35,443 bases of DNA from Candidatus Gastranaerophilales bacterium (GTDB taxonomy: Bacteria > Cyanobacteriota > Vampirovibrionia > Gastranaerophilales > Gastranaerophilaceae): contig CALUTG010000013.1 in the NCBI GenBank assembly GCA_944323615.1, forward strand, positions 1 through 35,443. The letters run 5' to 3'. Below, piece by piece: positions 1 to 35,443 of the stretch (position 1 is the first letter of the stretch; the number at the start of each line of letters is the position of its first letter). The notes under the pieces were generated by a model that was not told the origin of the DNA, ran no database searches, and saw only the letters and a list, made by a program, of their open reading frames with translations. The position numbers were made by a program, and so were the translations under genes.

Positions 1-113
1 TATACTCCTTAAAAAACGACGATACACATATCCCTAATCAACAGCTATGCACGATATTCGTTCATAGCTTTTTCTTTTTAAGAAACCGGAATTTGTTTGT
101 AATGTATGATTGA

Positions 114-137
114 GTAACTAAGTGACTAAGTGATTAA
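114..137. repeat. Octamer tandem repeat (GTGACTAA-like, 3 copies)
   Basis: Three consecutive 8-base units read GTAACTAA, GTGACTAA and GTGATTAA. A related array, GTGACTGA twice, lies at 196-211 on the other side of the GC-rich hairpin repeat. The function is unknown; the array may be slippage-prone filler. Confidence 0.7.
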
Positions 138-143
138 GAAGCC

Positions 144-184
144 CCCTCTCCTTAGAGGAGAGGGCAGGGGTGAGGTGTTGTCAA
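144..184. repeat. Dispersed GC-rich hairpin repeat, left copy
   Basis: A perfect 9-bp stem (CCCTCTCCT at 144-152, AGGAGAGGG at 156-164) with a 3-base loop is followed by a tail reading GGGGTGAGGTGT and ending in TCAA. A second copy with the same stem and nearly the same tail lies at 35385-35422. No coding capacity is seen. It looks like a multi-copy intergenic repeat. Confidence 0.75.
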
Positions 185-195
185 TTTGTGAATCG

Positions 196-211
196 GTGAC
201 TGAGTGACTGA
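196..211. repeat. Octamer tandem repeat (GTGACTGA x2)
   Basis: Two exact GTGACTGA units. They resemble the array at 114-137 with A to G changes, so the two arrays probably share an origin. Confidence 0.6.
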
Positions 212-277
212 GCACTCCATCTCCTGACCATATAAGAAGGTTTTATCCATGCGGAGTATTCTTTTGTAAAGCTTTTG

Positions 278-310
278 TAACAATTGTTATATAAAAGTCA
301 ATTTTGACTT
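278..310. promoter_or_regulatory. Two adjacent palindromes upstream of the first gene pair
   Basis: TAACAATTGTTA at 278-289 is a perfect 12-bp palindrome. AAGTCAA-TT-TTGACTT at 295-310 is a perfect inverted repeat with 7-bp arms. Both lie 35-70 bp before the start at 345, where operators are common. No regulator is identified, so a regulatory role is inference. Confidence 0.4.
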
Positions 311-344
311 GCCACCTGTTTTATACTAGTTGGGTAGAAGTGTT

Positions 345-947
345 ATGAAAATACAGCCGGAATCAAACAACATAGCTATGACTGGATGGAATTGGCAGTC
401 TTTCAAAAACAGCATCAAGCAGAAAGTTATTGATGTTGTTCCGGAAGCTACGGTTAAAGGCGGCGCAGAACATATAGATAAATGGAAGAAGATTGATGAC
501 TGGGTTTCCAAACCTGCAGAAAACCGTCTGATTATGGGAGCTACAGCACTTGTTACCCAGCCTGTAATTGATTATAACAATCATAAAGTTGATGAAGAGA
601 CCAGAAGAGTTTCAAGAAACAGGACTATTGCTAAGATTTTGGCAGGCACTACCGTGGGGATGATTGTAAGGGGATCTTGCTATAAACTTGTTGGGAAAAT
701 GACTGATGTCAATGGAAAGAGTAAATATAGTAAATTTCTTTTACCCGAATCTTATATAAATAAATTTGCGCGCGATACTAAAATCTTAAAAAATTATCGA
801 AGTGCTTTATCTACGGCTGTTGCAATCCTTGCCATGTGTTTCACAAATTTTGCAATCGATGCACCGCTGACAGTGTTTTTGACAAATAAATTTAACGCAA
901 AAACTGATCCGGCAAAAGCAAAGAGAGAGGAGGCTGTTAATGGCTAA
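345..947 (+). CDS. Hypothetical membrane protein (first of a pair)
   Basis: I do not recognise this 200-residue protein. The start is ATG 345, preceded by a weak AGAAG; an in-frame TTG at 330 would add five residues. The N-terminal third is soluble-looking, with tryptophans and lysines. Hydrophobic stretches follow at about residues 70-80, 93-113 and 155-185, separated by a basic segment rich in Arg and Lys. This suggests a small inner-membrane protein with two or three membrane passes. It overlaps the next gene by 8 bp, so the two are very likely co-translated. Its last membrane segment, followed by an Asn-Lys end, resembles that of the next protein, suggesting distant paralogy. Two palindromes lie upstream. 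Confidence 0.75.
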   Translation: MKIQPESNNIAMTGWNWQSFKNSIKQKVIDVVPEATVKGGAEHIDKWKKIDDWVSKPAENRLIMGATALVTQPVIDYNNHKVDEETRRVSRNRTIAKILAGTTVGMIVRGSCYKLVGKMTDVNGKSKYSKFLLPESYINKFARDTKILKNYRSALSTAVAILAMCFTNFAIDAPLTVFLTNKFNAKTDPAKAKREEAVNG

Positions 948-1524
948 TCTTCTTCAAAAAGTGCTAAAAGTTGTTGCGGATAAATTCAGTACTGATGCTT
1001 CCGGTATGCTCATTTGGACAGGTGTCGCAGGATGGGGGCTGTCTTCTCTTGCGCAAATCTGCGGGATCGCGTTTAATAAAAAGATCCCAAAAGAGCAAAA
1101 GAGCTTTCTTATTCCGCAGGAAATAGCTGATGCTGCAGTTAATGTCGGCTCATTCTTTCTGATTACCCAGAGTGTAAAAATGTCTGTTTCAAAACTCTTT
1201 CAGACAGGGAAATTTGCTCCTGAAGCTGTAAGAAAGTATCTTCAAAAAAATAAAGATCTTTATAAAGATAGAATAGGGAAGCTTGATTTCAGCCTGGATA
1301 AAGTTCTTAAAAAGAATAAAGATTTCCCAAAAGACGAATACTATGCGTGCAAGAATTTTTATACAACAGTTGCGACGGTTGGCGCAGGAGTTCTTTCATC
1401 TAATATTATTACTCCTCTTATTCGTAATTACAGTGCATCTAAGATGCAGAAAACTTATTTGAATAAAACCAATTCTCCTCAGGCGGTTAAACCTTATAAA
1501 CCTTCTTCCGGCATGAAAATATAG
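940..1524 (+). CDS. Hypothetical membrane protein (second of a pair)
   Basis: Unrecognised 194-residue protein. ATG 940 overlaps the end of the preceding gene and has a good GGAGG at 927-931 inside that gene, so translational coupling is likely. Three hydrophobic stretches are visible, at about residues 22-45, 65-88 and 146-168, with a long lysine-rich loop between the second and third. The tail is basic and proline-containing. The layout (membrane segment, ITQ-type motif, charged loop, final membrane segment with N and P) resembles the upstream neighbour. The two could form a complex, but nothing in the sequence tells the function. Confidence 0.8.
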   Translation: MANLLQKVLKVVADKFSTDASGMLIWTGVAGWGLSSLAQICGIAFNKKIPKEQKSFLIPQEIADAAVNVGSFFLITQSVKMSVSKLFQTGKFAPEAVRKYLQKNKDLYKDRIGKLDFSLDKVLKKNKDFPKDEYYACKNFYTTVATVGAGVLSSNIITPLIRNYSASKMQKTYLNKTNSPQAVKPYKPSSGMKI

Positions 1525-1525
1525 T

Positions 1526-1554
1526 TTGATAAAACCTGAATATTAAGCTAAAAT
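1526..1554 (+). promoter_or_regulatory. Sigma-70 type promoter for the flavoprotein gene
   Basis: TTGATA (1526-1531), a 17-bp spacer, and TAAAAT (1549-1554). The following gene starts at 1576 with GGGAG at 1563-1567. Both boxes are close to consensus with optimal spacing. Confidence 0.7.
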
Positions 1555-1575
1555 TGTTAAGAGGGAGAATTTTAT

Positions 1576-2802
1576 ATGGGTTATGATTACGGAATTATAG
1601 GCGGAGGCCCGGCGGGATATACAGCCGGCATGTTATTGGCTCAAAGGGGTAAATCAGTAATTATTTTTGAGAAAGATAAACTCGGCGGGACATGTCTTAA
1701 CCGCGGTTGTATTCCTACAAAATCTCTTCTTCACTCTTCCGAACTCTATAAAGAAGTTCTTAGTTCCGCAAATATCGGGCTTGATATTACCGTGAATTCT
1801 TTTGACTTCTTAAAAGTAATGGAGAAAAAAACCAGTACAGTGGAAAAAGTCCGTAAATCTTTGGAGCTTGCCGTAAAGAATTCCGGAGCTGAGGTTGTTT
1901 ATGCCAATGCTCAAATAAAGGATAAGAATACCATTTTTGCGGACGGGATTGAGTATAATGTTTCTGAAATCATTTATGCTGCAGGCTCAAAACCTAAGGA
2001 CATCAAAGGCTTAGAGTTTGACCATAAATTTATTTTGAGTTCGGATGATGTTCTTAATATCACGAGATTGCCGGAGTCTGTTTTAATAGTCGGCTCCGGA
2101 GCTATCGGAATAGAATGGGCGAGAATATTTTCGAATTTCGGGGTTGAAGTTTTTGTTTCGGAAATTGCGGAACACCTTCTTCCTCTAGCCGATATTGAAG
2201 TCTCTAAAAGGGTTGAAAGAATATTTAAGCAGAGAAAAATTAAGTTTTTCCTGAATGACAGTATTGATAGTATTGAAGACAGAACCGTAAAATTAAAATC
2301 CGGTAATATAATAACTCCGGATTTTATACTGCTTGCAGCAGGCAGGGCACCTATAAATCCCGAAGTCTCTGATTGTATAGTTTTGGGGGATTCCTGCGGA
2401 GAAATTCAGCTTGCGCATTATGCAATACATCAGGCAAAGAGGCTTGCGCTTGGCATTGATTATGATAAAACTCTTGTTCCATCCGTGATTTACGGTGAAC
2501 CTGAAATAGCATGGGCAGGCTTAAGGGAACAGGATTGCGGGGAAGATTGTAAAAAAATAATTCTTCCTGTTACGGCTTTAGGAAAATCATGGTGTGATGA
2601 TTCTACGGACGGGTTTATCAAACTTATTTTAAAGGATAATATTATAGTTGGTGCTCATATTGTGTCTAAAGAAGCTTCTGCTCTTATTCATGAACTTATT
2701 ATTGCTATGCAGAACAAATTGACGGCTGATGATTTGAAAAAAGTTTGTTTTGCACATCCTACATACTCTGAAGGTATATTTGAAGCTCTTTTGCGAGTCT
2801 AA
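1576..2802 (+). CDS. Dihydrolipoyl dehydrogenase-like FAD disulfide oxidoreductase
   Basis: Flavoprotein of the class I pyridine nucleotide-disulfide oxidoreductase family, 408 residues. The N-terminus has the FAD-binding GxGxxG (residues 9-14) and the redox pair C40-x4-C45 in the family motif GGTCLNRGC. The NAD-binding glycine motif GSGAIG follows mid-protein. Near the C-terminus HPTYSE carries the His-Glu catalytic pair expected of an E3 enzyme. In E3 it would reoxidise dihydrolipoamide with NAD+. Family members are usually about 450-470 residues; here the stretch between GRAP and the FAD-contacting GDS is roughly 25-30 residues shorter than usual. There is no lipoyl domain and no 2-oxoacid dehydrogenase or glycine-cleavage gene nearby, so the exact partner is open. 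It is a single transcription unit with its own promoter and terminator. Confidence 0.9.
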   Translation: MGYDYGIIGGGPAGYTAGMLLAQRGKSVIIFEKDKLGGTCLNRGCIPTKSLLHSSELYKEVLSSANIGLDITVNSFDFLKVMEKKTSTVEKVRKSLELAVKNSGAEVVYANAQIKDKNTIFADGIEYNVSEIIYAAGSKPKDIKGLEFDHKFILSSDDVLNITRLPESVLIVGSGAIGIEWARIFSNFGVEVFVSEIAEHLLPLADIEVSKRVERIFKQRKIKFFLNDSIDSIEDRTVKLKSGNIITPDFILLAAGRAPINPEVSDCIVLGDSCGEIQLAHYAIHQAKRLALGIDYDKTLVPSVIYGEPEIAWAGLREQDCGEDCKKIILPVTALGKSWCDDSTDGFIKLILKDNIIVGAHIVSKEASALIHELIIAMQNKLTADDLKKVCFAHPTYSEGIFEALLRV

Positions 2803-2812
2803 ACAAAAGAAA

Positions 2813-2849
2813 AAACCTTTCTTTATTAAGAAAGGTTTGGAATCTTTTT
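2813..2849 (+). terminator. Rho-independent terminator after the flavoprotein gene
   Basis: An 11-bp perfect stem (AAACCTTTCTT at 2813-2823, AAGAAAGGTTT at 2828-2838) with a TATT loop, followed after six bases by a run of five T. It lies 10 bp after the stop codon. Confidence 0.75.
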
Positions 2850-3187
2850 AATAATTCCTCATGTGTGTAGAAGGTTAGTGTGTAGGTTGTATGAAAGGTT
2901 GTTATGTGTTTATTTAATGTTTGTCGTTTCGACTTACATATATATAAAGTATAATTCTTATATAAAATTGCGTTACTCTGTATATATTGTTACAAAAATT
3001 TACACTAGTATTTTTCCCCTCCTTTTGCCAAGGTTTATTTCCGGTTCCAAAAGATAAAAGAATAAATCCAAGAATAGTTTTTGCTAATAAATGTAAAGTT
3101 TTGTAAAAAAATACCAAAAAAGTGTTATTAAAACACGAAAATGTGGAATTAAGAAAATTGAGGATATTTTAAGAAGGAACTTATTCT
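2850..3187. other. AT-rich intergenic region upstream of the adhesin unit
   Basis: About 340 bases without a supported gene. The sequence is very AT-rich with short TATA-like runs around 2940-2970. Open frames here start with GTG, lack a ribosome-binding site and encode low-complexity residues, so I reject them. The promoter of the leader ORF and adhesin must lie here, but I cannot place it confidently. An AAGGA at 3174-3178 serves the leader ORF at 3188. Confidence 0.6.
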
Positions 3188-3286
3188 ATGGAATTATGTA
3201 TGAAAGATGGAATAGATATTAAAGGTGTATACGTATGTAATCCTGCAATAGTGTACGATATAAATGATATGGAGGGTTGTTTCTGA
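3188..3286 (+). CDS. 32-residue leader ORF coupled to the adhesin
   Basis: ATG 3188 has a good ribosome-binding site (AAGGA at 3174-3178) and opens a 32-codon frame whose TGA stop overlaps the adhesin ATG as TGATG at 3284-3288. The adhesin's own GGAGGG (3271-3276) lies inside the last codons of this frame, so ribosomes finishing the leader would be placed at the adhesin start. The peptide has three cysteines (positions 4, 17 and 31), is mildly acidic and lacks a signal peptide. Function unknown. Either a regulatory leader whose translation controls adhesin synthesis, or a real micro-protein. The overlap and both ribosome-binding sites are seen; the regulatory role is inference. Confidence 0.55.
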   Translation: MELCMKDGIDIKGVYVCNPAIVYDINDMEGCF

Positions 3287-6200
3287 TGAAAACAACTGTG
3301 TGTGCACTTCTAACAGCCCTTGTAATATCTTCAATAATTCCTTCTTATGCGGCTGAGCCGGTTATGACACTGGATAACCTGAAAACTCAGCATACGCAAT
3401 ACTTGGAGTCTGGACATAGCACATATACTTTGACAGAAGTCTCAGATACTGTTCCTGACGGTGCTATAACGGTTAAAATAGAAGATAAAACCTATTACTA
3501 CACCCCAAAAGAGGGAGATAATGTTACTCTGTTAAAGACCTTAGCTTCAACAGGTCATTCTGCCTTGAAAGAAACGAATGTGTCAGAAGCATTGTATGTT
3601 GTCGGAGATAAGTATTACAGCTATGATACGGAAAAACTTCCAAATTCAGGATATAAACTAACCTCTGTAACAATTGAGAATCCGGAGTCGTTACCTTCTA
3701 ATGTGATAACCTTGTATGAAAAAAACGAGGTAGTGAAATATTATGATCCGGCAACGGGAAAAGAAGTTTCATCTGACCAGCTTCAGCCGGATGTTAATTA
3801 CAAGGAAGTCACGACGATAGAAACAACTCCTAAGTATTATGAGGCAGCGCTGAACAAGATTGAATACGGAAATCCAAACGGAGATAAGAGTGTAAGTGTA
3901 ACTATAGACAAGCTCGGTCAAACAGTTACGTATAAGTATATAGAACCGGAATATGATAAAACTGAAACAAATCACACAAAAGATATAAGTACAACTGATC
4001 CCGGTGGTAGTTCAATCAGTCATAGCCAGCTAACAGGCGGCTCTGTAGTAAACAATCCTCGGGGTGCAACAATCTCAATAGACGGAGTATTGTATAAGGA
4101 TAACTCTGCGACAGGTACGATAACTTCTACCACATCAGGTCCTAAATATGCAGATATATTGGGCGGTGCTATATACAATGCGGGCGAGATAACAAGTATA
4201 GTCGGCGGGTTTATTAACAACAGCATAGAAGTCGAAAGTGTTGTGAGTCCCGATGCCGGTAATTTAGTTATTTATGCTCAAGGCGGCGCAATTTATAATG
4301 AAGGCACTATTGGTGATATTTTAGGTGGTTTTATAGCTAACTATGCTTTAAGCTCTGGTTCATATGCCTATGGAGGCGCGATTGCTAATACAGGTGCAAT
4401 CGGCGATATCACAGGAAATTTTATAGGGAACTATGCTACCGGTTCCGACTCATATGCCCGTGGCGGTGCGATTTATAATGAGGATGGAATAATCGGTGAT
4501 ATCACGGGTGATTTTATAAGTAACTATACATCAGGTTCCAGTTCTAACGCTCACGGTGGCGCGATTTATAATGAGGATGGTACAATCGGCGATATCACTG
4601 GGGATTTTATAGGGAACTATACTTCCGGTGATAATTCTGCCACTGGCGGCGCGATTGATAATGGTGGTACAATCGGGGATATAACCGGGGATTTTATAGG
4701 GAACTACGCTTCCAGTTCTGCACATGCCAATGGCGGAGCGATTTATAATACTGTTGGCGGTACAATCGGGGATATCACTGGGGATTTTATAGGGAACTAC
4801 GCTTCCAGTTCTGCACATGCCAAAGGCGGAGCGATTTATAATGCTTATAGAGTTACAATCGGGGATATCACCGGGGATTTTATAGGAAATTATGTTGATT
4901 CATCCAATTATTGGACTAAAGGCGGCGCGATTTATAATGAGGGTACAATAGGGGATATCACCGGGGATTTTATAGGGAACTACGCTTCCGGTGATAATTC
5001 TGCCAGTGGCGGCGCGATTGATAATGGTGGTACAATCGGGGATATCACAGGAGATTTTATCGGGAATTATGTTATTTCTTCCGGTTCTATTGCTTCTGGT
5101 GGCGCGATTGATAATTATGGTACAATCGGTGATATCACAGGGGACTTTATAGGAAACTATGCAATTTCTTCCGATTCTATTGCTTCTGGTGGTGCGATTG
5201 ATAGTGGTGACATTAGCTCTATCACGGGAGATTTTATAGGTAACTACGCTTCTTCAACTAAATATGAAGCCAAAGGCGGTGCGATTTATAATGGATTGGG
5301 AGATACAATCAGCTCTACCACGGGAGATTTTATCGGGAACTATGCTATTTCTTCCGGTTCTGTTGCTTCTGGCGGCGCGATTTATAATGATGGTACAATC
5401 AGCTCTATCACGGGAGATTTTATAGGGAACTATGCGTCCGGTTCTACTGCTCGTGGCGGTGCGATTTATAATTATGGTACAATCAGCTCTATCACGGAAG
5501 ATTTTATAGGGAACTATGCGTCCGGTTCTACTGCTCGTGGCGGTGCGATTTATAATTATGGTACAATTAGCTCTATCACGGGAGATTTTATCGGGAACTA
5601 TGCTATTTCTTCCGATTCTGTTGCTTCTGGCGGCGCGATTTATAACAGTAGTACAATCGGCGATATCATCGGGGACTTTATAGGGAATTATGCTTCTTCG
5701 GTTGAAGGAGAAGCCTCTGGCGGTGCGATTTATAATTGTTTCTATGATGGCATAATCAGCTCTATCACGGGAGATTTTATAGGAAACTATGCTTCCGGTT
5801 CTATTGCTTCTGGTGGTGCGATTTATAATGCTTATAGAGTTACAATCGGTGATATCTTTGGCGATTTTATAGGGAATTATGCTTCTTCTATTGAAGGTTC
5901 TGCTTCTGGCGGCGCGATTTATAATGATAATAATAATTCTAATTATGGTACAATCGGGGATATCACCGGTGATTTTATAGGGAACTATGCATCCGGTTCT
6001 ACTGCCGCTGGCGGTGCAATTTATAACAGAGGTGAAATTGGTGATATAACAGGAGATTTTATAGGTAACTATGCTTCTTCAACTGATGATACTGCTCGTG
6101 GCGGTGCGATTTTTAATGAGGGTGATATCAGCTCTATCACGGGAGATTTTATAAGAAACTATGCTTCTTCAACTGGTGATACTGCTAGTGGCGGTGCGAT

Positions 6201-8445
6201 TTTTAATGAGGGGGATATCAGCTCTATCACCATGGATTTTACAGGGAACTATGCGTCCGGTTCTACTGCTCGTGGCGGTGCGATTTATAATGAATCGGTA
6301 GGTACAATCAGCTCTATCACGGGCAATTTTATAAATAACTACTCAGAAGGAACTCAAATGGCTTACGGTGGTGCAATTCTCAATGCAGGTACAATAGGCG
6401 GCTATGATGTATCGGCTGATAAAATTATCCAAGTTCAAGGTGCCACATATACTAACTTAGAGACTGGGGAGAGTCTGACCATTTATATGCCGTTAGAAGA
6501 GTCGCAGAAAGAAGCCCTGCAAAACGGATATAAAGCCGTAGTGGTTTCGATGGGCAATATACCTGTTCCTCCTGAACAATGGGCAGTGATAGAAGCTCAA
6601 CTGGGTCCTGCAATTGAGTCTGGTACGATAACAACAGAACTTCCTGTAGATGAAGATCAAATAGCTCAGCTAACGGGCGGACTTGTAAACTCAACCTTTT
6701 TGGGGAACTACGCGAAGTCTACCGAAGGTGAGGCCAAGGGCGGAGCGATATATACAAGGAACTCTTTAACTATTGCGGCTGACAAAGGAAATTCGGTATT
6801 TAGCGGTAACTATGTCGAGGATGTAAATGGCAAACGCTCGGAAGCGATATACGTTGACAATGCTGCAGCTACTCTAACCCTTCAATCCAAGAATGACGGA
6901 ACCATCTTGTTTGATGACCAGATAAACGGTGTAGCAGGTTATGGACTCAGTATTAAAGGCGACAGTACAGGCAGAGTAATCCTGAACAACGATGTAATAA
7001 ATGCGAAGGTAGACCTGAGCGAAGTCACTCTTCAACTGGGAAGAGAGGATGTGCTTAATCAATCCCAATCTTTAACTCTCAACTCGGGAACTCTTTCGCT
7101 CATTAACAACGGAGTCGGCACGATGCACCTGCCGAACTTCAGTATCAACGGCGCAGTGAATATGGCAGTAGACGCTGACCTGGCAAATAAAACAATGGAT
7201 AGAGTAACGTCAGATAACTATCAAATAAGTGATGATGCTCAATTAAACGTATCTCATATTAATCTGATATCAGACGCAAAAGAGGATAAAACAGATATCC
7301 AATTTGCAGACAGTGCATTTTCAAATAATGTTGCCTACACAGGGGAGAACCCAATTGCATATAGCAAGATATATAAATACGATGTAAGCTATAACCCTGA
7401 CGACGGATTCTTTACTTTTATGCGAGGAGGCTCATCAAATCCGTCAGACAATTACAACCCTGTAGTATTAGCGCCCGCGGTAGCGAACCAGGCAGGTGCA
7501 TATTCAACCCAGATGCAGGTGTTTACCTATGCATTCCAACATTCGGACAATTTTATGAACCTGCCTTACTTTGACAGATTAGCAATAACAAAAGAAAACC
7601 AGTATGCATTAATCAACGATTCTACCGTCGGACCTTATTCCCCGATATTTACAAAAATCAATCAGGGCGGATATTGGGTAAAACCATATGTAAGTTTTGA
7701 AAACATACCATTAAAAAATGGCCCGAAGGTAAGTAATATAGCTTACGGCTCCCTCATCGGTTATGACTCAGCTCTGACTCCAATCAGTCATGGGTTTGAA
7801 AGAGTTCTTACCGGATATGTGGGATATAACGGAGCCAGCCAACGTTACAGCGGTGTAGATACTTATCAGAACGGAGGTTTGCTGGGCGGAACGATAACCT
7901 TATATAAGGGCAACTTCTTTAATGCCACAACCCTTTCTGCGGGCGCAAGCGTAGGCGAGAGCAGTAACATGTATGGACATGAGAACTATACGATGTTTAT
8001 GGCAGGCTTGGGTAATAAGTTTGGGTATAACTTTGAGTTCCAGAGAGGACGATATATCTTACAGCCGTCAATGCTGTTGAGCTATACGTTTGTGAATACG
8101 TTTGATTATACGAACGCGTCAGGAACGAGGATGAGCAGTGACCCGTTGCATGCAATCCAACTTTCACCGGGTGTTAAATTTATTATGAATACAAAGAACG
8201 GGTGGCAGCCTTATGCGGCAGTAAATATGGTATGGAATATATTTACAGGTCAGAAGGTAATGGCAGATGATGTAAGGCTGCCGAGTATGAGTATTAAGCC
8301 TTATGTCCAGTATGGTTTGGGTGTACAAAAACTGATTAAAGATAAATTCCTTGCATTTGGACAGACAATGATATCAAATGGCGGACGAAACGGTGTATCA
8401 TTATCATTTGGCTTAAGATGGCTGCTGGGGAAGGAGAGTGAGTAG
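3286..8445 (+). CDS. Giant repeat adhesin with C-terminal autotransporter barrel
   Basis: 1719-residue surface protein. ATG 3286 is chosen for GGAGGG nine bases upstream and for the clean signal peptide (residues 1-24, ending SYA-A). Residues 25-290 form a Tyr-rich, beta-looking N-terminal region. Residues 293-1040 hold about 25 repeats starting GGAIYN and continuing as TIGDITGDFIGNYAS, 27-34 residues each, typical of a right-handed beta-helix passenger. A less regular helix with NNGVGT-type motifs follows to about 1385. The last 300 residues look like an autotransporter beta-barrel (WVKPYVSF, IGYDSA, alternating aromatic strands). The ending FGLRWLLGKESE leaves a few residues after the expected terminal aromatic strand. 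Likely exported by Sec, with the passenger displayed by its own barrel, as a host or biofilm adhesin. The role is inferred from architecture. Confidence 0.9.
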   Translation: MKTTVCALLTALVISSIIPSYAAEPVMTLDNLKTQHTQYLESGHSTYTLTEVSDTVPDGAITVKIEDKTYYYTPKEGDNVTLLKTLASTGHSALKETNVSEALYVVGDKYYSYDTEKLPNSGYKLTSVTIENPESLPSNVITLYEKNEVVKYYDPATGKEVSSDQLQPDVNYKEVTTIETTPKYYEAALNKIEYGNPNGDKSVSVTIDKLGQTVTYKYIEPEYDKTETNHTKDISTTDPGGSSISHSQLTGGSVVNNPRGATISIDGVLYKDNSATGTITSTTSGPKYADILGGAIYNAGEITSIVGGFINNSIEVESVVSPDAGNLVIYAQGGAIYNEGTIGDILGGFIANYALSSGSYAYGGAIANTGAIGDITGNFIGNYATGSDSYARGGAIYNEDGIIGDITGDFISNYTSGSSSNAHGGAIYNEDGTIGDITGDFIGNYTSGDNSATGGAIDNGGTIGDITGDFIGNYASSSAHANGGAIYNTVGGTIGDITGDFIGNYASSSAHAKGGAIYNAYRVTIGDITGDFIGNYVDSSNYWTKGGAIYNEGTIGDITGDFIGNYASGDNSASGGAIDNGGTIGDITGDFIGNYVISSGSIASGGAIDNYGTIGDITGDFIGNYAISSDSIASGGAIDSGDISSITGDFIGNYASSTKYEAKGGAIYNGLGDTISSTTGDFIGNYAISSGSVASGGAIYNDGTISSITGDFIGNYASGSTARGGAIYNYGTISSITEDFIGNYASGSTARGGAIYNYGTISSITGDFIGNYAISSDSVASGGAIYNSSTIGDIIGDFIGNYASSVEGEASGGAIYNCFYDGIISSITGDFIGNYASGSIASGGAIYNAYRVTIGDIFGDFIGNYASSIEGSASGGAIYNDNNNSNYGTIGDITGDFIGNYASGSTAAGGAIYNRGEIGDITGDFIGNYASSTDDTARGGAIFNEGDISSITGDFIRNYASSTGDTASGGAIFNEGDISSITMDFTGNYASGSTARGGAIYNESVGTISSITGNFINNYSEGTQMAYGGAILNAGTIGGYDVSADKIIQVQGATYTNLETGESLTIYMPLEESQKEALQNGYKAVVVSMGNIPVPPEQWAVIEAQLGPAIESGTITTELPVDEDQIAQLTGGLVNSTFLGNYAKSTEGEAKGGAIYTRNSLTIAADKGNSVFSGNYVEDVNGKRSEAIYVDNAAATLTLQSKNDGTILFDDQINGVAGYGLSIKGDSTGRVILNNDVINAKVDLSEVTLQLGREDVLNQSQSLTLNSGTLSLINNGVGTMHLPNFSINGAVNMAVDADLANKTMDRVTSDNYQISDDAQLNVSHINLISDAKEDKTDIQFADSAFSNNVAYTGENPIAYSKIYKYDVSYNPDDGFFTFMRGGSSNPSDNYNPVVLAPAVANQAGAYSTQMQVFTYAFQHSDNFMNLPYFDRLAITKENQYALINDSTVGPYSPIFTKINQGGYWVKPYVSFENIPLKNGPKVSNIAYGSLIGYDSALTPISHGFERVLTGYVGYNGASQRYSGVDTYQNGGLLGGTITLYKGNFFNATTLSAGASVGESSNMYGHENYTMFMAGLGNKFGYNFEFQRGRYILQPSMLLSYTFVNTFDYTNASGTRMSSDPLHAIQLSPGVKFIMNTKNGWQPYAAVNMVWNIFTGQKVMADDVRLPSMSIKPYVQYGLGVQKLIKDKFLAFGQTMISNGGRNGVSLSFGLRWLLGKESE
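4162..6405 (+). repeat. About 25 in-frame GGAIYN repeat units
   Basis: Units of about 81-102 bp encode GGAIYN-x-GTI(GDI/SSI)TGDFIGNYAS-type modules. Two neighbouring units (5401-5484 and 5485-5568) match at 82 of 84 bases, and the units around 4687-4731 and 4780-4824 share a long identical stretch with a 93-bp period. A variant insert encoding AYRV occurs in two non-adjacent units (near 4840 and 5827). These are signs of recent tandem duplication and copying within the array. Confidence 0.95.
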
Positions 8446-8472
8446 TTCAGGACTTACCCTATTCCTTGTCCC

Positions 8473-8512
8473 TTTGCTCCTTTACCCCTTTACCCCTTTA
8501 CCCCTTTACCCC
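8473..8512. repeat. Octamer tandem repeat TTTACCCC
   Basis: Four exact TTTACCCC units at 8481-8512, preceded by one imperfect unit (TTTGCTCC, 8473-8480). The last unit contains the stop codon and the last two codons of the minus-strand gene at 8506-8835. Confidence 0.9.
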
Positions 8513-8835
8513 TTGTGCCAGTTAAAATACTTATCAAAATCTACGTCTTCAAAATTACACAAAAGGTGAAATATGTCATCGTCATCATCAAGTCTTTGAA
8601 AATTGTATTCATCAAAAAGCCAGTATTTAGGATTTATTCCCTTTACCCTGACAATATTTTTATCTTTTAATATCTGTAATTTCTTTTTAACTTCGTCAAG
8701 CGGCAAATCTACCAGTTTGGCAAGCTCAACTGCAGTAATGCCTTCTTCATTACTGTACTTATCAGGGGTAAGGAACATGAGTTCCAGACCGACCATCTTT
8801 AGGTTTTTGTCTTCAGTTTCTGAACCCATATTCAT
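8506..8835 (-). CDS. Small winged-helix-like protein
   Basis: 109 residues. Residues 18-65 read as a helix-turn-helix or winged-helix fold: EEGITAVELAKLVDLPLDEVKKKLQIL, then a basic strand pair (DKNIVRVKG). The C-terminal part is strongly acidic (five consecutive Asp) and ends in aromatic residues. It may be a transcription regulator or a degenerate DNA-binding adaptor; no ligand domain is visible. A TATAAT box directly abuts ATG 8835, and a second in-frame ATG at 8829 lies where transcription from that box would begin, so the true start may be 8829 on a leaderless mRNA. It is divergent from the MFS exporter gene, which it might regulate; that is inference. Confidence 0.7.
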   Translation of the reverse strand: MNMGSETEDKNLKMVGLELMFLTPDKYSNEEGITAVELAKLVDLPLDEVKKKLQILKDKNIVRVKGINPKYWLFDEYNFQRLDDDDDIFHLLCNFEDVDFDKYFNWHKG

Positions 8836-8890
8836 ATTATAACCTACTTTTGAAAAATTTTATCATTTCTTTATAGGAAAATTACTTAAT

Positions 8891-8919
8891 TTGCTTAGAT
8901 TAATATCTTAAAATATAAT
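8891..8919 (+). promoter_or_regulatory. Promoter for the MFS exporter gene
   Basis: TTGCTT (8891-8896), a 17-bp spacer, and a perfect TATAAT (8914-8919). This gives a leader of about 38 bases before ATG 8964, which has AAGGGAA as ribosome-binding site. Confidence 0.65.
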
Positions 8920-8963
8920 ATGGATAACGGGGATTCGTCATCTGGCAATTAAGGGAAAAATAA

Positions 8964-10133
8964 ATGAAGCATTTGGTACAAAACGGTAAAAGTTCTATAA
9001 TTTGGCTGAGCACCGCTCATTTATTGTGTGATGTTTACGGCGGATTTTTGAATCCTATTATGCCTTTTATAGCGGCTAAACTTGGTTTTACAATGGCTAT
9101 TGCTACTGTTATTATAAGCATTGCACAGATTTGCTCAAATATGCTTCAGCCTATTTTCGGGTTCTTTGCTGATAATATTCTGAAAAGATTTTTTGTATTC
9201 TGGGGATTAATACTTGCTTCCGTGTTTATTCCTCTGGCTCCGGCTGCGCCGAATATAGGGATTCTTATAATATTTATGATTCTCGGAAGTCTCGGAGGAA
9301 GTTTTTTTCATCCTCAGTCGATGGGGTTTATTAACTTCTTTTCAGGCAAAAACTGTTCAAATAACATGGGCTTTTTTGTAAGTATGGGGTCTGTAGGTTT
9401 TGCCCTCGGGCCTCTGCTTGCAGCTTATATAACCCAGTTTGTAGGACTGGATAATCTTTCTTATGCTTCAATACTCGGTGTTGTCTGGGCATTATTAATG
9501 TTTATATTTGTACCGAAGCTTTCTAAAACAGAGAAAAAACCGGAGCATAAAGAATTCATAAAATCATTCAGGGAGATTTTTGCTAACAGACAGATGAATT
9601 ATCTTATGCTTATAGCAATGATGAAATCTCTTGTAACAAACAGTTCCTGTATACTTTTGCCGTTTCTGTGGAAGTCTATGGGATATTCACCTTTTTATAT
9701 AGGTTCGGCACTATTTCTTTTTGTATTTGCGGGAGCGGTAGGGTCGTTTTTCAGCCCTAGGCTTGAAAAAATTATCGGCTCAAAACCGATAATATATTTT
9801 TCTATGTGGGCGACTTTCCCGTTAATGCTTGTATTTGCGCTTACGTATAAAACAATGCCTATTTTCTCTATGATAATTTTCGGGTTAATGGGGTTTACAA
9901 CAATGCTTGCCCAGCCGGTTGTTTTAGTATGGGCTCAGAGAACACTTCCGCAGTATAAAAGCGTGGTTGCAGGTTTTGTTAACGGGTTCTGCTGGGGTGT
10001 TGTAGCATTGGCGCTTTCTGTTCTCGGGGCTATTGCCCAAAAATACGGCATTATGATTTCACTTCTTATTTTAACTCTTATTCCTGCCGTAGCTTCATAT
10101 TTCGTTAAATTTTTACACTCATACAACGATTAA
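8964..10133 (+). CDS. MFS exporter, fosmidomycin-resistance (Fsr)-like
   Basis: 389-residue major facilitator with about twelve hydrophobic segments in two halves joined by a charged loop (residues 190-210). The N-terminal segment (HLLCDVYGGFLNPIMPF) and the GSLGGSFFHPQS motif in the fourth or fifth helix are characteristic of the Fsr-like branch of the MFS, drug/proton antiporters of the inner membrane. The substrate cannot be read from sequence. Fsr exports fosmidomycin in E. coli, but relatives have other substrates. It follows its own promoter and is divergent from the small winged-helix-like gene. The thiC promoter begins right after its stop, so the two are probably separate units. Confidence 0.85.
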   Translation: MKHLVQNGKSSIIWLSTAHLLCDVYGGFLNPIMPFIAAKLGFTMAIATVIISIAQICSNMLQPIFGFFADNILKRFFVFWGLILASVFIPLAPAAPNIGILIIFMILGSLGGSFFHPQSMGFINFFSGKNCSNNMGFFVSMGSVGFALGPLLAAYITQFVGLDNLSYASILGVVWALLMFIFVPKLSKTEKKPEHKEFIKSFREIFANRQMNYLMLIAMMKSLVTNSSCILLPFLWKSMGYSPFYIGSALFLFVFAGAVGSFFSPRLEKIIGSKPIIYFSMWATFPLMLVFALTYKTMPIFSMIIFGLMGFTTMLAQPVVLVWAQRTLPQYKSVVAGFVNGFCWGVVALALSVLGAIAQKYGIMISLLILTLIPAVASYFVKFLHSYND

Positions 10134-10138
10134 TTTTA

Positions 10139-10147
10139 TGGTATAAT
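10139..10147 (+). promoter_or_regulatory. Extended -10 promoter for thiC
   Basis: TGG-TATAAT (10139-10147) is an extended -10 element. Transcription would start near 10154, leaving about 20 bases that contain only the GGGAGAGG ribosome-binding site. No room exists for a TPP riboswitch between it and ATG 10175. Confidence 0.6.
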
Positions 10148-10174
10148 TTTCTCAAATGATTACGGGAGAGGATT

Positions 10175-11461
10175 ATGACAACTCAAATTATTGAAGCTAA
10201 AAACAAAAGATTAACACCGGAAATGGAAGCAGTTGCTTTAAAAGAAGGCGTAACTAAAGAAGAAATTCTTGATAAAGTAGCATCCGGAAGGGTTGTTATT
10301 CTTAAAAATAACAGGAGAGCCGATGTTATTCCGACTGCTGTCGGCGAAGGAATGACCGTTAAAATAAACGCAAATATCGGAACTTCTATGGAACGTTCAG
10401 GCTTAGAGGAAGAGCTGGATAAAGTTAAGGTAATAGAATCCGCAGGTGCTGATGTTTTAATGGATTTATCAACCGGAGATAATATTGATGAAACAAGAAA
10501 AGCTATTATAGCTTCAACCAAACTTCCTATCGGAACGGTTCCTATGTATCAGGCAGGAAAAGAAGCTATTGATGTTTATAGCGATATTTCCAAACTTTCT
10601 AAAGATAAGTTATTTTCAGATATCGAAAAACAATGCAGAGACGGAATTGATTTTATTACGGTTCATTGCGGAGTTACAAAGTTTGTTGTTGACCAGCTAG
10701 AGAAACAGGGCAGAGTAACTGATATAGTCTCAAGAGGCGGTTCAATGCTTGCATGCTGGATTAAGGCAACAGGAAGAGAAAATCCGCTTTACGAATACTA
10801 CGATGAATTATTAGAGCTTGTAAGAGAATATGACTGTACATTGTCTCTGGGTGACGGTTTGAGACCTGGATGTACTGCAGATGCCGGCGACAGAGCGCAA
10901 GTGGCGGAAACCATGGTTTTAGGAGAACTGGTTAAACGAGCCAGAGAAGCCGGAGTTCAAACAATGGTAGAAGGACCGGGGCATGTTCCTTTAAATAAAA
11001 TTCCTGCAATGATTGAAACAATAAAGGTTCTTACAGATTATGCGCCTTTATATGTTTTAGGGCCTCTGGTTACAGATATTGCCCCCGGGTATGACCATAT
11101 TACTGCAGCAATCGGAGGAACTCTCGCGGCTTACCATGGTGCTGATTTCTTGTGCTATGTAACACCTGCCGAACACATCGGACTTCCGGATGTAAAACAG
11201 GTTAGAGAAGGTATTATTTCAAGTAAAATTGCAGCTCATGCAGCAGATCTTGCAAGAGGAAATAAAAAAGCTTACGAGATGGATTACAATATGTCCGTTG
11301 CAAGAAAAAATCTTGACTGGGAAGGTCAGAAAAAATATGCTATAGATAAATGTGTATTCCATAACGTAGCAGACGGAAAACCTTGTACAATGTGCGGAAA
11401 ATATTGCAGTATGAAAATATTTAATGAATACTTTAATAAAGATAAAGCCGGCATGATTTAA
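10175..11461 (+). CDS. thiC: Phosphomethylpyrimidine synthase ThiC
   Basis: Radical-SAM enzyme converting aminoimidazole ribotide to hydroxymethylpyrimidine phosphate for thiamine synthesis. 428 residues, the short form without the N-terminal extension of proteobacterial ThiC. Recognisable blocks are KINANIGTS (near residue 68), STGDNIDETRK, FITVHCGVTK, SRGGSMLACW, SLGDGLRPGC, VEGPGHVPL and LGPLVTDIAPGYDHITAAIGG. The C-terminal iron-sulfur motif reads CTMCGKYC, i.e. C-x2-C-x3-C, one residue shorter in the last gap than the C-x2-C-x4-C of well-studied enzymes. It starts at ATG 10175 after GGGAGAGG. No other thiamine gene is in the window. The next gene starts 15 bp downstream with its ribosome-binding site in the gap, so co-transcription is likely. 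Confidence 0.97.
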   Translation: MTTQIIEAKNKRLTPEMEAVALKEGVTKEEILDKVASGRVVILKNNRRADVIPTAVGEGMTVKINANIGTSMERSGLEEELDKVKVIESAGADVLMDLSTGDNIDETRKAIIASTKLPIGTVPMYQAGKEAIDVYSDISKLSKDKLFSDIEKQCRDGIDFITVHCGVTKFVVDQLEKQGRVTDIVSRGGSMLACWIKATGRENPLYEYYDELLELVREYDCTLSLGDGLRPGCTADAGDRAQVAETMVLGELVKRAREAGVQTMVEGPGHVPLNKIPAMIETIKVLTDYAPLYVLGPLVTDIAPGYDHITAAIGGTLAAYHGADFLCYVTPAEHIGLPDVKQVREGIISSKIAAHAADLARGNKKAYEMDYNMSVARKNLDWEGQKKYAIDKCVFHNVADGKPCTMCGKYCSMKIFNEYFNKDKAGMI

Positions 11462-11476
11462 TCCGGCGGAGGAATT

Positions 11477-12604
11477 TTGAATAATCCGATAAAAAATATA
11501 TACAACGAAATAAAAGAAATGAAGCTTCTTGATAAATATATTCTCAAGTCTGTAATTGAGATGTTTATTATGGGGGTTCTTGTTTTTACATCTATTATTT
11601 TTGCATCAGACACCTTTATCACTTTGATTAAACAAATTTCAATGTACGGTATTCCGTTTAAAATCGCGTTTATAATTATTATTCTTCATCTTCCGGCTGT
11701 CTTTGTTATGACAATACCGATGGGAGTATTGCTTGCAACAGTTATGACCCTGAACGGGCTTAGTTTGAGTTCTGAAATAACAGTAATGAGAGCCTGCGGT
11801 ATAGGTTTAAACCGTATTGCAAAACCTATATTTGTATTTGCGGTAGTTATGGCGCTTGTGAGTTTTGTAGTTAACGAAACGGTTGTTCCTGTTATGACAA
11901 AACAGTCTACAAACTTAGCTTTGTATGCTTTCGGACAGAAAAATATACCTGAAGGGAAACAGAATTTTACATTCAAAGAACTAAAAGAAGGAGGAACGTT
12001 AAAAAGGCTTTTCTACGTAGGAGACTGTACGGATAAGACTTTACATGACATAACGGTTCTGGATGCATCAAAAGATGATACTATTCAAATTTTGCAGGCA
12101 AAAGAAGGAAAAACTTCTCCTCTTGGATGGAATTTCCAAAAAGGTGCTATTTACACGATTACTGACAGCGGAAAAACTCTTGATACAACTCTTTTTAACG
12201 ACACAACAATAATGTTCGGTATGGATTTATCAAAAGAGATGGATAAAAACTTAGCTAATGAGCACAACTTTGTCCAGCTCCTTAAGTTTCTGGCAAAATC
12301 TGACAGAGCGGATAAGCATGAGCTTGAAATTAACCTCTTTGATAAAATTGCGCTGCCGCTCACTACTATAGTTCTGGTATTAATCGGGGTTCCGCTTGCA
12401 ATTACACCTCCGAGAGTCAGATACAATAGGGGGTTTTTGTTTAGTATATTAATTATTTTTGCATATTATTTAATAAGAGCATTGTCTATATCTTTTGGTG
12501 AAGCCGGCTCATTAATACCAATATTGGCAGCGTTTATGCCGAATATTATACTGACAATTATTGGTGTCGGACTTTATTACAGAAAAGTTTATACAATTTG
12601 TTAA
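11477..12604 (+). CDS. LPS export permease, LptF/LptG family
   Basis: Inner-membrane subunit of the Lpt ABC exporter (YjgP/YjgQ family), which extracts lipopolysaccharide and passes it to the periplasmic bridge. 375 residues from TTG 11477, which has GGAGG at 11468-11472. ATG 11519 (MKLLDKYIL) matches the usual family N-terminus but lacks a ribosome-binding site. Three hydrophobic segments lie in the first 140 residues, then a periplasmic jellyroll domain (about 150-265), then three more segments. LSSEITVMRACGIG is the family's coupling-loop region. Whether it is F or G cannot be decided; many bacteria outside Proteobacteria encode one or both at separate loci. Its presence implies an LPS-containing outer membrane. 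Confidence 0.92.
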   Translation: MNNPIKNIYNEIKEMKLLDKYILKSVIEMFIMGVLVFTSIIFASDTFITLIKQISMYGIPFKIAFIIIILHLPAVFVMTIPMGVLLATVMTLNGLSLSSEITVMRACGIGLNRIAKPIFVFAVVMALVSFVVNETVVPVMTKQSTNLALYAFGQKNIPEGKQNFTFKELKEGGTLKRLFYVGDCTDKTLHDITVLDASKDDTIQILQAKEGKTSPLGWNFQKGAIYTITDSGKTLDTTLFNDTTIMFGMDLSKEMDKNLANEHNFVQLLKFLAKSDRADKHELEINLFDKIALPLTTIVLVLIGVPLAITPPRVRYNRGFLFSILIIFAYYLIRALSISFGEAGSLIPILAAFMPNIILTIIGVGLYYRKVYTIC

Positions 12605-12611
12605 GAAAATA

Positions 12612-12620
12612 TGCTATATT
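12612..12620 (+). promoter_or_regulatory. Extended -10 just before the metzincin start
   Basis: TGC-TATATT (12612-12620). A transcript would begin about seven bases later, at the ATG 12627 itself, so a leaderless mRNA is possible. No ribosome-binding site is visible before 12627. Confidence 0.4.
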
Positions 12621-12626
12621 ATAAAT

Positions 12627-13403
12627 ATGCAGAAGCGAACCTATCTTAATGGAAGTGTAAAAAACGGAAATATAATGAGGTGGTCTATCAACCCGCTTAT
12701 TGTTTATATCGCCCCTATGAAGTTTTACTCTAAACCGGGCGAAGATGCCAAGTTTAGAAAAATGGTTCTTGATGCTTTTTCAATGTGGTCTGCGGCAAGT
12801 GGAGGGAAATTGAATTTTAGAGTCACGAATGTGCTTCTGGAATCCAATATAAATGTAGATTGGAAAAGGGTTGACAGGCAGGCGCTCGGTCACTGTTATT
12901 TTAATTGGGACAGTGCCGGAAGATTGTATGGGGCAGAAGTTTCAATAGGCCTAACGGACGGAAGAATCCACCAGCAGTATGACAGTGATATAGAGGTTTA
13001 TCATACAATCCTACATGAAGTCGGTCATGCGCTTGGATTAGGACACAGCCCGTATAAAGAAGATATTATGTATACTCCTCACCAGTATGGTGTTGCGACT
13101 TTATCACCTAATGATAAATATTCTATTCAATGGCTTTACAGACTTCCGGCAGGACTGCCGGTAAAAAACATTGCGTCCAAGTATTCAATATCAACTTCAA
13201 CAGATATTGATGCTGTAATAAGACATATTGATTCTAAGAATAATTCTAAACAGGAAGAAGGAGAACGTATGCAAATAAAAACCAACAGAGATTTACTGGA
13301 AGAATCCTCGAATATTGGGGATTTAAAGCGGTATAATATGATGCTTCAAAATATTTCGCTTTCGCCAAATGTTAAGAATTATCTTAACAAAAATAGAAAT
13401 TAA
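12627..13403 (+). CDS. Matrixin-like zinc metalloprotease (metzincin)
   Basis: 258 residues from ATG 12627. An upstream in-frame TTG at 12561 lies inside the previous gene and is unlikely. The metzincin zinc motif HEVGHALGLGH (H130, E131, H134, H140) is complete, and an IMYT a few residues later is a good Met-turn. Upstream, MRWSINPLIVYI and FRKMVLDAFSMWSAASGGKL match the start of a peptidase M10 (matrixin/astacin-like) catalytic domain. Residues 190-258 are polar, helical and unrecognised. I see no signal peptide, so the protein either stays inside the cell, leaves by another route, or has a misjudged start. Catalytic function is confident; the substrate is unknown. Confidence 0.88.
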   Translation: MQKRTYLNGSVKNGNIMRWSINPLIVYIAPMKFYSKPGEDAKFRKMVLDAFSMWSAASGGKLNFRVTNVLLESNINVDWKRVDRQALGHCYFNWDSAGRLYGAEVSIGLTDGRIHQQYDSDIEVYHTILHEVGHALGLGHSPYKEDIMYTPHQYGVATLSPNDKYSIQWLYRLPAGLPVKNIASKYSISTSTDIDAVIRHIDSKNNSKQEEGERMQIKTNRDLLEESSNIGDLKRYNMMLQNISLSPNVKNYLNKNRN

Positions 13404-13472
13404 GGCAATTTTTTCAAGGAAAAAGTTTTAATATTTATATAAGGTTAGTTTTTAAAAGATAAGGTTTTTATT

Positions 13473-14249
13473 ATGTCAGATTTTTCACAGTTCAAGGCAA
13501 AATTAAAGATTAATCAAAAAAATATTTCTGAATATCTGGAGCAAGCATCCAATCCGCTTTCAGAACGTGCAGAAATCAGTACTCTTGCGTTAAGTGATTA
13601 CAATCAGGTTGTCCCAAAACCCAGATTTGATAAGGATGCCTTGGAAATTGTTGAATTTGCAAGAGTTTTAAATAATTTGGCTCCAATAAGAATTCCCGTA
13701 CCGAGTTTCAGACTTGACGAAATTAACGGCGACAGGATTTATAATGAAGACGGCACACTTTCTCTTGTAAGAGAATATGATAATGATGTTATAAGAGAAT
13801 TTTATCCTCTTCCAGAACCTGCAGAAAACGGAGTGGATATAGAAAAAATCTATGAAATAAATAAAAATTCCGGGAAAATATTACTAATTATAGAACCGAT
13901 TAAAAGACAGGGCAGCCGGCTGAAAACGAATATAACTTTTTTAAACAGCGAAGTTAATGACAAATACATTCTGGTTCAACTGGGAGAAGACAGCATAGTG
14001 AACAATATTACAGAGTTTTCAGGAAACGGAAAATATTTTAAAACTCTCTTTAGAAATCCATATGACTACAGACCTGTAAGATATCTTGAAGGAAGAGATG
14101 ATCCGAACGGCAATTTTGAAATGATCGACTGCTTATTTGATAAAATCGGCAATATCGCAAGAATCAAAAGGTTTACAAATAAGAAGGAAGTCCGTATCCA
14201 ATATACGGATGATACTAAAAATATTACGGTAAAAAGCAGACAACAATAA
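13473..14249 (+). CDS. Hypothetical protein with beta-rich repeats
   Basis: Unrecognised soluble protein of 258 residues. ATG 13473 follows a weak TAAGG. The first 40 residues are helical and charged. The rest alternates short strands with Asp/Gly turns, for example YNEDGTLSLVREYDNDVIREFYPL and LFDKIGNIARIKRF, resembling YD/MORN-like text repeats. The 231-residue minus-strand protein at 27640-28335 has similar phrases (FFDKKGNIQRSI), so they may be distant relatives. No signal peptide, membrane segment or catalytic motif is seen. It meets dnaX tail to tail with two bases between the stops. Confidence 0.8.
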   Translation: MSDFSQFKAKLKINQKNISEYLEQASNPLSERAEISTLALSDYNQVVPKPRFDKDALEIVEFARVLNNLAPIRIPVPSFRLDEINGDRIYNEDGTLSLVREYDNDVIREFYPLPEPAENGVDIEKIYEINKNSGKILLIIEPIKRQGSRLKTNITFLNSEVNDKYILVQLGEDSIVNNITEFSGNGKYFKTLFRNPYDYRPVRYLEGRDDPNGNFEMIDCLFDKIGNIARIKRFTNKKEVRIQYTDDTKNITVKSRQQ

Positions 14250-14251
14250 AA

Positions 14252-16153
14252 TTATTCAACATACTTTCCGTCAAATAATTCAAGAACCATTTTTTCCTGG
14301 TCAGATTCAATACGCTCTTTTTCTTTTTTATTCTCTTCAACCGGTTTTAATGTTTCATTGTTTTGCTGTGAATCCGGTATATCCGATTTTATAGGAGCTT
14401 TTCCCTCAGTCTCTTGTTTTTGCGACTGTTGTATTTGTGGAGTAGAGCTGGCTTCAGGCTCCTCCGGTTCTGAATCTTCTTCAGGAGCTTCAGTGTGAGA
14501 TACAGCTGGTTTACTGTCACCGAATTGAGCTGTTTTTATTGTAACGGAAGTATCTTTTTGATTAAACATAATATTGGCAGCATCTATTATAAGCTGCTTC
14601 TTATTGCTGTCATTTATTTGAGAGACAAGCCTTTCATTTCTGAATGTAATAACAACACCATCAGGTTCTATTTTGGCAGGTTTTGCCAGCTTTAAAAGAG
14701 CCTGGGTTGAAGGACTTTTAATATTTGCAAGCAGCATCTGCCACATAGAAGCTATATCTTTTCCGTCAGATTTTTTTGCGACAGGAGGAGGTGTAAATTC
14801 TTCTGCTTCGTTTGTTGTTTTAGCTTCTTCTCTTTGAGGTTCAACAGTCGGCTTAACGTCAGGTTCAATTTTCTCTTCCGGTTTTGGGGAAGAGGATATT
14901 GGCTGCGGTTCAATCGGCGCCGGACGGGTAACAACTTCCATTACCGGTTCTTGGACAGGCGCTTTTATCTGCGGACTTTGAACTGCATAATTTAGATTTC
15001 CGCCCTCAAGAGCCTTTATGCGGTTTTGCAGGTCTAAAAGAGCAGAGTTTTCACTCATATTAGCAAGATCTATCATTCCGACTTCGAGCCATAAATGCTG
15101 GTTTGAAGCCAGTTTAATTTCTTTTATATAATAAGAGATTCTTTCAATTAAAAATACAATCTGATGAGCCTCAAGAGAATCTTTTTGTGAAGAAAGCTCT
15201 TTTATCTGCGGCTCATTTAAACCCGTTAAATCTTGGAGCAATTTATCTGAACAGGTTTTTACAATAAGCAGGTTTTTAAAATACTCGCATAAGTTTGTAA
15301 GAATCTGTAAAGGCTCATTGCCCGAATTATAAATATCATTCAATATTTCTATAGCCTCTGACGGCTTGGAATCTATTATCTTTTCGCTTAAATGTTTCAA
15401 TACGTCAAAAGAAATTCTTCCCAGTATTGAATTAACATCGTCAACCGTAATTTCTTTAGAAATCCCCAGAATACTTAACTGATCTAATAAAGAAATACTG
15501 TCTCTCATTCCGCCAGCAGAGTTTTTAGCTATTGCAAAAAGAGCATCATCGGTTATTTTTATACCTTCCTGGTCAGAAATATACCTCAAGTGTTTTACAA
15601 TATCATCTGTTGTAATTCGCCTGAAATCAAATCTCTGACAGCGGCTTTTAATTGTATCCAGAACCTTATGAACCTCTGTTGTTGCAAGAATAAATATTAC
15701 ATTTTCAGGCGGTTCCTCAAGAGTTTTAAGAAGCGCATTAAATGCGTGGTTAGTCAGCATATGAACTTCGTCAATAATATAGATTTTGTACTTTCCGTTA
15801 ACGGGAACATACTGAATTTTTTCCAGTAGATTCTGTGCATCTTCAACTTTTCTGTTACTTGCAGCATCAATCTCAATAACATCTATAGGAATTGAATTTG
15901 TAATATCTCTGCAGCTTTCACATTCCCCGCAAGGATGTACAGTCGGGCCATTTTTGCAGTTTAAAGATTTTGCTAAAATTCTTGCAGTAGAAGTTTTGCC
16001 GGTTCCTCTCGGACCGGTAAAAAGGTAAGCATGAGAAATCTTACCAAGCTCTATTGCACTTGTAAGAGTCTTTTTTATATGCTCTTGACCGACAAGTGTA
16101 TCAAGTGATTGTGGACGATATTTTCTGTATAAAGGTATATAATTCCCGCTCAT
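14252..16153 (-). CDS. dnaX: DNA polymerase III subunit gamma/tau
   Basis: Clamp-loader ATPase of the replicase, 633 residues. N-terminal AAA+ module: Walker A GPRGTGKT (47-54), four zinc cysteines C66, C75, C78 and C81, Walker B IIDEVHM, sensor-1 LATTEVHK, and SRCQRFDFRR with the arginine finger. Clamp-loader domains II and III run to about residue 370, followed by a Pro/Glu-rich linker (about 385-460) and a C-terminal tau-specific domain ending in an acidic tail. The linker contains an A7 slippery heptamer at codons 459-461 with an immediate -1 frame stop, predicting a 462-residue gamma form alongside full-length tau. ATG 16153 has no strong ribosome-binding site. It is divergent from the amidase gene. 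Confidence 0.98.
   Translation of the reverse strand: MSGNYIPLYRKYRPQSLDTLVGQEHIKKTLTSAIELGKISHAYLFTGPRGTGKTSTARILAKSLNCKNGPTVHPCGECESCRDITNSIPIDVIEIDAASNRKVEDAQNLLEKIQYVPVNGKYKIYIIDEVHMLTNHAFNALLKTLEEPPENVIFILATTEVHKVLDTIKSRCQRFDFRRITTDDIVKHLRYISDQEGIKITDDALFAIAKNSAGGMRDSISLLDQLSILGISKEITVDDVNSILGRISFDVLKHLSEKIIDSKPSEAIEILNDIYNSGNEPLQILTNLCEYFKNLLIVKTCSDKLLQDLTGLNEPQIKELSSQKDSLEAHQIVFLIERISYYIKEIKLASNQHLWLEVGMIDLANMSENSALLDLQNRIKALEGGNLNYAVQSPQIKAPVQEPVMEVVTRPAPIEPQPISSSPKPEEKIEPDVKPTVEPQREEAKTTNEAEEFTPPPVAKKSDGKDIASMWQMLLANIKSPSTQALLKLAKPAKIEPDGVVITFRNERLVSQINDSNKKQLIIDAANIMFNQKDTSVTIKTAQFGDSKPAVSHTEAPEEDSEPEEPEASSTPQIQQSQKQETEGKAPIKSDIPDSQQNNETLKPVEENKKEKERIESDQEKMVLELFDGKYVE
14766..14779 (-). 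other. dnaX: Predicted programmed -1 frameshift site in dnaX
   Basis: The mRNA reads GC A AAA AAA TCT GAC. The heptamer A AAA AAA occupies 14777 down to 14771 in the X XXY YYZ phase needed for a -1 slip. After slippage the next codons are ATC and TGA (TGA at 14768-14766), so a gamma-like product would end after A-K-K-I. E. coli dnaX has GC A AAA AAG AGT GAC in the same protein region. No strong Shine-Dalgarno-like stimulator is seen just upstream and only a weak 4-bp stem downstream; transcriptional slippage on A7 is an alternative. Confidence 0.7.
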
Positions 16154-16201
16154 AGATTCAGTTTAACATAAAAATTGCAAGGAGTTAAGTTTTATAATAA
16201 T

Positions 16202-17575
16202 ATGAAGAACATGCAGAGAGTAATAATTTTTTTATTAGTAATTTTTTTAGGGGTAAATTTAGGGATTAATACCTCTTATGCTTACACACTGGTTTTGCCG
16301 AAAGAAAAAAAATCTGTTGTAAATAAAGAACACGCTTTTTTTGTGGGAAAAGCTCAAAATACTGAAATTATAACGATTAATGACAAAAAAATTTATATTG
16401 CTCCAAACGGAGCCTTTGCTCATACCGTTAAGTTAAAAGAAGGGAAAAACAGAATTGTTGTACGCTCCAATTTTAGTACACAAATTTATAATTTTTATAA
16501 ATCAGCGGTTTCTGTGGAGTCAAAACCTGCCTTAAAGGAATTTGAGCCCAAAAGGATGGTCGTAATTAAAGACAGAACTCCGATGAGAGACAATCCGCAA
16601 AATTCGGGAATGAACAGACTTTCACATCTTTTTGAAGGTACAAATATTTTAGTTAACGGAGAGCAGGGAGATTTTTACAGAATTTATCTTTCAAAAAATA
16701 AAACAGCCTGGATTTCTAAGGAAGATTTAAAAGAACCTGATAAAAATGAGGCGTATACTGTTCCTACTTTTATTACAATGAACAGTGAAACTTTTAAAAA
16801 TGCTTCGGTTCATACAATTGAATTTACGGGAAAGCTGCCTTACACAATTGATGAAACCGATAAGGAGATAATTTTTAAAATATATAATCCGGAATATTCT
16901 GACAATTCTGTTTATACTGTAAATATTAAAAAACCTGCAAAGTACACTTATAAAACAATTTTGTCTAACGGAACTTATGTATTTAAAGTAAATGAACTGC
17001 CTGTGCCTGAAGAAAAAACACTGGACGGGATGACAATAGTTATTGACCCGGGACATGGAGGCTCTGAACCCGGCGCAATAGGCTGCCTTGGAGACAAAGA
17101 AAAAGATATTAATTTAAGAATCGGGCTGGAACTGCAGGACAGACTGCGTTTAATGGGCGCAAATGTGATTATGACAAGGGAATGTGACGGTTATGTCTCC
17201 CTTGATGACAGAATCAAAATAGCAGAGCAAAATAACCCTCAGATATTTGTAAGTATCCACCTTAATTCTATTCCCGATATTGATATGAATATAAGAAAAA
17301 ACAGAGGTACAAGCGTTTATTACTATAATGACAACTCTAAAGAATTAGCAAAGATTGTTCAAAAATCATTATTAAAAGAATTGTCTACCCGAAATGACGG
17401 AGTAAAACAAGGAAGTTTCAAAGTTTTAAGGAGAAGCGAATACCTGAGCATACTGGTCGAGGCGGCATACATGACAAATCCGATGGATAGCGTTTTATAT
17501 AGGGAAGACGGTTTTGCTTATAATGCAGCCCGCGGTATTGCAGACGGAATATTGAATTACCTTGTATGTGATTAA
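16202..17575 (+). CDS. N-acetylmuramoyl-L-alanine amidase (Amidase_3)
   Basis: Secreted zinc amidase that cuts the bond between N-acetylmuramic acid and the stem peptide. Start ATG 16202 (457 residues) begins a good signal peptide ending TSYA-Y; AAGGAG lies 17 bases upstream, a long spacing, and an in-frame TTG at 16175 is possible. After a beta-sandwich region (30-110), an SH3-like segment (about 117-180, RMVVIKDRTPMRDNP to TAWISKEDL) probably binds cell wall. The catalytic domain from about residue 277 shows the zinc ligands in DPGHGG, the KEKDINL glutamate and SIHLNS, plus the catalytic LVEAAYMTNP. Its product, denuded glycan, is the expected substrate for the SpoIID-type enzyme encoded two genes downstream. 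Confidence 0.95.
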   Translation: MKNMQRVIIFLLVIFLGVNLGINTSYAYTLVLPKEKKSVVNKEHAFFVGKAQNTEIITINDKKIYIAPNGAFAHTVKLKEGKNRIVVRSNFSTQIYNFYKSAVSVESKPALKEFEPKRMVVIKDRTPMRDNPQNSGMNRLSHLFEGTNILVNGEQGDFYRIYLSKNKTAWISKEDLKEPDKNEAYTVPTFITMNSETFKNASVHTIEFTGKLPYTIDETDKEIIFKIYNPEYSDNSVYTVNIKKPAKYTYKTILSNGTYVFKVNELPVPEEKTLDGMTIVIDPGHGGSEPGAIGCLGDKEKDINLRIGLELQDRLRLMGANVIMTRECDGYVSLDDRIKIAEQNNPQIFVSIHLNSIPDIDMNIRKNRGTSVYYYNDNSKELAKIVQKSLLKELSTRNDGVKQGSFKVLRRSEYLSILVEAAYMTNPMDSVLYREDGFAYNAARGIADGILNYLVCD

Positions 17576-17583
17576 AAACCAAA

Positions 17584-17612
17584 TAGACATTGTATAGGGT
17601 TTGTTATAAAAT
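17584..17612 (+). promoter_or_regulatory. Promoter for the cysS-spoIID-murJ operon
   Basis: TAGACA (17584-17589), a 17-bp spacer, and TAAAAT (17607-17612), each box 5 of 6 to consensus. GGGGAG follows at 17624-17629 before ATG 17640. Confidence 0.65.
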
Positions 17613-17639
17613 TTATTTATTCAGGGGAGTAATATTTTT

Positions 17640-19013
17640 ATGAGATTACATAATTCATATACAAATCAGATTGAACAGTTTGAAACAATTGAACCGAATA
17701 AAGTTAAGATGTATGTCTGCGGACCTACTGTTTATGATAATGCACATTTAGGTCATGCCAGATGCTATATAACCTGGGATATTTTATACAGATACCTCAA
17801 GTTTAGAGGATATGAGGTTACTTATTGCAGAAACGTTACTGACGTTGATGATAAAATTCTTAAAAAAGCGGAGGCTGAAAATAAAACTCCGGAAGAGGTT
17901 TCAAAATACTGGTATGAAAGATTTTCAGAAAGTATGAAAGCTTTAAATAATCTTAAGCCTGATGTAGAGCCGTTTGCGACAAAAACACTCGGCGAGATGA
18001 TTTCCATTGTAAAAGATTTGATAAATAAAGGTTATGCCTATGAATCAAACGGAGATGTGTATTTTAGAGTAAAAAAATTCCCTAAATACGGCTACCTTTC
18101 AAAACAGCCGATTGACCAGTTGGAAAGCGGGGCAAGAATTGAAGTAGGTGAGCATAAAGAAGATCCGCTGGACTTTGCGCTCTGGAAAAAAGATGAAAAA
18201 TTCGGGTACAATTCGCCTTGGGGTGTGGGACGTCCCGGCTGGCATATTGAATGTTCAGCTATGAGCAGAAAATATTTAGGTAAAACTATTGATATTCACG
18301 CCGGCGGCGCGGATTTAATCTTCCCGCACCACGAAAATGAAATTGCACAGTCAGAGTGCGCTAACGGATGTAAATTTGTTAACTATTGGCTCCATAATGG
18401 ATTTGTAACTATTAACAAAGAAAAAATGTCCAAGTCTTTAGGCAATTTCTTAACTATTGATGATTTATTAAAGAATTATGATGCTAACACTATAAGATTC
18501 TTTATTCTGACTAACCACTACAGAATGCCTGTTGAGTTTTCCGATGAAGCTCTGCAGGCAGCAGCTAACGGGGTCAAAAGAATGCTTAATGCTAAGAAAA
18601 CAAAAGTTAATGAAGAGCTTGATATAACGCAGTTTGATGAGTACAAAGAATTCATCAATGCTATGGATGATGATTTAAATACATCTAAAGCTCTTGCAGT
18701 GTTGTTTGATTTGGCGAACAAAGCCAATAAAGATATTGATTATGCTTATACTCTTCTTTACAAACTTGCATCAGTTCTTGGTTTTACGTTTGAAAAAGCA
18801 ACCTTAACGGAAGATGAGTTAAAATCAGTTCTAAAACAAGTAGGTGAAGAACTCGGAGAAGAGTTTAATTCAATGGAAGAACTGATTGAAAAAAGGAAAC
18901 AAGCCAGAGCTGAAAAGAATTGGGATCTGGCGGATAAAATAAGAATAAGCCTTGATAAAGCAGGAATTGTACTTAAAGATTCCAAGGAAGGTACAACTTG
19001 GGAATTAAAATAG
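17640..19013 (+). CDS. cysS: Cysteinyl-tRNA synthetase
   Basis: Class I synthetase charging tRNA-Cys, cytoplasmic, 457 residues, normal length. The zinc/cysteine-binding C27, the HLGH signature (36-39), the WHIECSAM and HAGGADLIFPHHENE blocks, and KMSKS (262-266) are all intact. The C-terminal anticodon-binding part includes the family's RKQARAEKNWDLADKIR motif. The start has GGGGAG about ten bases upstream. The next gene, spoIID, begins 16 bases before this one ends, so they are translationally linked. Confidence 0.98.
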   Translation: MRLHNSYTNQIEQFETIEPNKVKMYVCGPTVYDNAHLGHARCYITWDILYRYLKFRGYEVTYCRNVTDVDDKILKKAEAENKTPEEVSKYWYERFSESMKALNNLKPDVEPFATKTLGEMISIVKDLINKGYAYESNGDVYFRVKKFPKYGYLSKQPIDQLESGARIEVGEHKEDPLDFALWKKDEKFGYNSPWGVGRPGWHIECSAMSRKYLGKTIDIHAGGADLIFPHHENEIAQSECANGCKFVNYWLHNGFVTINKEKMSKSLGNFLTIDDLLKNYDANTIRFFILTNHYRMPVEFSDEALQAAANGVKRMLNAKKTKVNEELDITQFDEYKEFINAMDDDLNTSKALAVLFDLANKANKDIDYAYTLLYKLASVLGFTFEKATLTEDELKSVLKQVGEELGEEFNSMEELIEKRKQARAEKNWDLADKIRISLDKAGIVLKDSKEGTTWELK

Positions 19014-20647
19014 TAAAACTGTTTTTTCTATTATGTTTAACCCTTCTCGCCTCTCTAACGATTTCTTATGCACAGGATAATGATTACGGGTTGGTAAGAG
19101 TCGGGCTGACAGATAATAAATTCCAAAATGTGTTAAAACAGGAGGTTACAATATACGGAACCGCTGATTGTGATATTTGCGACAGGATTACCAAAAAGGT
19201 TTTAACCCATGTTCCTGCTGATTCCGATATTGTGATAAAAAACGGGCTTGCCGGCATGAGCGTTGTTGTTAATAATACCGGCGCAACATTGAGAGATTTT
19301 GTTATAATCTGCCCGACAGGTCTGCTCGGAGTCAGAGACTTAAAGAGAAAAGGGCAGCCGGCAGTTTACCACGGAGCTTTTGAGTTAATTCAAAAACCTG
19401 ATCATAAAGGATTCTATCTTGTAAATCTGGTAGAAATTCAGGAATACTTAAAAGGAGTTGTTCCTAACGAAATGCCGGTCAGGTTTGGCTTAGAAGCATT
19501 AAAGGCTCAGACTGTTGCAGCAAGAAACTATGTATTAGCTCCAAGAACAAAGGCTTATGATGAATTTGACGTAGTTGACAGCGTAGCAAGTCAGGTATAT
19601 TACGGTGCAAATACGGAAACGGATATTTCAACCCGTGCGGTTATGGAAACTGACGGTGTTGTTGCACTTTATGATAACGAAATGATTCTTACGCTATACA
19701 GCTCAACAGCCGGAGGGTATACGGAAAGCTACGCAAATGCATTCTCTGACCCTAATACTAAAACTTTTCCATCCGAACATAAACCATACCTCGTAGCAGT
19801 TCCTGACAGGGAAGAGTTTCCAAAACTTAACGAAGAAGAAAAAGCAAAGAACTTCTATTCGCAAAAAGTTCCTTCCTATGATATAGAATCCCCTTATTAC
19901 AGGTGGCAGAAAGAATGGGCAGTCGGAGAATTGGAAAATATTCTTAAAAAGACACTTCCTGCGCAGTCAAAAACAGGATTTATTTCTCCTGAATTCAAGC
20001 CGACAGATGAACTTGGAACTATTAAAGACATAAAAGTTATGAAGAGGGGAGACTCCGGAAAAGCTATTGAAGTAGAGATAATGACTACAAAGGGCTGCTA
20101 CAGAATATATAAAGAACTTGTCATAAGAAGAGTTTTTCAAAAAGACGGAATATCTCTTCCAAGTGCTAACGTAGTATTTGAAAAGAATCTTGATAACTAC
20201 GGAAATGTAACGGATATCACTGCTTACGGCGGAGGGTTCGGACACGGAGTCGGAATGAGCCAGTACGGGGCAGGATACTTGGCAACAAAACTTAATCAGC
20301 CTTATTATAATATTTTACGGCATTATTACACAGGAATATGTCTAGGCACCGTGCCGACTCAGGTGTGGAATGAGTCTGTTAAGCAGACATTTTGGGCTCC
20401 TACAGGCAGGGCTTCCATTGTTATAATAAATCCGAATATATCTAAAATTAAAGTCTTAATTAACGGTAAGGAAAAAGAATTTAATGTTACCAAATCTTTA
20501 TTCCAAAAGGAAACTAAGATTGATATATCAAGGTTTATTGAGGACGGAGAAAATAACATTATATTTTGTCCGAACGAACGCATGATGAAAGTGTATGTGG
20601 AATTAGTTGAAAAGTATGGAAATATTTCCGCAGGGCGGGAGGAATAG
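18998..20647 (+). CDS. SpoIID/LytB-family peptidoglycan lytic enzyme
   Basis: 549 residues. The start is TTG 18998 inside the end of cysS, with AAGGAAGG eight bases upstream and a signal peptide ending ISYA-Q. SpoIID cleaves glycan strands lacking stem peptides as a lytic transglycosylase. The domain shows YLKGVVPNEMP with the putative catalytic E158, then EALKAQTVAARNYV, SQVYYGA, YSSTAGGYTES and, near residue 411, GGGFGHGVGMSQYGAGYLA. A C-terminal beta-rich extension of about 80 residues is unassigned. In endospore formers SpoIID works after an amidase; here an Amidase_3 gene lies just upstream of cysS. No sporulation gene is visible, so a general division or wall-remodelling role is more likely. 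Confidence 0.93.
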   Translation: MGIKIVKLFFLLCLTLLASLTISYAQDNDYGLVRVGLTDNKFQNVLKQEVTIYGTADCDICDRITKKVLTHVPADSDIVIKNGLAGMSVVVNNTGATLRDFVIICPTGLLGVRDLKRKGQPAVYHGAFELIQKPDHKGFYLVNLVEIQEYLKGVVPNEMPVRFGLEALKAQTVAARNYVLAPRTKAYDEFDVVDSVASQVYYGANTETDISTRAVMETDGVVALYDNEMILTLYSSTAGGYTESYANAFSDPNTKTFPSEHKPYLVAVPDREEFPKLNEEEKAKNFYSQKVPSYDIESPYYRWQKEWAVGELENILKKTLPAQSKTGFISPEFKPTDELGTIKDIKVMKRGDSGKAIEVEIMTTKGCYRIYKELVIRRVFQKDGISLPSANVVFEKNLDNYGNVTDITAYGGGFGHGVGMSQYGAGYLATKLNQPYYNILRHYYTGICLGTVPTQVWNESVKQTFWAPTGRASIVIINPNISKIKVLINGKEKEFNVTKSLFQKETKIDISRFIEDGENNIIFCPNERMMKVYVELVEKYGNISAGREE

Positions 20648-22216
20648 ATGTCTAAAGATGAGACACCGAGTGTATTAAAAGCGGCCTGGTTAATAGCTCT
20701 TGTAACTATAGCAAGCAAGTTTATGGGATTTGCAAGAGATATGGTTGTGGCAAACTTTTATGGTGCAACTATGGTTTCAGATGCCTATTTTTACGCTCTT
20801 CAGATACCTTCACTTGCAATTATAATCCTTGGCGGAGTAGGAGGCCCGTTTCATAGTGCTACGGTAGCAGTTTTTTCAAAAATAATTCCGGATTTTAAAA
20901 GCAAACCGGACGAAGTTGTAAATAGGTTATATAATACATTTTTAACCATAACCTTCTTATTTTTTGCAATATTAGCGGTTTTAGGGTTCTTCTTTGCGGA
21001 TAAAATTATGGGAATAATAATTTCTGCAGGCTCGCCGGAGCTGGTAAGTCTCGCTTCCGCCCATTTTAGAATAATGTCACCGATTATACTAATTGGTGGA
21101 ATTATCGGTATTTATTACGGACTGCTGGTTTGTTATCAGGAATACATCCTGCCGAATCTTTCTCCTATGATATTGAGTTTGGTTGTAATTGTCGTGCTCT
21201 TTTGTGTTCATAACGATAAAACAGGAATAGTTCTGGCTGCAGCAACTACTTTGGGCGCAATCTGCCAGCTTATAGTACAATTCCCCAAACTGAGAAAAAT
21301 CGGCTACAGAATAAAACCAAACTTTGATATTATCAATAATCCTAATTTAAACAGTTTGTTTGAACTTCTTTTCCCTGCTATATTGAGCTCAACAATCGGG
21401 CAAATAAGTATTTATATAGATATGTTTTTTGCCTCAACCCTTAAAGAAGGAGCCTGGACCTCTGTTGTGTTTGCAAACAGAATATTTCAGTTTCCTGTAG
21501 GAATCCTTGTAACGGCATTTCTTGTTCCTCTCTTTCCGATTTTTTCAAGACTCGCGGGAGAAGGAAAACTTGATGATATAAAAACATATTTTAATAAAGG
21601 AGTCGGAGTTCTCTTCTTTGCAGCGATTCCGATGGTGATTTTAATACTTACTCTTGCAAAAGACGGAATTTCACTTGTATTTGAGCGCGGGGCATTTAAT
21701 TCGGATGCTGTAATAATGGTAACGGAAGCTTTATGCTTCTTGTCTTTCTCAATTCTGCCTTATGTATTTAGGGATTCAATAACAAGAGTTTATTATGCAT
21801 TTAATGATTCAAAGACTCCGTTTATTGTTGCAATATCTTCTATTGCGTTGAAAGCTCTGCTTAACTATTTATTAATTATAAAACTAAATATGGGTATTGC
21901 AGGAATTACACTTTCCACATCAATAATAACACTTGTTAATGCTACTCTTCTCGGGTTATTTATACATAAAAGAATCAGGCTGGATTATAAAAATTTATTT
22001 ATAAATTTCGGTAAAATGATTTTTGCCGGATTTATAACATTTGCACTATGCTTGTTTGTGGGGTTGTGCTTTGATAAAGTAGTTCTTCCTAAATATATCT
22101 TTGAGGGAGTAAAAATAATTGTAGTGATGTGTGTATGTATGGCTGTTTATACAGGATTAAATTTACTGTTCAAAATGGAATACGCACGAGAGCTTTTGAA
22201 CCGGATAAAAAAATAA
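20648..22216 (+). CDS. murJ: Lipid II flippase MurJ
   Basis: 522-residue polytopic protein of the MurJ/MviN branch of the MOP superfamily, flipping lipid II across the inner membrane for peptidoglycan assembly. About fourteen hydrophobic segments are visible. The N-terminus (ASKFMGFARDMVVANFYGATMVSDAYFYALQIPS) and the later block SIYIDMFFAS...GAWTSVVFANRIFQFPVGIL are strong family matches, and FERGAFNSDA is the conserved TM8 region. ATG 20648 directly follows the spoIID stop, with GGGAGGAA at 20638, so the cysS-spoIID-murJ operon is tightly coupled. A hairpin terminator follows. Confidence 0.97.
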   Translation: MSKDETPSVLKAAWLIALVTIASKFMGFARDMVVANFYGATMVSDAYFYALQIPSLAIIILGGVGGPFHSATVAVFSKIIPDFKSKPDEVVNRLYNTFLTITFLFFAILAVLGFFFADKIMGIIISAGSPELVSLASAHFRIMSPIILIGGIIGIYYGLLVCYQEYILPNLSPMILSLVVIVVLFCVHNDKTGIVLAAATTLGAICQLIVQFPKLRKIGYRIKPNFDIINNPNLNSLFELLFPAILSSTIGQISIYIDMFFASTLKEGAWTSVVFANRIFQFPVGILVTAFLVPLFPIFSRLAGEGKLDDIKTYFNKGVGVLFFAAIPMVILILTLAKDGISLVFERGAFNSDAVIMVTEALCFLSFSILPYVFRDSITRVYYAFNDSKTPFIVAISSIALKALLNYLLIIKLNMGIAGITLSTSIITLVNATLLGLFIHKRIRLDYKNLFINFGKMIFAGFITFALCLFVGLCFDKVVLPKYIFEGVKIIVVMCVCMAVYTGLNLLFKMEYARELLNRIKK

Positions 22217-22219
22217 GAA

Positions 22220-22245
22220 AGAGCCGGCAAATTGCTGCCGGCTCT
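22220..22245. terminator. Bidirectional hairpin terminator between convergent genes
   Basis: A perfect 10-bp stem AGAGCCGGCA / TGCCGGCTCT with a 6-base loop. On the minus strand it is followed by TTCTTATTTTTTT (inside the end of murJ), a strong terminator for the minus-strand gene; on the plus strand the following tract is weaker (AATATTATTGTTT). Confidence 0.8.
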
Positions 22246-22276
22246 AATATTATTGTTTCTCTAAAGCATATTTTTC

Positions 22277-22622
22277 TTGAAATTTTCAAGACCGTCTACT
22301 GCAGAAGTTTTCCGGAGTTTGTTTTTTAATTTTCTATCTCATTAAAATTTTTTATGATATCAGCTTTTTTCTGCTTTAAGTCTTTGATAACTTTTTCTAA
22401 ATTATCTAACTTTTTCTCCAGATTTATTTCTGGTTTATGAGCTCGTACTCCTTGTTCAAGCCAGTCTACTGCGGAGGTTTTTCCGGAGCCCGGTCTTAAA
22501 TTTTCTATCTCATTAAAATTTTTTATGATATCAGCTTTTTTCTGCTTTAAGTCTTTGATAACTTTTTCTAAATCATTTAACTTTTTCTCCAGATTTATTT
22601 CTGGTTTATGAACCTGTTCTCC
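22277..22622 (-). repeat. 174-bp tandem duplication with a decayed partial copy
   Basis: Two copies of a roughly 174-bp unit (about 22277-22450 and 22451-22622). In the upstream-coding copy the coiled-coil segment is followed by an in-frame linker with KTSAVDWLEQ. In the terminal copy the linker has a TAA in place of TTA and a 1-base deletion, so the gene stops at 22326; in another frame the remnant still reads KTSAVDGLE. Confidence 0.85.
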
Positions 22623-23207
22623 ATATTTTCCTGCAAAAGCGTTTCTTATTTTATCAATAATAGACGCAGATCCTTTATTGATATCTTTGAGGAGTACAGT
22701 ACCCTCTTCTTTTAAACCTGCGGCCTCGACAGTTTTAGGGATATCTACTCTGTACCTGCTTCCGGAAAATTCCCCGCATTTGTTGGTTCCTTCAAGAATA
22801 CCGTTTTTATATGTTATTGCAGCCTCAATATCTTGAACTTTAGGGGTATGAGCAAGATCGGTGTACCCTCTGTAACTCAGTATCTCACCTTTTTCTCCAA
22901 TATTTAATCTTGCTTTTACAAGTGCTTCTTCAGTTCCTGCACCTGTTACAGACATTGAGCCTGTGCCAAGAACTTTCTTCCCGTCTCTAAGAGTCATAGC
23001 TCCGACAGTAAATCCCTGTTCTGAAGCTTTATAAGCAACATCAGCTTTCAGCTTCGGATGTTTTTTCACCAGTCCTGAAATAACCTCAGCAACCTCATCC
23101 CCTCCTTCTTTTTTTGCCATTTCTGCCAGCTTCGTCCCGTTTAAACTTACACGTGCAGATGTGCCCTTCACTTTTTGAATCATTAATACAGCTTGTTGAA
23201 TTCTCAT
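22326..23207 (-). CDS. Hypothetical protein with duplicated coiled-coil C-terminus
   Basis: Unrecognised 293-residue protein without signal peptide. ATG 23207 has a strong AGGAGG eight bases upstream. Residues 1-60 contain a helical segment that ends in VKKHPKLKAD. Residues 60-200 look like an alpha/beta domain (FTVGAMTLRDGKKVLGTGSMS, EILSYRGYTDLAHTP, a GTNKCGEFSGSRYR block). Residues 203 to 293 hold two copies of a Lys/Leu-rich heptad segment (KPEINLEKKL to NFNEIEN), separated by a linker with GSGKTSAVDW; GSGKTS mimics a P-loop but has no ATPase context. A third linker copy is decayed beyond the stop. It could be a scaffold or secreted effector; no function can be assigned. Confidence 0.8.
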   Translation of the reverse strand: MRIQQAVLMIQKVKGTSARVSLNGTKLAEMAKKEGGDEVAEVISGLVKKHPKLKADVAYKASEQGFTVGAMTLRDGKKVLGTGSMSVTGAGTEEALVKARLNIGEKGEILSYRGYTDLAHTPKVQDIEAAITYKNGILEGTNKCGEFSGSRYRVDIPKTVEAAGLKEEGTVLLKDINKGSASIIDKIRNAFAGKYGEQVHKPEINLEKKLNDLEKVIKDLKQKKADIIKNFNEIENLRPGSGKTSAVDWLEQGVRAHKPEINLEKKLDNLEKVIKDLKQKKADIIKNFNEIEN

Positions 23208-23366
23208 AGAATTTCCTCCTTTTCCTTACTTATTAACTTGTCTTACTTACTTTTCCGCCTGCTTTTTACTTCCTCTAATATCCCCGCTGTATAAATTTTT
23301 GATTGAAATCGATTCCCCTCGTGTTATGTATATATAAAAACATCTTTGAAATAAAAATTGCCAACT

Positions 23367-23389
23367 ATTCTGATAACAAATATCAGAAT
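23367..23389. promoter_or_regulatory. Perfect inverted repeat, operator-like
   Basis: ATTCTGATA (23367-23375), five bases, TATCAGAAT (23381-23389): 9-bp perfect arms in the divergent regulatory region. The spacing suits a dimeric DNA-binding protein; no T-tract suggests a terminator. Confidence 0.45.
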
Positions 23390-23461
23390 TATCTAAATTA
23401 ATGATATTTAAATGCTTATAATGCTTTACGTTTCTTAATAATTGTTTTTAGGTTTAGGATG

Positions 23462-23487
23462 TTTAATATCAAAATGGGTTGATTAAA
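23462..23487. promoter_or_regulatory. Operator-like palindrome upstream of the XRE gene
   Basis: TTTAATATCAA (23462-23472) faces TTGATTAAA (23479-23487), an imperfect inverted repeat. The same 11-mer TTTAATATCAA recurs at 23877-23887, after the XRE gene and before the cytidine deaminase gene, so this is a candidate binding site of the XRE protein. Confidence 0.4.
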
Positions 23488-23543
23488 TTATACAAAATAT
23501 CCTGTTTAATAATGGTATTTAAATATAGAATAATAGAACAATT

Positions 23544-23867
23544 ATGACATTAAATATCAAAAAACAGATTGGCGCACGTATAAAAAAATTGCGGCAGGAT
23601 AAAGGATATTCACAGGAGCAGTTTGCGGAAAAACTTGGAATTGCGCCCAGAACCCTTTGCGGCATTGAAATAGGAAAGAATTTTTTTACTGCGGACACGC
23701 TTGAAAAGATAATTGAAGTTCTGGAAATAACACCTGAGCAGCTTTTTATGATAAATTATCTCAAGCCGCGTGAAGAATTAGAAAAAGAAATCATTGACAC
23801 TATAAAAAATATAAAAAATCGTGAAAAAATAGAAATAATTTATAAAATTATAAAATCTTTTGAATAG
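23544..23867 (+). CDS. XRE-family HTH transcriptional regulator
   Basis: 107 residues. Residues 6-62 form a Cro/C1-type helix-turn-helix: IGARIKKLRQDKGYSQEQFAEKLGIAPRTLCGIEIGK, then TLEKIIEVLEITPEQLF. The last 40 residues are a Lys/Glu-rich helix, perhaps for dimerisation. No ribosome-binding site is visible before ATG 23544. It lies alone between the divergent coiled-coil gene and the deaminase gene, 68 bp upstream of the latter. A TTTAATATCAA motif flanks it on both sides, suggesting autoregulation. Chromosomal orphan regulators of this kind are common; no phage genes are nearby. Confidence 0.88.
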   Translation: MTLNIKKQIGARIKKLRQDKGYSQEQFAEKLGIAPRTLCGIEIGKNFFTADTLEKIIEVLEITPEQLFMINYLKPREELEKEIIDTIKNIKNREKIEIIYKIIKSFE

Positions 23868-23935
23868 CCTGACTCATTTAATATCAACCAATTAACGGAT
23901 TTATTTTTTGTAAAATAGGCTAGTATAGGAATATT

Positions 23936-24325
23936 ATGGATATAGATTACAAATTATTAATGGATCAAGCTAAAGAGGCTTCAAAATATTCTTATTCACC
24001 GTTTTCAAAATTTGCAGTCGGAGCTGCTGTTTTAATGTCAAACGGAAATATTTATACAGGGTGTAATGTTGAAAATTCCAGCTTCGGGATGACTATTTGT
24101 GCTGAAAGGTGCGCCATTTTTAAAGCTGTTTCCGAAGGACAAAAAGAAATTCTTGCTGTTGCAATTTATTCTCCGAATGCAGATGACTGCTATCCTTGCG
24201 GAGCCTGCAGACAGGTTATGTATGAGTTTCAAGGAGAAAATGAAATTTCAATTATTACGGAATCAAAAGGAAATCCTGTCATCAGGAAAATGAAGGACTT
24301 CCTTCCATACGGATTTAGAATCTAA
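23936..24325 (+). CDS. cdd: Cytidine deaminase
   Basis: Pyrimidine salvage enzyme converting cytidine or deoxycytidine to the uridine forms. 129 residues, the short tetrameric type. The zinc ligands C55, C88 and C91 and the catalytic E57 are in CAE and PCGAC motifs; YSPFSKFAVGAAV and GCNVENSSFG are substrate-binding blocks. It precedes the pgpH-ybeY-dgkA genes, the same neighbourhood as in many Firmicutes, where cdd lies in the phoH-pgpH-ybeY-dgkA-cdd-era cluster, but here it is upstream, and phoH and era are absent from the window. Confidence 0.96.
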   Translation: MDIDYKLLMDQAKEASKYSYSPFSKFAVGAAVLMSNGNIYTGCNVENSSFGMTICAERCAIFKAVSEGQKEILAVAIYSPNADDCYPCGACRQVMYEFQGENEISIITESKGNPVIRKMKDFLPYGFRI

Positions 24326-24334
24326 ACAACTATT

Positions 24335-24529
24335 ATGTATATATTTGAAGTATTTATAAAATGGCTTAACAAAAGGGAAACAAAAGAAATAATCCCTGAA
24401 AAGCCCGATTTTAAAGAAACAGATGAAGCTTTAACATGCGAGCATAATTTTATGCCGGTTGACAGTACGGGAACAGTACTGGCTTGTACAAAATGCGGTT
24501 TTGTAGTAAAAAAAAGAGATAAGAGTTAA
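24335..24529 (+). CDS. Small zinc-ribbon-like protein
   Basis: 64 residues. A short hydrophobic or amphipathic start (MYIFEVFIKWL) leads through a charged linker to a probable metal-binding site, C-x-H then C-x2-C (CEH...CTKCG). It lies 9 bp after cdd and 34 bp before pgpH, so it is probably in the same transcript. The ribosome-binding site is weak. No family is recognised; zinc ribbons of this size often bind nucleic acid or act as adaptors, which is inference here. Confidence 0.7.
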   Translation: MYIFEVFIKWLNKRETKEIIPEKPDFKETDEALTCEHNFMPVDSTGTVLACTKCGFVVKKRDKS

Positions 24530-24563
24530 CAAAACTTTTAATAATATTAAACGAGGAATTTGT

Positions 24564-26771
24564 ATGCAAAAAATATTGGATTTTATATCGTCAAAAACTT
24601 TCAGAAATGTATTATGCTTTATTGTGTTTACATTTCTCGTAACCGTTACTATTTCTTCTCAAAACTACTTTTTCCAAAAAGTTATTGAAAACGGTATCAG
24701 CAAAAGAGATATAATAGCCCAAAAAGATATTAAAGTTATTGATACAAAGAAAACCGAACTTCACAAAAAAGAAGCTGCTCAAGCTGTAGAGCCTATCCTT
24801 ACACAGGCAGAAGATGACTTTATCACTTCCAGTCTTACAACATTGCAAAAGTCTGTTATCAAAATCAGGACAAAAAATGTTTCGGATGAAATAAAGGAAG
24901 ACGAACTCAGCGTTCTTTTTGACGAATCAGGAAGAAGAGGGGTTATAGAATTTCTTTTAAAATCAAGCGATAGTGATTTGTATGCACTGTTTGATAAATG
25001 TAAGGTTGTTCTTGCCGGGGTTTTAAATACTGGTATTTCAAATGAAGACTTTGAAAATAATAATGTAACAGCAATTATTAAGAAAAATATTCCTAATACA
25101 ACTCCAAGTTCTCAAGTTACATTAATTACAAGTATATTAAATCAGGTAATTGTACCAAATCTTGTGGTAGACGAATTTGCGACAGAAATCGCAAGAAAAA
25201 ATGCCGCAAACGCAGTTAAACCTTACGAAGTTGTATTTAAAAAAGGGACAAAAATAGTTTTTGAAGGTGAACCTGTAACAAAATTAAAAAGAGATGCCCT
25301 AAGAGCTGCCGGTTATAATGTTCTCGAGGTTAATTTTGGCGGCTTGGCAGGAATATATCTTCTTGTAGCTTTCTTTACTTTTGTATTTTTACAATACGAA
25401 AAGAATTTTGAAAAACAGTATTATAACGCAAAATATCTTCCTATGATGGCGACATTTACATTATTATTAGCTTTTATTGGAGCCTTGCTGCCGACAGGTT
25501 TTTCACCTTATATAATGCCGATACCTGCTTATACAATACTGCTTTCAATATTTACAACTCCAAGAAACGCATTTTTTGCTTCTACAATAGTTCTTGCCTG
25601 GCTGGCAATGGGAATGCACTGGAATATGGAAGTGGTTGTTGCATTTATGCTTTTAAATACGGTTGTAATGACATCGGTATCAAAACTCAAATTCTCTAAA
25701 CGTTCAGATCTCTTGATTACAAGTTTAAAAATTTCTCTTGCCGGGGTTCTTGTTGTCGGCGGAATTTATTTCCTCGAAAAATATATGATGGACATAAATA
25801 ACATTATGATTCTGAGAGATCTCGGGCTTATTGCAGCTAACTGTTTTATTATAGGCGGAGTATTCATTTTAGGAGTTCTTCCGATAATAGAAAATGCGTT
25901 CAGAATAATGACTCCGTACGGATTGGCAGAGCTTGCCGACCATAATCAGCCGCTATTAAAGAAACTTCTTTCAGATGCACCGGGGACTTTTAACCACAGC
26001 TTAATAGTCTCTCATCTTGCCGAAGCGGCAGCGGAAGCTGTTGGTGCAAATCCGGTTCTGGCAAGAGTCGGTACTATGTATCACGATATAGGAAAGCTCT
26101 TAAGACCAATGTTTTTTGTAGAAAATCAGTCTTTCTACGGAATAGAGAACCCTCATAAAACCTGCACTCCGCGGTTTAGTAAAATGCTTATAACTGCCCA
26201 TCCTAAAGATGGTTTGGAGCTTGCTAAAGAATACCATCTCCCGCAGGTTATTCATAACTTTATTACCCAGCACCACGGAACAAGTCTTGTAAGCTATTTT
26301 TACAATGAAGCTCTAAAGGAAGAAGGCGAAGAAAATGTTAAAGAAGAGCAATTCCGTTACCCGGGTCCAAAACCTAATACAAAAGAAACAGCAATTTTAA
26401 TGATAGCAGATGCCGTTGAATCAGCTGTAAGAGCGGCAAAGAATCCGTCTAATGAACAGATTGATGCTATTATACAAAAAATCATAAAAGAACGTTTAAA
26501 TGACGGGCAGCTGGACGATTCCCCGCTAACGTTAAAAGATTTAAAAACTATAGCGGAAACCTTCTCCAGAATGCTGAGAGGTATGCATCACAAAAGGATT
26601 AAATACCACAATGATCTTGTTCAGGAACTTGATAAAAACAGGCATCATGCAGATTCAGAAAAGGAGGCAGAACAAGACTCCGTTTCGGAAGAAGTTCCTG
26701 CACCTCCGCTGGATAATGCTCTGGAAGCAAAAATTAAGGAACTGGAAGAAAAGAAGAATGGCGGAAATTAA
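24564..26771 (+). CDS. pgpH: 7TM-HD cyclic-di-AMP phosphodiesterase, PgpH-like
   Basis: 735-residue membrane protein. An N-terminal membrane anchor (residues 15-33) is followed by a long extracytoplasmic domain (about 40-255), then about seven membrane segments (260-460), then a cytoplasmic HD domain. The HD pair is H507-D508 in YHDIGKLLRP, with upstream FNHSLIVSHLAEAAA and downstream ITQHHGTSLVSYFY and MIADAVESAVRA metal-site blocks. PgpH of Listeria hydrolyses c-di-AMP to pApA; the match is by architecture. GAGGAA precedes ATG 24564. The acidic C-terminus overlaps the start of ybeY by 14 bp. Confidence 0.93.
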   Translation: MQKILDFISSKTFRNVLCFIVFTFLVTVTISSQNYFFQKVIENGISKRDIIAQKDIKVIDTKKTELHKKEAAQAVEPILTQAEDDFITSSLTTLQKSVIKIRTKNVSDEIKEDELSVLFDESGRRGVIEFLLKSSDSDLYALFDKCKVVLAGVLNTGISNEDFENNNVTAIIKKNIPNTTPSSQVTLITSILNQVIVPNLVVDEFATEIARKNAANAVKPYEVVFKKGTKIVFEGEPVTKLKRDALRAAGYNVLEVNFGGLAGIYLLVAFFTFVFLQYEKNFEKQYYNAKYLPMMATFTLLLAFIGALLPTGFSPYIMPIPAYTILLSIFTTPRNAFFASTIVLAWLAMGMHWNMEVVVAFMLLNTVVMTSVSKLKFSKRSDLLITSLKISLAGVLVVGGIYFLEKYMMDINNIMILRDLGLIAANCFIIGGVFILGVLPIIENAFRIMTPYGLAELADHNQPLLKKLLSDAPGTFNHSLIVSHLAEAAAEAVGANPVLARVGTMYHDIGKLLRPMFFVENQSFYGIENPHKTCTPRFSKMLITAHPKDGLELAKEYHLPQVIHNFITQHHGTSLVSYFYNEALKEEGEENVKEEQFRYPGPKPNTKETAILMIADAVESAVRAAKNPSNEQIDAIIQKIIKERLNDGQLDDSPLTLKDLKTIAETFSRMLRGMHHKRIKYHNDLVQELDKNRHHADSEKEAEQDSVSEEVPAPPLDNALEAKIKELEEKKNGGN

Positions 26772-27267
26772 TGTTTTTACCGAAAATATCTTTGAAGGCT
26801 GGAATGTTAATGAAAAAGATGTTATAGATAAAACCAGAAGAATGCTTAAGCATTATATAGCTGTGCTAAAAGATAAGAGTTGTCTTGCGCACAGAGAGTA
26901 TAATTCTATAACGCTGGATATTGTGTTCTGCGACTCTGAAAAAACACACGAACTTAACAGAGAATATAGAGATAAAGATTACCCTGCTGATATTATTACT
27001 TTTGCAATATTTGCCGATGATGAAAACAGTTTTGTCTTTGACGGAGATATTAATCTCGGAGAAATCATTATTGCTCTTGATAAGGTAATTGAAGGGGTAA
27101 ATCGTGATGTAAGCCATTCGGTAAATAAGGAGCAGGAGTTATATTTTCTGATAAGCCACGGTCTTATGCATCTTTTGGGATTTGACCACAGGGATGAAGA
27201 GGAATACAATTTTGTTATAGAGGAACAAAGAAAAGCGCTGGAGTGTATAAATTATGACAAAATTTAA
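26758..27267 (+). CDS. ybeY: Endoribonuclease YbeY (rRNA maturation)
   Basis: Zinc-dependent RNase needed for 16S rRNA 3' processing and ribosome quality control. Start ATG 26758 lies inside the end of pgpH with AAGGA about 20 bases upstream and a GAAGAAAAGAAG purine run directly before it, giving 169 residues; longer in-frame starts run through pgpH and add an unrelated N-terminus. The catalytic zinc motif HGLMHLLGFDH (H134, H138, H144) is intact, and LNREYRDKDYPADIITFA is the family core. It overlaps dgkA by 14 bp. Confidence 0.96.
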   Translation: MAEINVFTENIFEGWNVNEKDVIDKTRRMLKHYIAVLKDKSCLAHREYNSITLDIVFCDSEKTHELNREYRDKDYPADIITFAIFADDENSFVFDGDINLGEIIIALDKVIEGVNRDVSHSVNKEQELYFLISHGLMHLLGFDHRDEEEYNFVIEEQRKALECINYDKI

Positions 27268-27619
27268 ATCGCAGGGATTCGGAAACACTTTCAAAAACGC
27301 AAGAAAAGGTTTCAGACTCGTTCTAAAAAGTGAAATGAATATCCGGATTCATGTTACAATAGCTTTTTTTGTTGTATTTTTTGCATATTTGCTTCACTTC
27401 TCTGCAACAGAGTACTGCTTGCTTCTCTTTGCGATAGGTTTTGTTATAGTGTCGGAAATGCTTAATTCTGCAATAGAATTTGCACTTGATTCAATCTATC
27501 ACAACAGGTACTCTAAAATGGTCGGAATGGCAAAGGATATTTCTGCCGGTGCCGTTATGTTTGCTTCATTCATAAGTCTTGTAGTGGGGTTGATTCTTTT
27601 TGGAAAACATTTATTATAG
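27254..27619 (+). CDS. dgkA: Diacylglycerol/undecaprenol kinase
   Basis: 121-residue integral membrane kinase of the DgkA family, three membrane segments (about 33-52, 54-73, 98-117). The family motif SEMLNSAIEFALD and the catalytic-side AKDISAGAVM are present. Firmicutes members phosphorylate undecaprenol, recycling the carrier used for peptidoglycan, while the E. coli type acts on diacylglycerol; the short neighbour set with ybeY favours the undecaprenol type, as inference. It starts within ybeY. No terminator is seen before the convergent gene at 27640. Confidence 0.94.
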   Translation: MTKFKSQGFGNTFKNARKGFRLVLKSEMNIRIHVTIAFFVVFFAYLLHFSATEYCLLLFAIGFVIVSEMLNSAIEFALDSIYHNRYSKMVGMAKDISAGAVMFASFISLVVGLILFGKHLL

Positions 27620-27639
27620 ATTTATTGATGGGGGCAGTA

Positions 27640-28335
27640 TTATTCTCTTTCAATTAAGTTTCCGTCTGAATCTTGTAACTCGGTTTTGCAGCTTCCGTCT
27701 GAATTAGAGGTATAAACACTGTATATACCCGGTTCAATTAGATTTTTCATAACCGTGCTTCCGTCTTCAAGTGTATGGAATTCTGAAATAATAGTTCCGT
27801 CTTTATCCCGATATATTTCATCTAATGTAACGGATTTTTTTATTTCCGGCTGAAATTGTGTTATATATTCTGAAGAGCTTCCATCTTTCATTTTTTTTCT
27901 GCTGTTCAATATGTACAGACCTTCTTCTATTTTTTTGTAGTTAGTGATTTCGTTTATTTGGTTATTTTCTCCTCTTACAATACTTCTTTGTATATTTCCT
28001 TTTTTATCAAAAAATAGTTCAATTTCAGAATCCTCCTTGGGTTTTGGCGGATTTTCCATGTCGCTGTACAAGAAATCATTGTAATCATATTTTACAGTTC
28101 TTTCTTTATTCCTTTTGGGATCCTTGTCTTCTGTTTTTGGAACTTCAGACGGATTATTTTCTTGCAAAAATCCTTCTACATAGTCTATATCAGCTTGTTC
28201 ATGGCAATTTGCAAGTATCTGACCTATGGCATATTTTTCAGCTTTGGTATCAATTTTTCGTGTGTTTCCGCCAAAAGAGGCGATATCAGCCACTGCTTTA
28301 CATACCCAATTTGAGAGAGTTCCGTAGTCAAACAT
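27640..28335 (-). CDS. Hypothetical protein, acidic and beta-rich
   Basis: Unrecognised 231-residue protein. ATG 28335 has AAAGG eleven bases upstream. The N-terminal 60 residues are helical (MFDYGTLSNWVCKAVADIAS to HEQADIDYVEGFL). A charged linker rich in Lys, Asp and Pro (65-105) follows. The C-terminal half consists of short strands with Asp-Gly turns (FFDKKGNIQRS, YRDKDGTIISEFHTLEDGST, SNSDGSCKTELQDSDGNLIE), reminiscent of text-like YD repeats and of the protein at 13473. No signal peptide or membrane helix. Convergent with dgkA. Confidence 0.8.
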   Translation of the reverse strand: MFDYGTLSNWVCKAVADIASFGGNTRKIDTKAEKYAIGQILANCHEQADIDYVEGFLQENNPSEVPKTEDKDPKRNKERTVKYDYNDFLYSDMENPPKPKEDSEIELFFDKKGNIQRSIVRGENNQINEITNYKKIEEGLYILNSRKKMKDGSSSEYITQFQPEIKKSVTLDEIYRDKDGTIISEFHTLEDGSTVMKNLIEPGIYSVYTSNSDGSCKTELQDSDGNLIERE

Positions 28336-28427
28336 AACAATAAACCTTTACTCTTGTATGCTGAATATAACGGCTCTTTTTTGCAGAACTTTAATATAAA
28401 ACCATATAATGTTACATTTCTTTACTA

Positions 28428-29459
28428 TTAAGGTTTTATTAAAAACTTAATAGCGTTTCCGGCAATATGCTGCTGCATTGCATATTCAACTTTATCAAGC
28501 GGAAGAGTATCCGTAATAAGCTTTTCTACCTCAATTTCACCGGAAGATATTAAATCTAGCGCCTGACGGAAATATTTTGGAGTATGATGGAATACGCTTA
28601 TAAGCTTGATATCGCCGTAATGCATTTTTGTGGTATCAAAACAAACTTTTGAACCGGATTTACACCCGCCAAAGAAATGCACCGTTCCACCCGGTCTCAC
28701 GCAGGAAAATACAAGCTCCCAAATTTCTGGCATTCCAACACATTCTATTGCTACATCAAGCCCTTTTTTCTCGTCAGAAAATTCTTTAAATATCTTTTCC
28801 GGATTAGAGTATTTTTTTAAATCAACAATTTCATCTGCATGAGCAAACTCATCGGCAAGTTTAAGCTTGATAGGATTTCTGCCTGCAACAATTACTCTCG
28901 CGCCTTTTAATTTGGCAAGCCTTGCAAACATTAACCCTATTGGACCGATACCGATAACTCCGACACTTTGTCCTGGCTTAATCTCTGTTCTTTCCACTCC
29001 GTGAACTACATTGGCTAGAGGCTCTGAAAAAGCTGCTTTTTCAAAAGGTAAATCATCCGGAAGAATCAGCGTATTCTTTTTTACTATTCTTTCAGGAACT
29101 ACTATATACTCAGCATAAGCACCGTTAAGGAGATCCAGATTTTCGCATAAATTATATTCTTCTTTACGGCAGAAAAAACACTCGCCGCAGGGTGCTGAAT
29201 TTGCAGCAACAACTCTGTCACCGGGTTTAAAGTTGGTAACATCGTCCGCAACTTTTTCCACAATTCCGGCAAACTCATGCCCGAACCCCGACGGAACATT
29301 TTTAATAAGAACAGGATGTCCTCTTCTGTACGTTTTAACATCTGTTCCGCAAGTTAAAGCAGCCTCAATCTTTACAAGAATTTCACCTGCAGAAAGAGGT
29401 TTAATCATTGTATTTTCGTATCTTATATCCTGTGGTCCGTAAAATAGTACTGCTTTCAT
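28428..29459 (-). CDS. Zinc-dependent alcohol/polyol dehydrogenase (MDR)
   Basis: 343-residue medium-chain dehydrogenase. Catalytic zinc ligands are C37 in TCGTD and the GHE motif, with a glutamate in FSEPLANVVHG. The structural zinc loop has C-x2-C-x2-C-x7-C (CGECFFCRKEEYNLC). The Rossmann motif GIGPIG and a following Arg-Asn (AGRNP) suggest NADP or NAD use that I cannot decide. It resembles sorbitol, L-threonine and sugar-phosphate dehydrogenases; the substrate is unknown. It is the last gene of the lipoprotein-lgt-ompH operon, 2 bp after ompH, and shows no ribosome-binding site. Confidence 0.92.
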   Translation of the reverse strand: MKAVLFYGPQDIRYENTMIKPLSAGEILVKIEAALTCGTDVKTYRRGHPVLIKNVPSGFGHEFAGIVEKVADDVTNFKPGDRVVAANSAPCGECFFCRKEEYNLCENLDLLNGAYAEYIVVPERIVKKNTLILPDDLPFEKAAFSEPLANVVHGVERTEIKPGQSVGVIGIGPIGLMFARLAKLKGARVIVAGRNPIKLKLADEFAHADEIVDLKKYSNPEKIFKEFSDEKKGLDVAIECVGMPEIWELVFSCVRPGGTVHFFGGCKSGSKVCFDTTKMHYGDIKLISVFHHTPKYFRQALDLISSGEIEVEKLITDTLPLDKVEYAMQQHIAGNAIKFLIKP

Positions 29460-29461
29460 AA

Positions 29462-29914
29462 TTATTTAATTATCTGGAGTATAGTAGCAGTGATATCGTC
29501 TCCGCCGCTAATTACACAAGATTTAGGTATAACCATCGTGTATCCCATCTCAGTGGCTTTTTTGCTTATAAGACTTGTTATATTATCATCCGCTGCTTTG
29601 AGTTTTGTTGAGTATTCTTTAGCATTAGCTTCTCTTTTTGCCTGAATCTGTTTTTCATAGCTTGCTGCAAGAGATTTTTTCTTAGCAGGGTCTGTTTGCT
29701 TATTTACATTGGCTTGAGCTGTTTTGATAAAATTTAAAAGTTCTTTATTTTTTCTTTCTCTAAGAGCTTTTAGTGATTGTACTTGGGATGATTTTGCAAC
29801 TACCTTTTGCAAATCAACAACAGCGATTTTTTGAGGCTGCGGAGCTGCAAAAGCCAAATTCCCCGCCATAAATAAAACCATTAATCCTGAAATAATAATT
29901 TTGCTTAATTTCAT
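29462..29914 (-). CDS. OmpH/Skp-like periplasmic chaperone
   Basis: Start ATG 29914 (150 residues) is preferred over ATG 29923, since AGGA in the lgt end sits at the right distance from it and it follows the lgt stop as TAA-A-ATG. The signal peptide ends AFA-A. IAVVDLQKVVAKSSQ is the OmpH N-terminal strand, then a Lys/Ala/Gln helical pair (residues 45-115) forms the coiled-coil arm, and a C-terminal strand returns (YTMVIPKSCVISGGDDIT). Skp-like proteins shield unfolded outer-membrane proteins in the periplasm; the adhesin barrel in this window could be a client, as inference. Confidence 0.88.
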   Translation of the reverse strand: MKLSKIIISGLMVLFMAGNLAFAAPQPQKIAVVDLQKVVAKSSQVQSLKALRERKNKELLNFIKTAQANVNKQTDPAKKKSLAASYEKQIQAKREANAKEYSTKLKAADDNITSLISKKATEMGYTMVIPKSCVISGGDDITATILQIIK

Positions 29915-29915
29915 T

Positions 29916-30716
29916 TTAACCATCCTGTTCTTTTGTTCTATTGGGCAAATTCCTGTATATTAAAACAGACAATGCTACAACTATTATACCAACCGACATA
30001 ATTATTGCAACAGAAATTCCAAAAATATAGCGGACACTATCTATTCTGATACTTTCGACAAGTATTCTTACAAACGAGTACATAATAAGATAGATAAGAG
30101 CTAAATTTCCGTTTTTATTACGTAATTTAGTTTTCGTCAAAAGTAACAATACAAAGAAAATTATTAAATCAAGAACACTTTCATATAAAAAAGCCGGATG
30201 AAAATATTCATAATCAGTATACGGAATAGGGCGATACTGCGGTGCAATATAAAGTTTCCAGGGAAGATTGGTAGGGGTACCGAAAGCTTCCGAATTAAAG
30301 AAGTTCCCCCATCTGCCTATAGCTTGGGCTATTGACAGCCCGATTGCTGAAACATCACAAAGTTTCAGCACTGACAAATTTTTTCGCTTTGCAAAGAAAA
30401 TTAAACCTATAAATCCGCCTATAAGAGCTCCGTGAATAGAAATCCCCCCATGTCTTATTGCAAGAATTTCTGTCGGGAATCTAAGATAGAAATCATAATT
30501 AAGCAGACAATAGTATAGTCTTGCTCCAATAATACCCGTAATTACAACGTATGGTGCCATATCAATAATGGTTTCTTTTGCAAGATTAAAAATTTTAGAT
30601 CCTATATAATCTGAAACTAAAGTTCCGGTTGTGATAGCTATAGCAAGAATCACACCATAAAAATATATATGTACACCAAATATAGTGCAGATTATTTGTG
30701 AATGAGAGGCGAACAT
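29916..30716 (-). CDS. lgt: Prolipoprotein diacylglyceryl transferase
   Basis: Inner-membrane enzyme attaching diacylglycerol to the lipobox cysteine of prolipoproteins. 266 residues with about seven membrane segments. The Lgt signature GRWGNFFNSEAFG and the IRHGGISIHGALIGG block are intact, as are FHPAFLYES and the C-terminal RILVES. Its ATG overlaps the stop of the upstream lipoprotein gene as TAATG. Length is normal for the family. Confidence 0.97.
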   Translation of the reverse strand: MFASHSQIICTIFGVHIYFYGVILAIAITTGTLVSDYIGSKIFNLAKETIIDMAPYVVITGIIGARLYYCLLNYDFYLRFPTEILAIRHGGISIHGALIGGFIGLIFFAKRKNLSVLKLCDVSAIGLSIAQAIGRWGNFFNSEAFGTPTNLPWKLYIAPQYRPIPYTDYEYFHPAFLYESVLDLIIFFVLLLLTKTKLRNKNGNLALIYLIMYSFVRILVESIRIDSVRYIFGISVAIIMSVGIIVVALSVLIYRNLPNRTKEQDG

Positions 30717-31264
30717 TATTCTTTAACGGATTTCTCTTCTATAAAAGTATTACAATCTTTTATCATTTCTTCCACAGTGGATTTATCTTCAGCATTAGGA
30801 TTTATTTCTAAATACTTGGCAAAACTTGCAGCTGCGGATTGTTTTAGTCCAATTGCTTTAAGCTCGTTTTCTTCAGTTACTTCTTTTTCTACAGTCTCAC
30901 CCTTTTCTTCATCATAATATTCTTTTTGGGTAAGTTCATCTGCATAGCTTGACTGTGCTGCCCCAAGTGAATAGTAGAAATTTGCATAATCCGGTTTAAG
31001 CTTTATGCCTTTTTCAAAAGCATCTATCGCTTTATCGTATTTTTTTGCATTAGTTGCAGCAATACCTAGATTATAGTGGGTTTCATACATTGTCGCATCT
31101 AAATCAATACTGGCTTGAAGTCTGTTCATTGCAGATTCGTAATCACCTTTTTGCATATATTCTGCGGCTTTATTATTAAGTTCCTGAACTGCTATATTAT
31201 TAATACAAGCTGTGGAAACGACTGCTATAAACAGTACTGATGCAATCATTAGAGCTTTTTTCAT
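30716..31264 (-). CDS. TPR-repeat lipoprotein
   Basis: 182 residues from ATG 31264, chosen because GAGGAT lies ten bases upstream and it gives a clean lipoprotein signal (MKKALMIASVLFIAVVSTAC, lipobox STA-C20); an in-frame ATG at 31291 adds nine residues. Tetratricopeptide units follow: AAEYMQKGDYESAMNRLQASIDLD, then YNLGIAATNAKKYDKAIDAFEKGIKL, then YSLGAAQSS. An acidic insert (about 120-140) precedes a last helical unit. Probably an outer- or inner-membrane-anchored scaffold; partner unknown. The stop overlaps the lgt start, so substrate and modifying enzyme are made together. Confidence 0.9.
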   Translation of the reverse strand: MKKALMIASVLFIAVVSTACINNIAVQELNNKAAEYMQKGDYESAMNRLQASIDLDATMYETHYNLGIAATNAKKYDKAIDAFEKGIKLKPDYANFYYSLGAAQSSYADELTQKEYYDEEKGETVEKEVTEENELKAIGLKQSAAASFAKYLEINPNAEDKSTVEEMIKDCNTFIEEKSVKE

Positions 31265-31311
31265 ATATTCCGATATCCTCAAATATTTCAATAAAAATTA
31301 AATTTAAAGAT

Positions 31312-31340
31312 ATTTTAATACACATATTTTAAATAATCAA
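31312..31340 (-). promoter_or_regulatory. Promoter of the lipoprotein-lgt-ompH operon
   Basis: On the minus strand TTGATT (31340-31335), a 17-bp spacer, and TAAAAT (31317-31312). The leader to ATG 31264 is about 40 bases and contains GAGGAT. Confidence 0.65.
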
Positions 31341-31371
31341 GTTTGTAAAGATGTAAAACGTGATATGTTTC

Positions 31372-31380
31372 TGCTATACT
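31372..31380 (+). promoter_or_regulatory. Extended -10 promoter for prfA
   Basis: TGC-TATACT (31372-31380), an extended -10, fourteen bases before AGAGGT-containing leader and ATG 31401. No clear -35 box is seen, as allowed for extended -10 promoters. Confidence 0.55.
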
Positions 31381-31400
31381 TCTTTTAGAGGTAATTAATT

Positions 31401-32486
31401 ATGAAAGATATGTTAGATCAAATAATTCAGATAGAGAAAAAATATAAAGAACTTGGAGAAACTCTGTCAGATCCTGCAGTTATTCAGGATTATAAAAAAT
31501 TTCGCGACCTTTCAAAACAAAGAAAGTCTATGGAAGAAACAGTTAATCTTTATTACGAGTGGAAAAAAGCTGTTGATGCAATAGAAGAAGCTAAACAGAT
31601 GATTCACGAAGAAAAAGATGAAGAAATGAAGGCTTTTTTAAAGGCTGAAATGGAAGAAAATGAATCAAAACTTCCTGCCTATGAAGAGCGTATGAAAGTT
31701 CTTCTTCTTCCGAGAGACCCTATGGATGATAAAGATATTATGCTTGAAATCCGTGGCGGCGCCGGAGGAGACGAAGCTAATATCTTTGCAGGCGACTTAA
31801 TGAGGATGTACATTAGATATGCCGATAAAATGGGATGGCAAACACAGGTGCTGAGTAAAACCGATTGTGAAGCCGGCGGGGTTTCAGAAGTTATTATTTC
31901 AATGAAAGGGGACAGTATCTATTCCCGTCTTAAATATGAATCCGGTGTTCACAGAGTTCAAAGAGTTCCAGCCACAGAATCTCAAGGAAGGGTTCATACT
32001 TCAACCGCAACTGTAGCAGTTATGCCGGAAGTTGATGATGTCGAAGTTGAGCTCAATATGAATGATATTGAAATAACTACAGCTCGCTCAGGCGGAGCCG
32101 GCGGTCAAAATGTTAACAAGGTAGAAACCGCGGCAAGAGTTTTCCATAAACCGACAGGAATAATGATTTTCTGTACGGAAGAACGTTCACAATTGCAAAA
32201 CAAAGAACGCGCACTCCAAATCTTAAAAGCAAAACTTTATGATATGGAAGTACAAAAACAAATGAAGGAAATAACAGACTTAAGACGTTCACAAGTAGGA
32301 ACCGGAGACAGAAGCGAACGTATCAGAACCTATAATTTCCCTCAGGGAAGGCTGACAGATCACAGAATTAACCAGAACCTCAATGTTTGGACGGTTATAG
32401 ATGGTGATTTGGATGAACTTATTGATTTATTGACTGAATATGACCAGAAGCTTAAACTGGAAAAACTGGCAGAGATAAATTCATAA
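31401..32486 (+). CDS. prfA: Peptide chain release factor 1
   Basis: Terminates translation at UAA and UAG. 361 residues, normal RF1 length. The stop-codon-reading tripeptide PAT is in [12 protein letters not shown], and the peptidyl-hydrolysis GGQ (G234-Q236) lies in [14 protein letters not shown]. The helical N-terminal domain contains two heptad stretches (residues 1-100). The ribosome-binding site is AGAGGT. Downstream genes ylxR and infB follow with only short gaps, so one transcription unit is likely. No prmC gene, which usually follows prfA, is present. Confidence 0.98.
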
Positions 32487-32497
32487 AAGGTATATAA

Positions 32498-32740
32498 ATG
32501 CTTAGAAAATGTGTAGGATGCGGGGAATTAAAACCCAGAGATAATATGCTTAAACTCACAAAGGATTTTAAAAACGGAAAAGTCGTTTTAAACCCCGATT
32601 CCTTAACATTTGGCAGATCTGCATATCTTTGTTATAATCAAAGTTGTATAGAATTGGCATTAAAAAAAAATAAACTCAATCGGGCTTTAAAAACGGGCGA
32701 GGACTTGAAAGGAATACTGAATGGACAATATAAGAGTTAG
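32498..32740 (+). CDS. ylxR: YlxR-family RNA-binding protein
   Basis: 80-residue DUF448/YlxR protein. The fold starts with RKCVGCGELKPRDNMLKL and has the family's GRSAYLC block with a second cysteine pair (YNQSC). YlxR (RnpM) binds RNase P or acts as a nucleic-acid-binding regulator in Firmicutes. It usually lies in rimP-nusA-ylxR-infB; here infB follows with a 20-bp overlap but prfA, not nusA, is upstream. Confidence 0.92.
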   Translation: MLRKCVGCGELKPRDNMLKLTKDFKNGKVVLNPDSLTFGRSAYLCYNQSCIELALKKNKLNRALKTGEDLKGILNGQYKS

Positions 32741-35213
32741 TGAATTAGCTAAAGAGCTGAATATGACAAGTAAGGAAGTTATTGAAAAGTTTGCTGAGAT
32801 TTCTATAATAGTAAAATCTCATTCCAATGTTGTCACACCGACTCAGATAAATAAGCTTAAAGAACATTTAGGACTTCTTCCTAAAAAATCAGCCTCAAAA
32901 CCAAAAGCCTTTATTGTCAAACGTGCCAAAACTAATACAGAACCTGCAGAAGCTGCCAAGTCCGAAGAAAAACCTGAAAAAGAAGTTAAGGTTGAAAAAG
33001 TTGTAAAAATTGAAAAGGTTGAGAAAAAAGTTGAAAAACCTGTTGAAGAAGTAAAAAAAGAAGAAGAACCGGAAAAGAAGCCGGAAAAATCAATTGTAAG
33101 AACTAAAATAGAATACCCTAAACATCAATCAAGAATTGAAATTGTAAGAAAGGCCCCTCCTAAACCGGCTCAGAGTGAAGAAACACAAAAAAAAGAAAAG
33201 AAAACTCTTGTTAAGCCCGGTGAAAAGAAGCTTGTAGAAAGAAGAATTATTCCTCAAGAAATTTATGAAGGGAAAAGCCAGTCTAAGAAAAAAAGTGATA
33301 ACAAAAGAAAAGACAGAGATTTCAACTCTAAAAAAGAAGATCAAGAAATGATTTCTCTTGAAAAAGCTGCAGCACAAAAGCATAAAAAGCGTTCCCACAA
33401 AGAGGAAGAGCAAGAAGTCGTAACCCAGATTGTTGTTAATCACGCCATGACAATAAGTGAGCTTGCCGATAAAATTCACAAAACACCGGCTGAAATTGTG
33501 AAATTCCTTATGTTTCAAGGTATTATGGCTACTGTCAACCAGCTTATCGATGTAGACGTAATTAAAAAAGTCTGTGAAGAATATAATCTTGAAGTTCTTG
33601 AAGAAGATATAGATGCCTATATTGAAGAAGAACTTGAAAAAGAGCAAAAACAAAAAGCTTTGACAGAAGTTGATAAAAAGCTTCTTAAGAAACGCGCTCC
33701 TGTAGTAAGTATTATGGGTCACGTTGACCACGGTAAAACAACGCTTTTAGACAGTATTAGAGCTTCAAAGCATAAAATTGTAGCAACAGAAGTCGGGGGA
33801 ATTACCCAGTCAATCGGTGCTTATACGGTTTATCTCGATAATAACAAAGAAAAGAAAATTGTCTTTGTTGATACGCCGGGTCACGAAGCTTTTACGGAAA
33901 TGCGTGCAAGAGGGGCTAAAGCTACAGATATCGCAATTCTGGTTGTTGCAGCTGATGACGGTATAATGCCGCAGACAATTGAAGCTATAAACCATGCCAA
34001 AGCTGCGGAAGTTCCTATAATTGTTGCAGTAAACAAAATTGATAAGCCGGGAGCGGATCCTGACAGAATATTACAGCAATTGACAGAACACGGGCTGGTA
34101 CCGGAGGCTTGGGGCGGCGATACAATTACCGTAAAAGTCTCTGCCCTTATGGGAGAAGGTATAGATGAATTATTAGAATATATTCTTCTCGTTGCGGAAA
34201 TACAAGATTTAAAAGCCAATCCAAAAGCAGAAGCATCAGGTGTTGTAATTGAAGCAAACCTTGATAAAGGTAAAGGTCCTGTTGCAACCTTACTGGTTCA
34301 AAACGGTACGTTGAGAACCGGAAACTGCATTGTTGTAGGTACAGCTTGCGGAAGGGTAAGAGCATTGCTTTCCGACTCAGGTGAAAGAATTCAAAAAGCC
34401 GAACCTTCAACCCCTGTAGAGGTTCTCGGGCTTACAGAGGTTCCTAATGCGGGTGACTACTTTGAAGTAGTTAAAAATGAAAAAGAAATGAAATCTATTA
34501 TTGATAAACGTAAGGAAAAAGAACGCAGCAAGAGACTTGATGCAATGATCCCTGCTCATATGAGAAGAGAATCCGGCGCTGCAGAAGATGATATTCCGCA
34601 CCTCAACCTTATCATCAAAGCTAACACACATGGTTCAGCTGAAGCTGTTTCTCAAGCTATTGCTCAGCTTGAATCTAAAGAAATTGTTACTAAAATTATC
34701 CACGTAGGAGTTGGTGATATTTCGGAAGCTGATGTTATGCTAGCATCTGCCTCTAACGCTTTAATATTAGGATTTACGGTAAAAGAAGATGCTAATGCTC
34801 TTGCAGCTGCTGAAAAAGAAGGTGTAACAATCAAGAAATATGATATTATTTATCAGGTTCTTGAAGATATTGAAAAGACTATGATATCTTTACTTTCACC
34901 GGATATTAAAGAAATTGAAACAGGTAAGGCTGAAATCAGGCAGATATTTACAATTGGTAAGACGACTAAAATTGCCGGTTGTTATGTAATTGAAGGCAAA
35001 ATTAACAGAAATGATACAGCCGCAGTTGTAAGAAATGGTGTAGAAATCTTCAAAGGTTCTGTTGACCAGCTTAAACGCTTTAAAGATGACGTGAAAGAAG
35101 TTGCTCAAGGCTTTGAATGCGGTATTTCTTTAGTTAAATATAATGATATTGAAATTGGTGATATTATTAAATTTACTACAACAAAAGAAATTGAACGCTC
35201 AGCTTTAGAGTAG
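32721..35213 (+). CDS. infB: Translation initiation factor IF-2
   Basis: GTPase that places initiator tRNA on the 30S subunit. 830 residues. An N-terminal IF2N module (RVSELAKELNMTSKEVIEKF) is followed by a long Lys/Glu/Pro-rich linker (60-230), a second IF2N (about 240-300), and the G domain with G1 GHVDHGKTT (from residue 333), DTPGHEAF, NKID and SAL motifs. Domains II-IV follow with HGSAEAV and the C-terminal fMet-tRNA-binding domain. ATG 32721 lies within ylxR after AAAGGAA. Translational coupling is likely. Confidence 0.98.
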   Translation: MDNIRVSELAKELNMTSKEVIEKFAEISIIVKSHSNVVTPTQINKLKEHLGLLPKKSASKPKAFIVKRAKTNTEPAEAAKSEEKPEKEVKVEKVVKIEKVEKKVEKPVEEVKKEEEPEKKPEKSIVRTKIEYPKHQSRIEIVRKAPPKPAQSEETQKKEKKTLVKPGEKKLVERRIIPQEIYEGKSQSKKKSDNKRKDRDFNSKKEDQEMISLEKAAAQKHKKRSHKEEEQEVVTQIVVNHAMTISELADKIHKTPAEIVKFLMFQGIMATVNQLIDVDVIKKVCEEYNLEVLEEDIDAYIEEELEKEQKQKALTEVDKKLLKKRAPVVSIMGHVDHGKTTLLDSIRASKHKIVATEVGGITQSIGAYTVYLDNNKEKKIVFVDTPGHEAFTEMRARGAKATDIAILVVAADDGIMPQTIEAINHAKAAEVPIIVAVNKIDKPGADPDRILQQLTEHGLVPEAWGGDTITVKVSALMGEGIDELLEYILLVAEIQDLKANPKAEASGVVIEANLDKGKGPVATLLVQNGTLRTGNCIVVGTACGRVRALLSDSGERIQKAEPSTPVEVLGLTEVPNAGDYFEVVKNEKEMKSIIDKRKEKERSKRLDAMIPAHMRRESGAAEDDIPHLNLIIKANTHGSAEAVSQAIAQLESKEIVTKIIHVGVGDISEADVMLASASNALILGFTVKEDANALAAAEKEGVTIKKYDIIYQVLEDIEKTMISLLSPDIKEIETGKAEIRQIFTIGKTTKIAGCYVIEGKINRNDTAAVVRNGVEIFKGSVDQLKRFKDDVKEVAQGFECGISLVKYNDIEIGDIIKFTTTKEIERSALE

Positions 35214-35257
35214 ATAAGATAAAACATCATTTTACATAAAATGGTAAATAATTTATT

Positions 35258-35274
35258 GGGGCTAATGCCGCCCC
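35258..35274. repeat. Short GC hairpin (first of the right-end cluster)
   Basis: GGGGC (35258-35262), TAATGCC, GCCCC (35270-35274). It follows infB by 45 bp but has no T-tract, so it is not a classic terminator. Confidence 0.5.
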
Positions 35275-35284
35275 GTACCCCGCA

Positions 35285-35329
35285 CCAACATTCTTTCTTT
35301 TTTGAGAATGAAAAAAGAAAGAATGTTGG
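35285..35329. repeat. Perfect 19-bp inverted repeat
   Basis: Stem CCAACATTCTTTCTTTTTT (35285-35303), loop GAGAATG, and its exact complement (35311-35329). The arms are pyrimidine- and purine-rich. No T-tract follows on either strand. It resembles a MITE-like or REP-like element rather than an ordinary terminator. Confidence 0.85.
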
Positions 35330-35354
35330 ATAAGAAAGAAAAACACCTGCTGCT

Positions 35355-35376
35355 GCATTTTTCTACCGAAAAATGC
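35355..35376. repeat. 9-bp hairpin
   Basis: GCATTTTTC (35355-35363), TACC loop, GAAAAATGC (35368-35376). Third member of the right-end hairpin cluster. Confidence 0.7.
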
Positions 35377-35384
35377 CTGTAACA

Positions 35385-35422
35385 CCCTCTCCTAAGAGGA
35401 GAGGGGTAGGGTGAGGTGTCAA
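35385..35422. repeat. Dispersed GC-rich hairpin repeat, right copy
   Basis: Same 9-bp stem as at 144-164 (CCCTCTCCT at 35385-35393, AGGAGAGGG at 35397-35405), followed by GTAGGGTGAGGTGT and CAA, matching the tail of the left copy. The window ends 21 bases later in sequence I do not recognise. Confidence 0.75.
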
Positions 35423-35443
35423 CCGCGAGCGTGTGTCCTGAGG

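Follow-up and report, generated by a model that had tools for sequence, protein, structure and literature searches.

Introduction

Gastranaerophilales, relatives of the Cyanobacteria, live in the gut and are for the most part uncultured. The stretch of DNA analysed here (the window, 35,443 nt, contig C13 of a 1.93 Mb genome of this order) carries a large adhesin gene whose start codon is overlapped by the stop codon of a short upstream frame, and the question raised by this locus is whether the short frame controls translation of the adhesin. The first-pass annotation had described a 32-codon leader with its own Shine–Dalgarno sequence (SD), ending in TGATG and containing the adhesin SD in its last codons, and had proposed that adhesin translation depends on it and could be modulated by cysteine.

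Results

The leader frame and the adhesin gene in the window

The features considered below, in window coordinates, are:

3100–3149, forward strand: promoter-like motif TTTGTAA...GTTATT-N12-TGTGGAAT, with GTTATT at 3124–3129 and TGTGGAAT at 3142–3149, identified by a genome motif count
3174–3178, forward strand: leader SD, AAGGA, 9 nt from the ATG, anti-SD pairing −6.2 kcal/mol
3188–3286, forward strand: leader frame, 32 codons plus stop, peptide MELCMKDGIDIKGVYVCNPAIVYDINDMEGCF
3266–3329, forward strand: predicted mRNA hairpin containing the adhesin SD, −18.6 kcal/mol, in which 3272–3281 pairs with 3312–3321
3271–3276, forward strand: GGAGGG, the adhesin SD, within the final leader codons, anti-SD pairing −9.8 kcal/mol
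3284–3288, forward strand: TGATG stop/start overlap
3286–3351, forward strand: adhesin signal peptide MKTTVCALLTALVISSIIPSYA, assigned by eye and corresponding to the signal peptide of a related adhesin (L099)
3286–8445, forward strand: adhesin, 1719 aa, with GGAIYN repeats and a C-terminal autotransporter barrel, from the reading frame and a barrel model

Every element of the layout originally described is present in the sequence. The leader opens at ATG 3188–3190 and has both its own SD and the upstream promoter-like motif, with a second SD-like sequence, GAGGA, ahead of it at 3160–3164. The A of its TGA stop (3284–3286) is the first base of the adhesin ATG (3286–3288), an overlap of stop and start of the kind that marks translationally coupled gene pairs, and a TGA at 3265 closes the adhesin frame ahead of its start. 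Chance was assessed by fixing both ATGs and shuffling the 95 nt between them with dinucleotides kept: the leader frame reached the adhesin start and stopped within −6 to +20 nt of it in 3.5% of shuffles (P 0.035), while 1.5% of them gave the exact TGATG register (P 0.015). Taken by itself the window is suggestive, the layout being moderately unlikely by chance and convincing only by way of its relatives.

The hairpin at 3266–3329 is more stable than expected (z −3.07), none of 200 shuffles being equally stable, but the contrast is weaker in a synonymous recoding control, where 5% of recodings folded as well (P 0.05). The probability that the adhesin SD is unpaired was 0.11, compared with 0.32–0.78 at 10 of the 11 other starts in the window, and the SD is predicted to be masked by the hairpin.

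The adhesin barrel model (pLDDT 83) matches AIDA-I, EspP and BrkA, with TM scores up to 0.84 by target length, and so has the autotransporter-fold C-terminal beta barrel of a classical (type Va) autotransporter. Pfam found no families in the window adhesin, hence no autotransporter domain match, and only a Chlam_PMP repeat match in the relative L099; searching PDB sequences with the profile of the barrel gave no match. The N-terminus of the adhesin had no relative among 58 genomes of the genus, and no second allele or syntenic orthologue of the window locus was found. The nearest adhesin, in genome G026, shares 83% barrel identity; its leader is fused and its neighbouring genes are different. 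An Rfam scan of the window detected no RNA family, and a search of a phage collection returned no match.

At the far end of the window, positions 35254–35382 form a repeat that is probably an interspersed intergenic element, since it is 89% identical to L168:4041–4171.

A promoter-like motif shared with flagellar genes

The core motif occurs at eight sites in the window's genome, and the reversed control pattern at none. With 3100–3500 as query, a dispersed motif corresponding to 3100–3165 was found in 23 of 58 congeneric genomes, where it stands before flagellins, adhesins and a membrane-like protein of 28 residues, and also before a short frame that has flgK behind it; the identities of the flagellin and FlgK behind it were confirmed by Pfam. 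A FliA-type sigma factor, possibly the cognate one, is encoded in the genome. A mobile repeat or RNA was also considered for 3100–3165 and rejected, as positions before flagellin and flgK genes are better explained by a promoter, and 3100–3149 would accordingly be expected to act as one. The distance from GTTATT to the leader ATG is 64 nt in the window and 63–68 nt in the related loci L099 and L100, and therefore the leader ATG lies where translation is expected to begin.

Two small frames behind motifs of this type were noted. Many genomes of the genus have a conserved single-helix protein of 27–29 residues (e.g., MEIINVVLLGCVFYLAFIGIPSLCEKKH) directly behind the flagellar-type motif (L041, at G000:C1:21714, L028, L030, L031, L025, L034 and L024). 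At L043 (G000:C54), a 36-residue frame (MLETIIDAFAPQG...), conserved in other genomes, lies between the motif and flgK; it may encode a short protein resembling FlgM or be a further leader frame.

G runs in the leaders of related adhesins

In related adhesins, the leader consists of an ATG with an SD (GAGG or AGGA), 13–25 codons, and a run of 7–17 G, followed by the signal peptide. The pattern TGTGGAA-N90-119-G9 detects 29 distinct loci, spread over 16 of 65 genomes, against two for the reversed control. Many of the related adhesins have a frame open up to or through the G run but no good start of their own there, and several lack any usable start of their own ahead of the signal peptide unless translation enters from the leader. 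The leader is fused to the adhesin in one frame in L099, L100 and L105, and a stop overlapping the ATG of the adhesin signal peptide is seen also in L361, L367 and L246. The expectation that the short frame would recur upstream of homologous adhesin genes thus held in part: the motif and the position of the leader ATG are conserved between the window and its relatives, but the leaders of the latter are mostly fused or poly-G gated and do not end in TGATG, and their peptides differ, so that a conserved leader peptide was rejected.

Registers were counted at the 30 loci whose leader is preceded by an SD, leaving out the flagellin loci L362, L365, L372 and L307, where a leader SD is not clear. 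Ten are ON, seven by fusion and three by coupling, and twenty are not, where random phase predicts one third ON; at two of the three coupled loci the start lies 7 nt after the stop. Close pairs differ in run length: L171 and L103, both in G053, are 97% identical upstream but carry G11 (off) and G10 (on), while L186/L193 (95% identical) carry G13/G9 and L187/L189 (92% identical) G9/G11, single lengths being soft because metagenome assemblies may miscount G runs, a problem of which the leader anatomy is independent. G runs in differing registers among relatives are a feature of phase-variable contingency loci, and the differences in length are read as probable slipped-strand phase variation.

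Five loci with both motif and G run, four of them in G053, have no clear coupled target. The idea that every G run is a switch was rejected, many being intergenic and running into TAAATA-type repeats. A second class of intergenic runs of about 10 G, often followed by TAAATA-type units and unlinked to the motif, was noted at L138–L162.

The window allele has no long homopolymer at the frame junction, only the GGAGGG at 3271–3276. The same site is occupied by ATGGAGGGGATAAAA in L100 and by G10–15 in L101–L106, and there is a parallel within the window's genome, where the leader on contig C24 has GGGAGGG and that on C80 has G12. On this comparison GGAGGG is read as a probable remnant of a G run. 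Because the window copy appears to have lost its long run, both the promoter motif and the poly-G switch were missed by the first-pass annotation.

Probable coupling of flagellin leaders to their targets

The flagellin N terminus must stay free, and fusion to a leader would spoil it. At all 11 flagellin loci with a poly-G leader, exactly one of the three frames leaving the run is open to the flagellin ATG; this frame extends 18–355 codons from the run and its stop begins 1–17 nt after the first base of the ATG (11/11). The longest, at L308 (G053:C5:125900–128400, minus strand), passes for 355 codons through repeat debris and ends in ATGA. When the DNA from the run to the ATG was shuffled, P values ranged from 0.45 (54 nt) to <0.0005 (1066 nt), with a product of 1.6e-14 over nine flagellin loci, which overstates their independence as they are partly related.

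The window's genome also contains flagellin leaders lacking a long run. On C24, where GGGAGGG takes its place, a 158-codon frame ends on the flagellin ATG (P 0.0006), and on C68 a tract-less leader has a 66-codon coupled frame (P 0.033). The C80 leader, with G12, stops short of the flagellin in its present register. By contrast, two orphan copies of the motif and leader, on C51 (G000:C51:11693–11721, L379) and C29 (G000:C29:766–794, L378), with no such target behind them, have broken frames; the C51 copy is followed by a glmU-like gene.

Among other observations at these loci, the interspersed repeats between the G run and the flagellin of L308 leave no frame but the coupled one open, for a distance exceeding 1 kb. 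Some targets of poly-G leaders are very long flagellin-headed frames of about 560–1380 aa (G026:C1:20021–20422, L307; G029:C6; G053:C5; and L371), at least one of which, L371, has GLUG and M26-like inserts.

Discussion

A model for the leader family and the window locus

These comparisons suggest a leader family in Gastranaerophilales that sits behind one promoter type common to flagellar genes and may gate surface proteins. In most relatives, a change in length of the G run inside the leader would determine which frame is read. When the register is right, an adhesin leader would join the signal peptide in frame, while a flagellin leader would continue as far as a stop that overlaps the flagellin ATG, at which the ribosome could restart; in the wrong register translation would end early and the gene would be off. 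It is likely, in our assessment, that this constitutes a relay-type switch, in which a hypervariable G run within a leader without a lasting product decides whether ribosomes travel through up to 355 codons of otherwise meaningless sequence to an overlapping flagellin start or the leader is fused into an autotransporter, with the whole set of switches behind a single flagellar-type promoter and the window locus locked in the coupled register.

For the window itself, the reading that we favour, with slightly less assurance, is that its leader belongs to this phase-variable family, has lost its run and is fixed in the coupled register, delivering ribosomes to the adhesin ATG. Shrinkage of the run to GGAGGG would have left the leader permanently in the stop-over-start arrangement, and translation of the leader would open the hairpin hiding the adhesin SD. 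Coupling of leader and adhesin is supported by the position of the leader start where it is expected behind the motif, by the stop-over-start layout that recurs at the 11 poly-G flagellin loci, two tract-less flagellin loci of the window's genome and three related adhesins, and by the predicted SD-masking hairpin; adhesin translation may then depend on the leader, as proposed at the outset.

The main rival is a decayed fusion, in which the leader is a decayed or off-register N-terminal extension, its frame offset from that of the adhesin at the former G run, that simply ends early, and the adhesin is either initiated independently from its own SD or poorly made. The fused leaders of L099, L100 and L105 show what such an extension could have derived from, and the adhesin SD is strong enough (−9.8 kcal/mol) that the leader might be dispensable. 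Against this, neither the exact overlap of stop and start nor a masking hairpin would be expected of decay, the tract-less leaders of C24 and C68 still have coupled frames that are long and open, and the 1719-codon adhesin frame is intact. Decay is held to be rather unlikely.

That the short frame is there by chance, neither translated nor relevant, is very improbable. The P of 0.035 from the window alone and the variable leader peptide would allow it, but an SD is found at the very position where genes behind the motif start, and this architecture is found repeatedly in the genus. Cysteine-sensing attenuation, in which stalling at Cys codons would tune adhesin translation, can practically be dismissed: the three Cys in 32 codons (C4, C17 and C31) are indeed present, but over 30 leaders Cys makes up just 16 of 588 residues, is missing from many and is neither clustered nor conserved in position, unlike the conserved run of a regulatory codon in an amino-acid attenuation leader, and no known regulatory RNA family was found, leaving modulation by cysteine unsupported.

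If the favoured model is true, Gastranaerophilales generate surface diversity by switching flagellins as well as autotransporters through leader frames, the flagellins by coupling and not by fusion, and individual cells would differ in the combination of flagellins and adhesins that results from a set of switches under a single flagellar-type promoter. Such genes would also be easily mis-annotated, as an OFF register puts the true start in another frame and the upstream frames would be control elements.

Comparison with known systems

In the Opa proteins of Neisseria and the adhesins of Helicobacter, whether a surface adhesin is expressed in frame depends on slippage close to the signal peptide; those systems use other repeat units within the signal-peptide coding region and have neither a separate leader nor a coupled flagellin. 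Searches found no paper on phase variation in Gastranaerophilales, PMC7018530 mentioning both subjects separately, and no description of the coupled flagellin form of a G-run switch, in a literature that was largely open-access. Overlap of stop and start as a sign of termination-reinitiation is established to the extent that coupled gene pairs are treated as a class (PMC3711429), but the upstream frame of the window differs from these in encoding no conserved protein and in having relatives that carry a putatively phase-variable run.

The capC/capD genes of Campylobacter resemble the present adhesins in being autotransporters with a poly-G tract, which lies upstream of or in the coding sequence (PMC7168839). 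The capC tract, however, is placed in the putative promoter region and not in a leader ORF, and its length does not track gene integrity (PMC7168839). In the sortase-dependent pili of Bifidobacterium breve UCC2003, a run of about 10–12 G near the beginning of the first ORF determines by its length whether the pilus ORF is fused to a short ORF ahead of it, and replication slippage has been measured (PMC9187656). Ahead of the Campylobacter autotransporters, this fusion switch is the closest described case: like the Gastranaerophilales leaders, it is a G-run-gated leader fusion acting on a surface protein of a gut commensal, but it works by fusion only, involves neither flagellins nor a shared flagellar-type promoter, and lacks stop-over-start coupling to a second, separate gene (PMC9187656), and it differs further from the window copy, which is without a long run.
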